A stretch of 64,000 nucleotides of DNA. Source: Hyphomicrobiales bacterium (lineage in GTDB: Bacteria > Pseudomonadota > Alphaproteobacteria > Rhizobiales > JAJFHB01). Numbering within the stretch: the first letter of the stretch is position 1; the number at the start of each line of letters is the position of its first letter. Below, piece after piece: positions 1 through 64,000 of this stretch. The stretch is from NCBI GenBank assembly GCA_021775755.1, contig JAJFHE010000052.1:1-64000 (forward strand), in the 5' to 3' direction. Made by a program: the position numbers and the translations under genes. The notes beneath the pieces were generated by a model. That model had not been told where the DNA came from. It worked only from the letters and a program-made list of their open reading frames with translations, and did no database searches.

Positions 1-59
1 TTCGGCAACAAAGGTTCAATCACACTCCACTCAAAGTCGCTCAGATCAAATCGCGCCAT
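1..59 (-). CDS. IS5-family (IS427-like) transposase, N-terminal part cut by the window edge
   Basis: Read on the minus strand from the ATG at 57–59, the first 19 codons give MARFDLSDFEWSVIEPLLP, the characteristic opening of IS5-family transposases of the IS427 type. A good ribosome site (GGAGG) lies about 7 bases upstream. The rest of the gene runs off the window, so it cannot be judged intact or broken. The insertion sequence end probably lies within about 60 bases upstream (to roughly 113), but without the other end the terminal repeat cannot be confirmed. Confidence 0.75.
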   Translation of the reverse strand, partial: MARFDLSDFEWSVIEPLLP

Positions 60-543
60 GGCAAATCCTCCATGGCACAATAGAATCTGACTCGCAGCAA
101 TTTGGGAATCCCAATCAATCGTTTATGGGTACGTGACCTAGCAAGATCGCCAAACTGTCTCATGAATGGGGTCCACCTCTTGTAGTCGATGAACTGCGAT
201 TGGAAAACGTTGCACCCGACAAAGTGGCCAAATGGAAGCGTCGTGAGTGGGTTCCATCGATATACGCACACATGGTTTCTTTGACGCATTTGGCTAGCAG
301 CTGAGGATCGATAAACTGGGCACGGGTTCACGTTAGTACTATTTCTCACGAAGGGGGGCAGATGTCACAGCACGGTGCCAGATACATTCGCAGCCACAGC
401 GTCGGGTTGCAAATTCTCACCAAACGTTTTGGCGCTTCGTTCGACGGGAGTAGCATGCGTCATCACTTCAATCATCCCATGGCCGTTTCATCACACATCT
501 ATGCATTCCAAACAACGTTAATAAATGACCTGCGAACATCGCA
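60..543. other. Gap between IS end and glycosyltransferase gene
   Basis: It holds the upstream region and probable terminal repeat of the IS5-type element up to about 113. The remaining 430 bases have short open frames on both strands but no ribosome site or recognisable product. I see no convincing gene. Confidence 0.5.
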
Positions 544-2970
544 ATGAAACTGCAAGAACCTCTAGTGTCCATCGTTGTTACAGTAAGTGATTGGGAGCAA
601 GAACTGGGCGCAACGCTTGATTCTATTCGTGCGCAAACTATTGGCGACTTTTGTTGCATCGTAGTTGAGGATCAGGCCCGCGCAAGCGAGACATACGATT
701 TGCCTGACAGAGTTAGAAAGGACACGCGCTTCCGTTTCCTCTCTCACCGTGTTCCTTCAGATACCAATGCGGCTCGCGATACTGGCCTAAGGGCAGTAGC
801 CACCGAGTACGTCTGCTTTATCGAATCCGGCAAAACGCTTCACCCTGACACTGTTGAAGCTCGCTTCGCGGCTCTAATCAAAACGCACGCGCCACTTGTT
901 GCTGGCGTATTTGACGGGCCCTCCAGTGCGAATGCCCAAATCCTATCAACAAGTGCTCAGCGCCATTTACATGTCCACGATGTAATAGACATTTTTTCAG
1001 CCCAAGCGTGTAGCACCTTAAGAACCAACCAGCTGCTATTGCGAACGCAAGCGCTGAAGTCCATCGGCGGGTTTGAGGCGGACGCCGCAATCCGCGATGA
1101 CGCGGCCACTTGGCTGCGTTTTCTACGACACGGGTATGTTTTTCTGTCATCGACTTCTTACATTGAGACACAGCGTACTGGCCATCAACTCATTCGGCAA
1201 GTTACTCCACAGTCCGAACGTGACGATGTCCCCCGGCCGCGTAGTGTCGAATCAATTGCCTTGTGCATCGAATGCACACGCGATCGTGCGCTGCTATGCC
1301 TAAACGAGCCTTTGGAAACCTATAAAAAGCAGCTCACGATATATCACACCGTCCTTCGCTCCATCATCGACGACTTCGTCGACCTGCAACCATCAAACGT
1401 TGTAGCAACCAAAGTCGCACACCAAATACCTGACCTCTGTGGAGCTCTGCTTTATCGCTACGATCCACGGGAAGAGTTCCAGAACTGCCTTCGCGACACG
1501 GATGCAGCGGAGGCAGACGACGTAAAGACCATCACGCGCATTGAAGACTCAATCAAAACGCTTCTTGATGGCTTTCCGAGCAAAACCAGCTTCCATAATG
1601 GTAATCGCATTTGTCAGCCAAACATCGACATCCTTTTCTTGCCCCATAACTCTTACCACATGTGGACCATTTCTCTCTGTTTGGACGCGCTCAAGAGGCG
1701 CGACCTAAGATGCGGTGTCGTGGACTTGAGCATTCACTTTGGGAACGAGGGCGTACGTGGCAAGGCCAAGGAACTCGGAATTTCCTTAATCCCATTCAGT
1801 AAGATGGTGTTTGGCAAATATCGACCGAAAGTGTTGGTGTCGTTTAACGACTGGGAAGCGATCGCGCGGTCGGTTTTGATAGCCGGTGACGAGTGCGGTA
1901 TAGAGACTGCATGTATCGTCGAAGGAATTCAGGATTATGATGATTGCGATACCGGCCGACGTCGCCACGCGTACAAAACCGCGGCGCACATACTGTTGCC
2001 CGGCGAGTTTGACCGGCGATACTTCGGTGGCTCTACACAAAGCACAGAAGTCGTGGGCGTACCTCGAATCGCATATTTACGAAAGCAAGAATTTCCGCGG
2101 AGTTCAAACAGCCCAACGGTAGCGCTTATAAACTCCAACTTCTCTTACGGCGTCCTAGAGGACGTTAGGGATACTTGGCTTACAGACGCGGTCGAAGCGT
2201 GCAGGAAATGCGGCATTGAACCAGTCATCTCCCGCCACCGCGCTGATGCCGGCACATTGTTCCCCGATTTGGTGGCAACAGCGGATTTCTACGAGGCACT
2301 CGCTGCCTCTGACATCGTGATTCAGCGCTTTTCATCAGGCATACTGGAGGCGCTCGCGATGAAGCGCCCGGTCCTATATTACAACCCTCACAACGAACGG
2401 GTGGACAAGTTCAAGGATACAGGTGGTGCGTTCATCAGCGCAAAAACATTTGATGACCTCGTTGCTGCGCTGGCTTCAGAACACACTTATCAGTTCGACA
2501 TCGCGTCGGCCGACCGCTTTTTGGATCACCATTGCGGTGCGCTACAACTCGACCCATCAGAAGCAATTTCGGATTATCTCGCCGCTCTCGTTGCAGCGAA
2601 CTCGCGATCAACAAACAAGAGGTTTTGTCAGTTTTCCGCCTATTTGACTGCAATAGACGCATACAGCGCTTGCTGTTCAGATCTTTGGATTCTGAAAAAG
2701 CTGTTCCTAGCTCGGTATGGCAATGAAAGTATTTTTCGCCGTTTTGCACACAATGTTGTGTCACGTGCGTTCAAAGAAAAAGCACGCAGCGTAACCCGCG
2801 ACCATGTTGTGTTTCAAAGTTCCATTGATGCGTCGACACAGTTTCTTCGGGCGAAGATGAAACTGTCTTATGATTCAGGTTCTGTTAGCTCCCTATCAAA
2901 AACGTGCGCACTAAGATCTCACCAATGGCGAGACTATTTGGCGATACAGATCATAAAACTCTTAGGCTAA
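544..2970 (+). CDS. Two-domain glycosyltransferase (GT2 plus GT-B-like), 808 aa
   Basis: Residues about 8–210 form a GT-A family 2 glycosyltransferase: the opening LVSIVVTVSDWEQELGATLD and the IVVED strand are typical of the nucleotide-sugar binding fold. Residues about 355–680 look like a second, GT-B-type domain, with a late segment (SDIVIQRFSSGILEALAMKR, then a proline-rich loop) resembling the C-terminal nucleotide-binding half of such enzymes. The two are joined by a helical linker. It probably adds sugars to a surface polysaccharide in the cytoplasm. The ATG at 544 has no good ribosome site, so the start is uncertain. It is the first intact gene of the polysaccharide block. Donor and acceptor cannot be read from sequence. 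Confidence 0.75.
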   Translation: MKLQEPLVSIVVTVSDWEQELGATLDSIRAQTIGDFCCIVVEDQARASETYDLPDRVRKDTRFRFLSHRVPSDTNAARDTGLRAVATEYVCFIESGKTLHPDTVEARFAALIKTHAPLVAGVFDGPSSANAQILSTSAQRHLHVHDVIDIFSAQACSTLRTNQLLLRTQALKSIGGFEADAAIRDDAATWLRFLRHGYVFLSSTSYIETQRTGHQLIRQVTPQSERDDVPRPRSVESIALCIECTRDRALLCLNEPLETYKKQLTIYHTVLRSIIDDFVDLQPSNVVATKVAHQIPDLCGALLYRYDPREEFQNCLRDTDAAEADDVKTITRIEDSIKTLLDGFPSKTSFHNGNRICQPNIDILFLPHNSYHMWTISLCLDALKRRDLRCGVVDLSIHFGNEGVRGKAKELGISLIPFSKMVFGKYRPKVLVSFNDWEAIARSVLIAGDECGIETACIVEGIQDYDDCDTGRRRHAYKTAAHILLPGEFDRRYFGGSTQSTEVVGVPRIAYLRKQEFPRSSNSPTVALINSNFSYGVLEDVRDTWLTDAVEACRKCGIEPVISRHRADAGTLFPDLVATADFYEALAASDIVIQRFSSGILEALAMKRPVLYYNPHNERVDKFKDTGGAFISAKTFDDLVAALASEHTYQFDIASADRFLDHHCGALQLDPSEAISDYLAALVAANSRSTNKRFCQFSAYLTAIDAYSACCSDLWILKKLFLARYGNESIFRRFAHNVVSRAFKEKARSVTRDHVVFQSSIDASTQFLRAKMKLSYDSGSVSSLSKTCALRSHQWRDYLAIQIIKLLG

Positions 2971-3026
2971 GCTACGTTGTCCAGTTTCCAGTCATTGCGC
3001 GTTGCGATGTGCATCTTCGGCCAGTG

Positions 3027-3980
3027 TTACATTGCCATCTCGGATAATGCCATACTAACCGTTTTCCGATTTACCCGATCGACCGCTTCGGCGGTGTTAG
3101 AGCCATTGTGTGTACCGAATACACATTGGTCCAGTTCACGCAAGGGATCATCTAATGGCAAAGGCTCCACCTCAAACACATCGAGCCCGGCACCGGAGAC
3201 GGGCCCCTTCGTTAATGCACGATACAGTGCCGTGCTATCGACCAACGGACCCCTTGCCACATTAATCAGGTAACTGCCTTCCTTCATCGCGAATAATGTC
3301 TCGGCGTTCATCATGTGCCGGTTTTCGCTCGTTAGGTTGCAAGCCAACACCAAGACATCTGCTTGATCGACCACCTGACGAAACTCCAGCTGCTTGGTGC
3401 CTGTTTTCTGCAACTCCTTTTCTGGAACAAGTATCGCATCGCAGCCGATCGTCTGCATTCCAAATGCATGGCCGCGGGTAACGATCTGACGACCTATTGA
3501 TCCTAGCCCTACAACACCGAGAGTGAGCCCGTTCAGCGACCGCCCGACAACTTTCGACCACCCACCTTCTCTGATTGATCTGTCCATTCGATGGTAGCCG
3601 CGTGCCAGCATCAGGATGAGCGAGAATGCCGCGTCTGCTACTTCGTGGCCAAACTGACCGGGTGTGTTGAGTACCCTTATGCCTAGTTCTGCAGCCGCAT
3701 CCGCATCAACACTGTCCGTGCCAATGCCCCAGCGAATGATTGTTTTGAGTTCGTTCTGTGCGCCATGTTCCAGCACCGAGCGCGGCATCGGGTCATCACC
3801 GCAAATCGCTACATTGCATTCTTTGAAGAGCGCAGACATTTCAGCTTCGCTGAATTGTTGCCCCTTGGGTTGAGCTAGTACGAGTTCAACACCTTTCTCC
3901 GCAATTTCAGCACGATACTTATCGATCTCCCGTAGGAGATGATGGCAAGTTATTAGCAAAGTCCGATTATCAGCGGCCAT
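3027..3980 (-). CDS. D-isomer-specific 2-hydroxyacid dehydrogenase
   Basis: This is a 317-aa NAD-dependent dehydrogenase of the SerA/2-hydroxyacid family. The Rossmann motif GLGSIGRQ is at about 158–165. The catalytic set is present: Arg in INVARGPLVD, Glu in DVFEVEPL and His in FGTHNGSN. It lacks the C-terminal ACT domain of full-length SerA. The ATG at 3980 was chosen because GAGGCGGG precedes it and it overlaps the stop of the upstream cytidylyltransferase by 11 bases; an upstream ATG at 4007 would give a longer overlap. The overlap implies translational coupling, so its substrate is likely a sugar acid or precursor in the same polysaccharide pathway rather than 3-phosphoglycerate. That role is inference. 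Confidence 0.85.
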   Translation of the reverse strand: MAADNRTLLITCHHLLREIDKYRAEIAEKGVELVLAQPKGQQFSEAEMSALFKECNVAICGDDPMPRSVLEHGAQNELKTIIRWGIGTDSVDADAAAELGIRVLNTPGQFGHEVADAAFSLILMLARGYHRMDRSIREGGWSKVVGRSLNGLTLGVVGLGSIGRQIVTRGHAFGMQTIGCDAILVPEKELQKTGTKQLEFRQVVDQADVLVLACNLTSENRHMMNAETLFAMKEGSYLINVARGPLVDSTALYRALTKGPVSGAGLDVFEVEPLPLDDPLRELDQCVFGTHNGSNTAEAVDRVNRKTVSMALSEMAM

Positions 3981-4656
3981 AGCCCGCCTCAAAAAGCTTT
4001 TCTGCAATTATGAAATCATGCTCCTCATCAAGATCCACGGCCTCAAGGGCGTCAGTAATGTACATATAGGGTCGGTTGCCGATCCGTTTGCGGGTTTTTA
4101 CAAATTCTTCGCCGCTAAATATGTAAAAACATGAATTTTCTTCGAAATATGGAGGTAAGTCTTGTGTTTTCAAAAGTATATTATCGTTATGATTAACCGG
4201 CCTAGACAACTCGTCCCAATATCTACACTGTCTTTTTGTTACACTAAAAACAGAATCGTATATTGGATATTTCTCCATAAATATATTTATTGCATCGTCA
4301 AATGTTTTCAGTCCAATTAGAGGGTTTGTAGAGTGAGTTTGTAAGTAAAATGTAGATTCTATTTTCTCTACATCGTGTAATAAAATATCATTCATTGGTA
4401 CCCAGTCACCTAGTAGTTCAGATGGTCGATCTATCACAATGACATCGGGGTAAATATCCAGGCACTGTTCTTTTATCAATTCTGAATCTGTGTTGATTAC
4501 GACCCTTTCAATTCTCTTACACGCTAAAAGTTTATCCAGCGTATGCTGGTACAAGGGTCGCCCGTCTCCAAACGCCCGGTAGTTCTTGCCAGGAATCCGC
4601 ACCGATTCGTGTCGCATTGGCATTAGTGCTATAAGCGAATAAGTCATTCTAGCCAC
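3970..4656 (-). CDS. Acylneuraminate-type (CMP-sugar) cytidylyltransferase
   Basis: A 228-aa protein of the NeuA/KdsB-like cytidylyltransferase family, which activates a nonulosonic acid or related acidic sugar with CTP. The N-terminal nucleotide-binding signature is clear (ALMPMRHESVRIPGKNYRAF), followed by the TLDKLLA helix and, further on, LQTHSTNPL, the region that contacts sugar and metal. The start at 4656 is GTG; an in-frame ATG lies at 4647 and is equally possible. The gene is clearly AT-rich compared with the chromosome, suggesting acquisition by transfer. It is coupled by overlap to the dehydrogenase downstream. Which acidic sugar it activates is unknown; no NeuB or NeuC homologue is in view. 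Confidence 0.85.
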   Translation of the reverse strand: MARMTYSLIALMPMRHESVRIPGKNYRAFGDGRPLYQHTLDKLLACKRIERVVINTDSELIKEQCLDIYPDVIVIDRPSELLGDWVPMNDILLHDVEKIESTFYLQTHSTNPLIGLKTFDDAINIFMEKYPIYDSVFSVTKRQCRYWDELSRPVNHNDNILLKTQDLPPYFEENSCFYIFSGEEFVKTRKRIGNRPYMYITDALEAVDLDEEHDFIIAEKLFEAGYGR

Positions 4657-4728
4657 GCCCTAAACATGGTTGTTTTCGAGCCATTATTGCACTTATGGCG
4701 CTATAAGTAAGTAGGTATATCAAAATTG

Positions 4729-5673
4729 TTACCTATTGTTGTAATCTATTATATTTACGTCAGTTTTATAACTTTTTTCATTTCGTAAATTTTCAGATGG
4801 ATAGTAAAATCTCTTCACCAATTCTCTTCTGCTCATTTCTCTCAAGTTAAATCCCTGATACGTACCAATAAACTGATTGATGCGAAAGAGAGCTATTTCT
4901 AGAATTGTTCTCAATAGTACTTTGTTCTTGCATGAAGTCATCGCATCCACTGCGATGTTTACAAGCGTAAGGCGTGCTGCATCTAACAGACTGAAATGGA
5001 GCTTATCGTCCTCGATACCCCTTAGCGCTATTGCCTCTCGCCGATACCTGTTCCTGACCTGAGACCAATTCTCCTCATGCACGTGAACAATTTCTGCATC
5101 GGACACGTAGGCCACTTTTCCTCCGTCGCGTACGGCTTGTTTCGCCCAATGCAAGTCTTCCAATCCTGTTAAATCTTCGTCATATCTTCGACGATCCCAA
5201 TCACTCTTGCGAATGGCGCAGTTGGCGTTATTGCAGAAATAGCCTCGTTGCGGCACTTCTGAGGTGTCTGGAAACCACGTTTGAAAAAGGCACTTTTCCG
5301 AAAAATTGTTAGTCGGCCCGCCTCGTTGTTTCCCGTACGATACCCGTATTGCTTCCGATCGAAACGGCCCCAGTAAGTTTCCCAGCCACCCCTTCGAGAC
5401 GGGATAAACATGCGCGCTCACAAAGACCAGGTACTCTCCCTTGGCAATTTCGCAACCGACATTCAGCGCCTTCCCAAATGTGAATTGCTCCTTTTCAATT
5501 CTGACAACCCGTGCGTTATGAGAATGCGCAATCTTGCGGGTTCGGTCAGTTGAACCAGAATCAACGACGATAACTTCGTGGTCCTGATATTCTTGCGACT
5601 CAATCCCATATAAAAGCTTTCCTAAATGTTCCTCCTCATTGTAAGCCCGAACTATAATAGATGCCTTACACAT
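4729..5673 (-). CDS. Family 2 glycosyltransferase
   Basis: A 314-aa GT2 enzyme. The N-terminus has the hallmarks ASIIVRAYNEEEHLGKLL and EVIVVDSGSTDRT, with the later segment GLEDLHWAKQAV corresponding to the ED motif near the catalytic base. A C-terminal helical region (about 230–300) may associate with the membrane, but no clear multi-pass segment is seen. The ATG at 5673 is preferred over one 23 codons upstream because homology begins there and AAGGCAG lies about 8 bases before it. It is AT-rich, like the neighbouring cytidylyltransferase, and transcribed in the same direction. It probably transfers a sugar during exopolysaccharide or LPS assembly. Confidence 0.8.
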   Translation of the reverse strand: MCKASIIVRAYNEEEHLGKLLYGIESQEYQDHEVIVVDSGSTDRTRKIAHSHNARVVRIEKEQFTFGKALNVGCEIAKGEYLVFVSAHVYPVSKGWLGNLLGPFRSEAIRVSYGKQRGGPTNNFSEKCLFQTWFPDTSEVPQRGYFCNNANCAIRKSDWDRRRYDEDLTGLEDLHWAKQAVRDGGKVAYVSDAEIVHVHEENWSQVRNRYRREAIALRGIEDDKLHFSLLDAARLTLVNIAVDAMTSCKNKVLLRTILEIALFRINQFIGTYQGFNLREMSRRELVKRFYYPSENLRNEKSYKTDVNIIDYNNR

Positions 5674-5742
5674 TTCGACTGCCTTGCAAGAAATATAAGT
5701 TGTCGTTACCTGACATAACATTATAGTGATTGAACTTGGCAT

Positions 5743-6444
5743 AATGTTGTATGTAATATGGGAAAATGGACGTGAAGGGACTAATTGTAATTTAGTCTAT
5801 ACATATTCATGGGTCAAATTGAACAGTCTAACCGCTCGAAAACCATATTTCACGCCTCTTATTCTCCCTACATTTAGCAACAGGCCACATCTACACGTTC
5901 TAATAGCAGGATTGGGACCTCTCATCCAAGCGATGCATTGATCGACTTGCCTTAGGTTCTTTCAATAACCTGCAAATCGCCAAATTTGGTTTTAATCAAA
6001 ATCACCAAATGCCTGCATTGATGATATGCTTTGGCGTCGATGCTTTGAGTTCCGGTGACAGTAATTCTACCTACCCTCCAAGTAACTCCACCTACGTTCC
6101 AGGTTGTGAGCCTGCAGTTGCGTTCATCCCGTAATTCCGTCCCAAATCATACACGTGGCGCTCGTTATAATGCATATTTCTATTGATTTCTAAATGCTAA
6201 TTTATGTCAACAACGAACGCGTAACGAATTTGTGATTTTGGTGAGGTAATTTGTAGCAGTAGTTAGATTGTTGATGATTGTAGAATAATTTTGAAACTTC
6301 CTTATTGTCATACTAGTCAGTTTTATATCAGTGCTTAAACCTAAATATTTTATGGTAATATAGCTATGATCTTAATATTATCGTGAAACGTGTTAAACTC
6401 TTAAGGTTCCGGGCTCTTGCGCCGTCTTCTTAAGTGTGGGGTAA
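5743..6444. other. AT-rich gap without a recognisable gene
   Basis: About 700 bases, very AT-rich in the second half (6180–6400). It contains short open frames but none with a ribosome site or recognisable product. It likely contains the promoter of the minus-strand glycosyltransferase operon and upstream sequence of the DDE gene. No terminal inverted repeat for that DDE gene was identified. Confidence 0.5.
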
Positions 6445-7503
6445 ATGGGGGGAGGTATGAATCGTGAAACGGAAAAGTCACAACAGGAAAAGGGTAAAGC
6501 GTCTGAGTCTCACAATGAAGTGGATCTGTCGGTTGGCGAGATAGCCGAGCATCTACGCGGACTAGCGGCATCTGGGCGTCGGCAGGGCGTAGAGAGTACG
6601 GACTTCGGCGAGTGGCGATCACGGTATCAATCGGAGGGCTTTGCCGGTCTGCGTGATGTTGAAGACCGCGGCACGGCGACCTCGCGCGGGACTTCGATTG
6701 AACTGGCTACAGGGGTGAAAAACATCGCATTCGCGCACCCTGCTCTCGGATGCAATCGCATCGAATTGTTGTTGGAAAAAGAAGGCGTGTCGCTTTCGTC
6801 TGTCACCATTCAAAAGATCCTGAATGAAAACGGCATTGGGACACGGAGAGAGCGGGCGGCGGCTTTAGAAGAGGCTCTTAGAGCGGAGGGCTTTGCGCCG
6901 AGCGCTGAACAGGTGTCCTTTCTGGAAAAGATGAATCCCTGCTTTCGCGAACGGGCGTCAGAGAGTAAAGCTCCTGGCAAAAAAATGGCGGCTGATACTA
7001 TATTTCTGGGCAAAGTGACGGGTCTCGGTAAGATTTACTTGCACGCGATGATCGATACCTTCTGCTCTTATGCTTTTGGCTTTTTGCATCCATCGAAACA
7101 GCCGGAAGCGTCCGTTGCGTGTCTGCATAATCAGGTGCTGCCGCACTACAGGACTCTGGGCATCGGCATCGCCACGATTGTTACAGATGGTGGTCGCGAG
7201 TTTTGCGGTACGACTTTGCACCCATATGAACTCTACCTGACGCTCGCTGGAATCCAGCACGTCCGAAGAAATCTCGACGAATTTGCCAGCAACGGTTTCG
7301 CAGAACGGTTTCGACAAATTGTGAAAGAGGAGTTAGTCAAAGGCCGACTGCAAGGGCAATCTTTTGAGACACTCGAAGCGCTTTCGATTGAATTTGACAC
7401 CTGGTTGCGCGAATATAACCATCTCCGGCCAATGCACGGTTATCGCAACTACGGTCGCACACCGTTCGAGGTCCAGAGCACACATCTAACAATCAAAGAC
7501 TGA
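6445..7503 (+). CDS. Integrase-core (rve-type DDE) transposase, IS481/IS3-like
   Basis: A 352-aa transposase. The N-terminal half (about 30–135) is helix-turn-helix-like, ending in ILNENGIGTRRER, the usual end of the DNA-binding region in IS481/IS3 relatives. The catalytic core follows, with acidic residues at about D184 (AADTIF), D248 (IVTDGGREF) and E287 (NGFAERF). The tail LREYNHLRPMHGYRNYGRTP is typical for the family. It appears full-length and uninterrupted. I could not find clear terminal inverted repeats, so it may be a stranded copy or a lineage with short ends. It sits between the polysaccharide genes and a broken galU and may have contributed to decay there. Confidence 0.8.
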   Translation: MGGGMNRETEKSQQEKGKASESHNEVDLSVGEIAEHLRGLAASGRRQGVESTDFGEWRSRYQSEGFAGLRDVEDRGTATSRGTSIELATGVKNIAFAHPALGCNRIELLLEKEGVSLSSVTIQKILNENGIGTRRERAAALEEALRAEGFAPSAEQVSFLEKMNPCFRERASESKAPGKKMAADTIFLGKVTGLGKIYLHAMIDTFCSYAFGFLHPSKQPEASVACLHNQVLPHYRTLGIGIATIVTDGGREFCGTTLHPYELYLTLAGIQHVRRNLDEFASNGFAERFRQIVKEELVKGRLQGQSFETLEALSIEFDTWLREYNHLRPMHGYRNYGRTPFEVQSTHLTIKD

Positions 7504-7610
7504 GTTGTTGCACAAGCTGGCCTTTGGGCCGCTGTCCGTTCCTGGTTGTGCGACAGCCAGCGAAAAACCAGCAGATCACAATTTTCCTGCCGGTGTACGC
7601 CTTATGACAA

Positions 7611-8535
7611 CTACCGGCGCCAGACGGCCGTGATTCTCCAGACACCGTAACTCAATTCAACGTTATGCAGAACATCGATCATCGCCTTTGCAAAATTCCA
7701 CCTTGGACCTTCGCGGCTGAGCGCAAAAGCGACGTTGGCTGACAGAAAACCGGCCTTGTCTGCGCAGTCAGAGGAGCGGCCCCTGAAATGGCAGTCGTAC
7801 GAATCCTTGGTCTGCATGAGACCGAGCAACGCGTCGGCGATCTGGACTTCGCCGCCGGACCTCAGGTCCAACGATGTCAGAATACCGAAAATCTCAGGCT
7901 GTGGAATGTAGCCGCCCAAAATTATCAGGTTCGAAGGAGCTTCCTTCATCCTGGGCTTTTCAGTCATGCCGGTAATCCGGAAGGCATTGCCGAGGTCCTC
8001 GCCGACACCAACGACACCGCAATTTTGCGGAAGCGTTCACGCGGCACTCCTCGGCTGCGATGATGTTACCGCAATGTTCGTTGTAGATATCCATCTTCTG
8101 CGCAAGGCAGCCGCGATTGGCGTGGATGAGAACGTCCGGCAGAAATAGGGCAAAGGGCTCATGGTCAACGAGTTCGCGGGCGCACGACGCTAAGTTACCC
8201 AGCCCCAACGACTCTTGCTGGCGCGTAAAGCTCGTTTGCCCTGCACTCCCGCAAGTCGCCTTCCAACAGCTCCAGTTCTTCGAGTTTATCGCGCTGGCGC
8301 AGGGTTTCCTCCAATTCATACCGCTTATCGAAGTGGTTCTCGATGAGACCCTTGTTGCGGCCGACGATGAAAATGAAGTGCTCGATGCCGGCTTCGCGCG
8401 CCTCATTGCCCACGATCCGAATGGCCGGACGGTCGACAACGGGCAACACTTCTTTGGGCATTTCCTCGGTGGCGGGCAGGAAGCGGGTGCTCAAACCTGC
8501 CACGGGAAGCACACCTTTTATCTTGAAGAGGCATC
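7611..8535 (-). pseudogene. galU: galU (UTP–glucose-1-phosphate uridylyltransferase) pseudogene
   Basis: On the minus strand, GalU sequence is spread over three reading frames. Around 8512 the N-terminus reads VLPVAGLSTRFLPATEEMPK and continues to DLRECRANELY. After a frame change near 8220 it continues as TSFTRQQESLGLG and PFALFLPDVLI. After another near 7970 it continues as EKPRMKEAPSNLIILGGYI and AGFLSANVAFAL. Key residues have drifted (an N-terminal TKAMPKE-type motif reads TEEMPKE) and the C-terminus is degraded. No proper start codon is visible. GalU makes UDP-glucose for polysaccharides, so its ruin beside the polysaccharide genes suggests the island copy is dispensable. Confidence 0.85.
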
Positions 8536-8539
8536 GTTT

Positions 8540-8865
8540 AATCCAAATTTGTAATTATCTAAAGCAATGTAATTGGACTCTGCTTCACTGCGCCACCTAT
8601 TTCTACTAAAGCTTAATATTACTCATGTATTAATTTGTATTTACAACCCGATCGTAGAGATTGATTATTAGACCTACTAGTATTGAATAGAGAGAAATTT
8701 CGTCTACGGAACACACAATCACGCCCGTTTGCTAGACCATTGTTTTGGTCGAGCGGTGAATCATGCGGGACCTTAGAAGGACGTCTTTAGGTCCAGAGGA
8801 GTGGTCTTTCGGCCGGTTCTTGTCGCGGTCATCGGGGGAGTAGTTTTGGCCGAAATTCTGATCAA
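8540..8865. other. Gap upstream of the exported TagO-like gene
   Basis: About 325 bases. The first 150 are AT-rich. It probably holds the promoter of the gene at 8866, but no convincing -35/-10 pair, terminator or small gene was seen. Confidence 0.4.
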
Positions 8866-9660
8866 ATGATGTTTAGGTTGTTAATCAGCTCACCAACGAG
8901 ATTTCGCACGTTTCTGCTCGCGTCCTTGGTTTTAGTTTGCGCTCAGTCACAAGCGGTCTCGCAAGACTCGCTGATTTTTTCTACCAGCAAGCTCTGTGGT
9001 TTGTTCGACGTCGCCAAAGACAGAATCTCTTGTGCTGATCGCATGTTGTCTGAACGAGAGGGCCGCGGCAGCAACGCCACTTCGGATGCAGAACCGATCA
9101 TTGCTTTGGCGCGGGCCTATAACGGAATTGTTCGCTTGTTTGGAACAGCGAGGCCGCGCTTCTCTGGTGCGTTATCGGTATCAATGACCCCCGGAGGCTT
9201 TGAGGTCTCCGGCTTGGGCAGTTGGAACGTATCAATGCGTCCCGATCTTTTTGACGGATCTCCGCACATTGCTGTGTCCATTCAGACTGCAGCTTATACG
9301 AGCCACGGCAATACAAATCCCGTAGCCGAGCCCCTTCTCTTTGTTCAGTGCCTTGGCGGCGCAACGAGCATCCATATTGACTGGAAGCTGTCCCGTTCAC
9401 TTGGTGCAGGCGAGATTGCATCCGGCCGGCTGAGTGTGTCCGGTGGACGCATACTCGCTGACCACGTTGGGCTCGGGGAGAATGGCCGAACCACAGGGTT
9501 TTGGAGCCACGAACCCAGCATATCGGTGTTGTTGTCGATGCTGCAGAGCCAAACGCTCGTCGCCCAGATCGCGTCGCGTAACGGCTCTGCAGTCGCCGCT
9601 TTCGATACCTCGGATCTTTCAGACGCGATCGTACCCGTGCGGGCGGCCTGCGATTGGTAA
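8866..9660 (+). CDS. Exported protein, TagO/VasI-like
   Basis: A 264-aa protein with an N-terminal signal peptide (hydrophobic stretch FLLASLVLVCAQ, likely cleaved near AVS/QDS at about 31–33). The mature part is beta-rich. The C-terminal signature FDTSDLSDAIVPVRAACDW matches the ending of proteins annotated as type VI secretion-associated TagO/VasI and related periplasmic proteins. No type VI genes are present here, so the role is unknown; a stand-alone periplasmic protein is likely. The ATG at 8866 has only a weak ribosome site, and the next codon is also ATG. Confidence 0.6.
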   Translation: MMFRLLISSPTRFRTFLLASLVLVCAQSQAVSQDSLIFSTSKLCGLFDVAKDRISCADRMLSEREGRGSNATSDAEPIIALARAYNGIVRLFGTARPRFSGALSVSMTPGGFEVSGLGSWNVSMRPDLFDGSPHIAVSIQTAAYTSHGNTNPVAEPLLFVQCLGGATSIHIDWKLSRSLGAGEIASGRLSVSGGRILADHVGLGENGRTTGFWSHEPSISVLLSMLQSQTLVAQIASRNGSAVAAFDTSDLSDAIVPVRAACDW

Positions 9661-9992
9661 CCCCGCGCACGGATCATGGCTTTAGGGATCACATGCCAAA
9701 CAAGATCTCCATCTCGCGACACGATGAACGGACGAGGAACAGTGCAGAACGCGGCACAATTTGGTCCTTTTCCAGTCTCCGGCTGCAACCGACCATGGAA
9801 CTTTGTTACCGCAGCAGCGCGTGCGCTGACCAAGGCTGATCTCTTTCTGCACACTCAAAGCCGGGGCTGAACATGATGAAAACTTTTGCAAAATTTGCGA
9901 CTTCAGACCATCCTTCCGTAACACTGCCACTGCGCACAGGAGCTTGTCAGCCGATCGCAAGTGCCGACCTCCCAGACAAGGGGGGAGACGCT
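9661..9992. other. Gap after the exported protein gene
   Basis: About 330 bases with only short overlapping open frames and no recognisable product. A possible in-frame upstream start (9873) of the following hypothetical gene lies within it. Confidence 0.35.
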
Positions 9993-10307
9993 ATGGAATG
10001 TGTCAGCATAGTCTCACTTAGGCATGAAGCCTGTCACCCATCTGCGCGCATGCATGTCCTTGTTAATCGACATACGACTCATCAGGTGGATTGTGTTCTG
10101 CGCATAGAAGCCCTTTGGAACAGTGGAGTACAATGGACCCGCTACCAGAAATGTATCCTTGATCCGATTTCCGAGATTGAGCTTGGCTGTTCCGGCTTCG
10201 TTCCTGTGAAGGGCTTTGCGCTTCCGACAGTGTTTAGACGGACCCGGTACTCTGCGAGTTTTGTCACAGCCGTGCCACGAATTGATCAACCAACTGGCAA
10301 CAGTTAG
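9993..10307 (+). CDS. Hypothetical cysteine-containing protein, 104 aa
   Basis: Open frame of 104 codons starting at an ATG with GGGGGAGA six bases upstream; an in-frame ATG at 9873 would add 40 residues but has no ribosome site. Cysteines are spaced through the protein (near 3, 14, 34, 54 and 66), and the pattern LGCSGFVPVKGF followed by a basic C-terminus resembles a small beta-domain. It lies on the same strand downstream of the exported TagO-like gene and could be linked to it. I do not recognise the family. It may also be a chance frame or fragment. Confidence 0.4.
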   Translation: MECVSIVSLRHEACHPSARMHVLVNRHTTHQVDCVLRIEALWNSGVQWTRYQKCILDPISEIELGCSGFVPVKGFALPTVFRRTRYSASFVTAVPRIDQPTGNS

Positions 10308-10549
10308 ACACGTGCTCTTCACCTCTGATAGTCGTCACAGTCCTCTGGGATCAAACTGGCTGAGGCATCCAAAGGCAACGTGTCGGTTGTGCGCCACGGG
10401 TCAGGCTTGCGTCGGTTCCATTCCAGACTACGCGTTTGGAAAGTTGCACCGCTTGCGGCTGATCAGCTGACATCCATAACGTGTGGGCTGCGTGGACTTG
10501 TCACTCAATTATGCATTGTGTCGCAATAAAAGTAAGGATTTAGCAGGAC

Positions 10550-11518
10550 GTGAAACGGATACTGGTATTGGGTGCGGGAGGATTTATCGGAACTCACCTC
10601 GTGCTTCGTCTTAAAGAGGAAGATGCCTGGGTCCGCGGCGTGGACATCAAGGTTCCCGAGTTTTCCACAAGCGCTGCGGACGACTTCGTTCTGGGCGATT
10701 TGCGCGACCAGGTATTCTGCCGTTCGCTATTCGATCACGCGCCCGATGAGATTTATCAACTCGCGGCTGACATGGGTGGCGCCGGGTTTATTTTTACCGG
10801 GGAGCACGATGCTGACATCATGCACAATTCGGCGACGGTAAACCTCAATATACTCGATTGCGCCTCTGAGGCCGATGTCCCGCGGATCTTCTACTCCTCC
10901 TCAGCGTGCATTTATCCAGAACGGAATCAGGAAGATCCCGACAATCCGGACTGCCGCGAGCACACTGCCTACCCCGCAGACCCAGACAGCGAGTACGGTT
11001 GGGAAAAACTGTTCAGCGAGCGCCTATACCAAACCTATGCCAAGAACCGCGGCATAGAGGCTCGTATCGCGCGTTATCACAATATTTTTGGCCCGCTTGG
11101 CACCTACGACGGTGGCCGCGAAAAGGCGCCGGCCGCCATCTGTCGCAAAGTAGCCGAAGCCGAGAATGGTGGATCGATCGAGATCTGGGGCGATGGCACA
11201 CAAACCAGATCGTTCCTCTATGTCGATGAGTGCATCGAGGGCACGCTTCGCCTGATGCGCTCCGATTGCACTGTCCCGCTCAACATTGGCAGCGAAGAAA
11301 TGGTGACGATCAATAATCTTGCAAAACGAGTCATCTCGATTTCGGGCAAAGACCTTCGCATCTCGAACATTGATGGACCGACTGGCGTACGCGGGCGCAA
11401 CTCGAACAATGATCTGATCATGCAGGAACTGGGCTGGGCTCCGAACCAAACTCTCGACGCGGGGCTGCGTGACACCTATGCTTGGGTGAGCCGTATGGTT
11501 TCGCACAGCAATGCGTGA
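10550..11518 (+). CDS. NAD-dependent epimerase, GDP-mannose 3,5-epimerase-like
   Basis: A 322-aa extended short-chain dehydrogenase. The N-terminal NAD site is GAGGFIGTHL. Family-specific segments follow in order: YQLAADMGGAGFI, SSSACIYPERNQ, then the catalytic YGWEK (Tyr and Lys), RYHNIFGPLGTYDGGREKAP, WGDGTQTRSFLYVDEC and GPTGVRGRNS. These closely match GDP-mannose 3,5-epimerase, which converts GDP-D-mannose to GDP-L-galactose/L-gulose; bacterial relatives act in surface polysaccharide synthesis. The start is GTG, with AGGA only 4 bases upstream. It is intact and belongs functionally with the glycosyltransferases to the left, though 5 kb and a pseudogene intervene. Confidence 0.85.
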   Translation: MKRILVLGAGGFIGTHLVLRLKEEDAWVRGVDIKVPEFSTSAADDFVLGDLRDQVFCRSLFDHAPDEIYQLAADMGGAGFIFTGEHDADIMHNSATVNLNILDCASEADVPRIFYSSSACIYPERNQEDPDNPDCREHTAYPADPDSEYGWEKLFSERLYQTYAKNRGIEARIARYHNIFGPLGTYDGGREKAPAAICRKVAEAENGGSIEIWGDGTQTRSFLYVDECIEGTLRLMRSDCTVPLNIGSEEMVTINNLAKRVISISGKDLRISNIDGPTGVRGRNSNNDLIMQELGWAPNQTLDAGLRDTYAWVSRMVSHSNA

Positions 11519-12049
11519 CAAGCCCTACCTCATCCTTAAGTCCTGGATCAGCCATGTACGCACTTTCGCGAACTCGAGGTGCTCGAACTATTTTCAAAAG
11601 CCGCCGCGGTGCAGTCTGGTCAGTTCTGGAACAAAGCGGCAAATGTCACCGCGCATGTAATCCGCAAGGACAGCAACCATCCCCGCGCACTGCTTGTCGT
11701 ACCCTATCTGTTTTCTTGCTCTTTATCGGTGCCAGATTCATTGTCCCCGTGAAGTACGTTCGGGATGGGTTCAGGCGGTGGGTCTGTAGTGGCTACGCGG
11801 GAGACTGGCGCTTGCTCCGCGTCGCCCTTGTCATCAGTTTTTTACCCACGCTCTTCGCTGCTGGTTGTCGGCAAGCGCAGATTTGAGCTATTGCATAGTT
11901 GCGAAGGAAGCATCTATCCTCGATTGAAAATTGATTTGTATCCAGCCGCTCTTTTACGATCTCTCCCATCCAATTTCGCACGAAAATATCGATCCCAGTC
12001 CATTTCATGTCACTTTTTCGGGCGTCTAACCAGATCAATATGTTCTGGA
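11519..12049. other. Gap with a possible degraded membrane or glycosyltransferase tail
   Basis: No intact gene is seen. On the plus strand around 11750–11885 one frame encodes a basic stretch followed by a hydrophobic segment (RVALVISFLPTLFAAG), reminiscent of the C-terminal end of membrane-linked glycosyltransferases, but the upstream part does not form a recognisable domain. It may be a remnant; confidence is low. Confidence 0.25.
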
Positions 12050-12304
12050 ATGGAACAGCACAACAGGGATTCCTTCCGCCGCCAATTTCTGGCAGAATCA
12101 CTTCCGCCACGCGGCCTCTCACGTGTTCAGGCTGCCAGCTATTTGGGAGTCTCTCCGTCGTTGTTTGATGAGATGGTCGGCGACGGACGCATGCCGGGAC
12201 CCAAAATGATCAACACACGCAGGGTCTGGGATCGCAAAAAGATTGATCGCGCATTTGATGCGTTGCCCGAAAAAGGCGGCTTATCCGACAATCCTTGGGA
12301 CTAA
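12050..12304 (+). CDS. Excisionase-like helix-turn-helix protein
   Basis: An 84-aa protein beginning at the ATG at 12050; the frame is open further upstream but homology starts near here. The core LSRVQAASYLGVSPSLFDEM followed by the wing GPKMINTRRVWDRKKIDRAF is the MerR-like winged helix of AlpA/Xis-type excisionases. It ends 24 bases before the integrase gene on the same strand, the usual xis–int arrangement. It probably directs excision of the left-hand island or regulates the integrase. The ribosome site is weak. Confidence 0.7.
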   Translation: MEQHNRDSFRRQFLAESLPPRGLSRVQAASYLGVSPSLFDEMVGDGRMPGPKMINTRRVWDRKKIDRAFDALPEKGGLSDNPWD

Positions 12305-12328
12305 TCAAACAGTACAGGAATTCACATC

Positions 12329-13495
12329 ATGGCCAAAGTTACTCTTAAAGATGGCAGCGGCCGACTTACGCTTAAACACCTTGTCGAAGATGTTGATCGG
12401 CACGGCAACGTTCGCCTCTACGTGCGCCGCGCGGGCAAGCCCAAAATCCGGCTTCGCCAAACACCCGGAACCCGTGAATTTATGGAAGAGTACTGGGTTG
12501 CAACCAGCGATAACCCTAATCTACCTCAAAGTACGGCCAAAAAAATACATCCGATCAAGAACGGCTCTTTCCGCTGGCTTTGTACGCAGTATTTCGGCTC
12601 CGCCCAATTCAAAGCTCTTGCCAAACGAACGCAATATGTTCGACGTCGGGTTCTTGAACGCATTTGTGCAGCCGACGGCGACAATCCCTACGCAAAATTG
12701 GAGGCACGCCATATCCGCAAGCGCCGGGACGACCGTGCTGACACCCCCGAAGCCGCCAACGCTATCGTTAAAGCTCTCCGCCAGGTCTTCAGTTTCGCAG
12801 TCGAGTACGAGTTAGCTGAACGAAATCCGGCCAGCGACGTTCCCTACATTAAATCCGGTTCCCAAGGCCATCATTCGTGGACAATTGATGAAGTTCGCCA
12901 GTTTGAAGGACGCCATCCCATAGGCACGAAAGCGCGTCTTGCACAGTCTATCTTACTCTACACAGGTCAACGTCGCTCAGACATCGTACGGCTGGGCCCG
13001 CAGCATACAAAAAATGGCTGGCTAACCTTCACCCAAGCCAAAAACCGCGAACGCAAACCGATCACACTATCGATTCCGATCTTGCCAGAGCTGCAATCTG
13101 TAATGGACGCCACGGCGGTCGGAAACCTTGCCTTCCTCACTACCCAGTTCGGTAAGCCCTTTACATCGAATGGATTTGGCAACTGGTTTCGGAAGCGCTG
13201 TGACGAAGCCGGATTGCCACATTGCAGTGCTCACGGCTTACGCAAAGCCGGCGCCTCAATTGCCGCCGAGAACGGCGCAACGGAGCGTCAGCTTATGGCT
13301 GTCTTTGGGTGGACCACAATGAAAGAAGCGGCGCGGTATACCCGTGCCGCTCGCCAAAAGGTGCTGGCGGCATCCGGCATTAAACTGCTTAGCCTGGAAC
13401 AAAACGAGAGCAAAAGTGTCCCACTTTTTCCCGACAAGGATAGCGGTGGGACAAAAACAGCTGCTAAGTCATTGAAAAACAACAGCACGGATTAA
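12329..13495 (+). CDS. Tyrosine integrase of the left-hand island
   Basis: A 388-aa tyrosine recombinase. The N-terminal arm-binding region is basic. The catalytic domain has R215 (TGQRRSD), H302 and R305 (AHGLRKAG), W328 (FGWTT) and Y337 (ARYTR), so the active site looks complete. AGGAAT precedes the ATG by about 8 bases. The stop codon lies only 4 bases before the partial tRNA-Phe repeat at 13499, as expected for an integrase beside its attachment site. It therefore belongs to the island on the left, not to the 19.8-kb element on the right, which has its own terminal integrase. Confidence 0.9.
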   Translation: MAKVTLKDGSGRLTLKHLVEDVDRHGNVRLYVRRAGKPKIRLRQTPGTREFMEEYWVATSDNPNLPQSTAKKIHPIKNGSFRWLCTQYFGSAQFKALAKRTQYVRRRVLERICAADGDNPYAKLEARHIRKRRDDRADTPEAANAIVKALRQVFSFAVEYELAERNPASDVPYIKSGSQGHHSWTIDEVRQFEGRHPIGTKARLAQSILLYTGQRRSDIVRLGPQHTKNGWLTFTQAKNRERKPITLSIPILPELQSVMDATAVGNLAFLTTQFGKPFTSNGFGNWFRKRCDEAGLPHCSAHGLRKAGASIAAENGATERQLMAVFGWTTMKEAARYTRAARQKVLAASGIKLLSLEQNESKSVPLFPDKDSGGTKTAAKSLKNNSTD

Positions 13496-13498
13496 GTG

Positions 13499-13549
13499 GT
13501 GGTGCCCAGGGGCGGATTCGAACCACCGACACGCGGATTTTCAGTCCGC
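13499..13549. repeat. Left attachment repeat, partial tRNA-Phe (51 bp)
   Basis: These 51 bases are identical to 33321–33371, which cover the CCA end, T-arm, variable loop and the 3' half of the anticodon stem-loop of the intact tRNA-Phe. Identity stops where the left copy continues GAGGACAC and the tRNA continues TGCTCTAC. This is the typical footprint of integration into the 3' end of a tRNA gene by a tyrosine integrase. Confidence 0.92.
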
Positions 13550-13706
13550 GAGGACACAACATAACATGTTGATAGATACGACAAAAAGTGAAGTCAATTT
13601 GTATATGTGTAAAAAAATGTGTAAGTTTTACCGTCAAATATGATCCCACAATCTACAGATTTCGGGTATGAGTGACGGTCAGCCTAATGGCTGTGATTTC
13701 ACCCAA

Positions 13707-14217
13707 AGGGTGTTCACGTGGGTGTACATATTTAACATGAACACCCTGCTAATCAGCTAATCCGCTGATATTATTCAACTTGTTCCGCAATACTAGGGGT
13801 CGGGTCAATGCCCGACTTCATGTCTCTATCTCACTCTCTAACGGTCGTTCGACTATCGGCACTCGCACTGCACCAGCTTGCTCGTCGGAACTCCTGCGCA
13901 AGCAGGCTTGGCTCGGCTAGAGCCATGAAGTCGGGCATTCTCGTTTTTGCATCCAATCACTGCGTCGGCAAAGCCTCCTTGCTCTTGGGCAAAATCGGAA
14001 GCCGACCCCTAGTATTGCGGAAACGAATTGGTGCGGAGCACCGAACGACTTCATGCCTGCGGCATGTGTCTAACTACTAGCGCCGGTGGCGCTAACTATG
14101 TGTCCGCCAAAAGCGGACTCGACTTGCGGGGTAGCTACCCCGCGTAATTGCCTGACATCGAACGAGTCAGTGCAATTACCCGCACCACTCATGTTGTGTT
14201 GAGTGGTGCGCTTTTTT
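13707..14217 (+). other. Cluster of inverted repeats at the left end of the element (structured RNA or origin)
   Basis: Successive perfect or near-perfect inverted repeats: AGGGTGTTC with its complement (13707–13747); a 21-bp arm at 13783–13803 pairing with 14002–14022; inside it a 16-bp arm at 13807–13822 pairing with 13924–13939; then hairpins at 14052–14066, 14078–14094, 14102–14118, an 18-bp palindrome at 14126–14143, a bulged stem at 14146–14177 and a rho-independent terminator at 14182–14217. No coding frame is convincing. The order ending in a terminator suggests a structured noncoding RNA transcribed rightwards. An origin of transfer or replication, or binding array, is the alternative. 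Confidence 0.6.
14182..14217 (+). terminator. Rho-independent terminator
   Basis: GCACCACTCA pairs with TGAGTGGTGC across an 8-base loop and is followed by a run of six T. It lies just before a TATAAT box at 14228, separating the structured region from the first ATPase gene. Confidence 0.85.
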
Positions 14218-14436
14218 GTAAGTGCGATATAATAATCTGTGGCCGAGATGAAGTACTTGCATTCTGTCATATCTCGGAGCAAGCCCCTTTCTGTATCGGT
14301 ATGCCAAAAGCATTACACCGATAGCGGCACGGTGGTAATCGACACACAAATATCTGAAACCGTCAGGCGAGCGCTAGGCGCTCACTCCCGTACTCGGCAC
14401 TTGTTGCTGAGGCACAGCAGGGGCTTGCTTTGGCGT

Positions 14437-15726
14437 ATGAATGACCAAAATAATCACATCGTTTTAGGCGCACGGAGTGACGCTCCGGTTGTGCTCACGC
14501 GCGAAAATCGTGCGCGCCATTTGTACATTATCGGCGGGACCGGAACTGGTAAGACCACGCTCGTTGAACGCTGCATCCAACAGGATATTGCAAACGGTGA
14601 TGGTGTTGCCGTTGTCGACCCGCACGGTGACATGGCCGAGCGATTGCTCGACCATATACCGCCAGAGCGGACGAATGATGTCGTGTACTTTTCGCCACAG
14701 GATACCGAACATCCAATTGGCTTGAACATTCTCGCGAATGTCCCGCCCGCCAAGCGGGCGCTTGTCACCGACGAGGTCGTGACAACATTCAAGCACCTAT
14801 GGAACTTGTCCGAGGAGCGAACGCCGCGCATCATCTACTATCTGCGTAACGGCATCGCGACGTTGCTTGAAGTGCCGGGGACGTCGCTGTTGAGTCTCGC
14901 ACTGCTGTATACGGACCACCAATATCGCAAGCGCATTGTTGGCCGCGTAAAGGATAAGGGGCTGCGACGATTTTGGGATGAAGAGTGGTACTCACTAAGT
15001 GAGTCGAAACAGCACGAGTATGTGCTTCCCATCCTTACGCGCGTCAGTCGCTTTCGCGACACACCGATGATTCGCAATATCATCGGCCAACCGACCAACA
15101 AATTCGATATGCGGTTTCTGATGGATAATCGGCGCATCTTCATCGCCAATCTTCCGAAAGGAATTATTGGAGAGGACAATGCGGATTTGTTGGGTTCGAT
15201 GTTGGTGACGAAAATCTATCAGGCTGCTATGTCGCGCCTCGACACGCCGGAGGCGGAACGGGTGCATTTTTATCTCTATACGGATGAATTTCAAAACTAC
15301 GCGACTGATGCATTTGCCTTCGTCTTGTCAGAGGCGCGTAAGCTGAATCTGTCAATTACGATGAGCCATCAATATTTGGAGCAGGTGCCGCCCGACATCC
15401 GCAATGCCGTACTCGCTAACGCGGGCACACTCATTGCGTTTAGTGTTGGTGCCGACGATGCAGAAACGCTTGCAAAGAGTTTTCGGCCGTACCCACCAGA
15501 GGAGCTTGAAGGTCTGGCTCCCTACAGGGCGTACGTCCGGTCGCCGGGCACGGGAGGCTACGCGCAACCGTTCCCAATGCGTACTTATGCTCCGGCAGTG
15601 CCGGCGCATGTAGCTCAGCGTGAAAAAGTGCTTGCGAGAAGTCGACAGTGTTACGCACGACCGCGCGCGAAAATGGACCGTCTCCTTAATCGACTTTTCA
15701 CATCGTCTAGTTCTGCTTCTGTATAA
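14437..15726 (+). CDS. VirD4/HerA-like ATPase 1 (coupling-protein type)
   Basis: A 429-aa P-loop ATPase of the TraD/VirD4/HerA class. Walker A GGTGTGKT is at 33–40, the VVDPHGD strand at about 59–65, and Walker B YLYTDEFQNY near 279–288. The C-terminal arginine-finger region follows (LSITMSHQYLEQ). No transmembrane segment is seen, unlike classical VirD4. The ATG at 14437 gives the same distance to the Walker A motif as in the second ATPase of this element. The frame is open back to a GTG at 14239 that lies 5 bases after a TATAAT box, so a 495-aa form is possible. It probably pumps or handles DNA during transfer or replication. Confidence 0.85.
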   Translation: MNDQNNHIVLGARSDAPVVLTRENRARHLYIIGGTGTGKTTLVERCIQQDIANGDGVAVVDPHGDMAERLLDHIPPERTNDVVYFSPQDTEHPIGLNILANVPPAKRALVTDEVVTTFKHLWNLSEERTPRIIYYLRNGIATLLEVPGTSLLSLALLYTDHQYRKRIVGRVKDKGLRRFWDEEWYSLSESKQHEYVLPILTRVSRFRDTPMIRNIIGQPTNKFDMRFLMDNRRIFIANLPKGIIGEDNADLLGSMLVTKIYQAAMSRLDTPEAERVHFYLYTDEFQNYATDAFAFVLSEARKLNLSITMSHQYLEQVPPDIRNAVLANAGTLIAFSVGADDAETLAKSFRPYPPEELEGLAPYRAYVRSPGTGGYAQPFPMRTYAPAVPAHVAQREKVLARSRQCYARPRAKMDRLLNRLFTSSSSASV

Positions 15727-15756
15727 ATCGGCACATCGATTTATGCGCAGCCTTGG

Positions 15757-15776
15757 AGTGCCTACGGCGCTTTTTT
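15757..15776 (+). terminator. Terminator after ATPase 1
   Basis: A short stem AGTGCC/GGCGCT (one G–T pair) with a TAC loop is followed by six T. A separate perfect hairpin with 8-bp arms (ATAAATCG and its complement) lies at 15723–15744, directly after the ATPase stop codon. Confidence 0.6.
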
Positions 15777-16003
15777 CAACACCTCTCCCTATTGAAGGAG
15801 TTCGCTCCGCTCACTCTTTTTTTATTCCCCCTCGGTTCACCGTGTCGTTGTCTCTCTCAGCTTCGCTCAGGTTCCACCGAGCACTCACGCGTCAAGTCGC
15901 TCCGCTTCGCTACGGACATTGACCCGCTCGTTTGCTCGTCGGCTTTTTCTGGCTACGCCGAGAGAGACATCTCCGGCAAGGTTACAAGCATAAATGAAAT
16001 CAC

Positions 16004-16378
16004 ATGGGACGATATTATTCAGGGGACATCGAAGGAAAGTTTCGGTTTGGAGTACAAGACTCTCACGACGCGCTGTTTTTCGGCGGGCAAGAGTTTGTGC
16101 CAGCGACGGTTGATTATTATTTCACGAAAGATGACTTGCCAAAAATTGAGGAAGGCATCTCGAAATGTGTCAAGAAACTCGGCACGCGCAAAGATGAGCT
16201 TGAAGGGTTTTTTGCTGAACATCTGTCGTACAGTACAGAAGAAATTATGGACGCAATTGGTGTATCGCGGAATAGAGTGGACACCTTGCTCGAATGGTAC
16301 GCGCGACATGGTCTTGGTGTACAAATCCGCGACAAGGTTAAAGAAGCGGGCGAGTGTCGTTTTTCCGCAGACGTATAG
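16004..16378 (+). CDS. Conserved hypothetical protein (MGRYYSGDIEGKF family)
   Basis: A 124-aa soluble protein opening with MGRYYSGDIEGKFRFGVQDS, a start that I recall from conserved hypothetical proteins in diverse bacteria. The middle is acidic with amphipathic helices (about 40–70), and the C-terminal half (LSYSTEEIMDAIGVSRNRVD) looks like a small helix-turn-helix. It could bind nucleic acid. No ribosome site is evident before the ATG. It stands between ATPase 1 and the toxin–antitoxin pair. Function is unknown. Confidence 0.65.
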   Translation: MGRYYSGDIEGKFRFGVQDSHDALFFGGQEFVPATVDYYFTKDDLPKIEEGISKCVKKLGTRKDELEGFFAEHLSYSTEEIMDAIGVSRNRVDTLLEWYARHGLGVQIRDKVKEAGECRFSADV

Positions 16379-16419
16379 AGATGCTCATGGAGCTTCAAAC
16401 AAATAGATTGATTGACGGT

Positions 16420-16445
16420 CCCGACACACACACGCATGTGTCGGG
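16420..16445. repeat. Perfect 9-bp-stem hairpin
   Basis: CCCGACACA pairs with TGTGTCGGG across an 8-base loop. There is no T run on either side. It lies between the gene ending at 16378 and the promoter of the toxin–antitoxin operon and may be a factor-dependent terminator or a binding site. Confidence 0.6.
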
Positions 16446-16479
16446 GATGCGGTAGACTCGCAGACCATAATTAATCTGG

Positions 16480-16491
16480 TATAATTCGCCT
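16480..16491 (+). promoter_or_regulatory. Extended -10 promoter, probably leaderless
   Basis: TGGTATAAT (a TG-extended -10 box) is followed by six bases and then the ATG of the antitoxin gene at 16492. Transcription would be expected to start at or next to the A of ATG. There is no ribosome site. The same arrangement recurs at 20722, 23696 (minus strand) and 31341. Confidence 0.6.
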
Positions 16492-16716
16492 ATGACCACA
16501 AAACTCGAAGAAGCAATCGCAGTCGTCAAAACGCTCTCGTCCGCCGCGCAGAAGCGGATAGTGGAGACCATTGATTTTGAGGCTGCTCAAACGCAGGACT
16601 ATCAACTTACTGCAGACGACCATCACGCTATTGATGAGGGCATCGCCGCTGCCGACGCAGGCGATTTTGCCAGTGATGAGGAGGTGGCGATGTTGTTTGC
16701 GAGGTTCCAGTCGTAA
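16492..16716 (+). CDS. Putative antitoxin of a ParD/ParE-type pair
   Basis: A 74-aa acidic protein directly upstream of a ParE-like toxin, separated by 5 bases. The N-terminal part is helical (LEEAIAVVKTLSSAAQKRIV) and the C-terminal part is acidic (IDEGIAAADAGDFASDEEVA), the arrangement seen in antitoxins whose tail wraps the toxin. The start is fixed by the extended -10 promoter six bases upstream. It would neutralise the toxin and probably repress the operon. The exact family is not certain from sequence alone. Confidence 0.75.
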   Translation: MTTKLEEAIAVVKTLSSAAQKRIVETIDFEAAQTQDYQLTADDHHAIDEGIAAADAGDFASDEEVAMLFARFQS

Positions 16717-16721
16717 ATTTT

Positions 16722-17012
16722 ATGGACCTTCGTCTTACCCGACCGGCGTTGCAGGATTTCACCGAGATACTCGAATATGTAGCTGCGAAAAGCCCGCAGG
16801 GTGCGCGACACGTACACGGGCGGTTTGTGCAGACATTCGCGCAACTGCAATCCTTTCCGCAGAGCGGACGGCTCACCACTCGAGATGATGACACACGGCA
16901 AGTAGTCGTTGCTGCCTTGCCGTTCATCGTCATCTATCGTCTCCAAACGGACACCATCGAAATTTTGAGGATTCGCCATACGGCACGCAATCCACAATCC
17001 ATCGATTATTGA
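16722..17012 (+). CDS. ParE/RelE-superfamily toxin
   Basis: A 96-aa protein with the full ParE pattern: LTRPALQDFTEILEYVA at the start, a central helix-turn with GRFVQTFAQLQSFPQSGR, and the C-terminal strands VAALPFIVIYRLQTDTIEIL and RIRHTARNP. Family members poison gyrase (ParE) or cleave mRNA (RelE); the RxRHxxRNP ending favours ParE. Five bases separate it from the antitoxin, so the two are co-transcribed and translationally linked. It most likely stabilises the integrated element. Confidence 0.85.
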   Translation: MDLRLTRPALQDFTEILEYVAAKSPQGARHVHGRFVQTFAQLQSFPQSGRLTTRDDDTRQVVVAALPFIVIYRLQTDTIEILRIRHTARNPQSIDY

Positions 17013-17077
17013 TGCGGTGTTATTCAATTCACGACGACGGTTCACGAGGGGGAACCCACCCACCCGAGAGGTGTTGA

Positions 17078-17137
17078 AAAAGTTCGGATGTCCGAACTTT
17101 TCGATACGAAAAAACCCCGCCGAGGTGGCGAGGTTTT
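17078..17137. terminator. Two consecutive terminator-like hairpins between converging genes
   Basis: At 17078–17101 an 11-bp arm beginning AAAAGTTCGGA pairs with TCCGAACTTTT across two bases. At 17109–17137 AAAACCCCGCC pairs, with one mismatch, with GGCGAGGTTTT. Both have A runs on one side and T runs on the other, so they can stop transcription from the toxin operon and from the gene on the opposite strand. Confidence 0.75.
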
Positions 17138-17165
17138 GTAGGAGCACGAGTGCTCCAAATGTCAG

Positions 17166-17543
17166 TCAGGCCCAAAGCCGGCCGCTTGTGGCGGCGTGGA
17201 CGACGGCGCGGCTCAAACATTCAATGATGATGTCTTTCGGGTCGAAAGGAAGCATGAACTCTGGTTCGGACTCTTTGACCTCTCGTAGGTGACTGTCGGA
17301 GTAGTCGCAGTATTCCCATTCTGGTTTGTAGACTGCTTGTATTTTTGTCGCGCATTCAAGCTCAAGCGCGAGCGTGATTCTGAAACACTCCTCGAGGTGC
17401 TCGGCCGAGACATCTTCACGGGCGCTCCGCGCCGCAAGAAGGTCCACGAGCTCACTCAGAGAGTCCGCGTCCTCATAGGCCCGCTTTCGCTCCGGTTGTA
17501 ATGTCTGTTCATTGCAAGTCTGAAATGGTATGACCGTACCCAT
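17166..17543 (-). CDS. Hypothetical acidic protein, 125 aa
   Basis: A 125-codon gene starting at an ATG with CGGAGA about 6 bases upstream; a longer frame exists but lacks such a site. The protein is acidic and helical, with two cysteines in the middle (ALELECATK and WEYCDYSD), and no recognisable domain. A strong sigma70-type promoter faces it from 17636–17663. It converges on the toxin–antitoxin operon and diverges from the membrane-protein/ATPase operon, which suggests a possible regulatory role for that operon. Function is unknown. Confidence 0.6.
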   Translation of the reverse strand: MGTVIPFQTCNEQTLQPERKRAYEDADSLSELVDLLAARSAREDVSAEHLEECFRITLALELECATKIQAVYKPEWEYCDYSDSHLREVKESEPEFMLPFDPKDIIIECLSRAVVHAATSGRLWA

Positions 17544-17635
17544 TGTATTCTCCGTCTTGAGAGTGCAGTGACCGAGCCGCCTACAGCGTAAGTTGCTCGG
17601 TGCTGCACCCAAGTATTCGGAGATGTCTACTTGTT

Positions 17636-17663
17636 AGTGTACGCTATTCACAGTTTTTGTCAA
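17636..17663 (-). promoter_or_regulatory. Sigma70-type promoter with overlapping inverted repeat
   Basis: On the minus strand TTGACA (17658–17663) and TACACT (17636–17641) are spaced by 16 bases. CTACTTG at 17627–17633 and its complement CAAGTAG at 17661–17667 flank the promoter, and AGTGTA occurs twice in the same direction. This suggests a repressor site controlling the divergent genes. Confidence 0.6.
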
Positions 17664-17696
17664 GTAGTGTAGATGATAACCTGAGGGAATACGTAT

Positions 17697-18998
17697 ATGT
17701 TCCTGGCAGTGTATAACTACTTTGTACCGCTACTTATTCTTACCTTGAGCATATTCTACATATATGGGTACTTGGTTGCTGTAGGGTATGCTCGAGATTT
17801 CTCGAGCGACGAAGTGCGCCGGTCGGCTACGTCGGTGGGCCTGTGGTCGATGCTCCTGCCGGCACCGTTTTTTTTTCTGTCCTTTGCAGTGGGCCTTCAA
17901 ACTGCCAAGCCACTGCAAGGTATTGCCGTTGACTTGCCGTTTTTAGTTGCAGCACTGCTAGGAATTTTACTGCTGATTGTGGGACTTGCATTCTATATCG
18001 TCGCCCTTTTTGCTGCTATAGCAAACCTCATTTTAATGCCTGCCATCCTTGTTCTTGCCATCGCCAATGCACCTGCTTTCATTCTTGGCTGCATAGTGAC
18101 GTTCCACTATCTTTTTATAGTGCCGTCGAGCGTCAAAGAATCTCGCAAAGCGCGCCGCCGACAGATTATTAATACCGACGAGTTTGCGCGCTCGATTACA
18201 AAACCGGATGAATCGATGGGGTTGTGGGAAAAGTTTTTTACGCCGGCATTTGTGATGCGGCACGCAGCCGCTCACCTTCGACGAGAGGCGGCCGTAATGG
18301 CGGCCGAGAATGCCCACGCGAATGCTGTCTTTGGGGCAGCAGTCGATAATAATTGGCGTGTGGAGAGAGGCCCAATGAAAGAGAAAGAAGACTCTGCGAC
18401 GGATTCGTCAGACGCGCCCGTCACGGACGACGAACCTCACGTTCCGGTGCCTGTTGACGGTGAGGTTGTGTCCCCCGGTCAGAGTTTCTCAATGGGGGAT
18501 GAACTCACCATTAGAGGCACTGGGTTCATACGCCGACAAGAGATAAAGCGTGAAACTAAAACCTTAAAGGCAGAAACCGGCCGTTTGGAAGCGCTCGAGG
18601 AGTATCTCGAAGCGGCAGAGAGAGCGAAGCGCGCCGCATATGCCCTAGGGGACACCATCAATTATGGCGCGACGCTCGAAGACGTTCAGGATGGTAACCG
18701 GAAGCGAGAGGAGACCGCTCGGGAGATTAGTCAGGTCAAAGCAGATACCGAACTCACCAATGCGAGGGTTGAGCTTGAAAAGGCGAGGCTCAGGCTTGAG
18801 ACGGTCGGCAACGCGTCGACGCAAAAGCCCAAGCCGCAAACGGAAATAGAGCGCAGACGGGCACATCGAAGACAGAGGCGAGAAGAGACAGTCGCTATTA
18901 AGGAGGAGTATGCCCCACTGATTGCTGCGGCAACCGGTAAAGAACGCAAGCGGCTCATGGATGAGTGTGACGCCCTGATACGGAAACTCTTCGAATGA
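17697..18998 (+). CDS. Membrane protein with coiled-coil cytoplasmic tail, partner of ATPase 2
   Basis: A 433-aa protein. Residues 1–150 contain about four transmembrane segments (for example YFVPLLILTLSIFYIYGYL, then further stretches near 48–67, 81–115 and 118–145). The rest is cytoplasmic: a proline/acid-rich linker near 230–265, then a long charged coiled coil (about 285–400) and a basic stretch (RRRAHRRQRREE). Its stop overlaps the start of the ATPase 2 gene by 4 bases (ATGA), so the two are translationally coupled. GAGGGAA sits about 9 bases before the ATG. It may anchor the ATPase to the membrane, taking the place of the membrane domain missing from it. I recognise no named family. Confidence 0.75.
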   Translation: MFLAVYNYFVPLLILTLSIFYIYGYLVAVGYARDFSSDEVRRSATSVGLWSMLLPAPFFFLSFAVGLQTAKPLQGIAVDLPFLVAALLGILLLIVGLAFYIVALFAAIANLILMPAILVLAIANAPAFILGCIVTFHYLFIVPSSVKESRKARRRQIINTDEFARSITKPDESMGLWEKFFTPAFVMRHAAAHLRREAAVMAAENAHANAVFGAAVDNNWRVERGPMKEKEDSATDSSDAPVTDDEPHVPVPVDGEVVSPGQSFSMGDELTIRGTGFIRRQEIKRETKTLKAETGRLEALEEYLEAAERAKRAAYALGDTINYGATLEDVQDGNRKREETAREISQVKADTELTNARVELEKARLRLETVGNASTQKPKPQTEIERRRAHRRQRREETVAIKEEYAPLIAAATGKERKRLMDECDALIRKLFE

Positions 18999-20689
18999 CC
19001 CTCCGGCCACTCTTACTTGGCAAAGACGAGCGTGGTCGTGATGTGTTGTTCTCACAAGCCGAGCGAGAGACTCACACCCACATTATCGGTGTGTCGCGTC
19101 GGGGTAAGAGCAAGCTCCTCGAGAACATAGTCCGTCAAGACATCAACGAGGGTCGTGGGGTGTGTGTCCTCGACCCGCACGGCACACTCTACAAGGACAT
19201 TGTGAGGTGGTGTGCGTCAGTTGACCATGTCATGCACGGCCGCACCATCCATCTCCTTGACGCCGGTAACGTCGGAAGTGTTCCGGGGTTCAACGCGTTG
19301 CGTGTTCGGCCGGGTGAAGACGTAACGACGAGAGTACGCACAATGGCTTCGGCTATTGGTCAGATTACAAACACGGATTTATCGAACACCCCACAACTCA
19401 AGGAAGTACTGCACTCAATTCTCCATACCCTTGCGGTGAACAATTTGACGCTTGTTGAAGCGAAGTATTTGCTCAGTGCTTTGGACACGTTGCAAGTGCG
19501 GGAGTACCTCACTGCGAACATCGAACATCCGGTACAGCGGTTCCAATGGCAGCGTTATGACGATATGAATCCGTCGCAGTATCTGGAGAACGTGGCGAGT
19601 ACTTGTCGGCGGCTTGTTGACCTCGTTTACTCGAATGCGGTTCGGCGGATTCTCGGTCAAGCCGATGGTTTTGATTTTCGCACTGCGATGGACAATGGCG
19701 ACGTGGTACTCGTCAATTTGGCAACCACCAATCAGTTCCAATACAACGATGCCAAACTTATAGGCAGGCTCATCATCAACACCCTCTACACCGAGGCGTT
19801 GGGTAGGGGAGAGGGTGGCCGGCCATTTCATCTCATCATCGATGAGTGTCATCGGTTTCTCACCGACGACATTGTCAACAGCCTAGACGAGACGGCGAAG
19901 TTTGGGCTTCACCTGACGCTTGCGCATCAACGGCTCGGGCAGTTGCGCGATGCCGATGAGCGGGGGAACATCTACAACGGTGTGATGTCCAGTGCACAGA
20001 ATAAAATCGCGTTTGGTACGCTCGAACCGGAGGATGCGCGGCTCTTGGCCGAGCGCCTATACTTTGGAGAGTTCGATCGTGATGAGGTCAAGACCGCGTT
20101 TAACAAGCCGACTGTGGTCGGTTACGATTTGGTACGTCTTGCCGGTGGTTCACATGCAGATGGCTACGGACATTCAGAGAGTGAGAGCAGTTCATCAAGT
20201 GCCACCATGAGCGAAACATTCGATGGCACAATTACGGGCAACGACGAGCGGCAAGTATGGGGAGAGAGTGCCGGTGATACGGCCGCCCAGAGTGCGAGTA
20301 TCTCTTTTACTCATACAAACACGAGCGGATGGAGTGAGACGTACCGTCCTGTTTTGGAGGACCGGCCGACACTGCCATATTCACTCGACGAGCAAGTGTA
20401 CCTAAAAGCTCGTGAGCTCTTTCTTCTGGCCAAGCGTCAGGCAATCTTGAGCATACCCGGAAAGCCAAGCCGGTTGTTTCTCTCACGCTTTGTCCAAGAG
20501 CCATTGACGACTGATGAGTTTGTGGCCTCGTATGAGGCCAAGCAGCACGATAGAGCGAGCTTCACGGCAGGCCCTCAGGCGATTGATGAACTGATAGAGG
20601 AGCGCGGTCGCGCCCTTATAAAAAGTGCCGGCACTGCCGAGGATTTTTTCGCGGCGGTTGACTTCAAGGAACCCGTACCCGAGGAGTGA
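18995..20689 (+). CDS. VirD4/HerA-like ATPase 2
   Basis: A 564-aa P-loop ATPase. Walker A GVSRRGKS is at 32–39, VLDPHGT at about 57–63, and Walker B FHLIIDECHRF near 280. The sensor region follows in FGLHLTLAHQRLGQLRD. Around residues 380–450 there is a serine/threonine-rich, probably disordered insert (HSESESSSSSATMSET) followed by a region beginning YRPVLEDRPTLPYSLDEQVY. It lacks transmembrane segments. It overlaps the upstream membrane-protein gene by 4 bases and is followed closely by the Replic_Relax gene. Together these look like the core DNA-handling operon of the element. It is only distantly similar to ATPase 1, so they are not a recent duplication. Confidence 0.88.
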   Translation: MTLRPLLLGKDERGRDVLFSQAERETHTHIIGVSRRGKSKLLENIVRQDINEGRGVCVLDPHGTLYKDIVRWCASVDHVMHGRTIHLLDAGNVGSVPGFNALRVRPGEDVTTRVRTMASAIGQITNTDLSNTPQLKEVLHSILHTLAVNNLTLVEAKYLLSALDTLQVREYLTANIEHPVQRFQWQRYDDMNPSQYLENVASTCRRLVDLVYSNAVRRILGQADGFDFRTAMDNGDVVLVNLATTNQFQYNDAKLIGRLIINTLYTEALGRGEGGRPFHLIIDECHRFLTDDIVNSLDETAKFGLHLTLAHQRLGQLRDADERGNIYNGVMSSAQNKIAFGTLEPEDARLLAERLYFGEFDRDEVKTAFNKPTVVGYDLVRLAGGSHADGYGHSESESSSSSATMSETFDGTITGNDERQVWGESAGDTAAQSASISFTHTNTSGWSETYRPVLEDRPTLPYSLDEQVYLKARELFLLAKRQAILSIPGKPSRLFLSRFVQEPLTTDEFVASYEAKQHDRASFTAGPQAIDELIEERGRALIKSAGTAEDFFAAVDFKEPVPEE

Positions 20690-20721
20690 TTCTCAGAGGA
20701 GCATGAAGGCCCGTACCGAGA

Positions 20722-20733
20722 TATAATGTTTCT
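20722..20733 (+). promoter_or_regulatory. TATAAT box six bases before the start codon
   Basis: TATAAT at 20722–20727, then GTTTCT, then the ATG at 20734. No ribosome site is present, so the transcript would be leaderless. Confidence 0.55.
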
Positions 20734-21663
20734 ATGAATAGTGACTATTATTACGAACATACATTCACGCGCCGAGGCAAACAGGATGTGGTTGTGCAGC
20801 CACGCGATGCTGAAATTATCGTACGCGTTGCAAAGAACCGTTTCATTGACTCTCAAGATATCCAGCGTTTGACCGGAGCGTCGTACCGCCCGTTGTTACG
20901 CAGACTAAAACTGTTACGCGATGTCGGTGCATTGATTGAGCCGCGTAGTACTCGCCTGCGCCGCACAACAAACGGTACCAAGCCAATGGTGTACGGTCTT
21001 GGAAACGTGGGTGCTGACTACCTCAGTAAAGTAGGTGTTCCACGTACCAATGTTGATTGGACAAAGCTCGCTCGCGAGTACACCGATTTTAAAATGGACC
21101 ACACATTGCTTCAGACAAAAGTGATGGTCGATTTTGAAATGTCCTGCCGTAAGTACCCGCGCTATGAGTTCTTCGATGAGTGGGCACTCAACCGTCGGCT
21201 AGGACTCCGCCGTGAATTGCCAATCAGCACACCGTTTAAATGGCAAACGCGACTGCCACATGTGGCCGCTCCGGTCGGTGTTGTTCCTGACCGCACATTT
21301 GCTATTTCCGATACACAAGAGCCGGGGTTCTTCTATTTTTTTGTGGAGGCCGACCGCGGTAAGGTTGTTCAGAAAAGCACGACGCAGCCGCTCAGACGAA
21401 CAGTTACGAGAAAACACGTGGCCTACCACCGCAGCCGAGAGGTGACGAAGAAGCTGTTTGGTATTGGCGCTTATCGTGTTTTGTGGGTGGCGCTTGGGGC
21501 CAAACGTGCTGAAAACATGCGCACAATGACCCGGCCACATATAGGCGATGGACAAGGGTCGCCGATGTTTCTGTATGAATCCCATGCAAATATTGCCGGC
21601 GACGACATCCTCACCGCAGAATGGACAAATGCGCGAGACGAACGTACGCGACTCGTTGATTAA
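20734..21663 (+). CDS. Replication-relaxation (Replic_Relax) family protein
   Basis: A 309-aa protein with a winged-helix N-terminus (residues about 25–95: FIDSQDIQRLTGASYRPLLR, then LRDVGALIEPRS) and the GLGNVGADYLSKVG motif, followed by DHTLLQTKVMVDFEM and a C-terminal domain with FYFFVEADRG. This layout is that of the Replic_Relax family found on plasmids and mobile elements, often beside VirD4-like ATPases. Members are thought to act in plasmid replication or as relaxase-like DNA-processing factors, but the biochemistry is little known. It lies 44 bases after ATPase 2 and has its own promoter. In the absence of a classical relaxase it is the best candidate for the protein that recognises the transfer or replication origin. 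Confidence 0.8.
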   Translation: MNSDYYYEHTFTRRGKQDVVVQPRDAEIIVRVAKNRFIDSQDIQRLTGASYRPLLRRLKLLRDVGALIEPRSTRLRRTTNGTKPMVYGLGNVGADYLSKVGVPRTNVDWTKLAREYTDFKMDHTLLQTKVMVDFEMSCRKYPRYEFFDEWALNRRLGLRRELPISTPFKWQTRLPHVAAPVGVVPDRTFAISDTQEPGFFYFFVEADRGKVVQKSTTQPLRRTVTRKHVAYHRSREVTKKLFGIGAYRVLWVALGAKRAENMRTMTRPHIGDGQGSPMFLYESHANIAGDDILTAEWTNARDERTRLVD

Positions 21664-21785
21664 TCATGCGACTGTGTCGTCACCGTTATAGCCGCCACAT
21701 TGACCGTTAAAGGGGCGCTCTGCTTTTGCCCTTGACCGGCCGGCATTGTTGGCGGCTCTTGTACGATTTGTGAAAAAGAGCGAGC

Positions 21786-22157
21786 TTAGGAACTTTTGAG
21801 GTCGTCAACAGGCTTGCTCTGCCAAGTTGGCGCGTAAAGAACCAATGCGCCTTTGTCAGGACCATCCCAAATGGGATTCTGTAAATCCAAGTAAAAGAAG
21901 TGAGCCCTCTTCCCTCTATCCAAAGCGCGCTCACTGCTCGTTCCCATCTTTGTGTAGACGACGACAAGGTCACCCTTCGGGATAGGCTTATAGGGGAACC
22001 AGAGGGTGTGATAGAAAGTAGTCGTTGGGCTATCATCAATGTAACCCGACTGCGCGACCAAATAGTCGCCAACATCTAGGTCAGCTAGCGCCCGAAGCGT
22101 CAGCCTTTCCTTATTTAGGTCACCGGGAGCAATTATGGACCTCAGTTCCAGTTTCAT
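21786..22157 (-). CDS. Conserved hypothetical accessory protein, 123 aa
   Basis: A soluble beta-rich protein starting MKLELRSIIAPGDLNKERL, with later segments FYHTLWFPYKPIPKGDLVVV and AHFFYLDLQNPIWD. I recall similar conserved hypothetical proteins scattered through proteobacterial mobile regions but know no assigned function. The fold could resemble a lamin-tail-like beta sandwich; this is a guess. Its start overlaps the stop of the upstream membrane-protein gene by 4 bases, so the pair is coupled. A role as a two-gene accessory or defence module is inference from context. Confidence 0.65.
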   Translation of the reverse strand: MKLELRSIIAPGDLNKERLTLRALADLDVGDYLVAQSGYIDDSPTTTFYHTLWFPYKPIPKGDLVVVYTKMGTSSERALDRGKRAHFFYLDLQNPIWDGPDKGALVLYAPTWQSKPVDDLKSS

Positions 22158-22591
22158 GCTCGATTAACCTTTGCGGTAATTCCGATTAATACTGTAATGA
22201 TACTAATTCCAACTAGAACCAAAAATAGCTTATCATTGTCTTTCACGTTAAATGCTATTCCGAAGAGAATCGAACCTGCTGCAATACTTCCGGTGGATAG
22301 AATGTCGAAAGAATTGTGAGTCTTTAATTTTTCGTTGGAAACAGCGAGATTCGTTTTAGCCTGATGATATTTTGTGGATACAGACTTCAGTTCGACTACC
22401 ACGCCATCCATGCGATCCAACTCATCAAGTAGCACCTTCTGCACGCCAGATGAGCCGAGTTCCTCGTCGGTCAAGTCGCGTCTAACCTTGTCGAAGGAAA
22501 GACGGCGACCCTTTGGTTGTGGGGTGCTGTCACCTCTTCCACCGTGGTCGCCATCATCCGGTTCTTCAGTATCGGCGTCAGTTACAGACAT
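22154..22591 (-). CDS. Two-helix membrane protein with coiled coil, 145 aa
   Basis: The N-terminal 40 residues are acidic and disordered, residues about 50–95 form a coiled coil (VLLDELDRMDGVVVELKSVS), and the C-terminus has two transmembrane segments (SIAAGSILFGIAFNV and LFLVLVGISIITVLIGITA) ending almost at once. An upstream in-frame start (22624) exists; the ATG at 22591 was chosen because homology-like sequence begins there, though the ribosome site is weak. It is translationally coupled to the 123-aa protein downstream. Small two-helix membrane proteins with a soluble partner are common in toxic or defensive pairs, but nothing here proves that. Confidence 0.6.
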   Translation of the reverse strand: MSVTDADTEEPDDGDHGGRGDSTPQPKGRRLSFDKVRRDLTDEELGSSGVQKVLLDELDRMDGVVVELKSVSTKYHQAKTNLAVSNEKLKTHNSFDILSTGSIAAGSILFGIAFNVKDNDKLFLVLVGISIITVLIGITAKVNRA

Positions 22592-22735
22592 AAGTTTGCG
22601 ACCTGCCCTAGATGTTGCAGACAATTTCGAGCTTTGGGTACAGATACCATCGGTTTGAGGGGCCGAGAAGCCAATAACTTCGATTATGCCATCCGGCTGA
22701 GGCCCAACGGCATCAAACAGAAAGGGTGGCAGGGA

Positions 22736-23689
22736 CTAGTAATTCATCGCAAAGCTCGCCGACTTACGATGTCGTTTGACGGTATGATTGTACCCTTCCG
22801 TCGTTGTGATTGATGCGTGATTTACCGTGCGCTGAATATCCTCACCTTGCCATCCAGCTTCGTACGCTTGAGTAATAAATGTGGCTCTTGCCGAGTGGGG
22901 GGTGACGCCCGTCGGCAAAGCAGCGATACGAGCGTATTTTTCAAACAGCCGATAGAATTGCGTCCGACTGATTGGCTTCTTGTCGCGCGGGTTCTTCACA
23001 TGGCGAAACAGCAATCCATTGCGGTCGTCGCCGTGACCCGACACATCAAGATATTTTTGAACGGCAACTTGGCACTCTGTGTGTATGGCAATGGTGTTTG
23101 TCTGATCGCCTTTAGTGGTCATTTCCAAAACCCAATAGTCTCGATCTTTCCGCAGATCACTGACACGCAAGCTGCCGGGTTCTGACAGGCGGCATCCTGT
23201 ATAAAAGTAGACATGGAGTAACGCTCGATCGCGCACGCCTTGCACGGTAGTGGGGGAGGGAGCGTCAAGCATCGTGCGGACCTGAGCCGGCGTGAGGGCC
23301 GGCGTCTTACCGCTTCCCATTCCGGCTGTGCCGGTTTTGGGTCGCTTCACACCGGAGACTGGATTAATTGAGCAGAGGTTCTTGTCCGCGAGCACTTTAT
23401 ACAAGGAGGAGAGGGCAGCGAGTCGCGTTGCGATTGTTCCTTTTGAGCATCCGGTTTTTTTCATGTGATCGCGCCATGCAATCACATGCACTTTCTGAAC
23501 GCCGTACAGCTCCTCGGCGTTGCGGAGACCAAGTGCGACGATAAACTCACGCAGCGCACGCCGATATGCCACGCGCGTATTGTCCGATGTAAAGTTTGCA
23601 AGCCACACCTCTTCGGCCGGCACGTTTGCAAGCACGTCATAGCTGCTTTTGACGGCCGGCAGATTTGTCTTTTTTGGAGTAATTTCCAT
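22736..23689 (-). CDS. XerC/XerD-like tyrosine recombinase inside the element
   Basis: A 317-aa recombinase with an N-terminal SAM-like core-binding domain (about 20–105) and the catalytic set R167 (TGCRLSE), H265 and R268 (TPHSARATF), H291 (VNHASI) and Y300 (EGYNH). The internal ATG at 23689 is preferred over one ten codons upstream because TGCTACAAT, an extended -10 box, ends six bases before it. It differs from the two terminal integrases: it is shorter, without a long N-terminal arm domain, and far from either end. It may resolve dimers of the excised circle, or integrate a different unit. Confidence 0.88.
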   Translation of the reverse strand: MEITPKKTNLPAVKSSYDVLANVPAEEVWLANFTSDNTRVAYRRALREFIVALGLRNAEELYGVQKVHVIAWRDHMKKTGCSKGTIATRLAALSSLYKVLADKNLCSINPVSGVKRPKTGTAGMGSGKTPALTPAQVRTMLDAPSPTTVQGVRDRALLHVYFYTGCRLSEPGSLRVSDLRKDRDYWVLEMTTKGDQTNTIAIHTECQVAVQKYLDVSGHGDDRNGLLFRHVKNPRDKKPISRTQFYRLFEKYARIAALPTGVTPHSARATFITQAYEAGWQGEDIQRTVNHASITTTEGYNHTVKRHRKSASFAMNY

Positions 23690-23695
23690 ACAGAA

Positions 23696-23727
23696 ATTGT
23701 AGCATAGAATAGGTAACATAACCTATT
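23696..23727 (-). promoter_or_regulatory. Leaderless promoter and palindromic operator of the XerC-like gene
   Basis: On the minus strand TGCTACAAT ends six bases before the ATG at 23689. Just upstream, AATAGGT (23708–23714) and ACCTATT (23721–23727) form a perfect 7-bp inverted repeat with a 6-base spacer, positioned to block polymerase between -35 and -10. Confidence 0.6.
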
Positions 23728-23770
23728 TTATGTTAACAATCTTGGAACGCGGATTGGAGTTCCCACGTCT

Positions 23771-24562
23771 TCATTTTTTCTTCTCTAAAAGCTTCCGCAT
23801 CTTGTCTGAAAAAGCAGCCTTTGACTTTTTGTTTTCGGATATCTGGGACGTCAAGAAGACAACAGACTCCCTGACGGTCTCTGCGTGTACGAGGCATTCC
23901 TCATCGCTTTCGGCGTGCAATCCCTTACTCAAGGCAGCATGAAGGATACCAAGCGGATTCATTCCGTCAATGAGTAGGGAACTAGGCAACATATCTTTGA
24001 TGAGATTGATCTTTTCCGAAGTTTGACGTGTAGATTTCACTTTTGCGAGAACTTCATTAAATGCTTCGCGCTCATCCTCTGGAATTAGGTCTCTTACATC
24101 TTCTAAGAGTTGATCGATGATCTCTTCTGTGATCCGCCGATAGTACGAAAACGCGCCTATGCCATATCCTTGCGATTCACAAATCAATCCCCGAGACAAG
24201 TATCCGCGATGAGCACCGAGCATCCTCTCAATGCCTTTATCACCTTGAATTTCCCATGCTGGATATTGACCGATTTTCATTATCCAATCTCTGTCAGGTG
24301 AGACATATATGAAAAATTCTCGCTGCGAACGTTGGCACCCAATGCAAAGATAAGTGCAGCGTAGATTATACGCCAGACTGTTTGTGTTCACGATTCCCGA
24401 GGCGTAATGATATTCATTTGTCATTACGTACGTCTGCCGAGAACCACATTCCGAGCAATGAAAGTTCACGCTAGGTTTGTCGATCTTGTCCATAGTACTT
24501 AGGATTTCGACCTCAAACTTTTTGTATAAAGGATAGTTTTCGATGAACTGTTTGTTTGGCAT
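23771..24562 (-). CDS. Zinc-finger protein with DUF4145-like C-terminus
   Basis: A 263-aa protein. A zinc finger is formed by CSECG (about 36–40) and CIGC (about 73–76). After it comes a conserved central stretch (KIGQYPAWEI, then LICESQGYGIGAFSYYRRIT) and a helical C-terminal half (LPSSLLIDGMNPLGILHAAL, LHAESDEECL) like DUF4145 domains. Such proteins occur as accessory genes near restriction or other defence systems, but the function is not known. The C-terminus is lysine-rich. AT content is higher than in flanking genes. It is convergent with nothing and probably transcribed alone. Confidence 0.65.
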   Translation of the reverse strand: MPNKQFIENYPLYKKFEVEILSTMDKIDKPSVNFHCSECGSRQTYVMTNEYHYASGIVNTNSLAYNLRCTYLCIGCQRSQREFFIYVSPDRDWIMKIGQYPAWEIQGDKGIERMLGAHRGYLSRGLICESQGYGIGAFSYYRRITEEIIDQLLEDVRDLIPEDEREAFNEVLAKVKSTRQTSEKINLIKDMLPSSLLIDGMNPLGILHAALSKGLHAESDEECLVHAETVRESVVFLTSQISENKKSKAAFSDKMRKLLEKKK

Positions 24563-24703
24563 GACGATTCATTGTCCTAATTCTCTCCGATGGCTGTCGG
24601 GAAGGCTGAAAATGACTCCTCCGCGATGAGAGCACAATCCGACGCCCTTTAAACGATAAGCATATCAGACAACGTCGGACATTTGCTCTTTGGATAAAGG
24701 AAA

Positions 24704-24724
24704 GCCCCGCCGATGTGGCGGGGC
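24704..24724 (-). terminator. Terminator of the primase gene
   Basis: GCCCCGCC pairs perfectly with GGCGGGGC across a 5-base loop, with T-rich sequence (TTTCCTTTA) following on the minus strand, just after the primase stop codon at 24747. Confidence 0.7.
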
Positions 24725-24746
24725 CAAAAGTCTCGATGGAAGCAAT

Positions 24747-25805
24747 CTACAAGGGGGCATCCATTGCTATTTGTTGCTCAATCTCAGAGCATCTTTTTTC
24801 TGGTGAGCTCAAACTAGAAACGGTCATGATCTGCACAAATCCGATGCGCGCGAGCCTTCCGGCGATGCGCTCAGCGTTCGTGTCAGCCGGTCCCACCGTC
24901 AACACAAACGCACCAGTCGGATTTGGTAGTGACGCCAGTATTTCAAGTTGGCGGTTGCTAACAACGGCATCAACAAGTGCCACGACGTTATCGGTGCGGG
25001 CCTCAAAAAGATCGACGACCTGAAGATAGTCCGTGACCACCGTATAGCCGACACGTTCAACACGCTCGGACTCCACGGCACGGTGCACGTTGTACACCTC
25101 TATCCCACGCACAAAGTTTTCGGGATAGAAGTACGGTTCATCCTCGCCATCGAGTGCGGTTCCGGCATAGGCAAGGGTGTGCCCTTCCCTATCGTGGATG
25201 GGTATTGCAACGCGACCTTTCAAAAGACCACGTGTGCAATATCCAATGCCGAAGTGTTCGGCCGTGTCTGACATCAAACCTCGGCCAACGAGTTCCTCGT
25301 GGTCGTGCTCGAGGTTCTTGAGTACCTGAAACGTGAGCGGCCTATTCTCGGCTGCTGCCGACTCTTCCCCGGTTTCGTCAGACCCAACTTTCTCACCGGT
25401 TTCAGAAGCAACCTCCTTTTTTGCCTTCTTGGGTGATTGTTGCGCCTCTTGTCGTTTAGATTGACGTGGGGTGTCTTTTTTGGCGGCGGTTTTGGTCTCA
25501 AGCCCAAATTGGTCCACAATCTTAATGGCAGCGTCTCGAAGGGAGCACTCCTCCATAACCGCCACAAAATCGAGGACATTTCCGCCTCGGTCACAGTCCC
25601 CGAAACAGTTCCAACAATTTTTGGTGAAGTTGGCAGAGAATGATCTCGATTTTGCGCCTCCTCCGTGAATGGGACATGGGCCTGAACGCTGATTGCCCGA
25701 GCCGGAGAGGTTCGCGAGAACACCGTAACTTTCAAGTACCTGTTCAATGGAAATTTGCTCTTTGACTTCCTTAAAGTCAATAAATCTTCTTTTCGTTTTC
25801 AGCAT
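24747..25805 (-). CDS. CHC2 zinc-finger primase (DnaG-like)
   Basis: A 352-aa primase-type protein. The CHC2 zinc ribbon is at the N-terminus: C44, H47, C64 and C67 with the usual spacing. A low-complexity Lys/Glu/Ala linker (about 105–155) leads to a toprim-N-like core (GRGLMSDTAEHFGIGYC, GRVAIPIHDREGHTLAYAG) and a shortened toprim region; the usual EGxxD motif is not obvious and reads TDYLQVVDLF instead. Replicative priming of the excised element is the likely role, but loss of the canonical acidic motif leaves polymerase activity in doubt. AGGAGG lies 5 bases before the ATG, unlike the leaderless genes around it. Confidence 0.82.
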   Translation of the reverse strand: MLKTKRRFIDFKEVKEQISIEQVLESYGVLANLSGSGNQRSGPCPIHGGGAKSRSFSANFTKNCWNCFGDCDRGGNVLDFVAVMEECSLRDAAIKIVDQFGLETKTAAKKDTPRQSKRQEAQQSPKKAKKEVASETGEKVGSDETGEESAAAENRPLTFQVLKNLEHDHEELVGRGLMSDTAEHFGIGYCTRGLLKGRVAIPIHDREGHTLAYAGTALDGEDEPYFYPENFVRGIEVYNVHRAVESERVERVGYTVVTDYLQVVDLFEARTDNVVALVDAVVSNRQLEILASLPNPTGAFVLTVGPADTNAERIAGRLARIGFVQIMTVSSLSSPEKRCSEIEQQIAMDAPL

Positions 25806-25815
25806 TACAACCTCC

Positions 25816-25843
25816 TATCAGGTATTGTATAATCACCCTGATA
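25816..25843 (-). promoter_or_regulatory. Primase promoter with flanking inverted repeat
   Basis: TATCAGG (25816–25822) and CCTGATA (25837–25843) form a perfect inverted repeat enclosing an AT-rich core that reads TTATACAAT on the minus strand, a likely -10 box. A repressor bound here would shut off the primase gene. Confidence 0.5.
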
Positions 25844-25849
25844 GAAATG

Positions 25850-26150
25850 GTACTACTTACAAGAATTTCGTCAATCGAGTGGTTGCCGGCGCGGTGCGTT
25901 CTTTCCATACGCCCTCAGTGAGCCGCGACACATTAGGGCCAATACTGCGCACCCAGATCAGTCGCAAGTCATACCTGATGACCGATGAAGCTGGCGTTTA
26001 CAAAAAAAGATCGGCAAGGAATGGGTTGGCCACGGCAAAGCTCTCCACAACCGCCAGACTCAATAGACCGAATCATTCTATCTTTAGTCGCATGAACGAG
26101 TGGGCGGTGACTGGTGATCATCGCCCACTCGACGTCCGCGTTGCGTGATT
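25850..26150 (+). pseudogene. ISXO2/IS1595-type transposase remnant
   Basis: On the plus strand, fragments of a DDE transposase of the ISXO2 type can be read in two frames: AGAVRSFHTPSVSRDTLGPI and SYLMTDEAGVYKK, then after a frameshift KIGKEWVGHGKALHNR, then a degraded SIFSRMNEW-like piece corresponding to the conserved FSIFKRGM motif. Both ends are missing; the left break coincides with the primase promoter. It is a dead insertion between the primase gene and the next accessory gene. Confidence 0.7.
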
Positions 26151-26182
26151 GAGCCACACGCGGACGATCTCAAAACAATGAA

Positions 26183-26596
26183 ATGGGCGCATGGCTCGGC
26201 CCCTGTGAGGAGCCCTTTGCCGTGGCAAATCTTGTAAATGCAAATCTGGAAAATGGCTCAATACAATACTATGGAAAGATTGACGCCATTCCGGCTAGCT
26301 CGGAAACCAATGGAAATGTGACCGTCAAAAACGCCGCAGTGGACGAAGTTCCTGCCTATTACGATGTGTCTTTTCTCATAAATTCAAACTTTGAAGAACT
26401 CGGCATTCAATTCAACAACGTCTTTCATTGGCACTGCGCGGTGAAAGAGGAAGATTCTTTCGCTCAATATCGTTTAATCGAAGATCAAGCGGCGCAAGCC
26501 GTGCCAACAATGCTTCGCGTTCTTGCTGACAGGCTCGAGGAGAGAATTGTGGAGTCTGCGAAGCAGCGCGAAAAAGCGAAAAAAGGCGTCCAATAA
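26183..26596 (+). CDS. Hypothetical protein, 137 aa
   Basis: An open frame with codon use like its neighbours. The N-terminal 110 residues alternate short beta-like stretches (SIQYYGKIDAIPA, YYDVSFLINSNFEELGIQF) and the last 40 are helical and charged (VLADRLEERIVESAKQREKA). No ribosome site is evident and the gene starts within the remains of the ISXO2 transposase, so the original start may have been replaced or lost. I recognise no family. Confidence 0.5.
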   Translation: MGAWLGPCEEPFAVANLVNANLENGSIQYYGKIDAIPASSETNGNVTVKNAAVDEVPAYYDVSFLINSNFEELGIQFNNVFHWHCAVKEEDSFAQYRLIEDQAAQAVPTMLRVLADRLEERIVESAKQREKAKKGVQ

Positions 26597-27002
26597 AGAC
26601 ATTCATCTGAATTGGATTCCCAACTGGTTTACGTGCACCAATACACACACCTGAGTGGGTAAGTGCCGGTTTATTTCGTGTTGTCTGATTTATCTGGCTT
26701 AAGCCGCTTCACCGGCGCCATCATGTCGATGGATTTCTCGAACCGTTCCCATGCATCGGGCTCGGTTTCGATAGCGTCCGCTTCTTTCAGATTTTGTTGA
26801 TTTAGTCGCTGCGTTAAGTTGGATTTGCGTCCGCTTGTAATGGAAGCGGTCGTTTGCCGGCCCGCTCAACCATGGTTGGCTGGCGGGCTGGTCGATTTCA
26901 GTCTGGTTTTGCGTGTTTTGTCATGCTGGTTGCGTGATTGGCGGTGGCTCCGGTCTGAGTTTGACGAGCTTCGGCGCTGCCATAGTGTATCGGGTTCCTT
27001 AC
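26597..27002. other. Gap with a start-less small gene fragment on the minus strand
   Basis: On the minus strand an open frame from 26865 to a TAA at 26671 encodes LTQRLNQQNLKEADAIETEP and then DAWERFEKSIDMM, resembling small antitoxin-like proteins whose C-terminus has a DAWxRFxxAVD motif, but no ATG or GTG start is in the frame. It is probably a truncated gene. Nothing is recognised in 26870–27002. Confidence 0.3.
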
Positions 27003-28055
27003 TCAACTAGGCGGGGGAGGCAACTCCAGCCAACCCTTAAGATAGGCACCAAGCACGGTCGCCGCACTACTTGCTGTAACCGCTATCACCCACGAAGCGA
27101 TAGCGGGCGCAACTCTGGCAAGCAGCCCTTTGGGTTTTTCGCTCAGATAGATGGCCGCAAATGGAAGGTATCGATTGTGCAGCGATGAAACGGCCCAAAT
27201 CAAGAGGACTATGCCGATCACGAAAATCACTCTGCTTTCAATGCTGGCAAGGCTAGGCAGAAATATTACGCTCGCCACAACCAGTAAGTGATTTATGCCA
27301 AAACCAAGGCGTTTGAATTTGGTAGTGTAAGCCCTTTCGAAGCGTCGAACTTCACGCTTCAATTTCTCGCGCTGCCCAAGCACCCAAGCTTCGCGTGCGC
27401 CTTGCACGATTACCTGATTAAGATTGGGACCGAACTCCAACGATACGAGCTTGCTGATTTCACCGCTCTCCAGCTCTTGGGCGAATACCTTCATGCTCTC
27501 CGCCTTATTATCATGAAAAGTAAGCGTCTTGAAATTCTCGAGGAAGCGTGACTGTTCCGTACCTGCATCCACACTCACGACCACACGCGCCCGCGGGAAC
27601 TCTCGCTGTATATCCTCGGCAATCGAAATAATTTGATTGTGCTCTATTTCGATAGCCCCAAACTCGTGACGTGCGGTATGGAGTTGGTCAGGCGTGTTTT
27701 CGCCCAAATCCGAGACCTGCCCCCTATCATGCGGAAAGAGGAAAAAGGTTCCGGCCGTACCAACTTCTGTCTTCCATTGGCCCTCCAACTCTCCCATTGA
27801 ACCAAGAGTGGCGTTCGCGGTGAGGGCACCAAAACTCACGCCCGCAATCTCTGCCAGAGGCTCGCCCGCAATCGTCAATCGACCATCTTCAAATGAACCG
27901 GTGATGTTGAATGCGGCTACGCCAATTCCCGCCTCATTAAACCTTAGCGTACCTTGCAAAGCGGCATCCTCACCGTTCAACTCTACAAAAAGATTGCCGG
28001 TGTTGGTCCCATAGACCTTACCGGCCCATAACCGCCCCAATGCCATAACCGTCAC
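27003..28055 (-). CDS. Membrane-anchored accessory protein, 350 aa
   Basis: The first about 115 residues form a glycine-rich beta domain (GRLWAGKVYGTNTGNLFVEL, then FEDGRLTIAGEP, ending FFLFPHDRG). The middle is helical and the C-terminal third has two adjacent transmembrane segments (HLLVVASVIFLPSL and VIFVIGIVLLIWAVS) and a third near 320–343. The ATG at 28055 may be replaced by one 3 codons in. It diverges from the 226-aa membrane protein gene, with a 20-bp perfect hairpin between them. The architecture of sensing domain plus C-terminal helices fits a membrane effector, but I know no function for this family. Confidence 0.65.
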   Translation of the reverse strand: MTVMALGRLWAGKVYGTNTGNLFVELNGEDAALQGTLRFNEAGIGVAAFNITGSFEDGRLTIAGEPLAEIAGVSFGALTANATLGSMGELEGQWKTEVGTAGTFFLFPHDRGQVSDLGENTPDQLHTARHEFGAIEIEHNQIISIAEDIQREFPRARVVVSVDAGTEQSRFLENFKTLTFHDNKAESMKVFAQELESGEISKLVSLEFGPNLNQVIVQGAREAWVLGQREKLKREVRRFERAYTTKFKRLGFGINHLLVVASVIFLPSLASIESRVIFVIGIVLLIWAVSSLHNRYLPFAAIYLSEKPKGLLARVAPAIASWVIAVTASSAATVLGAYLKGWLELPPPPS

Positions 28056-28064
28056 TCCTTTGGT

Positions 28065-28115
28065 TCAGCCCCTATCCCCCAGATTGTGTCAACCCATCTG
28101 GGGGATAGGGGCTGA
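28065..28115. repeat. Perfect 20-bp inverted repeat with 11-base loop
   Basis: The arm at 28065–28084 (TCAGCCCCTATCCCCCAGAT) pairs perfectly with 28096–28115. It lies in the divergent promoter region between two membrane-protein genes. There is no T run, so it is not a simple terminator; an operator, a transfer-related stem or the trace of a transposed miniature element are possible. Confidence 0.8.
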
Positions 28116-28185
28116 CAATGCCGACGTGACGCATTAGTGTTCAGAAACTGCAGCAAACGTTCTCCTGCAACGCAGAAGGTTTGGA

Positions 28186-28866
28186 ATGTCTACGGAAAAT
28201 ACAAATGCAAGTGCATGCTGGGCCTGCCGTGCCCCAATTGAGCTTGCGCAAAAGATTTGTACAAATTGCCAAAGTTGGCAAAATTGGCGAAGATATTTGA
28301 ACTTATCGACCGCTACTCTGTCTTTGCTAGTTGCACTTATATCCGTGTCATCGGTTACATTCGCATTCATTACCAGCACTCTCGACCGAAAATTTGCCGA
28401 TCTAATTGTGTCGGGGAGGGCCAGTGGCGAAATTGAAAATAATGTGTACTTGCCAAATTTGCTATTCAGCGTCAGAAATATTGGTAATGCGTCTGTCATG
28501 GCTGAAGATAACATACATTGCTATGGGAGACTCGAGGTATATGATGAAAATTTGAACGATTATAGAATTGTATTGTTGCCTCAATTCAGACTTACCTCAA
28601 CAACAGATCTGTACATGGGGAAAGACGAGTTGACGGAAATTCAACTAATTTCAAATGGATCCATAATATTGCTGGATGAGCAAAGCGCAGAGCAACATGA
28701 TCTTAGTGGATCATTCTTCAATTGTGCATTTTACTGGAGATTGCCAGGGGAAACAGAACGACAAGGACCTGTGTATTTTGGCTTCGCTCCCGGGCTCGCT
28801 ATTCACCAGCTACAATATGAGAACGAGTTTATCCCCCCTAACAACGAATCCCGCCAGCTTCTATAG
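28186..28866 (+). CDS. Zinc-ribbon membrane protein, 226 aa
   Basis: The N-terminus carries a zinc ribbon, CWAC (about 11–14) and CTNC (about 25–28), followed by one transmembrane helix (LSLLVALISVSSVTFAFI, about 46–63). The remainder is a beta-rich domain with NLLFSVRNIGNASV and ISNGSIILLDEQS, probably outside the cytoplasm. AAGG lies shortly before the ATG. The gene is AT-rich and without close recognisable relatives. It is divergent to the 350-aa membrane protein, and both may belong to one accessory cassette. Function is unknown. Confidence 0.6.
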   Translation: MSTENTNASACWACRAPIELAQKICTNCQSWQNWRRYLNLSTATLSLLVALISVSSVTFAFITSTLDRKFADLIVSGRASGEIENNVYLPNLLFSVRNIGNASVMAEDNIHCYGRLEVYDENLNDYRIVLLPQFRLTSTTDLYMGKDELTEIQLISNGSIILLDEQSAEQHDLSGSFFNCAFYWRLPGETERQGPVYFGFAPGLAIHQLQYENEFIPPNNESRQLL

Positions 28867-29331
28867 ATCGCGTGGCCACGACGCTTTCTAGGAATTGTGG
28901 TTATTAGCATTTCTACTAAATCGATTTCACTATCAAATTTTAACTGTTCTTCTGCTTTAACAATGAAGATTAAATAACATATTGGCGAATATACATTCAA
29001 TATCAACTTTATAAACTGCTGTTTCCACTTAATAATATTGATAGATAAACTTGCCCGTTTAGGCCTGCTTTTCGGAGCCACCCCTTCCCCCGGGCCCGGG
29101 GGTGGCGCTCGATAAAGAAGGGCTGGGCCTGCTCTTTGGTGAACCTTGGAACCAATATTTCACAGTATAAACTTTTTGTGACTAACTTTATTCGGCTGAA
29201 AATCTCCACAGATCCAAATACTTATATAATCAGGCCAGCAATTCATCGACCTTCGTTCATGCGCGGTTCATCAGCACATTCCATATACTCCGTCGTACTG
29301 ATGTAAACCCGTTCAATCGAAGGAGAACATC
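28867..29331. other. AT-rich gap with an isolated GC palindrome
   Basis: About 465 bases, mostly AT-rich, without a convincing gene. In the middle lies a perfect 16-bp palindrome CCCCCGGGCCCGGGGG (29087–29102) framed by GCCACC and GGTGGC, forming a strong hairpin. The promoter of the small exported peptide gene should be near 29230–29310. Confidence 0.45.
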
Positions 29332-29502
29332 ATGACCAGACGGGAGATGTTTAGGATAATAGCGCCTTCTGCGATCGGCACGACTATTCTTGCCGTATCA
29401 GCCACTCAAGCGAGTGCAGGGGCGCTCTCGACCTTTCTGAGGCTAATATTTAAGCCAACAAGAACTGGTTGCGGCAAAGGTGAGTCATGCGAGCGGCGGT
29501 AG
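29332..29502 (+). CDS. Small exported peptide, 56 aa
   Basis: A short gene with a strong ribosome site, GAAGGAGAA, 4 bases before the ATG. The protein starts MTRREMFRIIAPSAIGTTIL, a basic twin-arginine start and hydrophobic stretch, with a likely cleavage after AVSATQASA (about residue 29). The mature part of about 27 residues is basic and ends CGKGESCERR, two cysteines five residues apart. A terminator follows at 29531. These features point to a genuine small secreted or periplasmic peptide. A bacteriocin-like or redox role is conceivable but unproven. No processing enzyme or transporter gene is adjacent. Confidence 0.6.
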   Translation: MTRREMFRIIAPSAIGTTILAVSATQASAGALSTFLRLIFKPTRTGCGKGESCERR

Positions 29503-29530
29503 TGGCAATCAGATTCACACAAGATAGCTG

Positions 29531-29557
29531 AGGGCAGGCTTCCGAGCCTGCCCTTTT
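29531..29557 (+). terminator. Terminator after the small peptide gene
   Basis: AGGGCAGGCT pairs perfectly with AGCCTGCCCT around a TCCG loop, followed by TTTT. Confidence 0.88.
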
Positions 29558-29830
29558 CAATTTAATGGTGTCGGCCTCATGCCGGCATTTGTTCAAAATA
29601 GGGTGGTGCCCATTTTTGCGATCGGCGGTCGCGGATTTCCGGGTTCAGACCTTGAGCGGAAATACGTCACTCAACGGCGACCTCAAAATGGCGCTCTCCA
29701 CCCAACATTCAACGCCTCACGTTCCGAGCAAAACAGAGGTGGACCTCATTCTTTCGCACCACTCGTGGAGCCCGAGCGAATGATATACTAACTTCCGAAG
29801 TGCCGCAGTCATAAGAAATCTGCAAGTAGA

Positions 29831-30106
29831 CTATGCGTGAGCACCACTTTTGATACCTAAATGTCTTTCAATATCCCTTATACGCTCAGCAAGGTCATCT
29901 ATTTCTCTTGAATATCCTTGCATACCACTCACTTTCTCTGTGAGTGTATCGAGGTCGGAACGAATGTGCAAAATGTCCAATCGTAGGGATGAAAGTTGCT
30001 CATCTACACCGTCAAACCGCTCATCGATTGTTGTGAAGTGTTTTGATAATAGCTGAGCGAGCCACTCAAATTTTTCATCTATGTACGTTTTTGTTTCGGA
30101 ATCCAT
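29831..30106 (-). CDS. Small coiled-coil protein, 91 aa
   Basis: The protein starts MDSETKTYIDEKFEWLAQLL and is almost wholly a heptad-patterned helix (residues about 5–85, e.g. SSLRLDILHIRSDLDTLTEK), with no cysteines. The upstream in-frame Met at 30184 would add a hydrophobic piece without ribosome site; the ATG at 30106 directly follows AT-rich sequence (TTTATACAAT), so it could be a leaderless transcript. Such small coiled coils are common on mobile elements. Function is unknown. Confidence 0.55.
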   Translation of the reverse strand: MDSETKTYIDEKFEWLAQLLSKHFTTIDERFDGVDEQLSSLRLDILHIRSDLDTLTEKVSGMQGYSREIDDLAERIRDIERHLGIKSGAHA

Positions 30107-30448
30107 ATTGTATAAATTGTATCGTATACGGATTGATGTGCAACCTTGGCCAATACCCAACACCACACATGCGAGCACCATCATAGAGTGTCAGTTTGGT
30201 CATCATCAGACCACGCCAGTTGAAAGCAGGTCCGCTCGCCGTAGTCGGCGCCGCCGTATTTCTTTCTCTCACACCACTCGTGGAGCTCGCGGATGTCTTT
30301 CTCTTGATTGTGGGTAATCATATGGCATCGATGCTTACACCCGCAATTTTATCACACGGTGTGGTCGTGTACTCCCCCACCCGTTGTGTCGGCGATGCAT
30401 GGGGATAAAGGCCGTTCGCCTTCTGTCTGCCTGTTACACTGACGATAT

Positions 30449-31345
30449 ATGAATGATGGGCCGACAGTTCCGCCACCAAGAAAAACTGGCGACGCCGGCG
30501 ACGCCAGTGGCGAAGCTGACAAGACACCTCAAAGTCTGGGTATGTTTGACCAGAGCAAGAGTGTTGCATCTGACGAGTCGGCGGAACCTTCGACAACTGC
30601 GGTTACGCCTGTCACTCGTGACATAGGTGACGAAAGTGTCGAGGCTGTTACTCAGCCGCCAAAATCAGATGTGGCGTCGCCAGCGTCGCCAAAACATGAC
30701 GAGACAGAATTAACGTACTCCCTCACTCTCAAACAAGTGCCGGAGATTTTGCAGGAAGCAAATCGAAAGTCACCGTCGTTGCGTTCCCTCGCACGCTATT
30801 GCCGGTCTGGTGACAGTTATCTGAAGTGCCAAAAAATAAAGACAACTGAGGGACAAGAATGGTTAGTCAATGAGGAGTCCCTGTCTGAGTACATTGACCA
30901 TCAACCCATTCTTATTGATACGACCGAAGCATCAAGTAAGGAAACTGCGGACACATCCGCCAGTGGCGACGCCGGCGACGCCACAATTCTTGGGAACCCA
31001 CCGGGGTCTAGCGATAGAGGGCCTTCGACAAGTGCGGACACCTTCGTCAGTACGGAATCAATCACAGAGGAAAGAACCGTAGCAAGTGTCCTTATAGTGA
31101 ACGCCGGACTGGTTGCTAAAGACGAAGAAAAGGACAGACTGATAAATGAGTTAAAGGAGGATAGAAACTTTCTCCGCGAGGAAGTCATTGAGGCAAGGAA
31201 ACATCGAGGAGAGGTAAAAGGCATTGCTGAAAAAATGCTTGAAACCATGACAACAATGGCGACTGTCAATCGTCTAGGAAGTGGAGAAATTGAAAAGTTT
31301 GTACGAGGGGGAAAAGACAATGGCGCGACTGATGATGTGGTATGA
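30449..31345 (+). CDS. Hypothetical protein with repeats and coiled-coil end, 298 aa
   Basis: The first 85 residues are disordered and acidic, with the repeat GDAGDAS (again at about 170–180, SGDAGDA; the DNA repeat GGCGACGCCGGCGACGCC underlies both). Residues about 88–150 look like a small DNA-binding domain (LKQVPEILQEANRKSPSLRS, then a YLKCQ…WLVNEESLSEYI pattern seen in excisionase-like folds). The C-terminus (about 220–280) is a coiled coil. The HTH_36-like gene starts 8 bases after it. The pair may form the replication or partition part of the element, which is inference from position. Confidence 0.6.
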   Translation: MNDGPTVPPPRKTGDAGDASGEADKTPQSLGMFDQSKSVASDESAEPSTTAVTPVTRDIGDESVEAVTQPPKSDVASPASPKHDETELTYSLTLKQVPEILQEANRKSPSLRSLARYCRSGDSYLKCQKIKTTEGQEWLVNEESLSEYIDHQPILIDTTEASSKETADTSASGDAGDATILGNPPGSSDRGPSTSADTFVSTESITEERTVASVLIVNAGLVAKDEEKDRLINELKEDRNFLREEVIEARKHRGEVKGIAEKMLETMTTMATVNRLGSGEIEKFVRGGKDNGATDDVV

Positions 31346-31353
31346 TTTAGCCA
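31341..31353 (+). promoter_or_regulatory. Extended -10 box before the HTH_36-like gene
   Basis: TGGTATGAT ends seven bases before the ATG at 31354. It overlaps the end of the upstream gene, giving the HTH gene its own, probably leaderless, transcript. Confidence 0.5.
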
Positions 31354-31692
31354 ATGGAACAAATGGGTGACATTGCCAAAGAACGAGTCAAAGAAATCAT
31401 CATCAAAGGTGCCGATTTAGCAACAGAGGGCGGCTATGCTGCTGTTCCTAATTTTATTTTGCAGCACAAGAAATTGAGCGATGGTGCGGTACGTGTTGTA
31501 GCGTTGCTTATAAAATATGCTTGGCAAGACCCATATTGTTTTCCGGGGCAAGAACGACTGGCTACGGACATGGGTACGTCCACGCGCACCATTCGTCGGC
31601 ATGTTAAAGATGCGCAAGAAAATGGCATCCTCACAATCAAACAGCGCGGTCTTGGGAAAACAAATATCTACGAGTTAGATTTTAGAAAATAG
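31354..31692 (+). CDS. HTH_36-like winged-helix protein, candidate replication initiator
   Basis: A 112-aa protein. After a short helix, residues about 26–95 form the HTH_36-type domain: GGYAAVPNFIL, LSDGAVRVVALLIKYAWQDP, FPGQERLATDMGTSTRTIRR and the wing ILTIKQRGLGKTNIYELD. Related domains form the DNA-binding part of replication initiators and regulators on plasmids and phages. Immediately downstream lie several palindromes sharing GGACAAATATGTCC and tandem 14-bp repeats, the likely targets. The protein is short, containing little beyond the domain, so it may recruit the primase rather than act alone. Confidence 0.75.
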   Translation: MEQMGDIAKERVKEIIIKGADLATEGGYAAVPNFILQHKKLSDGAVRVVALLIKYAWQDPYCFPGQERLATDMGTSTRTIRRHVKDAQENGILTIKQRGLGKTNIYELDFRK

Positions 31693-31731
31693 CTTAGGGT
31701 TGGGGATAATTTGTGTATATCCTATCCAGAC

Positions 31732-31840
31732 CGGACAAATATGTCCTATCTAGATAGGACAATAATTACCGTTTTTGATCGGACAAATATGTCCGGTCTT
31801 TCTATATACTAAACACAGTATACTAAACACAGTATACTAA
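31732..31840. repeat. Palindromes and tandem repeats, candidate origin
   Basis: CGGACAAATATGTCC occurs at 31732–31746 and 31780–31794, each a palindrome around AATA. Between them TGTCCTATCTAGATAGGACA (31742–31761) is a perfect 20-bp palindrome overlapping the first copy. At 31805–31840 TATACTAAACACAG is repeated in tandem two times plus 8 bases. The block is AT-rich and sits directly after the HTH_36-like gene, as initiator binding sites often do. Confidence 0.75.
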
Positions 31841-32057
31841 TGATTATTATTATTTTTTGAACGGTTCACGTATAAATTCACAGTAATTACTTTATAATTC
31901 GAGACCTACACATTGGAAAGGGGGATGTGTCGGATTTTCTGAATTCTCGGCTCAATTCAAAACGTCCGCCACGACGCACAAAACAGCTCGCACAGGCGTG
32001 TATGGCGACCAACCGCAAATCCCCCTTAAAAGGAAAATACGACGCTCCTACGCGTTC
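31841..32057. other. Short gap before the terminal integrase
   Basis: AT-rich at first. ACACAT and ATGTGT at about 31907–31930 can form a small hairpin. A 66-codon open frame from 31927 has no ribosome site and overlaps the integrase end; I do not accept it as a gene. Confidence 0.35.
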
Positions 32058-33206
32058 CTATTGCGCGTTACTGCGACGTACATTCACCGCAGCCGCATCA
32101 ATGCTGTTCTTAAGATGCACTGCGTAGTGCTTCTCAATCATCTCAACACTGGTACGGCAGTTTTTGGCGACCTGATAAATGTCAGCGCCTTCGAGAAGTC
32201 GAAAGCTGATGTAGCTGTGGCGTAGGCTGTACAGCGTTCGGCGATTACCCTCACGGTCGAATTTCAACCCCAACTTTTCAAGAATACGATTGAACTGCCG
32301 CTTATGGTCAATCGGAAAGAGAAGATCGGTTGGCTCCGGCTCACTCCGCTTCACCATTCGCTCAAACGGACGAACGGCTCCGGGCATACTCTTGCAGTAT
32401 CCGACACCGCGCTTGCCGCGAACCTCTATCTCAAGAATGGTTTCTCCAGTGGCTTTGTCTTTCACGATTTCGATGTCTCGATATTCAAGCCACTTAGCTT
32501 CGTCAGGACGAATGCCGGTGTTTGCCATAAATAGCACCTTGTCGTGCAACTGAGCCGCCGCTTGCTTCCATGCCCTTTTTTCCTTTTCGGCTTCGCGAGC
32601 GTTTTCGCGTGTAGCGGTGTATAGCTGCTTGTACTCCTCGGGTGAGAACCAAGCGCGATGAGTGATTTTGCCCGACGTACCATAAGGCGTGGACATGTCG
32701 GGCAGGTACTTAAGCCATCCATGTCGAATTGCAGTCTTGAGGACTTGGCGTAGCGTTACAATTTCATGGTGCATAGTACTGCGTGACGGCACCGCATTGC
32801 CCTTTGACGTATTAAGCCTCGAAATCCGATATTCTTGCACAGCGCCAGCCGTGATTTGAGACAGACCCATTTCGCCAAAATGTGGAACGAGATGGTTCTT
32901 GAGCCGGCTCTTGTGGTCTTGCACGTACTTTGCGTTCCGCTGTCCTTCGGTAATAACCTCGTACTCCCGCTCAAATTGAGCGGCAGCTTTTTTGAATGTT
33001 TTTTCATTGGTAATTTCACCTGCGCGCTGCTTGCCGCGCAACTCCAAATACCAATCTTCGGCAAACTCCTTTGCGTGAGATAATGAATCTTCCTTCGTCG
33101 TCGTCCGTCGATTTTGGCCCGCCAAATATGTGGAGCATTGCCAAAACCGACTGTTCTCACGACGGTAGACGTGGACTCTTCCCCCCATGATGGTGTGCTT
33201 TTCCAC
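32058..33206 (-). CDS. Tyrosine integrase of the 19.8-kb element
   Basis: A 382-aa integrase. The N-terminal arm-type domain (1–70) and SAM-like domain (about 75–165) precede the catalytic part, with R233 (TGIRPDE), R329 in YSLRHSYI, and the nucleophile Y361 (EKHYAV). The usual His of HxxR is replaced by Tyr326, and the sequence NCRTSVEMIEKHY lacks the typical His/Trp, both tolerated variations. The start is GTG at 33206 with GGAG eight bases upstream. It lies 115 bases from the attachment repeat in tRNA-Phe, and is oriented away from it. It should catalyse integration of this element into tRNA-Phe. Confidence 0.9.
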   Translation of the reverse strand: MEKHTIMGGRVHVYRRENSRFWQCSTYLAGQNRRTTTKEDSLSHAKEFAEDWYLELRGKQRAGEITNEKTFKKAAAQFEREYEVITEGQRNAKYVQDHKSRLKNHLVPHFGEMGLSQITAGAVQEYRISRLNTSKGNAVPSRSTMHHEIVTLRQVLKTAIRHGWLKYLPDMSTPYGTSGKITHRAWFSPEEYKQLYTATRENAREAEKEKRAWKQAAAQLHDKVLFMANTGIRPDEAKWLEYRDIEIVKDKATGETILEIEVRGKRGVGYCKSMPGAVRPFERMVKRSEPEPTDLLFPIDHKRQFNRILEKLGLKFDREGNRRTLYSLRHSYISFRLLEGADIYQVAKNCRTSVEMIEKHYAVHLKNSIDAAAVNVRRSNAQ

Positions 33207-33320
33207 GACACCACTCCTTCGCTCTCGCTTTGGTCAAGAATGTGTAAGAGATGTGTAAGTATATTTCGACCGGGCGCGAAAATCAAATCGGTCGATAATT
33301 CATTGAAATATATGAGAAAA

Positions 33321-33397
<77 letters not shown>

Positions 33398-33531
33398 ACA
33401 CAAGGGGCCGTGGCGGCCCGAACCGCGCTTCTTATATGGAATAGGTGCGCACCTGTCCAGCGCGGCGAACGCAAGATTTCGTGTGATATCGCAAAGCCCC
33501 GCCGGTGTGTGCCGCGGCGCGTTTTCCGTGT

Positions 33532-33747
33532 TTACTCGCTGTCATCGCCGGGCGGTGCCGCGGTCGGGTCGATGAAGTCGGGCGGGTCTTCGGCGGGCAC
33601 CGAATAGCGCTCACCAAGCCAGCGCCCGAGATCGATATCGGCGCAGCGCTTGGAACAGAACGGGTGATAGGTGCCGATCGACATTTTCGAGCAGATCGGG
33701 CAGGGCCTCGGTGCACGGGGTTTGCGTGTGTCTTGCGGCTCACCCAT
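33532..33747 (-). CDS. yacG: DNA gyrase inhibitor YacG
   Basis: A 71-aa zinc protein. Four cysteines bind zinc: CPIC (16–19) and FCSKRC (30–35). The conserved continuation ADIDLGRWLGERYSVP binds the gyrase B subunit in characterised homologues. It is last in the minus-strand chain murA–DUF2948–hisD–UPF0262–phosphatase–maf–yacG and is followed by tRNA-Phe, the usual alphaproteobacterial order. The length is normal. Confidence 0.93.
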   Translation of the reverse strand: MGEPQDTRKPRAPRPCPICSKMSIGTYHPFCSKRCADIDLGRWLGERYSVPAEDPPDFIDPTAAPPGDDSE

Positions 33748-33770
33748 TCGGCCTCCCTCTCCCGCTTCCC

Positions 33771-34397
33771 TCAGCCCGCGTTGAACCAGTTATAGTAGAC
33801 CGGAAATCCGGCGCCCTCGAGCAATGTTACGGTCTCGTAGAGGGGCAGGCCGACAACATTCGAATATGACCCGTTGATCGAGCGTACAAACGCATCGGCA
33901 CGGCCCTGAATGGCATAGCCGCCGGCCTTGTCGCGCCACTCGCCACTCATCAGATAACTCTCGATGTCCTCGCGGCTCAGGCGTTTGAAACGCACCTTCG
34001 TTTCAACCACGCGCTGGCGGTAGCTGTCGCGCGGCGTGACGATGCAGATGCCCGTATAGACCCGGTGGGCGCGGCCCGACAGAAGGTGCAGCGCGGCCGC
34101 TGCCTCGTCAATGCTGTCGGGCTTGGGAATGATGCGCCGGCCCGACGCCACCACCGTGTCGGCGGCGACAATAAAGCGGCCGGTGCCGAGATCCTGCACC
34201 TGTTTCGCCTGCACGGTGGCTTCCGCCTTGGTGCGCGCCAGCCGCTTTGCCAGCGTCCGCGGCGCCTCGTTCTTGCGCGCCAGCTCGTCGATCAGCGTCG
34301 GGTTCAGCATGTCCGGCTCAAGCCCGACCTGCTCCAGAAGCGCCAGCCGGCGTGGCGAGCCGCTTGCCAGCACGAGCTTGACGCGCTCGTCGTTCAT
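33771..34397 (-). CDS. maf: Maf-family nucleotide pyrophosphatase
   Basis: A 208-aa house-cleaning NTP pyrophosphatase, removing dTTP/UTP or modified nucleotides. The N-terminal [16 protein letters not shown] is the family signature, followed by [11 protein letters not shown] with the catalytic Asp and the [11 protein letters not shown] motif near the end. It sits 23 bases upstream of yacG on the same strand. In relatives infA often lies before it; here the 280-base stretch upstream contains a palindromic repeat and no infA. Confidence 0.92.
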
Positions 34398-34680
34398 TTA
34401 AGTGCCACCGTCGATTTGTGTGAGGTCATTGCTGAATTTTCGAATGTGCCGCCTGCAATGGGCGCGAAGATGATGAGTTTCTGGCACAAAATCAAGCCAA
34501 AGCTGTGGCGGTCGCTTGTTCACTCCTTCGATGGCGCGCCTTTGCGGAGGTGAACTGCGAAAAGCCCCGGACTTGAGCCGGGGTCCAGAGCAACGTTCTG
34601 CCGCAGTGCAGTTCCGCTCTGGATCCCGGGTCAGGCCCGGGATGTGTGTCACGATGGTCATTCGGTGTTGCAAGCCGCAC
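34398..34680. other. Gap between phosphatase and maf containing a palindromic repeat
   Basis: No gene is recognised. I looked for infA, which is common here in relatives, on both strands and did not find it. A 27-codon frame at about 34470–34553 on the plus strand is too short to support. Confidence 0.5.
34564..34645. repeat. RIME-like palindromic intergenic repeat
   Basis: Three nested inverted repeats: CCCCGG…CCGGGG at the left, ATCCCGGGTCAGGCCCGGGA at the right, and CCAGAG with CTCTGG between them. The right part matches the CCCGGGT…CCCGGG core common to intergenic mosaic repeats of rhizobia and other alphaproteobacteria. Confidence 0.75.
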
Positions 34681-35130
34681 TCAAACCACGGGTGCGCCGA
34701 GGCCGCCGAAGCGGTCGCGGATGCGTTTGGAAAGCTGGTCGCGGATCTGCCGGTAGGTGTCCATGATCTGGTCGCGGCTGCCCATGGCAAGCGAGGGGTC
34801 GAAGGTCGGCCAGTATTCGCACTCGACCGCCATGGTGCGCGTCAGCTCCAGCGCCTTGTGGTGGGCTTCGGGCGTCAGCGAGATGATGAGATCGAAGGAG
34901 GTGTCGTAAAGGTCGTCGAACTCGAGCGGCTCGTGGCGCGAAATGTCGATACCGATTTCATCCATCGCCGCGACCGCGAAGTCATCGAGCTCGCCGGCGC
35001 GCACACCGGCCGACTTCACGAACACCCGCTTGCCGTAATAGTGGCGCATCAGGCCCTCGGCCATCGGCGAGCGCACGGCATTTTGCAGGCAGGCATAAAG
35101 CACCGCACCGGGCAAGCTGTCCGGCATCAA
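34681..35130 (-). CDS. Low-molecular-weight phosphatase / arsenate reductase-like protein
   Basis: A 149-aa protein with the phosphatase P-loop CLQNAVRS (C14 to R20), preceded by a beta strand (AVLYA) and followed by PMAEGLMRHYY. The general-acid Asp lies in the YWPTFDPSL region. Homologues in this locus are annotated as low-molecular-weight phosphatases of the protein-tyrosine phosphatase/arsenate reductase fold. The protein ends shortly after a helical tail. The substrate is unknown. It starts three bases from the UPF0262 stop, so they are co-transcribed. Confidence 0.88.
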   Translation of the reverse strand: MMPDSLPGAVLYACLQNAVRSPMAEGLMRHYYGKRVFVKSAGVRAGELDDFAVAAMDEIGIDISRHEPLEFDDLYDTSFDLIISLTPEAHHKALELTRTMAVECEYWPTFDPSLAMGSRDQIMDTYRQIRDQLSKRIRDRFGGLGAPVV

Positions 35131-35133
35131 AGG

Positions 35134-35637
35134 TCAGCCCCGCCAGTGCAGCACGCAGATCAGCGTGAACAGGCGCCGCGCGGTATCGAAATCCACCTCC
35201 ACCTTTCCCTTGAGACGTTCCTGCAACACGCGGCTGCCGTCATTGTGCAGGCCGCGCCGCCCCATATCGATTGCCTCGATCTGGCTTGGCGTGGCGGTCT
35301 TGATCGCCTTGAAGTAGCTTTCGCAGACGAGATAGTAGTCCTTGACGATCTTGCGGAGCGGCGAAAGAGACAGGCCGAATACGGCGCACTGGGTTTCGCG
35401 GCAGTCGGCGATATCGAACACGAGACGGCCATCGACAATCGACAGATGCAGCTGGAACGGGCCATCGCCACGCTCGCCGACATCGAAGGCATTGTCTTCG
35501 AGCAGATCGAAGATCGCCACCTTACGTTCGTGGTCGACATCGGGCGACACATAGGCAAGGCTCGTCTCGTCGAGCGTCACCCCGACAAGGCGGTTGGGCG
35601 TCTTTTCGTTCGTAGTATTGCCTTCGCCGTCCGACAT
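35134..35637 (-). CDS. UPF0262 family protein
   Basis: A 167-aa alphaproteobacterial protein of unknown function. Recognisable stretches are [33 protein letters not shown] and [19 protein letters not shown]. It is soluble, with mixed alpha and beta structure. It lies between hisD and the phosphatase gene in the conserved chain. The long plus-strand open frame over it is an antisense artefact of high GC. Confidence 0.92.
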
Positions 35638-35673
35638 GGGCCTGTCCTGCCAGTTTAGTTCACGACCTAACCG

Positions 35674-36972
35674 CTAGCCGTCGCGCTCCAGCCGGATATC
35701 GACGGAGCGTGCATGCGCTTCAAGACCTTCCGCGCGCCCGAGCGTTGCGGCCGCGGGCCCGATGCGCGCCAGGCTCTCAGCATCGCACTTCAGAATAGAC
35801 GTCCGCTTCATGAAGTCGAGCACATTGAGGCCGGACGAAAACCGCGCGCTGCGCGCCGTCGGCAGCACATGGTTTGAGCCCCCCACGTAATCGCCGACGG
35901 CCTCGGGCGTGTGGCGGCCGACGAAGATCGCGCCGGCATTGCGGATCGCGGCCATCATCGTCTCGGGATCATGCGTGGCGATCTCAAGATGTTCCGGCGC
36001 GACACGGTCGACGAGCGCGGGCGCCTCGCCAAGGTCTGCGACCTCGATCACCGCGCCGAAGTCGCGCCAGCTCGTGCCCGCGATGTCGCTGCGCGGCAGA
36101 GCCTGCAACTGCCGTTCGACGTGTGCTTCCACCGATCGTGCAAGCCCCGCATCGTCGGTGATGAGGATTGACTGCGCCGATGCATCGTGTTCGGCCTGCG
36201 CAAGCAGGTCCGCGGCGATCCATGCCGGGTCGTTGTCGGCATCGGCAATCACAAGAACTTCGGACGGCCCGGCGATCATGTCGATGCCGACGGTGCCGAA
36301 TACCTGCCGTTTGGCGGCGGCTACATAGGCGTTGCCGGGGCCGACGATCTTGTCGACAGGCTCGATTGTTTGCGTCCCAAAGGCGAGTGCCGCGACTGCC
36401 TGGGCGCCGCCGATGCGGTATATCTCGTCAACACCGCATAACCGGGCCGCCGCCAGCACTAGCGGGTTGAGCGTGCCATCGGGCGTCGGCACGACCATGA
36501 CCAGGCGCTCGACGCCGGCAACGCGGGCCGGGATCGCGTTCATCAGGACCGAGCTTGGGTAGGCCGCGGTGCCGCCCGGCACATAAAGCCCGACGGCCCA
36601 GACCGCCGTCCAGCGGTGGCCGAGTTCGACACCGGCGGCGTCCGTGAAGCGGTCATCTGATGGCAGCTGGCGGCGGTGATAGGCGGTGATGCGCTCGTGC
36701 GCGACGTTCAGCGCGGCCAGCGTTTCGGGGTCGCAAGCCGCTAGGCCCGCATCGATTTCGCCCGCCTCGATGCGCAGACCGCGCGCGTTCGTTTCAAACC
36801 GGTCGAAGCGCGCGGTGAGCTCGATCAGCGCCGTGTCGCCGCGCTTGCGGACATCGCCGACGATCTCCGCCACCGCATCGTTCACATCCGCAGTCGTTTC
36901 GCGTTTCTCGCCAAGAAACGCGGCAAACCGGGTTTCGAAATCTGAACTCTTGGAAGTGAAACGCTGAACCAT
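35674..36972 (-). CDS. hisD: Histidinol dehydrogenase
   Basis: A 432-aa enzyme that catalyses the last two steps of histidine synthesis, oxidising L-histidinol to L-histidine with two NAD+. Signature segments: VPGGTAAYPSSVLMNAIPAR, the GGAQAVAALAFGT region, GPGNAYVAAAKRQVFGTVGI, and AGPSEVLVIAD; zinc ligands lie in QAEHD and APEHLEI. It starts near the DUF2948 gene and is followed by UPF0262. A distant paralogue at 45284 belongs to a different pathway. Confidence 0.95.
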   Translation of the reverse strand: MVQRFTSKSSDFETRFAAFLGEKRETTADVNDAVAEIVGDVRKRGDTALIELTARFDRFETNARGLRIEAGEIDAGLAACDPETLAALNVAHERITAYHRRQLPSDDRFTDAAGVELGHRWTAVWAVGLYVPGGTAAYPSSVLMNAIPARVAGVERLVMVVPTPDGTLNPLVLAAARLCGVDEIYRIGGAQAVAALAFGTQTIEPVDKIVGPGNAYVAAAKRQVFGTVGIDMIAGPSEVLVIADADNDPAWIAADLLAQAEHDASAQSILITDDAGLARSVEAHVERQLQALPRSDIAGTSWRDFGAVIEVADLGEAPALVDRVAPEHLEIATHDPETMMAAIRNAGAIFVGRHTPEAVGDYVGGSNHVLPTARSARFSSGLNVLDFMKRTSILKCDAESLARIGPAAATLGRAEGLEAHARSVDIRLERDG

Positions 36973-36999
36973 TGTACCAACCCCGCTTCGCGTGACTTC

Positions 37000-37446
37000 T
37001 CACGCGTCGCCCGCTTCGGCGTGGTCCGGGCGGTTCTCGGTTTGCCACACGGGGCCAAGGTCGCTCATCTGCGCTTCGATGCACTCGACATCGAGCTTGA
37101 TCGACCCACCGCCGGAAAATGTCAGCGTCACCGCGCCGGAGGGATCGTCCGCTCCTTCAAAGGCAACCGACAGCAGCGAAATCACCCGCTCGCCGTCATC
37201 CTGGCGGATGTTCTGAGCCTGGGCGCCGCGCACCTTGTTGAAGTGCAGGCCGGTGCGCCGTCGCCGGTACTGGCCATTGCCCGTGCTTTCGGCATGCTCC
37301 CAGTCAAAACGGTTCGCGACGATCGCAAAGCGCTGCTCGGCGGGCAGGAACTTGATGTCGCCGACACGGATCACCGCGTCCTGCATATGCGCGGAAATCA
37401 CGTCGAGATCCGCAGTGTCGAGTGCTGTCAGCTTGAGTTGGTCCAT
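37000..37446 (-). CDS. DUF2948 family protein
   Basis: A 148-aa protein starting MDQLKLTALDTADLDVISAH, with the family segments IKFLPAEQRFAIVANRFDWE and GLHFNKVRGAQAQNI and a C-terminal strand pair (VTLTFSGGGSIKLDVEC). Function is unknown. In relatives it lies directly downstream of murA and upstream of hisD. Here hisD follows as expected, but murA is about 21 kb away. Confidence 0.9.
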   Translation of the reverse strand: MDQLKLTALDTADLDVISAHMQDAVIRVGDIKFLPAEQRFAIVANRFDWEHAESTGNGQYRRRRTGLHFNKVRGAQAQNIRQDDGERVISLLSVAFEGADDPSGAVTLTFSGGGSIKLDVECIEAQMSDLGPVWQTENRPDHAEAGDA

Positions 37447-37651
37447 GGCCGTGGAATGCGTCCGGTCTGCGCCGTGAAAAAAAGAGCCCTCTCATAGACC
37501 ATTTCAGGTTCATTTGGAAACTTTTGATGGTGTCCGACCGGTTCATCCGGCAAGGCGCGCCGCGAAGCGCGATGCGGTACATCGGGCAAGCGCCGCAATG
37601 CAGCCGGTGAACGGATTCGGCCCGCCGAAGGCTGGAGCTATGCGCCTGTGT

Positions 37652-38098
37652 TTAGGGCTGTCCGGGCGGCGTTACGGTTAGCTTTCCGCGGTGCATGGCG
37701 ACACCCAGCCGCAGGCTTTGCGCGATGCGCCGGGCGCGGTCGTCGAACAGCGCGGCGGCATCGGCCGGGCAGATCTCGGCCACGGTTTCGCGAAACAGCG
37801 CCAGCCAGTGATCGAAATGGCGATCCTCAAGCCGGTCGATCCTGATATGCGCCGCCATGGGCGTGCCCTTGTAGCGCGCCGACTTCAGCGTCACCGACGA
37901 CCAGAAATCGCACATTTTGGCAAGGTGCGGATCCCAGTTCTCGCCAATAACATCCTGGAAGATAGGCCCAAGCGTCGCATCGGCACGGATGTGTCCGTAG
38001 AACGTGTGCACGAGATTGCAGATCATCTCTTCGGAAATACCGGCCAGCTCTCCGGGGCTCGGGGCGGCGGGATCCTGGACCAGCGTGGGCTCGTTCAT
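37652..38098 (-). CDS. Group III truncated haemoglobin
   Basis: A 148-aa single-domain globin. ISEEMICNLVHTFYGHIRAD, LGPIFQDVIGENWDPHLAKM and FWSSVTLKSARYKGTPMAAH contain the usual helices, and the proximal His is in the following HIRIDRLEDRHFDHW region. The ATG at 38098 is preferred to one 14 codons earlier. Members bind oxygen or NO and are associated with microaerobic or nitrosative conditions. It lies alone between DUF2948 and the MarR regulator. Confidence 0.9.
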   Translation of the reverse strand: MNEPTLVQDPAAPSPGELAGISEEMICNLVHTFYGHIRADATLGPIFQDVIGENWDPHLAKMCDFWSSVTLKSARYKGTPMAAHIRIDRLEDRHFDHWLALFRETVAEICPADAAALFDDRARRIAQSLRLGVAMHRGKLTVTPPGQP

Positions 38099-38215
38099 GC
38101 GGTGAATTGCTTTCGGGTTGCGGGACGGATTTACATACATATCCAGGACGGAAGATTGTCAATCCGGCGGCGCTGGGCTGCCCCGGTATTTCTTCCGAAC
38201 AGCGGCATTGTCGCG

Positions 38216-38767
38216 TTAAGCAACCTCGGCATGCTCATGACATATCTGCGTGGTCTCGGCGGAAGAAATTGGCTCGTCCAGCAGCTCACAGAAGCCGCCT
38301 CGGCCGTTTTTTCGGTGATGGACGCAGGTGTTACAGACACCAAATGCCCGCAGCCCGCTTTGCCTGAGAGCACTGCGAACCAGTGTTTGGAGTCCCCCAA
38401 GCAAAGCCGAAGTGTCAGCCTCATCCAACGATGACAGCGCGTTTTCCATCGATCCGGTTCTCCGAAGGAGTGCCTCGCCCTGCTTAGTCACAGAATAGGA
38501 GATTGATCTTTTGTCCTGCTCGGAGCGGGTTTCCGAGATAAGGCCCTTTCTGGCCAGTGCTTTCAAAGTTTGTGAAACCGTCCCTCTCGTTGCGGTCATA
38601 AAGTCCGACACCTGTGATGGCGAGCGCGAGAACCTGTTGGCCCGCGCGAGGTAGGACAATGCGGTCCACTGGGTGGGGTTCATATCCTCCCCCCATTCCT
38701 CCGCAGACATGATGCGGCCAAGTCTATCGATGAGATCCCTGATGCGTTTGTTCTCGACGGTGCTCAT
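38216..38767 (-). CDS. MarR-family regulator with C-terminal cysteine cluster
   Basis: A 183-aa winged-helix repressor. Residues about 30–100 form the MarR domain (PTQWTALSYLARANRFSRSP, recognition helix TVSQTLKALARKGLI, wing SEQDKRSISYSVT). Unusually, the C-terminus adds C145, C148, C160 and C176 with H178 and H180, in FGVCNTCVHH, GGFCELL and ICHEH, a likely zinc or redox centre. It diverges from the exported-protein gene at 38861. A 17-bp palindrome AATAGCGACTCGCTATT and a second related half-site lie between the two genes and are probably its operators. It may sense oxidants or metals. Confidence 0.9.
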   Translation of the reverse strand: MSTVENKRIRDLIDRLGRIMSAEEWGEDMNPTQWTALSYLARANRFSRSPSQVSDFMTATRGTVSQTLKALARKGLISETRSEQDKRSISYSVTKQGEALLRRTGSMENALSSLDEADTSALLGGLQTLVRSALRQSGLRAFGVCNTCVHHRKNGRGGFCELLDEPISSAETTQICHEHAEVA

Positions 38768-38824
38768 GGTAAAAAAGATAGCGAGTCGAAATCACTATTG
38801 CAATAGCAGGGGGGTGTGTTAAGT

Positions 38825-38841
38825 AATAGCGACTCGCTATT
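38825..38841. promoter_or_regulatory. Palindromic operator, probably MarR
   Basis: AATAGCGACTCGCTATT is a perfect palindrome around a central C, 20 bases before the exported-protein start. A related imperfect copy (ATAGCGAGTCG) lies at about 38778–38788 next to the regulator's own start. One repressor could control both divergent genes. Confidence 0.75.
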
Positions 38842-38860
38842 ATATAAACTGGAGATCGCA

Positions 38861-39619
38861 ATGAAACACATCCTTCTCGCAACGACTGCCTTGTTCCTGA
38901 CTGCCGGCATCGCATTTGCCGATGACGGTCACCAGTCCCATGCAATCGACCAGAACGGCGCCGTGTTGTCGGCCGCTGATGTTTCGAAGCTGGCCGCTTT
39001 TGATATTCTGGCCGCTCATGTTCATCGCGATGGACGAACGGTTACGTTCCACATGACCACAAACGGAACAGCCGGCTCGGAGCTGCCGACAAAGGTAGGC
39101 GCCCTTGGCGGTGCGCCGGTTCTGTCATATGTCTGGCCAACATCGCTCGACCCATCGGTCGTGGGGTTCGAAGGAAAGACTGGTATTCTGGCGCTTGCGG
39201 CAACTAGTCATCCCGATTTCGACGATACGCCTCTGTACGACGAAAACCGAGACGGCGATCCCGCGAACGATGGCGTCCAATGGCACAGCCATTGGGTTGT
39301 CCTCACGCCAACCCAGGAATGCGGTGAAGGAGCGTTGGGTGTCCGCGACATCCCCGAGGGCGAAACCCCGGCAATGCCCGCGACATGGCCGGGTATTCCG
39401 ATTTTCATCGACAGCCCCGGGTTCACTCCACTGTTCGATGGCACCGAGATCAAGATCAACGTCTCCTTCAAAGACGCCGAAGCGATTGCCGGAGCATCCT
39501 ACGATGGCGTGACGGCTGCACTTATGGTGAATGCAAACGTTCATGCGCCACTACTGTGCGTGACGGACGTTTTCGACGTTGCGTCAGGCGACCTCAGCCT
39601 CTCCGGCAAAGTCGAGTAA
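38861..39619 (+). CDS. Exported protein of unknown function, MarR-controlled
   Basis: A 252-aa protein with a clear Sec signal peptide (MKHILLATTALFLTAGIAFA, cleaved before DDGHQ). The mature protein is beta-rich with histidines near the N-terminus (GHQSHAID, HVHRDGRTVTFHMT) and the pair QWHSHWVVLTPTQECG that could bind metal. GGAGATC lies 5 bases upstream of the ATG. The neighbouring redoxin and the cysteine-rich MarR suggest a role in periplasmic redox or metal stress. I do not recognise the family. Confidence 0.8.
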   Translation: MKHILLATTALFLTAGIAFADDGHQSHAIDQNGAVLSAADVSKLAAFDILAAHVHRDGRTVTFHMTTNGTAGSELPTKVGALGGAPVLSYVWPTSLDPSVVGFEGKTGILALAATSHPDFDDTPLYDENRDGDPANDGVQWHSHWVVLTPTQECGEGALGVRDIPEGETPAMPATWPGIPIFIDSPGFTPLFDGTEIKINVSFKDAEAIAGASYDGVTAALMVNANVHAPLLCVTDVFDVASGDLSLSGKVE

Positions 39620-39693
39620 CCCTCCCGCAAAGAGTTCGGCGAGGCGAACCGGCGCCTCACCGAGCCGGATTTCAAAGAACAGGGATGCAACAA

Positions 39694-40245
39694 ATGCAAG
39701 CCGCTCCAGAACTTACGGTCTCGCAATGGTTCAACAGCAATCAGCCGCTTACCTTGAGGGAACTTCGAGGCAAGGTGGTTGTGATAGAGGCATTCCAGAT
39801 GCTTTGCCCCGGATGTGTTTCCCATGGCCTGCCACAGGCGGTCAGAATAGCTGCCCTGTTTCCCGCCGATCGGGTCACTGTCCTTGGACTGCATACGGTG
39901 TTTGAGCATCACGCAGCGATGACGCCGGTTTCTCTGGAAGCGTTCATTCATGAGTACCAATTGAGTTTTCCAATTGGCGTCGACGAAGCCGGACCCGGCA
40001 GTGTTCCGAAGACAATGGCCGCATACGGGTTACAAGGTACTCCGTCATTGCTGATCATTGATCAAGATGGACTATTGCGTGCCAACCATTTTGGCCAGGT
40101 ACCAGATCTTCAGGCCGGTGCGGAAATAGCGTCTTTGCTTTCGCACGGCACACATCAAGAACAGCGCGAACTTTCAAAAGAAGGGGACCCTGAGAACTGT
40201 GGCGAAGACGGGTGCCCTGTCCCAACGCCTGCACAAGAAACGTGA
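39694..40245 (+). CDS. TlpA-like thiol–disulfide redoxin
   Basis: A 183-aa thioredoxin-fold protein. The active site is LCPGC (C38 and C41) in the FQMLCPGCVSHGLPQAV strand-helix. The conserved cis-Pro region is GLQGTPSLLIID. The ATG at 39694 was chosen because AGGG lies 9 bases upstream; another ATG is three codons before. No signal peptide is obvious, so it is probably cytoplasmic. The C-terminus holds two more cysteines (NCGEDGC). It follows the MarR-controlled exported protein gene by 74 bases and is probably in the same unit. Confidence 0.85.
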   Translation: MQAAPELTVSQWFNSNQPLTLRELRGKVVVIEAFQMLCPGCVSHGLPQAVRIAALFPADRVTVLGLHTVFEHHAAMTPVSLEAFIHEYQLSFPIGVDEAGPGSVPKTMAAYGLQGTPSLLIIDQDGLLRANHFGQVPDLQAGAEIASLLSHGTHQEQRELSKEGDPENCGEDGCPVPTPAQET

Positions 40246-40364
40246 GGTGCGCTGGTTCGAACACTCTGCAAACTGACCACCACACGCCAAATAGGCATTT
40301 CTTTGAAGTCGGTCGCGACATGTCCGCTCCCCTGCCGGCACCGGACATCCGAAGGTGAAACCGT

Positions 40365-42782
40365 CTACGCTCTGAGTTTCGCGTTTTCTGGATCATAGGT
40401 GCATTCCGCAACGACCCGTGCGGCATGGGCTTCTCCGATAACCTCCACTTCCAGCGCAGTGCCTTCTTCCGCCTGCTCCGGGTCTACATAGCCCATGGTG
40501 AGGATTTTGCTCACGCGATGCCCCCAGCCCGCCGAAGTAACCGAGCCGGCCACCTTGCCGCCGGCAAGAATGGAATCGCCTGCGTGCGCTGAGGCGTGGC
40601 CGCAGTCGACTTCGAGCGTGACGAATGTGCGTCTGTGCGGCGCCCGCGCAAGTTGCTGCAGCACCTCGCGGCCTTCGAAGTCTCCTTTGGAGAAATGCAC
40701 AAAGCGGCCAAGCCCCGCCTCGAACGGTGTGAACTCGCTCATGAGATCTGCCTTCCAGTGGCGGTAGCCTTTTTCGAGGCGCATTGACTCTGTCGCATAA
40801 AGGCCAAAGGGGCGCAGGCCAAATCCTTCGCCCGCCTCTTCCAGTGCGCGCCACACGTGGACCAGATGCTCGTTCGCGACGTGCATTTCATAGGCAAGTT
40901 CGCCGGAGAAGCTGAGCCCCATGACAGCGGCGTCGCGGGAAGCAACGCCGCGCGTGCCAACACTCAGCCAGGGAAAGCCTTCCCTCGACCAGTCTTCGCG
41001 CGGCGACACCGCGCGTAGAAGATCTCGTGACCTCGGTCCCGCCACCACCAGCGTCGTGTGCGTGTCTGTCAGGTTATCGAGCCGGACACCGCTCGCCGGC
41101 AGCCGTTCGCACAGCCAGTCGCGGTCGTGAAACTCGGCCGCCGCCGCGATGCCGATCCAGAAGCGGTCATCATCGAGGCGCGCGATGGTGGCCTCGCTCA
41201 GAACATTGCCCTTGGCGGTAACCGAATAGGTGAGGCCGACGCGGCCGGGCTTCGGCAGCTTGCTCACATAAAGCCCATCGAGCCACTGTGCGGCCTGAGG
41301 GCCCGAAACCTCAAACCGCGTGAACCCAGACACTTCCATGAGGCCAACTGCGTTCTGCACGGCGTCAACTTCCGCTGCCACGACATCTTTTGTGGCGGTG
41401 AAGCGGAACGAATGCTCATCGACGAAATCGGCGGACGGTTTGAACATCACCGCCCGCTCCCAGCCGTTCACCACTCCGAACGCCGCGTTGCGTTCCTGGA
41501 GCAGCGGATAAAGCGGTGTCGTCTTGGCTTCGCGGCCCGCCGGTCTGTGTTCGTGCGGCATGTGGAAACGAAATTCGTTCTGATAATCCTCGACCGCCTT
41601 GAGGGCGGTGTAGTCGCTGGTGCAGTGACGTGTGAACCGACGCGGGTCGAGGCACCAGGCATCCCATTCCGGTTCGCCATGGACGATGGTTTCGGCGAGG
41701 ATCTTGCCGTGACCGCCGCCTTCGCCGATGCCCGCCCTCAGACCGGTAATGCAATAGGCGTTGCGTTTGCCCGGGATCTTGCCAACCAGTGGCAGGCCGT
41801 CCGCAGAATAGGTGATCGGCCCGTTGATCACCGTATGAATGCCGGTGCGCGTCAGGCATGGCATCCGCTCAAACACCCGCTCAATATTGTCAAGGCAACG
41901 GTCGAGATCGTCCGGGCAGAGCGCGCTGGTGAAGTCCGGATCGATGCCGTCCATCCCCCAGGTCTTGCAGTCCTGCTCGTAGATGCCGACCAGCAGCCCC
42001 TTCTTTTCCTGGCGCGAGTAAAAATCGTCGAGCGGATCGCGCAGGAGCGGAACTCGGGTGTCGAGTGCTTCCAGTTCCGGGATCGGCTCGGTGAGAAAAT
42101 ACTGGTGCTCCATGGAGGCGACAGGGTGTTCGACCCCCATCATGGCGCCCACTTCATTGACCCGGTACCCGCAGGCATTGACGACGATCTCGCAAGCGAT
42201 GTCGCCGTTGGGCGTGTGCACGATCCACGTCCCGTCGGGTTTCTCCGTGAGACCGGTGACGGGTGTCTGGCGGTAGACTTCAGCACCGGCACGACGCGCG
42301 CGGCGTGCCAGCGCCTGTGTGAGCCCCGCCGGATCGATGTCGCCATCGAGCGGATCCCACAGGCCGCCGAGCAGCTCATGGGTTTCGATGAGCGGATGGC
42401 GGCGCTTGCATTCTTCCGCGTCGATAACCTCGAAATCGACATCCATGCCCTTCGCCATGGAGACGAAGTGGTGATAGCCGTCCAGGTGATCGCGGGTCGA
42501 GGCGAGCCGGATGCCACCATCGCCATGGTGATAGGTGATCGGATGATCGGGATCCGCGGCGAGTTCATTGTAAAGCCGGATCGAATGGCTCTTGAGGCCG
42601 ACCATGGTCTGAACCGCGCCGAAATTCGTCACCTGGGCGGCGGAATGCCAGGTGGTGCCGGACGTCAGTTCATCACGTTCGACCAGCACCACGTCGTTCC
42701 AGCCTTCGCGCGTCAGATGATAAAGCGCACTCGCGCCGGCGATGCCGCCGCCGATCACCACAACACGGGCGTGGCTCTTCAT
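40365..42782 (-). CDS. FAD-dependent dimethylglycine-dehydrogenase-like enzyme
   Basis: An 805-aa two-part enzyme. The FAD-binding oxidase part starts VVVIGGGIAGASALYHLTRE (about 7–26), with GTTWHSAAQVTNFG, where the covalent-FAD histidine lies in related enzymes. The C-terminal half is GcvT-like: folate-binding region (SGFTRFEVSGPQAAQWLDGL at about 480) and GcvT C-terminal barrel (residues about 690–800). It is the dimethylglycine/sarcosine dehydrogenase class, removing N-methyl groups to tetrahydrofolate. It follows the threonine-synthase-like gene on the same strand. The substrate is unknown; an N-methylated amine is likely. Confidence 0.92.
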   Translation of the reverse strand: MKSHARVVVIGGGIAGASALYHLTREGWNDVVLVERDELTSGTTWHSAAQVTNFGAVQTMVGLKSHSIRLYNELAADPDHPITYHHGDGGIRLASTRDHLDGYHHFVSMAKGMDVDFEVIDAEECKRRHPLIETHELLGGLWDPLDGDIDPAGLTQALARRARRAGAEVYRQTPVTGLTEKPDGTWIVHTPNGDIACEIVVNACGYRVNEVGAMMGVEHPVASMEHQYFLTEPIPELEALDTRVPLLRDPLDDFYSRQEKKGLLVGIYEQDCKTWGMDGIDPDFTSALCPDDLDRCLDNIERVFERMPCLTRTGIHTVINGPITYSADGLPLVGKIPGKRNAYCITGLRAGIGEGGGHGKILAETIVHGEPEWDAWCLDPRRFTRHCTSDYTALKAVEDYQNEFRFHMPHEHRPAGREAKTTPLYPLLQERNAAFGVVNGWERAVMFKPSADFVDEHSFRFTATKDVVAAEVDAVQNAVGLMEVSGFTRFEVSGPQAAQWLDGLYVSKLPKPGRVGLTYSVTAKGNVLSEATIARLDDDRFWIGIAAAAEFHDRDWLCERLPASGVRLDNLTDTHTTLVVAGPRSRDLLRAVSPREDWSREGFPWLSVGTRGVASRDAAVMGLSFSGELAYEMHVANEHLVHVWRALEEAGEGFGLRPFGLYATESMRLEKGYRHWKADLMSEFTPFEAGLGRFVHFSKGDFEGREVLQQLARAPHRRTFVTLEVDCGHASAHAGDSILAGGKVAGSVTSAGWGHRVSKILTMGYVDPEQAEEGTALEVEVIGEAHAARVVAECTYDPENAKLRA

Positions 42783-42794
42783 GGCCGCCTCCGC

Positions 42795-44021
42795 TCAGAA
42801 CTGCGAGTAGTCGATCGGTCGATGCCGGTCGAGGTCGCGTGCCACGGGCGGCATCGGGTATTTGAGGCCGGTGGCGCAGTTGTAGAGAACAACCCTGTCG
42901 TCGGAGCTCACGCGGCCATCGCGCAATGCCGCTTCATAGGCGGCAAACGTCGCCGCACCCTCCGGACAGAGCAGAAGGCCTTCCTCGCGCGATACCCGGT
43001 CGCGGGCTTCCATGATCGTGTCGTCGTCAACCGCTATGGCGAAGCCGCCGCTGTCGCGCACGGCGCGAAGGATCAGAAAATCGCCGACCGCAATCGGCAC
43101 GCGGATCCCGGCGGCCGCGGTGTGGGCGTTCTCCCACAACGGCGCATGTTCCTCGCCGTTCTCCCAGGCGCGCACAATCGGCGCGCATCCGGTTGCCTGC
43201 ACTGCCACCATGCGCGGCCGCTTGGAGCCTATCCAGCCGATACGCTCCAGTTCGTCGAACGCCTTCCACATGCCGATCAGCCCGGTACCGCCGCCGGTCG
43301 GATAGAAGATGACGTCTGGCACCTCCCAGCCGAGCTGTTCGGCAAGCTCCAGCCCCATGGTTTTCTTGCCCTCGATGCGATAGGGCTCCTTGAGGGTCGA
43401 GAGGTCGAACCAGCCGGTTTTCTCCTTGCCCTCGCCGACGATCTTGCCGCAGTCGTTGATCAGTCCGTTGACCCGCCACACGGTGGCGCCCTGCAACTCG
43501 ATTTCGCGCACATTCACATCGGGCGTGTCTTCGGGGCAGAACACGGTGGCGCGCAAACCGCCTCGGGCCGCATAGGCGGCCATCGCAGCGCCCGCATTAC
43601 CGTTGGTCGGCATGGCGAGGTGGTTGAGGCCGAGTTCTTTCGCCATCGATACCGCAAGCGCCAGACCGCGCGCCTTGAACGAGCCCGTCGGCAGCCGGCC
43701 CTCGTCCTTGACGATGATGCGGCCGGGCTTTGCGGACATTCCATCGAGAGCAATGAGCGGCGTTGTTACTTCGCCGAGATCGAGCACGTTTTCGGATTTG
43801 CGCACAGGAAGAAACTCGCGGTAGCGCCAGAAGCCGCCCGGACGTTGTGCCAGCGTATCCTTGTCGAGGGACTTTGCCAGAGCATTTAGATCGTAGCGTA
43901 CGAGGACCGGTTTACCGGCGGCTGAAAGCCCGTGCACGTTGTCGGCTGCGTACGTCTCGCCGGTCATCGAACACTCAAGGTGCGTGACAAAAGTCGGCAG
44001 TTCGGCGGGGTTAGCACTCAT
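42795..44021 (-). CDS. Threonine-synthase-like PLP enzyme
   Basis: A 408-aa fold-type II PLP enzyme. The N-terminal part contains the THLECSMTGETYAADNVHGL motif and, at the PLP lysine, KDEGRLPTGSFKARGLALA. The phosphate-binding loop is VIFYPTGGGTGLIGMWKAF. This is the form annotated as threonine synthase. It lies within an operon with a DMGDH-like enzyme and a LacI regulator rather than with thr genes, so it may use a different substrate. It ends 12 bases before the DMGDH gene. Confidence 0.85.
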   Translation of the reverse strand: MSANPAELPTFVTHLECSMTGETYAADNVHGLSAAGKPVLVRYDLNALAKSLDKDTLAQRPGGFWRYREFLPVRKSENVLDLGEVTTPLIALDGMSAKPGRIIVKDEGRLPTGSFKARGLALAVSMAKELGLNHLAMPTNGNAGAAMAAYAARGGLRATVFCPEDTPDVNVREIELQGATVWRVNGLINDCGKIVGEGKEKTGWFDLSTLKEPYRIEGKKTMGLELAEQLGWEVPDVIFYPTGGGTGLIGMWKAFDELERIGWIGSKRPRMVAVQATGCAPIVRAWENGEEHAPLWENAHTAAAGIRVPIAVGDFLILRAVRDSGGFAIAVDDDTIMEARDRVSREEGLLLCPEGAATFAAYEAALRDGRVSSDDRVVLYNCATGLKYPMPPVARDLDRHRPIDYSQF

Positions 44022-44036
44022 GCGGTATCTTCCTCA

Positions 44037-45098
44037 TCAAGAAATCGGCGCCGGCCCCGTTGAGTGGCGCACGATGAGTTTGGTTTCAAAAGGTCTTGGG
44101 TCGGCGATCTCCGTGCCGGCGAGGCGGGCCAGGAGATAGCGTGCCGAGTCGCGGCCCATTTCAATACGGGGAGTCTGCACCGTGGTCAGTGGCGGCGTGA
44201 GCTGTGCGGCAAGCCACATGTCATCGAAGCCGGCAATGGAGATTTGCTCCGGCACGGCGATTCCCATCTCCTGCGCTTCGAAGATCGCTCCGTAGGCGAG
44301 CGGCGCCGACCCGCACACCAGGGCTGTCGGCGGGTCGGCGCGGCTCATCATGAGCCGAAAGGCTTCGCGCCCGTCATCGACAACAAAACGCCGTTCGAAG
44401 ACGAAAGAGGGGTCAAGATCGATGTCGCGCCCGTTGAGAAAACCGCGTACGCCGTCAAGCCGGGCGGCGGCACGGTCGTTGTGGTCCGTCAGTCCCGACA
44501 ATACGCCGAACCGCCGGTGCCCGAGATCGTAGAGATAGCGGGTGAGGTGGCCGGCAGCCTCGGCATTGTCGAAGCCGATGCAGGGATGCCCGCCCGCGGC
44601 CTTTGAAATCCACGTAAGGACATAGGGAATGCCGCTGTCGGCGATCAGCTTGTAGACCGCATCGCTGCGCCGCGCGCCGATGAGCATGAGCCCGTCGATG
44701 CCGCTCGCAATGAGATTGCGGATGTGGGTGTGTTCGCCCTCGGGGTCATAGGCCGATGAGGCGACAACAACGGTGTATCCCGAGCCTGCAACTTCTTTCT
44801 GAAATGCCTCCAGCGCTCCGCCGAAAAGCGCGCTGTCGAGCGAGGGAAACACCGCTCCCAGCATGCGCGAGCGCCGCGACGCGAGCGCGCGCGCCGCCGC
44901 ATGAGGCACGTAGCTGAGCCGCTCCACGGCCGCCAGAATGCGCCCGCGCTTTTCCGCGCGGACACTGTCCGGATTGTTCAAGCAGCGCGAGACCGTAGCC
45001 GGTGAAACCGCGGCCTCGCGCGCGACATCATCCAGTGTCGCGGTGCCGGCGGTTGCAGTTTTGAGAGCGCTTTCATTTTCGATGGATGGCATGCGCAA
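44037..45098 (-). CDS. LacI-family regulator
   Basis: A 353-aa repressor. The helix-turn-helix is at about 20–42 (ATLDDVAREAAVSPATVSRC), followed by the hinge helix (YVPHAAARALASRRSRM) and the ligand-binding domain of the periplasmic-binding-protein type (IAGFDDMWLAAQLTPPLTTV near the end). It is divergent from the HpsN-like dehydrogenase gene, and between them lies TGAAAGCGGTTTCA, a LacI-type palindrome. It probably represses this catabolic locus until a sugar- or amine-derived effector is present. It ends just before the threonine-synthase-like gene, so it is in the same minus-strand unit. Confidence 0.93.
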   Translation of the reverse strand: MRMPSIENESALKTATAGTATLDDVAREAAVSPATVSRCLNNPDSVRAEKRGRILAAVERLSYVPHAAARALASRRSRMLGAVFPSLDSALFGGALEAFQKEVAGSGYTVVVASSAYDPEGEHTHIRNLIASGIDGLMLIGARRSDAVYKLIADSGIPYVLTWISKAAGGHPCIGFDNAEAAGHLTRYLYDLGHRRFGVLSGLTDHNDRAAARLDGVRGFLNGRDIDLDPSFVFERRFVVDDGREAFRLMMSRADPPTALVCGSAPLAYGAIFEAQEMGIAVPEQISIAGFDDMWLAAQLTPPLTTVQTPRIEMGRDSARYLLARLAGTEIADPRPFETKLIVRHSTGPAPIS

Positions 45099-45172
45099 AC
45101 TTTCACGGGCGGGACAGTTTCCATTGAGTGTCGACTATACCCATGTTTTATGGGTTTTCCAGCGAATTATGA

Positions 45173-46597
<1,425 letters not shown>

Positions 46598-46599
46598 AA

Positions 46600-47829
46600 A
46601 TGGACGCTCCGAACTCCAGTCCGGCCGGCAATCACGCGGTGTTTGAGGGAGACCTTTCCGCCCCCGACCCCATTCCGCAAGAGGGTATCGACGCCGCCGT
46701 GCGGTTGATGCGCGATGGCAGGCTGTTCCGCTATGGCGAGGACCGCACTTCGCTGCCTGAAGCAGCGCTCCTTGAAGAGGAATTTGCCGCCTATATGGGC
46801 ACACGGTTCTGTGCCGGCGTGAACTCCGGCGGCTGCGCATTGTTCATAGCGTTGAAAGCCTGCGGCGTGTCGCCCGGCGACAAGGTGCTCGTCAATGCAT
46901 TTACTCTTGCCCCGGTGCCCGGCGCCATCGCCCATGCCGGCGGTGAGGCGGTGCTTGTCGACATCACCGAACGCTTTGTCATCGACATCGACGATCTCGA
47001 CCGCAAGGCGCGCGATAGCGGCGCGCGCTATCTCATGGTGTCCTACATGCGTGGCCACATTCCCGACATGGATGCCGTGATGGAAGTGTGCCGGCGCCAC
47101 GATCTTACCGTCATCGAGGACTGCGCCCATACCATGGGGGCATCGTGGGACGGCCGGATGACCGGTACTTTCGGGAAAGCCGCGTGTTTCTCCGCCCAGA
47201 CGTTCAAGCACGTCAATTCCGGCGAAGGCGGTCTTGTCGTCACCGATGACGAAGACGTGGCGGCCCGGGCGATCCTGCTGTCGGGCAGCTACATGCTTTA
47301 TGCCCAGCACCGTGCCCGGCCGGACCTCGATGTGTTTGAGCGTCACCGCTACGACATGCCCAACTGTTCCATGCGCATGTCGAGCCTCGTTGCCGCGGTT
47401 CTGCGCCCTCAGGTGCGTCTGATCGACGAGCGGTCGGCGAAGTGGCGCCAGATCCATGCCGAGCTTGCCGGTTTGCTTGACCGCATCCCGCACATCACAG
47501 TGCCGCCACGGCCCGAAAAAGAGCAGTTCGTCCCAAGTTCACTGCAGTTCTCGCTTGAAGGATTGAGCGATGAGGAAATTGAAACGTTCCTGTCGATTGC
47601 CATCGAACGCGGCGTGCATGTCAAATGGTTCGGGGCGCCGGAACCGGCCGGCTTCACGAGCCGCCACGATCACTGGCGTTACCTCGGTAAGGCAACCGGT
47701 GTGCCGAAAGCCGACGCCGTGTTGCATGGACTGTGCGATATGCGCCTGCCGATCTGGCTCACGTCGCACGATTGCAAGACAATCGCGGCGGTGCTCGGTG
47801 AAGCGATGGTGGAAGCGGCCAATGCCTGA
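46600..47829 (+). CDS. DegT/DnrJ/EryC1-type PLP aminotransferase
   Basis: A 409-aa fold-type I PLP enzyme. PLP lysine K203 is in SAQTFKHVNSGEGG, and the aspartate contacting the ring nitrogen in VIEDCAHTMG. The substrate-binding region follows (LPIWLTSHDC near the end). The family usually aminates keto sugars or inosose. GGGAG precedes the ATG at 46600 by about 10 bases; a GTG at 46594 overlaps the upstream stop. It is coupled to the HpsN-like gene. As sugar-nucleotide biosynthesis genes are absent nearby, a catabolic or osmolyte-type substrate is possible. Confidence 0.88.
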   Translation: MDAPNSSPAGNHAVFEGDLSAPDPIPQEGIDAAVRLMRDGRLFRYGEDRTSLPEAALLEEEFAAYMGTRFCAGVNSGGCALFIALKACGVSPGDKVLVNAFTLAPVPGAIAHAGGEAVLVDITERFVIDIDDLDRKARDSGARYLMVSYMRGHIPDMDAVMEVCRRHDLTVIEDCAHTMGASWDGRMTGTFGKAACFSAQTFKHVNSGEGGLVVTDDEDVAARAILLSGSYMLYAQHRARPDLDVFERHRYDMPNCSMRMSSLVAAVLRPQVRLIDERSAKWRQIHAELAGLLDRIPHITVPPRPEKEQFVPSSLQFSLEGLSDEEIETFLSIAIERGVHVKWFGAPEPAGFTSRHDHWRYLGKATGVPKADAVLHGLCDMRLPIWLTSHDCKTIAAVLGEAMVEAANA

Positions 47830-47838
47830 CACCCACTC

Positions 47839-48840
47839 TCATCGCGCCGCGGCGGCAGGCGCATCATGATGGTCCGCTCCGCCAGCCGTAAGACTTCCCA
47901 GAAAGCTTTGCAGTGCCAGCGAGCGATGCCGGCGCTGGCGGGTTATGGCTGTGATCTGTACTTCGTAGGCAAACTGGCCGGCGCCCAGCGCCCGCATCGC
48001 GCCGCTGTCGACCCAGACCCGGGCATAGTAGTCGGGAAGATGGCCGATATACTCGCCCGACAGAATAAGAAACGCGATACCTTCCATCTGTGTGGCGGTG
48101 GCCGCGCTCTTTTCGGAAAACGTGACACCGCGCGGCCGCGGGTGAAACGTGAAGCCCCGGTCGACATAGGCGCAGTTTTCAAGACGTGCCGGCGAGACAT
48201 CCGCGTCCGGCGCATCGAAAAGCTCATGGCTGCGCCCGCAATAAAGCATGAGCGTTTCGGCCTGCAGCGGAAAATAGTCGAACATCGAGATCGTCTGGTG
48301 GTGCGCCAGGATGCCCAGATGAATTCGGCCGTCGTCGATTTGCTGCTCGATTTCAGGTGGCGACATCACCTGAATGCGAACATGCACATCCGAAGACAGG
48401 GCACGCAGTTCGCGGAGCGCGCGGGCAAGCTGAAACTGCTCGTCAAGGATCATGCCGTCGACGATGCCGATATTGAGCTGGCCGGTCACGTGATGCTGAA
48501 TTGCCGAAAGCTCGGACCTGAAGTCCTCAAGTTGCGCAAAAATCGACATTGTGGCGTCAAACGCCCGCTTGCCGCGCTCGGTCAGCGAAAAGCCGCGCCG
48601 GCCGCGCTGGCACAGGCGAAATCCGAGCCGGCTTTCAAGTTCCGCCATGTGGCGGCTGATTGCCGGTCCGCCGATCTTCAGTTCCGCGTCGGCGGCGGCG
48701 AAACCGCCGTGGCGAACAACGCAGGAAAAAACCTGCAGCAGCCTCAGGTCGACATTCGATATCTGGTTCAGCACGGTGCGGTCTCGCGCGGTCGTTGCCG
48801 GGATTTCATTATATGCGAAAATGCGCAAGCAAGCGTACAC
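47839..48840 (-). CDS. LysR-family regulator
   Basis: A 333-aa activator. The winged helix is near residues 30–90 (LLQVFSCVVRHGGFAAADAE, ISRHMAELESRLGFRLCQRG), followed by the effector-binding domain (HVTGQLNIGIVDGMILDEQF onward). It diverges from the ureohydrolase gene at 48913 and ends against the aminotransferase gene. It probably controls the ureohydrolase and perhaps the transporter downstream. An alternative start some 25 codons in (after LNQISNVDLRLL) is possible. Confidence 0.92.
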   Translation of the reverse strand: MYACLRIFAYNEIPATTARDRTVLNQISNVDLRLLQVFSCVVRHGGFAAADAELKIGGPAISRHMAELESRLGFRLCQRGRRGFSLTERGKRAFDATMSIFAQLEDFRSELSAIQHHVTGQLNIGIVDGMILDEQFQLARALRELRALSSDVHVRIQVMSPPEIEQQIDDGRIHLGILAHHQTISMFDYFPLQAETLMLYCGRSHELFDAPDADVSPARLENCAYVDRGFTFHPRPRGVTFSEKSAATATQMEGIAFLILSGEYIGHLPDYYARVWVDSGAMRALGAGQFAYEVQITAITRQRRHRSLALQSFLGSLTAGGADHHDAPAAAAR

Positions 48841-48912
48841 AATATGTCATTTATTGCATGTGAAAGGCATGCGAAGTTGGCTCCAGTTACAAACAGTACT
48901 CAGAAAGCCCGG

Positions 48913-49914
48913 ATGCGCGACGAACATGCGCCAGACAGTGAGCGCCTGAAACCGCTTGAGAGCGAGGTCGTGCCGCGCTATGCGGAAATCGCCACGTTTA
49001 TGCGCCTGCCCCACGTGCCGCTCGGCGACACGCGCGGCCGCGTCGACATCGGGCTTATCGGCGTACCCTGGGATGGCGGCACGACAAACCGCCCCGGTGC
49101 CCGCCATGGTCCGCGCCAGGTCCGTGAAATGTCCTCGCTGATACGGCGGTACCATCATGCCACCGGCATTATGCCGTTTGACCTGTGCCAATGTGCCGAT
49201 CTTGGCGACGCGCCGGTTAATCCGGTTGACTTGATGGATGCGCTTGAACGCGTTGGCCGGTATTATCGCGACGTCGCCGCCGCCGGCATCGTGCCGCTGA
49301 CGGCAGGCGGCGATCATCTCATTTCTTTGCCGATCCTGCGGTCGCTGGGCCGCGATGCGCCGGTCGGCATGATCCAGATCGATGCCCATACCGATACCTG
49401 GGACAAGTATTTTGGCGATAGCGAATATACCCATGGGACACCGTTTCGCCGTGCCATTGAGGAGGGGATCCTTGATCCGAAGCGGACCGTTCAGATCGGC
49501 ATTCGCGGCGGTCTTTACGGTGCCGGCGACAAGGCATGGGGACTGGAACAGGGCATCCGCGTCATCGAAATCGAAGAGTTTTTCGATCTCGGCGTCGATG
49601 CGGTCATCGCCGAGGCGCGCCGGGTGGCCGGCGATGGGGAGACCTATGTGTCATTCGACATCGACGGCCTCGACCCGGTGTTTGCACCGGGCACCGGAAC
49701 GCCGGAGGTCGGCGGCCTGATGACCCATGACGCGCAGCGGTTGTTACGCGGCTTTCGCGGCCTCAATCTCGTCGGCGCGGACGTGGTGGAGGTGTCGCCG
49801 CCATTCGACCCCTCAGGTAACACCGCGCTCGTCGGCGCCACAATGATGTTTGAAATTTTGTGTGTTCTGGCCGAAGCGGTCTCGGCCCGAAAGTGCAATA
49901 GGGCAACGAATTAG
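48913..49914 (+). CDS. Agmatinase/guanidinobutyrase-type ureohydrolase
   Basis: A 333-aa binuclear manganese hydrolase. The conserved motifs are all there: GVPWDGGTTNRPGARHGP, AGGDHLISL (GGDH), IDAHTDT (DAHxD) and SFDIDGLDP (SxDxDxxDP). It cleaves a guanidino group to urea and an amine. The ATG at 48913 gives the usual family length; an upstream ATG at 48844 also exists. No strong ribosome site supports either. Its exact substrate (agmatine, guanidinobutyrate or another) cannot be told. It is followed by the ABC transporter genes. Confidence 0.9.
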   Translation: MRDEHAPDSERLKPLESEVVPRYAEIATFMRLPHVPLGDTRGRVDIGLIGVPWDGGTTNRPGARHGPRQVREMSSLIRRYHHATGIMPFDLCQCADLGDAPVNPVDLMDALERVGRYYRDVAAAGIVPLTAGGDHLISLPILRSLGRDAPVGMIQIDAHTDTWDKYFGDSEYTHGTPFRRAIEEGILDPKRTVQIGIRGGLYGAGDKAWGLEQGIRVIEIEEFFDLGVDAVIAEARRVAGDGETYVSFDIDGLDPVFAPGTGTPEVGGLMTHDAQRLLRGFRGLNLVGADVVEVSPPFDPSGNTALVGATMMFEILCVLAEAVSARKCNRATN

Positions 49915-50001
49915 GACCGCAATCTGGGAGGAACCTGGGAAACAAGAACTCTCACCCCTCGTTCCAATATGTTGAAGTGAAGGCAAAATGGGAGGAAATC
50001 C

Positions 50002-50961
50002 ATGAAAAAACCCTTCAAAACCCTTGTCGCCGGTGCCATAGGGCTCATGGCGGCAATGACCGGCGCACAAGCCGCCGACGTTGTCATTGGCGTGCCGAAC
50101 TGGCCGTCCGTACGCGTCACCGCGCATGTGCTTAAAGTCATTATGGAAGAAAACCTCGGTCTCGACGTGTCCCTTCAGGAAGGCACCAATCCGGTGATTT
50201 TCGAAGCCATGGACCGTGGTTCCATGCAGGTGCACCCCGAGGTCTGGTTGCCGAACCAGAACAACCTCAACAACACCTACGTCTCCGAGCGCGGCACGGT
50301 TGCCATGAATTCCTATGGCATTCCCGCGTTTCAGGGCCTGTGCGTCAACAAGTTCGCAGCCGACGAACATGGCGTCACGTCGATCTACGATCTAACCGAC
50401 CCCGACAAGGCCGCTCTGTTCGACACCAATGGCGATGGCCGCGGTGAAGTTTGGATCGGTGCATCGGGTTGGGCTTCGACCAATGTCGAGAAGGTTCGTG
50501 CCCAGAGCTATGGTTACGTTGAGACCATGGAACTGATGGAAATGGACGAAACACTGGCGCTTGCAGCCGTTGATGCTGCTGTGGCGGCCAGCAAGCCGAT
50601 CGTCTTCTTCTGCTACACACCGCACCACATGTTTGCGCTGCATGAGTTGGTCGTTCTCGAAGAGCCGGCCCACGATCCCGCGACCTGGAATATGATTCAG
50701 CCGACCGACGATCCCGACTGGCTCGCCAAGTCGAAGGCGGAAACCGCATGGGATCTCGCATATCTGCACATCCATTTCGCCAAGGAACTGGAGACCTCGC
50801 AGCCCGAAGCCGCGGCTCTGCTGTCAAGTGTCAAGCTCGACACCGACACGGTCAGCGCCATGACTTTCGCGCTCGTGGTTGAGAAGCAGGATCCCGCTGA
50901 ATTCGCTGCCCAGTGGGTAGCGGACAATCAGGATCAGGTTTCGGCCTGGCTCGGTCAGTAA
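50002..50961 (+). CDS. Glycine-betaine-type ABC transporter, substrate-binding protein
   Basis: A 319-aa periplasmic protein of the OpuAC/ProX family with signal peptide (residues 1–25, cleaved after GAQA). Motifs include VVIGVPNWPSVRVTAHVLKV and the aromatic residues around HPEVWLPNQNN and WIGASGWAST used to bind the trimethylammonium head. GGGAGGAAA lies about 8 bases before the ATG. It is the first gene of the three-gene transporter, followed by a hairpin and then the ATPase. The ligand may be a quaternary or guanidino compound. Confidence 0.9.
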   Translation: MKKPFKTLVAGAIGLMAAMTGAQAADVVIGVPNWPSVRVTAHVLKVIMEENLGLDVSLQEGTNPVIFEAMDRGSMQVHPEVWLPNQNNLNNTYVSERGTVAMNSYGIPAFQGLCVNKFAADEHGVTSIYDLTDPDKAALFDTNGDGRGEVWIGASGWASTNVEKVRAQSYGYVETMELMEMDETLALAAVDAAVAASKPIVFFCYTPHHMFALHELVVLEEPAHDPATWNMIQPTDDPDWLAKSKAETAWDLAYLHIHFAKELETSQPEAAALLSSVKLDTDTVSAMTFALVVEKQDPAEFAAQWVADNQDQVSAWLGQ

Positions 50962-50978
50962 GAGACCGGACAAACACG

Positions 50979-51002
50979 CGGCGGGGCAGTTATGCCCCGC
51001 CG
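50979..51002 (+). repeat. Intercistronic hairpin between transporter genes
   Basis: CGGCGGGGCA pairs perfectly with TGCCCCGCCG around a GTTA loop, with no T run. It lies between the binding protein and ATPase genes and may protect the upstream mRNA, giving more binding protein than membrane components. Confidence 0.8.
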
Positions 51003-51121
51003 CAACCTCGCTGCTTCCGCCGTGCGCGCACCTGACCTTGCGCAAACGACAGACAGCATCACCGGTCCCGCCACAAGGGTCCGGTCAAAAAAAACGGGGA
51101 TATAAGGGGAGGACGGTTTCA

Positions 51122-52168
51122 ATGGAAGATGCGGTCATTCGTCTCGAAGGCGTCTGGAAGATCTTCGGCGATCAGTCGAAGGAAGCCATGGCGGCCATCG
51201 AATCAGAAGGGCTCGGCAAGGCGGAAGTACTGGAGCGCTATCAATGCGTTGTCGGCATCGCGGATGTCTCCTTCGAAGTCGCCAAAGGCGAAGTGTTTTG
51301 TATCATGGGGTTGTCCGGCAGTGGAAAATCCACTCTGGTGCGCCACCTGAACCGCCTGATCGAACCCACCGCCGGACGCATTCAGGTGCTCGATGCCAAC
51401 GTATCGGAACTCTCCGAAACCGATCTTAGAGCCATGCGCGCCAAGGACATCGGCATGGTGTTTCAGCATATGGCGCTGATGCCGCACCGATCCGTACGCG
51501 ACAATGTTGCGTTTCCACTCGAAGTGCGCGGCGAACCGAAATTCAAACGCTGGGAGATTTCGCAGCACGCGCTCTCGCTCGTCAATCTTGACGGCTATGA
51601 GGACAGGTTGCCGAAAGAGCTCTCCGGCGGTATGCAGCAGCGCGTCGGTCTCGCCCGCGCGCTGGCCAGTGATCCAGCCGTGCTTTTGATGGACGAGCCC
51701 TTCAGCGCACTCGACCCGTTGATCCGCCGCCAGTTGCAGGCACAATTCCTCGATCTCACCAAGCGGCTGCAGAAGACCACTGTCTTCATCACACACGACC
51801 TCGACGAAGCGATCCGTATCGGCGACCGTATCGCCATCATGAAGGATGGCCGCATCGTGCAGATCGGCACACCGGAAGAGATTGTCATCAATCCGGCTGA
51901 CGAATATGTCGCCGATTTCGTGCAGGATATTTCCAAGCTGAAGCTCGTTTTCGCACACTCCGTCATGGCGAATATCAAGGGATACAAGTCGGAGAACGGA
52001 GTGAATCTCGATGATGCGCCGCGCGTTACCGAAGACCGCGATCTCGATCATCTGATCGATGTTTCCGTCACCACCGATCTGCCTATCGTCGTCACCGATC
52101 AGGCGGGCAAGGATATCGGCGTTGTAACAAAATCGATGCTGCTCAAGGGCATCCAGGGGGGCAAGTAG
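51122..52168 (+). CDS. Glycine-betaine-type ABC transporter, ATP-binding subunit
   Basis: A 348-aa ProV-like ATPase. Walker A is GLSGSGKST, the ABC signature LSGGMQQRV and Walker B VLLMDEPFSAL, with the switch His in VFITHDLDEA. A long N-terminal insert (AMAAIESEGLGKAEVLERYQ) before the Walker A region, as in ProV, and a C-terminal CBS-like part (after about 290) are present. GGGGAGG precedes the ATG at 51122. It powers uptake with the permease, which starts directly at the stop codon. Confidence 0.92.
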   Translation: MEDAVIRLEGVWKIFGDQSKEAMAAIESEGLGKAEVLERYQCVVGIADVSFEVAKGEVFCIMGLSGSGKSTLVRHLNRLIEPTAGRIQVLDANVSELSETDLRAMRAKDIGMVFQHMALMPHRSVRDNVAFPLEVRGEPKFKRWEISQHALSLVNLDGYEDRLPKELSGGMQQRVGLARALASDPAVLLMDEPFSALDPLIRRQLQAQFLDLTKRLQKTTVFITHDLDEAIRIGDRIAIMKDGRIVQIGTPEEIVINPADEYVADFVQDISKLKLVFAHSVMANIKGYKSENGVNLDDAPRVTEDRDLDHLIDVSVTTDLPIVVTDQAGKDIGVVTKSMLLKGIQGGK

Positions 52169-53695
52169 ATGGCAACCGAAACTTCAAATACCCCATCGCA
52201 GGAACTCGTCGAATCCATTGAAACCTTCGCCGGCCAGAACGGCCCTTACTATGCCCGCGAGTTCGTCAAGATACAGAGCGCCAAAGGGCTTCCCCGGTCG
52301 TTCAACCCGACAGCGGCGCTGCTCGGACCCGTATGGGCAGCGGCGCGTGGTCTGTGGGGCTATTTCTGGGTCTTCGCTATTATAAACCTGTTTGCACTCG
52401 TGCAGGTGGGCCGCGGTCTGTGGGGCGATCTCGGTGCGGACAAACTCGCCAAGGCGACCCGGCTGACAGCGAAATCGGATGAGATGGCGCAACGCGCCAT
52501 CGACGCGCTTGCAGCCGGTACCTCCAACGCAGAAGCGCTGCAGCGCAACTCCGACAATCTCGCCAAGGCCGCGCAGCGCGCCCTGGAGGCTGCCGAGCAG
52601 GCCGCCGCCGGCGCGACGACGGTGCTGATTTTCGGCATCATCCTGGTCCTCATCATCATGGCCGTGCAGGGTTATACATCCAACATGGCCTATGAGCAGA
52701 AATACGGCCGCTGGCGTATCGACAAGTCCGAAGGCTCCGGCGTCAACATGAAAGACATCATCTTCGGCATCGTCATGATCGTCATCATGTATCCGCTGAC
52801 GCTCTACCGCTTTACGGTCTCCCGGCCGATGGAAAATCTGGTGACATTCCCGGCAAACAAGGATCTTTTCAACGCCGTTGCGGAGAATTTGGAAGGCTGG
52901 TTCGATTACATCGCCGTCCAGGGCGCGGATGTTTTCGACGGTGTCACCGCGACGATCCGGGCCTTGCTTGACGGCCTCGAAACGGTGCTCGTCGGCACGC
53001 CTTGGCCGGTGACCTTCCTGGTGATCGTCGTGCTCGCATGGCGTCTCGCCGGTCCGCGCGTTGCCATATTTACCATCGCCGCGCTCGCCTATCTGGCGTT
53101 CCTCGGTTATTGGGAAAAGAGTATGGCCACCGTCGCGCTGCTTGGTGCGGCAGCGGTTCTCTGCGTCGTCATCGGTATCCCGATCGGCATCTGGTGCGCC
53201 AAGAACAAGAACGCCTACACGGTGGTGCGCCCGATCCTCGATTTCATGCAGACCATGCCGGCCTTCGTTTATCTGATACCGGTCATCGCCTTCTTCGGCA
53301 CCGGCAAGCCGCCTGGCATTCTCGCCACCATAATTTTCGGCATGCCGCCGGTCGTGCGCCTGACGGCGCTCGGCATCAAGGGCGTTCCGGAATCGATCAA
53401 GGAAGCGGCCATCGCGTTCGGCTGCACCAAGCGCAAGCTGCTCTTCGATGTCGAAATCCCGCTGGCGCTTCCGTCCATCATGACCGGTGTCAACCAGACC
53501 ATCTTGATGTGTCTGTCCATGGTGGTGATCGCGTCGCTGATCGGCGCCGAGGGGCTCGGCTCCGACGTGCTGGTTGCGCTGCAGTATGCGTCCAAGGGCA
53601 CAGGGCTGCTCGCGGGTCTCGCGATCCTGTTCTGCGCCATGATCATCGACCGCATCGTGCAGGGCCGCTTCGTGCGCGAAGACGACGGCAGGTAA
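52169..53695 (+). CDS. Glycine-betaine-type ABC permease with an extra N-terminal domain
   Basis: A 508-aa permease. The C-terminal 290 residues are a ProW-like BPD permease (QTMPAFVYLIPVIAFFGTGK, PESIKEAAIAFGCTKRKLLF with the ATPase-contact loop). The N-terminal about 200 residues are unusual: two hydrophobic stretches with a long coiled-coil-like segment (AIDALAAGTSNAEALQRNS) and the motif RSFNPTAALLGPVWAAARGL, which resembles DUF2628 domains. Such a domain fused to a betaine permease suggests a regulatory or oligomerising role. The start follows directly after the ATPase stop. No frameshift is seen. Confidence 0.9.
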   Translation: MATETSNTPSQELVESIETFAGQNGPYYAREFVKIQSAKGLPRSFNPTAALLGPVWAAARGLWGYFWVFAIINLFALVQVGRGLWGDLGADKLAKATRLTAKSDEMAQRAIDALAAGTSNAEALQRNSDNLAKAAQRALEAAEQAAAGATTVLIFGIILVLIIMAVQGYTSNMAYEQKYGRWRIDKSEGSGVNMKDIIFGIVMIVIMYPLTLYRFTVSRPMENLVTFPANKDLFNAVAENLEGWFDYIAVQGADVFDGVTATIRALLDGLETVLVGTPWPVTFLVIVVLAWRLAGPRVAIFTIAALAYLAFLGYWEKSMATVALLGAAAVLCVVIGIPIGIWCAKNKNAYTVVRPILDFMQTMPAFVYLIPVIAFFGTGKPPGILATIIFGMPPVVRLTALGIKGVPESIKEAAIAFGCTKRKLLFDVEIPLALPSIMTGVNQTILMCLSMVVIASLIGAEGLGSDVLVALQYASKGTGLLAGLAILFCAMIIDRIVQGRFVREDDGR

Positions 53696-53834
53696 ACGCA
53701 CGAACAAAAGTTCTATCCTCCCGATAGGGAAACTTCGGCGGTGTCGGGCAAAGCGAAAGCCCCGCACCGCCGCTCTTTTTTCGGGGCGGGCCGGTGACAC
53801 AAGAAGACGGTGAAAGGGTCTATAGCCTTTGCGG

Positions 53835-54347
53835 CTATCTCAGGGAGCCGCACGCCTGCTCTTTCAGGCTTTCAACATAGAACTCCGGGATCCACGAATC
53901 GTTTATGCACGAGCACGATGAGCGCACACCGTTTGTAACCACAACATGACACTGAACGCTGCCGATTTTGCTGGCCAGGAGGTAGCTGCTTCCCAACACA
54001 ACCGTTGCATAAACCAGCCATGTGAGGGCTGTGCTGAGAACGATGCCTCCGGCGGTCTCCGTCGCCGCGGAACCTGCGGCCACTTCGGCGGTACCGGCAA
54101 CCGCACCGGCCCCTGCCGCGACCTCGCCTGCGCCTGCCGTAACCTCAGCCGCCTGCACGAGAACGGCTCGCGTCGCCTGCCCGACCGCTGGATTGTTGGC
54201 GAGTTTGGTGACAAGCCCGGAAAATTGCGATCCGCTCCATTGAACGCCGACCGCCTCCATGGCCATGATGGGGGACATGCCGTCCTGAACGATCAGGCGC
54301 GCGACCGCAATGACCTGTCTTTCCGCTACTGAAATCCATGTAGCCAT
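53835..54347 (-). CDS. Alanine-rich protein with one membrane helix, 170 aa
   Basis: The start is firm: AAGGAGAC lies about 6 bases before the ATG. The N-terminal 60 residues are helical (VAERQVIAVARLIVQDGMSP, FSGLVTKLA); the middle is an Ala/Gly-rich low-complexity run (residues 65–97); then a transmembrane segment (STALTWLVYATVVLGSSYLL) and a tail with four cysteines (VQCHVVV, SSCSCIN, QACGSLR). It is the last gene before the IS-rich stretch and transcribed opposite to the transporter. Function is unknown. Confidence 0.65.
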   Translation of the reverse strand: MATWISVAERQVIAVARLIVQDGMSPIMAMEAVGVQWSGSQFSGLVTKLANNPAVGQATRAVLVQAAEVTAGAGEVAAGAGAVAGTAEVAAGSAATETAGGIVLSTALTWLVYATVVLGSSYLLASKIGSVQCHVVVTNGVRSSCSCINDSWIPEFYVESLKEQACGSLR

Positions 54348-55204
54348 GGCTCAGTCTCCTTAGCGTGAGCGGCTCGGTCCGAAAAGGACACTGCCGAGCC
54401 GGACGTCGAACTCAAGCCGGGAGAATAACACGGTACGAGACCACCGCGATCGTGCACTTTGGAACACTGACGCGTGAAGGCGCACACATGCCCAATTTGT
54501 GGGCGCTGGAAATCACCAGAGACACCGACGCGCGCAGATCCATCGCCATGAAATGCGCATGTACATCGGTTGGATTGCCCGGGAAGTGCGATGTGAAGAC
54601 ATCAACAGGGTGGAGCCCGCACCGTTGCGTGCCACTCTGCCAGCCACCTTTTCCTGCATGGGGCTTTGCCGATCATCCAGGCCACTCGATGGACGCACAA
54701 AGGCGTAAAACAGAATTATCCCCTTCGCCTGGGCGACAGCACAGTGGGTCAATGGTGATCAATTTGGATTGGGCAATGCTCGATGTACCGTGTCACGCGC
54801 AACGATGAGTGCCGAAGGCCGAAAGGAGTTCGCTCCCTTGGATCATCGACCAAATCGCACACGAACGACACAAGACCGTCGATGACCTCTCGCAGGTTAC
54901 ACCGACAAACCACAGATTTGGACAACGGAAGCACAGTGCCAACATCACAGCGTCAATCAATGTCATCCGGGAGATATCGGCTTAAACAGTTGTCCGAATC
55001 AGCGAAACCGCTTCAGAGACATATATGTTGTATGAAGACGTATGACCGACGGTGAATTTATCCAACATCTCAATGGGTTAAAAAGGATCGGCCGAATGAA
55101 ACTGGATTTACCTCTTTGAAATAATAATTGTCGAGTTGAACCCTAAGTAATATTGGATGACTGTAAATATGAACCACATACTCTGCGGAACTAGGGCCCT
55201 AACC
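54348..55204. other. Gap without a recognisable gene
   Basis: GGCTCGG and CCGAGCC at about 54370–54403 can form a stem. Short open frames occur on both strands but none has a supported start or recognisable product. The region becomes AT-rich after 55050. No IS ends were identified. Confidence 0.45.
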
Positions 55205-55984
55205 ATGAGATCACGCACCTTCCAGACGTTTATATTGTTGTTGATCGCTGGGTTTCTACAAACATTTTCAGTCGCTTCCGCTCAACAGATTCCCAATATT
55301 CAAGATGACGCATTACGCAGTGCGATTGTTACGACAGCGGTAGAAGAACTTGGCTGGAGTCCAGAAGGGGCGCGAACGCCCAGCGCTGTTTCGGCCATTT
55401 ATCTCGATGCATTTAAACGTATTTATGTTCAACATCGCGGTTGGATTGATGAATATATGACAGAAAGAAAAGGTTCTATTGTTGTTGCTACAGACTTTTC
55501 AGTAGAAGTGGTTTCATATTTAATATCGTCTGCGCATTTTAAGAATCGGATTGTTGAATATCTCTCTTCCGGTATCCCGGACAAAATATTTCGGGCACAG
55601 GTAATACTTTTTCTGTCCGGTGAAGACCAATCGACAATTAGTGGCGTTTTGGATGAAAATACAAAAAACGCTGCAAAATCTTATCTTCTCAGACCGAAGG
55701 GCTTGGGAGATGTATATTTTTCACCCTATCTGTCCTCTGAGGGGTTGTATATGCACACATTATCAGCACCGATAATTCGTTGGAATTTGAAAACCGGCCA
55801 AATACCTGTATTCAGCGGCTATTTTCCAGAAGGAATAGCTGACAATTTCCAGCCGGGAAAAGATATACGGCACTATCTGGATTTGGGGAATTTTTTGTCG
55901 GACGATCGGGAGTTTCACAAATATGACAATTATTTGCTCGAGATTGACTATTCAGAGGAGATCGCAATCATAAATTCATTTTGA
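55205..55984 (+). CDS. Exported protein of unknown function, 259 aa
   Basis: The ATG at 55205 starts MRSRTFQTFILLLIAGFLQT, a signal peptide with cleavage near SVASA/QQI; an in-frame ATG lies 16 codons earlier. The mature part is mixed alpha/beta without recognisable domain (WIDEYMTERKGSIVVATDFS, LLRPKGLGDVYFSPYLSS). It is AT-rich compared with the chromosome, suggesting foreign origin. A second exported-protein gene follows by about 50 bases, perhaps as a pair. Function is unknown. Confidence 0.6.
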   Translation: MRSRTFQTFILLLIAGFLQTFSVASAQQIPNIQDDALRSAIVTTAVEELGWSPEGARTPSAVSAIYLDAFKRIYVQHRGWIDEYMTERKGSIVVATDFSVEVVSYLISSAHFKNRIVEYLSSGIPDKIFRAQVILFLSGEDQSTISGVLDENTKNAAKSYLLRPKGLGDVYFSPYLSSEGLYMHTLSAPIIRWNLKTGQIPVFSGYFPEGIADNFQPGKDIRHYLDLGNFLSDDREFHKYDNYLLEIDYSEEIAIINSF

Positions 55985-56038
55985 CAAATGTCGATTTTTG
56001 GTTTTCAGACGCGTAGTTACATGAAAGTTATTTGAAAA

Positions 56039-56821
56039 ATGAAGATATTTAGATATTTTGTGGGTACTCAATTGCACTTGGTGTGCATGATTTTTGTCGC
56101 GATGGTTTCTGCAACATCAATTGCTAATGCGCTTGAAAATATTGATAGGTGCATCGCAAACCCGCCGGCCAGCGCTTCCCATGCAAACATAAAACTTGAT
56201 ATTTGCCAAAAGATCTTGGAGGAACATCCGGATCATCCTGTAATTCAACTCAGGATGTATCAGGGTTTAAACCTACAGAATAATCACTTGGAATCATATC
56301 CTTGGCTACTTCGGTCAGCCCGACTCGGTAACCAGGAGGCATTATCAATACTCGAAGATCCAAAACTTTATGAAGAAGCCTATTTCTTTGGTGTCAGGCA
56401 CCAAAATGGAATGCTGCTACCCAAGGAGTCGGCGGAATATTATTATGCATTCGCACTCAGGGACCCTGATAAAACGTGGAATAGAGCGATCGTTCGGCAC
56501 ATCAATCAGTTGACTTCAGGTCTTGATACCAGAGACAGGCGTTATATCGCTTATGATAGATATGAAGCTCATCGAGTCGCTCGTATCCGTGACGGAGACA
56601 GCAGGCGGAGACATTTGAGATCGAACTCAGGAATGTCGGCCGGAGAGGCTTTCGTTGCTGTTATTTTTGGTGCAATTGCTTTGGACATCGCAAACAACCT
56701 GTCCGGCGTTTACGACAATGATGAAAGTGTTCGAGAAGAATTTGAAGAAGGGCAGCGCTGGATACGGGAGCAAGAAGACAACACGTGGGGCCATGTCGGT
56801 GCTTATCTCTTTGTTCAATAG
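56039..56821 (+). CDS. Exported protein with repeat-like helices, 260 aa
   Basis: The N-terminal signal region (LVCMIFVAMVSATSIANA) is cleaved at about residue 31. The mature part contains helical repeats like Sel1/TPR (DICQKILEEHPDHPVIQLRM, SYPWLLRSARLGNQEALSIL) and a basic stretch (RIRDGDSRRRHLR) before a short hydrophobic segment (AFVAVIFGAIALDIA). It follows the other exported-protein gene on the same strand. AT-rich. No function is recognised; a periplasmic or envelope role is probable. Confidence 0.6.
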   Translation: MKIFRYFVGTQLHLVCMIFVAMVSATSIANALENIDRCIANPPASASHANIKLDICQKILEEHPDHPVIQLRMYQGLNLQNNHLESYPWLLRSARLGNQEALSILEDPKLYEEAYFFGVRHQNGMLLPKESAEYYYAFALRDPDKTWNRAIVRHINQLTSGLDTRDRRYIAYDRYEAHRVARIRDGDSRRRHLRSNSGMSAGEAFVAVIFGAIALDIANNLSGVYDNDESVREEFEEGQRWIREQEDNTWGHVGAYLFVQ

Positions 56822-57426
56822 CGTTTAGAGAGACATTCTCGCAAGGCATTATGATTAATCTGAGCCCCAATTTCCCTCTGCCTTAGTGTAGAATCTTTGG
56901 GTTCTTTTTGATGGTCTTAAGCGGCCGGAGTGCCCATCATTTCATCCGTAATACGTGATTTCAATTGCAGGATTTCAAGCTGACCGTACATTTTACCTCG
57001 CGTTCTCCAGATGGTGCCGTGACTTGACGACGTGTTGGCGCGGTTCAAGTATATAAATCAGATTGTTGCCGAAGGCCGTTACGTCAGGTTCCAGATGGCA
57101 GAAGTCGATCTGTTCCGAGAAATCGTGCGGCTGATCGATGATCTACGACGAAGACTCGTTCCGGCGTAGGCCGAGGAAACTGACGGCGGAGTTCAAACGA
57201 TGGGAGGGGAGTGTCCGAATGACGACGAATGCGGTTCCGTATGGGCCACAGGGGATAACCATGAGACAGAAAACTTGCCAGACCGGAAAATACTCGCTCA
57301 CGGTTCGAAGATGGAGTCTGTTCGGTTGCCATCGGGACCGAGCTTCGAAGCTATCTGGGAAATGTGGGTTTGAGAAACTCTTGGACTAATACCTAGTTAT
57401 TTTGAGACAATAAGGAGACTACGGCT
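56822..57426. other. Gap with a transposase scrap
   Basis: Apart from the transposase fragment near 57023–57169, nothing recognisable is present. Open frames near 57138–57389 overlap the fragment and have no supported start. Confidence 0.4.
57023..57169 (+). pseudogene. Transposase C-terminal fragment (IS1380/IS4-like)
   Basis: The plus-strand frame reads VLARFKYINQIVAEGRYVRF, QMAEVDLFREIVRLIDDLRR and stops at TAG, the ending seen in IS1380-type transposases (a YVxFQxAEV motif followed by a short helix). The upstream part is absent. The family assignment is tentative. Confidence 0.4.
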
Positions 57427-57924
57427 ATGATCTTTATGATTGGGATAATTGTTATTGCCGTTGTACTAATTGTTGTCATGCGCAGTTCAAGCCGCAGAAT
57501 AGCAGAGGTTCAAAATAGAGCCGAATTTGAAAGGCGCATGGATTCTCGCATCGATTCTTATCGAGACTTTATTCGCCGAGAAATGAAAGACCCCGATATC
57601 GAAAACCAAACTGACAATGAATTGAACGATTACATCGCCCTTCACATCCGCTCCTATAACAGTGAGCAAAGCAACGCCGACGGATTGTGGAAAAATATTT
57701 TATTTGGATTTGCCGCACTAGGCGTCTTTGGAGCGTTTGCTTTACCCAACAATATTTTGGACTTAATATTTTCAGACCCTATGATTAAGGGAGTTCTTAT
57801 ATATAGTTTAATAATAATCGTTTCAGGTTACATTATTGGCACGATTACTTCTAAGATTATCAAGAGAAAGATCGATAAGCGCTTTTTAGATGCAGGTTGG
57901 GATATAAACCAATTACGCCTCTAA
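57427..57924 (+). CDS. Membrane protein of unknown function, 165 aa
   Basis: AAGGAGAC lies about 7 bases before the ATG. Three membrane stretches: MIGIIVIAVVLIVVM at the N-terminus, ILFGFAALGVFGAFAL near 97 and VLIYSLIIIVSGYIIG near 130. Between the first and second is a charged helical segment (EFERRMDSRIDSYRDFIRRE). AT-rich, flanked on both sides by IS fragments, so probably acquired. No family is recognised. Confidence 0.6.
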   Translation: MIFMIGIIVIAVVLIVVMRSSSRRIAEVQNRAEFERRMDSRIDSYRDFIRREMKDPDIENQTDNELNDYIALHIRSYNSEQSNADGLWKNILFGFAALGVFGAFALPNNILDLIFSDPMIKGVLIYSLIIIVSGYIIGTITSKIIKRKIDKRFLDAGWDINQLRL

Positions 57925-58274
57925 TTTGTTTCCTCTGTTTTATTTCTCTGCTGACCTGCTTCTCGGAAAGTTACTAGATTTAGAGTTAGTCTGTTCCTTG
58001 AAGAAGGAGACGGACGATGAGGCGCAGCAGATTTTTGGAAGAACAGATCATCGGAATCTTGAAGGCTGAGCCGTATTGACGACCGGCGCGCGCTGTATGG
58101 TGTCGTGCACGCGTTACGAACCGCGTGCCGTTGGTCGGATTGCCGATGATCTGAGTTTCGATATCGAAGGCTCGCCCGATTGGGCGCCGGCCGGCGACGA
58201 GGCCGAAGACGACACAGATCCCGACGGCGGGCGCTGATGGCGGCTGCACACTGCGAACGGACTGCCCTCGGCTT
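57925..58274. other. IS debris upstream of murA
   Basis: It contains two transposase fragments (58017–58145) and an acidic reading frame ending SPDWAPAGDEAEDDTDPDGG near 58236 that could be the tail of a deleted gene. No intact gene is seen. Confidence 0.45.
58017..58145 (+). pseudogene. IS3 orfA start and IS5-like fragment
   Basis: At 58017 an ATG opens MRRSRFLEEQIIGILKAEPY followed by a stop, the start of IS3-family OrfA (M[K/R]RSRFSEEQIIGILKE). Directly after, in another frame, ALYGVVHALRTACRWSDC resembles the N-terminal part of IS5-type transposases. Both are short remnants. Confidence 0.65.
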
Positions 58275-59564
58275 CTACTCCGACAACCGCGAAATATCCG
58301 CGCCGCAGTCGCCGAGTTTGCGTTCGATGCGCTCAAAGCCGCGGTCGAGGTGGTAGACGCGGTTGATCACCGTTTCGCCCTCCGCCGCAAGCCCGGCGAT
58401 GACCAGCGACACGGATGCCCTGAGATCGGTGGCCATGACCTGGGCGCCGTTCAGCGTGTCGACGCCGGTGACGATGGCCTTGTCGCCGTCGAGCTGGATG
58501 TTGGCGCCAAGCCGCGCCAGCTCCTGCACGTGCATGAAGCGGTTTTCGAAGATGTTCTCGGTGATTTCAGAGCGACCCTTGGCCATTGTCATGAGCGCCA
58601 TGAACTGCGCCTGAAGGTCGGTCGGGAAGCCCGGGAAAGGCGAGGTCGAGACATCGACGGGTTCTATCCCCGAGCCGTTGCGCGCCACGCGCAGGCCCCG
58701 GTTGGTTTTATCGACGGTAACGCCGGTCTGGCGCAGGGTGTCGAGCGCGGCGTCAAGCAGATCGCCCTGCGCGCCGATCAGTTCCACATCGCCGCCCGTC
58801 ATCGCCACGGCCATCGCATAGGTGCCGGTCTCGATGCGGTCGGGCAGCACCCGGTGTGTCGCACCGTGCAGACGTTCAACGCCCTGGATTGAAATCGTAT
58901 CGGTTCCAGCACCTTCTATCTTCGCGCCCATCTTGACGAGACAGTCGGCAAGATCGCGCACTTCCGGCTCGCGTGCCGCGTTTTCGATGACCGTTTCGCC
59001 GCGTGCAAGCGTTGCCGCCATCAGCACATTGTGTGTTGCCCCGACCGACACTTTCGGAAACGACACGCGTGCGCCGATCAGGCCCTTCGGCGCCGTGGCG
59101 ATGACATAGCCGTCTTCCAGATCGATGTCGGCGCCGAGCGCGGCGAGGCCGGAGATATGAAGGTCCACCGGGCGCGTGCCGATGGCGCAGCCGCCGGGCA
59201 GCGAAACGCGCGCTTCGTGGCAGCGGCCGAGCAGGGGGCCCAGCACCCAGAAGCTCGCGCGCATGCGCGACACGAACTCGTATGGCGCTGTCGTGTCGAC
59301 GATGGTACGCGCCGTGAGGTGCACCGTATCGCCCTGCACGTTGTTGCAGCCGTGGCGCTTGCCGTCGACCGTCATGTCGGCGCCGTGATTGCCGAGAATG
59401 CGGGCCAGTAGATTGACGTCGGCCAGCCGCGGCATGTTGCGCAGCGTTAACGTGTCGTCGGTGAGAAGGCTGGCTATCATCAACGGCAGCGCGGCGTTTT
59501 TCGCACCGCTGATCGGAATCTCTCCGTTAAGACGCTGTCCGCCTCTGATCCTTATGCGATCCAT
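58275..59564 (-). CDS. murA: UDP-N-acetylglucosamine 1-carboxyvinyltransferase MurA
   Basis: A 429-aa enzyme catalysing the first committed step of peptidoglycan synthesis, adding enolpyruvate from PEP to UDP-GlcNAc. K22 (SGAKNAALP) and the catalytic C126 ([10 protein letters not shown]) are present, and the two-domain inside-out barrel pattern is complete, ending in [18 protein letters not shown]. In relatives it is followed by DUF2948 and hisD; here those genes lie about 21 kb away in the same orientation. Confidence 0.97.
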
Positions 59565-59719
59565 GAATACCCCAAATCGTTCCTAAACCGGCAGCTGCCG
59601 GCGGGCGGGCGCCAGATGCTGCGCCGTCGCTCCGCATCTCTCAAGCTTTATGAACCACATAAGGCCCCTTTGCGGCAATCGCACGTCCGATTTGCGGTAA
59701 ACGGCGGTCATGAACAGAT

Positions 59720-59887
59720 TTATGACGCATCGGGAGCAGTGTGGTCCGGTTGGTTCTTGCCCGCCGCATCGCCCCGCGGCTCCTCGGCCCGTTCGCGGGC
59801 CTGGGATTTGCGCCGCTGAAGGTTTGCACGCAGGGCGTCGCCCAGGCGCGATTTTCGTGAACCGTCAGGTGATGCGGGTTTGGCCAT
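59720..59887 (-). CDS. Small basic alphaproteobacterial protein, 55 aa
   Basis: The gene starts MAKPASPDGSRKSRLGDALR, then ANLQRRKSQARERAEEP. The LGDALRANLQRRKSQAR pattern is common in small alphaproteobacterial proteins often annotated as hypothetical. AGG lies 8 bases before the ATG. It is rich in Arg and Ala with an acidic end and may bind nucleic acid. It sits between murA and hemN. Confidence 0.55.
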   Translation of the reverse strand: MAKPASPDGSRKSRLGDALRANLQRRKSQARERAEEPRGDAAGKNQPDHTAPDAS

Positions 59888-59970
59888 TTGCGAACCTGCA
59901 TAGACCATTGCAGGTGATTTTGGAACCGCGTGTTAAGTGCGGCACAATGCTCACAGCTCGGTGCGGCAGT

Positions 59971-61335
59971 CTACACCGCGGCGGAATGGCGAGCCTCCGA
60001 GCGTCCAAGATGTGCATCGAACGCTGCACAGATGGAGCGCACGAACGGTCGTCCGTGCGGCGGGATTTCAAACCGGCCGTCCTCCAGCTCGATGAGGCCG
60101 TCCTCGTCGCTCGCCGCAATGCGTTCGGCATCCGCAATCACCGGGCCGGCCGCGGTTCCGAAGCGCTCCTGAACATCGCCCAGGTCGAAGCGGAAGTCGC
60201 ACATCAGTTGTTCGATGATATCGGCGCGCACCCTGTCGTCGTCGGTGAGTTCAACGCCGCGCACCGTCGCCAGCTCGCCGTTGAGTGATTTGCGGCGGTA
60301 GTCGGCGATGGCCGGCGAGTTCTGCACGTAGCCCTGTGGCATCTTGCCGATGGCCGAGGCACCGAGCCCGATGAGCGCATCGGCGCCGTCGGTCGTGTAA
60401 CCCTGGAAGTTGCGGCGCAGAGTGCCCGCCTGCGCGGCCTGCGCCAGCCCATCCTCGGCGCGGGCGTAGTGGTCGAGGCCGATCGGCAGATAGCCCTCGC
60501 GCTCAAGTTGTTCGGCGGCGGCCTGGGACTGTTCAAACCGTTCGTGCAGTCCCGGCAGCACGGTCTCGTCGATCAGCCGCTGATGTGTTTTCATCCAGGG
60601 CACATGCGCATAACCGAAAAGCGCTATGCGATCCGGGCGAAGCGCGGCACAGCGCGTAATGGTGTCGCGAATGCCATCGACCGTTTGATGCGGCAGGCCG
60701 TAAATGAGATCGAGATTGAGCGAGCGGACGCCTTGTTCGCGCAGCTGCACCACTACATCCCGGGTTTCCTCGTAGGGCTGCACCCTGTTGATCGCGACCT
60801 GCACCTTCGGGTCGAGATCCTGCACGCCAAGGCTTGCCCGGGTCACGCCGGCACGCCCCAGTGCCGCGATACGGTCGCCATCAAGGCCGCGCGGGTCGAT
60901 CTCCACCGCGAACTCCGCGTGCTCGCCAAAACGGAAGTTCGAGCGCAGGGCCTTGGTAAGCGCGACGATCTCATCCGCCGACAGAATTGTCGGCGAACCG
61001 CCGCCCCAATGAACATGGGTGACCTCACCGGCCTGCCGCGCACGCTCTGCGACGATTTCGACCTCGGCCATGAGTGCGACGAGGTACTCCGTCACCGGCG
61101 TATGGCGGCGCGTGATCTTGGTGTGGCAGCCGCAGAACCAGCACAGCGTGTCGCAATAGGGGATGTGCAGGTAGAGCGAGAGTTTTGAGCGCTCGTCGAG
61201 CGCATCGAGCCAGCGCCCATAAGTGGCGCCGTCGACACCGTTATGAAAATGCGGTGCCGTTGGGTAGCTGGTGTAACGCGGCACGGGAGCGGCGTATTTT
61301 TCGACAAGCCCGGCGTTAGCTGTTGTGGTTTTCAT
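59971..61335 (-). CDS. hemN: Oxygen-independent coproporphyrinogen III oxidase
   Basis: A 454-aa radical SAM enzyme that converts coproporphyrinogen III to protoporphyrinogen IX without oxygen. The 4Fe-4S cysteines are C61, C65 and C68 in YCDTLCWFCGC. HWGGGSPTILSADEI and the SLGVQDLDPKVQVAINRVQP region follow. The ATG at 61335 begins the conserved protein; the frame is open further upstream without homology. An FNR-type box lies about 35 bases before the start. The C-terminal HemN domain is complete. Confidence 0.95.
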   Translation of the reverse strand: MKTTTANAGLVEKYAAPVPRYTSYPTAPHFHNGVDGATYGRWLDALDERSKLSLYLHIPYCDTLCWFCGCHTKITRRHTPVTEYLVALMAEVEIVAERARQAGEVTHVHWGGGSPTILSADEIVALTKALRSNFRFGEHAEFAVEIDPRGLDGDRIAALGRAGVTRASLGVQDLDPKVQVAINRVQPYEETRDVVVQLREQGVRSLNLDLIYGLPHQTVDGIRDTITRCAALRPDRIALFGYAHVPWMKTHQRLIDETVLPGLHERFEQSQAAAEQLEREGYLPIGLDHYARAEDGLAQAAQAGTLRRNFQGYTTDGADALIGLGASAIGKMPQGYVQNSPAIADYRRKSLNGELATVRGVELTDDDRVRADIIEQLMCDFRFDLGDVQERFGTAAGPVIADAERIAASDEDGLIELEDGRFEIPPHGRPFVRSICAAFDAHLGRSEARHSAAV

Positions 61336-61369
61336 GGCGCGACAGTGCAGCGGTTGAGCACGAATTTCC

Positions 61370-61383
61370 TTGACCTGAATCAA
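61370..61383. promoter_or_regulatory. FNR/FnrL-type box
   Basis: TTGACCTGAATCAA fits the TTGAT-N4-ATCAA consensus with one mismatch. It is 35–48 bases before the hemN start. FnrL-type regulators are known to control hemN in related alphaproteobacteria, so anaerobic activation is likely. Confidence 0.75.
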
Positions 61384-61493
61384 GGCGATGGCCTGACTAA
61401 CCCTTCGTGCCCATCCCATCTTAGTATCTTGCGTTCTGCGACCGGGGCAGCGAATGTAGCGCCCCTTGCACAGCGAGATTTCAGGAGACCCGC

Positions 61494-61922
61494 ATGGGCA
61501 ACTACATCGAAACTTTCCGCGCCGTTGTCTATCCCTGGCACTGCGATCATCAGGGGCACATGACAACCATGCACTATGTCGGGATGTTCGATGCCGCATT
61601 CTGGCATCTTCTGTCGGCGGCGGGTTTCGCCCGCGCTTATATGGAAGAGCGCGGCACCGGTTTCGTCGATGTGCGCGACACCATCGAATACCGCGCCGAA
61701 CAGCCGGTCGGCAGCCTTATCGTCATCGAAAGCGGCATCACGCGCTTCGGCAACACGTCCGTGACGGGCTTTCACCGCATGCTCAATCCCGAGACCGGCG
61801 ACCTCGCCGCGACATCGGAAAAAATCACGGTATATTTCGACCTCAACGCGCGTCAGAAGATCGCCTTCGCCGATGAAGAACGCGCCCGTCTTGAGGCCAT
61901 TATCGTCGAACGGGAGGATTGA
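61494..61922 (+). CDS. Hotdog-fold acyl-CoA thioesterase
   Basis: A 142-aa protein. The N-terminal segment VYPWHCDHQGHMTTMHYVGM carries the D-x-x-G-H-M-type motif of 4-hydroxybenzoyl-CoA thioesterase relatives, with the Asp active site. The last strand ATSEKITVYFDLNARQ is typical. It diverges from hemN and is followed after 4 bases by the arginine-deiminase-family gene. The natural acyl-CoA is unknown. GGAG lies about 9 bases before the ATG. Confidence 0.88.
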   Translation: MGNYIETFRAVVYPWHCDHQGHMTTMHYVGMFDAAFWHLLSAAGFARAYMEERGTGFVDVRDTIEYRAEQPVGSLIVIESGITRFGNTSVTGFHRMLNPETGDLAATSEKITVYFDLNARQKIAFADEERARLEAIIVERED

Positions 61923-61926
61923 ACCC

Positions 61927-62832
61927 ATGAACCAGGTCACGAACGCAAACGGTGCGTCTCAGGTGCGTTGGGGCGTCAATGCCCAGACCGGCGTCCTCAC
62001 CGATGTATTGCTCGGCAAGCCCGATCATTTCGCCTGGATGCCGCTCAACTCGATTTCCGCCGTCACACAGGCAAACCAGGAAGAGATGGGCTACCGCTTC
62101 GACGGGCAAAAGGCCATGCGCCAGCATCGCGAGATGGTCGACATCTATGAGACAAACGGCGTCACCTGCCATTTCGCCGAGGCCGACCCAGGTCTGCCCT
62201 CGAGCGTCTTCACGCGCGATTCAAGCTTCATGACGCCGTGGGGCGCGGTCATCACGTCGATCCAAACGCCACCGCGGCGCCAGGACTATTCGGTGATTTC
62301 GGAATTCTATCGCTCCGCCGGCATTCCGATCTGGAAATGGGTCACGGCGGACCATTTCGAAGGTGGCGATTTCGTTATACTGAAGCCCGGCGTCGCGCTG
62401 TTGGGCTGGGCCGGCGACCGCTCGACCAAAGCCGGCGCCGAACAGGTCGCGGGCTGGCTGCGCGAAAAAGACTGGCAGGCGTTCGTGGTGCCGATCCCGC
62501 CGCAATTCGTGCATATGGACGCGGTCGTGGTGATGCTTGAGAAGGGCCTGGCGCTTGTCTGCGAGGACGCGCTGCCGTCTTACGCCCTCGACTTTCTCGG
62601 CGAACACGAAATCGAAACCGTGCCGGTTGCCTACGGTGACTGCGTCAAGCTTGGCGGCAATCTCGTGAGCCTCGGCGACAAGCGCGTGCTTTCCATGGCG
62701 CATAACGTAAACGTCAATGCCGAGCTCGAATGCCGTGGCTTCGAGGTGTTCGCCGTCGACTACGACATGTTCGCGCTCGGCGGCGGCGGTGTGCACTGCT
62801 CGTGCCACGAACTGCACCGCGAAGCGGACTAG
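61927..62832 (+). CDS. Dimethylargininase (DDAH)-like hydrolase
   Basis: A 301-aa amidinotransferase-fold enzyme. Motifs: PSSVFTRDSSFMTPWGAVIT, DHFEGGDFVIL, FVHMDAVVVMLEKG and the C-terminal GGGVHCSCHEL with the nucleophilic cysteine C291. DDAH hydrolyses methylated arginines to citrulline and methylamines; relatives cleave arginine. The ATG at 61927 was chosen because the conserved region starts there and GGAGG lies about 9 bases upstream; the frame is open back to 61873. It is co-transcribed with the thioesterase. Confidence 0.85.
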   Translation: MNQVTNANGASQVRWGVNAQTGVLTDVLLGKPDHFAWMPLNSISAVTQANQEEMGYRFDGQKAMRQHREMVDIYETNGVTCHFAEADPGLPSSVFTRDSSFMTPWGAVITSIQTPPRRQDYSVISEFYRSAGIPIWKWVTADHFEGGDFVILKPGVALLGWAGDRSTKAGAEQVAGWLREKDWQAFVVPIPPQFVHMDAVVVMLEKGLALVCEDALPSYALDFLGEHEIETVPVAYGDCVKLGGNLVSLGDKRVLSMAHNVNVNAELECRGFEVFAVDYDMFALGGGGVHCSCHELHREAD

Positions 62833-62833
62833 C

Positions 62834-63574
62834 CTATCCTGTGTTCACTAGCACCGGCGCCGTGAGCGCCGAAAGGGACTGGTGCTGGCAGCCTTCGGCG
62901 TCGAAGTTCGACGGATCGAGCCACGTCTCGAACGCCGCCTTCAGGACCGGCCATTCCTTGTCGATCGCCGCATACCAGGCGGAATCGCGGTTACGCCCCT
63001 TCGACACCATCATCTGGCGGAACACGCCCTCATAGCTCAAGCCGAGACGCATGGCGGCGCGGCGCGAGCCTTCGTTCAGCGCATTGCACTTCCATTCATA
63101 GCGCCGGTAGCCGAGCTCGAAGGCACGCTTCATTAAAAGATACATCGCCTCGGTCGCGGCGCGTTTGCGCTGCAGAAGCGGCGAATAGTGGATGTGGCCG
63201 ACCTCGATGGAACCCATTTGTGGAGTAATGCGCAGATAGCTGGCAATGCCGGCGGCCTTGCCGGTTTCAAGATCGATGATCGTGTGGAACAGCGGATCGT
63301 CGCCAAGGCAGGTCTCCTCCATCCAGGCGCGGTACTGGCTGAGTTCCGAAAACGGCCCGTAAGGCAGGTAGGTCCAGTTGGCCGGCGTATCGCCTTTGAG
63401 GTTTGCCGCATGGAGATCTGCGGCATGAGCGTCCGGATCGATCGGCACCAGCCGGCAATAGCGCCCCTCAACCGGCTCGCGCGGCGGCCATGGCGGTGGT
63501 GCCCAGTCCGGCACCGGCTCGTCGAGCGGTTGTCCGAGATTGTTTGTTTCGTGCGGCGTCTTGAGATCGATCAT
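62834..63574 (-). CDS. GNAT-family N-acetyltransferase (RimJ/RimL-like)
   Basis: A 246-aa acetyltransferase. Conserved segments are YCRLVPIDPDAHAADLHAAN, AGIASYLRITPQMGSIEVGH, LLQRKRAATEAMYLLMKRAF (acetyl-CoA loop) and RRYEWKCNALNEGSRRAAMR LG. It ends 2 bases from the DDAH-like gene, converging on it. Members acetylate ribosomal proteins or small amines; the substrate here is unknown. Confidence 0.9.
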   Translation of the reverse strand: MIDLKTPHETNNLGQPLDEPVPDWAPPPWPPREPVEGRYCRLVPIDPDAHAADLHAANLKGDTPANWTYLPYGPFSELSQYRAWMEETCLGDDPLFHTIIDLETGKAAGIASYLRITPQMGSIEVGHIHYSPLLQRKRAATEAMYLLMKRAFELGYRRYEWKCNALNEGSRRAAMRLGLSYEGVFRQMMVSKGRNRDSAWYAAIDKEWPVLKAAFETWLDPSNFDAEGCQHQSLSALTAPVLVNTG

Positions 63575-63787
63575 GGGGTCTGGCTCGCGTGCGGTCGGCA
63601 GGGACCTTCACAATCGCGCGCAACCGGTCCTTCGAAAACGGCCAGTCGCGGTAATTTGCAAGAGGCCAGTTTGGCGGCGGCCACGCCGACGGAGGCCGCC
63701 GATATCGCCACGTTCGTACAGCGCGGCCCGCGCGATGCGCTTGGCGCTTGAAACGGGGTGAAATTCAGGGCATACAGCCCCTCAGTT

Positions 63788-63862
<75 letters not shown>

Positions 63863-64000
63863 TTGCCTCTCTCACGACATTCGCTTCGCTCAGGTCTCCG
63901 AGGGGCGAGCATAGCTCGGCGGGCAGTCGCCCTTGCGAGAACGCGTTGTGTTCGGGTTTGCCGGTTTAAGGCGCATCACCTCACCAGATCTCAGCTCCAC

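Follow-up and report, generated by a model that had tools for sequence, protein, structure and literature searches.

A predicted transfer origin built of nested inverted repeats in an integrated element encoding a MOBC relaxase

The integrated element and its hairpin region

The window, by which we mean the whole stretch of 64,000 nucleotides analysed here, contains an integrated element delimited by an exact 51-bp repeat of the 3' end of tRNA-Phe. The second copy of the repeat (33321–33371) lies within tRNA-Phe itself (gene 33322–33397). The element encodes the proteins listed below, together with a DnaG-like primase and an integrase adjoining the tRNA. Among the ORFs scanned in the element no mating-pore gene was recognised, so that it looks like an integrative mobilizable element.

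13499–13549, no strand assigned: attL, 51-bp copy of the tRNA-Phe 3' end and left element boundary (exact 51-bp match)
14236–14440, plus strand: structured leader of the ATPase gene, with a long closing stem that adjoins the start codon (z = −2.6)
14437–15726, plus strand: ATP1, VirD4/HerA-like ATPase and probable coupling protein
18995–20689, plus strand: second VirD4/TraD-like ATPase
20734–21663, plus strand: MOBC-family relaxase, PF13814 Replic_Relax (E = 4e-15, above the curated cut-off)
22739–23719: Xer-like recombinase, the second tyrosine recombinase of the element

PF13814 corresponds to the MOBC relaxase superfamily (PMC5357655), and the window's protein keeps the PD...ExD...K motif, the signature expected of restriction-endonuclease-like MOBC enzymes (PMC12857230); a search by sequence found no solved structure matching it. 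A second integrase gene (12329–13495) abuts the left tRNA-Phe repeat, and a further element seems to be integrated in tandem on that side; no far-end repeat for it was found in the window, which begins at the contig end. Another element (L156), with an integrase 69% identical, has a similar ATPase leader with the same GCTTTGGCGTATG ending.

The original prediction placed a dense array of hairpins at the left end of the element. The boundary is the tRNA-Phe repeat, and the hairpin region starts ~160 bp inside it. Between 13707 and 14217 there are two hairpins on the left, a pair of nested inverted repeats, six hairpins on the right and then an intrinsic terminator:

13707–13719/13735–13747: left-flank hairpin I4, arms AGGGTGTTCA.../TGAACACCCT (inverted-repeat search and fold)
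13752–13769: left-flank hairpin ATCAGC-TAATCC-GCTGAT (fold)
13783–13803/14002–14022: outer inverted repeat I1, 21 nt, 100% identity; 5' copy TTCCGCAATACTAGGGGTCGG (13783–13803), 3' copy CCGACCCCTAGTATTGCGGAA (14002–14022)
13807–13828/13918–13939: inner inverted repeat I2, enclosed by I1, 22 nt, 95% identity, 16 nt of it perfect
13807–13828: 5' copy of the inner arm, reading CATGAA/GTCGGGCATT on the minus strand (the slash marks the predicted nick)
13918–13939: 3' copy of the inner arm, CATGAAGTCGGGCATT, which holds the alternative plus-strand nick, 13929/13930
14030–14042, 14052–14066, 14078–14094, 14102–14118, 14126–14143 and 14144–14179: six further hairpins (folds), possible candidates for relaxosome or transfer-termination hairpins
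14181–14217, plus strand: intrinsic terminator CGCACCACTCA-TGTTGTGT-TGAGTGGTGCG-CTTTTTT (terminator search), which probably shields the transfer genes against read-through
14228–14233, plus strand: TATAAT, a possible −10 of the ATPase gene, without a good −35

The 21-bp and nested 16-bp repeats, the strong terminator and the further stem-loops (at least five were predicted) are thus all present. The inner arm recurs a third time, in part, as CGACTTCATGCCT at 14046–14058; this copy lies inside a downstream hairpin and is a possible extra relaxase site. The predicted TATAAT box is there as well, although no sigma-70-like −35/−10 pair was found within 13500–14500. The region had also been described as lacking a coding frame, and this holds in substance, the one mechanical ORF (13808–14080, 90 aa) having no Pfam match.

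The density of hairpins is far beyond chance, as had been proposed. The RNA fold of 13690–14222 has an energy of −243.6 kcal/mol, against −166 ± 6.6 kcal/mol for shuffled sequences (z = −11.7), and none of 100 shuffles folds as well. The opposite strand gives z = −12.2 and DNA parameters give z = −13.0; because both strands fold alike, under RNA and DNA parameters, the fold alone picks neither the strand nor the type of nucleic acid. The stretch 13701–14200 has the top score for hairpin and inverted-repeat density in the 64-kb window (42; the runner-up scores 19).

Nested cores beside other MOBC genes

At the DNA level the region stands alone. Searches of its own genome, relatives, plasmids and phages for homologues returned the window itself only, nhmmer and blastn found no DNA relative among 122 ATPase loci, and 13560–14440 has no plasmid match and no similar phage record. 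Relatives were sought through their proteins, with ATPase and relaxase searches of other genomes and IMG/VR. Upstream of the relatives' ATPase genes we find nested repeats whose arms are unrelated but whose junction between outer and inner stem is shared: GTCGGG-(few nt)-GCCCGAC on one side and GTCGGGC...CCGAC on the other. Flanking hairpins are present in several of these relatives too, differing in number and form; possible roles for them are the binding of accessory proteins and the halting of transfer.

A scanner for the nested-repeat topology with a CGAC/GTCG anchor, applied to both strands of 2.35 Mb of fetched loci, matched the window, L187, L195, L157, L153, L118, L114 and the near-identical pair L161/L151. 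A MOBC relaxase gene is found on the same contig or record in seven of the eight core-bearing loci besides the window; the exception is L118, where none was found in the 46.65-kb record. Three weaker matches (scores 22–25) look unrelated, and three Markov-shuffled versions of all the loci (~7 Mb) gave no matches. With a GACC/GGTC anchor the scanner recovers the plasmid CloDF13. No core is seen at about half of the MOBC loci that were examined, several of which are short contigs. ATPase homologues from the candidate phyla radiation have no such core upstream, which indicates that the ATPase alone does not predict it. Nor does the half-motif predict the structure, since its carriers, 80 viral contigs and 29 other genomic loci, show no comparable nested core; half-motif pattern scans of viral contigs and 385 genomes yielded, among the loci examined, the window's nested core only.

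As a further check we retrieved five plasmid records on account of their MOBC or ATPase genes. The Methylomagnum plasmid NZ_AP019788.1, picked solely for its MOBC gene, carries a nested repeat (4058–4158) in the gap that precedes this gene; the junction, GGTCTCGG, has diverged, and the repeat was detected only with a relaxed anchor. In Sinorhizobium fredii pSfHH103a2 (L354, NZ_LN735562.1) an array of near-identical simple hairpins with TCCAAA loops (~4300–5600) lies upstream of the MOBC coupling-protein gene and is perhaps a different type of transfer origin.

Some sequences near ATPase genes were set aside. The IMG/VR contigs L122 (914–1057) and L125 (3201–3318) have nested repeats upstream of their ATPase genes; these, and those of L055, were rejected as relatives as they lack the GTCGGG motif. 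The sequence GTCTCCATTGCCTC, common upstream of ATP1 in L112, L114 and L034 (with one mismatch), is absent from the window's ATPase leader. In the same three loci GTCTCCATT(G/A)CCTC occurs at L112:2524, L114:9771 and L034:79 in the same frame relative to the ATPase gene; the ATPases behind it are only ~40–46% identical to the window's, and it may be part of a coding sequence or serve as a signal.

Nine sequences (eight elements and CloDF13) were aligned over 26 pairs of the stems. Pairing is kept in 96.2% of cells and 18 of the 26 pairs have changed on both sides, values that gauge the freedom of the arm sequence and are not independent proof of the stems, since the sequences were picked for pairing and the blocks cut in register before alignment, so that covariation is partly built in. 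None of 500 shuffles reaches the observed values for pairing, changes on both sides or covariation, and sliding the partner by 1–3 columns lowers pairing to 34–46%. Compensatory changes, named beforehand as a mark of an RNA, do occur here, though they are expected of a DNA hairpin just as much. G-T pairs make up 2 of ~225 paired cells in the alignment and 7 of the 368 positions in the full stems (349 Watson–Crick, 12 mismatches), with a scanner that scores G-T as zero rather than negative. An RNA stem of such depth is expected to hold more of them, and their rarity is suggestive, though only suggestive, of DNA.

Comparison with CloDF13 and the predicted nick

CloDF13 is a plasmid that we take to be the MOBC prototype, with MobC as its relaxase and MobB as its coupling protein; its membership of MOBC is taken from the literature because the record (NC_002119.1, L166) has no intact MobC frame at 6700–7640, where the relaxase gene should be, possibly being an old sequence with errors. 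Its nic site was reportedly cut at GGGTG/GTCGGG in the work of Nunez and de la Cruz in 2001. We find GGGTGGTCGGGC once in the record, starting at ~9751 in a stretch without annotated genes, where it forms the base of the inner member of a nested pair of inverted repeats. The window has the same arrangement: GTCGGGC stands at the base of the inner stem, the nick position is followed by a local GTCGGGC...GCC-GAC hairpin, more hairpins lie around it, and the predicted direction of transfer leads away from the mobilization genes. The two differ in their spacers (3 and 62 nt in the window, 8 and 19 in CloDF13), in their unrelated arms and in setting, the window's site being integrated with an adjoining ATPase gene whereas CloDF13 is a plasmid. 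Outside the core there is no alignable DNA similarity between them, and with the CloDF13 region as query only plasmids of enterobacterial type are returned.

Taken with the nested repeats, the shared motif and the association with MOBC genes, this likeness leads us to read the following as the oriT core of an integrative mobilizable element with a MOBC relaxase, a prediction to which we give a probability of roughly 85%:

13783–14022, minus strand: predicted oriT core, made of nested inverted repeats that carry GTCGGG/CCCGAC motifs where the outer stem meets the inner one (repeats and relatives)
between 13817 and 13816, minus strand: predicted nic site, 5'-CATGAA/GTCGGGCATTGACCCGACCCC-3' (spacer asymmetry and CloDF13 alignment)

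The core is non-coding, lies 415 bp from the start of ATP1 and is separated by 6.7 kb from the relaxase gene on the same strand; that the nearer gene is an ATPase and not the relaxase counts against an oriT.

GTCGGG is present on both strands of the window's core and, since the motif is palindromic, the choice of strand rests on the asymmetry of the spacers. On the GTCGGGC strand of CloDF13 the longer spacer precedes the inner stem and the shorter one follows the nick; the position of the short spacer makes the minus strand of the window the equivalent one. The short spacer faces away from the following ATPase or relaxase gene in the window, its relatives and CloDF13 alike, and the proposed nicked strand retains GTCGGG in 7 of 9 sequences, the other strand in 4 of 8. 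The conserved nick-site sequence and strand bias suggested beforehand as marks of an origin are thus seen, as far as sequence can reveal them. We consider it likely that the minus strand is nicked at 13817/13816 and that transfer runs leftward through the attachment site. Mobilization genes entering last is the usual polarity of transfer.

Once the element has excised, the relaxase would recognise the nested palindromes and nick within the GTCGGG core, at the base of the inner stem. The VirD4-like ATPase or ATPases would then pass the strand headed by 5'-GTCGGGCATT... into a mating channel that a helper provides, the ATPase and relaxase genes reaching the recipient last. The terminator would stop transcription coming from the left ahead of the transfer operon. 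As the arms are conserved only as mutual complements, recognition is probably by way of extruded or single-strand hairpins together with the GTCGGG/CCCGAC junction.

Other known systems resemble this one in part. At the oriT of pAD1 the MOBC relaxase TraX, like the window's class, has no known covalent intermediate (PMC12857230); by description it binds five direct repeats 70–120 bp from nic, and no direct-repeat array of that kind was found in the window. Streptococcal mobilizable elements of the MOBC class likewise pair a PF13814 relaxase with a VirD4-type coupling protein, but have a serine integrase and Gram-positive hosts (PMC5357655). Salmonella genomic island 1 (SGI1) is, like the window's element, integrated with several inverted repeats near its mobilization genes; it uses the tyrosine-recombinase-like MpsA/MpsB where the window's element encodes MOBC.

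Alternative readings and significance

The original prediction left the choice between a large structured RNA and an origin that folds as a single strand. The origin half is favoured by the nested repeats, GTCGGG, the MOBC gene and CloDF13. A non-coding RNA, transcribed rightward, ended at the terminator at 14217 and regulating or acting in transfer, would fit the strong fold and the plus-strand terminator, the latter being the one feature that speaks positively for RNA, and it has a precedent in the essential small RNA encoded beside oriT in the SGI1 mobilization region (PMC9299015), this sgm-sRNA having no demonstrated counterpart in the window. We nevertheless regard it as improbable: Rfam, searched both at gathering thresholds and at E ≤ 5, gave nothing beyond chance, no sigma-70-like promoter was found, both strands fold equally well with stems that are almost wholly Watson–Crick, and the position of the terminator differs between relatives.

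The core could also be a vegetative or single-strand origin of replication, or the site of the Xer-like recombinase, and the element does have a primase and a second tyrosine recombinase; in SGI1, moreover, the tyrosine-recombinase-like MpsA has been proposed as the relaxase (PMC6414798). It is the MOBC gene, though, and not the recombinase gene that accompanies the core at other loci, and the CloDF13 nic region, which the core matches, belongs specifically to transfer, which makes this reading very improbable. Slightly less credible still is the insertion of a nested, MITE-like palindromic repeat that does nothing for the element. Mobile repeats do give rise to nested palindromes, as is apparently the case in L055, but the window's core is single-copy in a 5.5-Mb genome, no target-site duplication is seen, and the architecture reappears at MOBC loci with other arms and has its core in common with CloDF13.

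Read as a transfer origin, the site is of an ordinary kind but of a poorly known and unusual class, with a structural signature that we have not met described as general. MOBC relaxases rank with the least understood of their kind: a covalent intermediate with DNA has yet to be seen for them, and few of their transfer origins are known (PMC12857230). Origins that look unlike one another but have in common a nested-hairpin shape and a GTCGGG core provide material on how MOBC enzymes find and cut their sites. Whether nested palindromes on a GTCGGG/CCCGAC junction are the general signature of one large branch of MOBC oriTs we regard as an even question. If they are, the branch would take in enterobacterial plasmids at one end and integrated elements of environmental bacteria at the other, and the relaxase would recognise a DNA shape, the extruded nested hairpin, and not the sequence of the arms. 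The signature could then find mobilizable elements that current typing misses. The set of origins also offers a simple computational handle on oriT in integrated elements and in plasmids classed in PLSDB as "non-mobilizable", for example the Methylomagnum plasmid.
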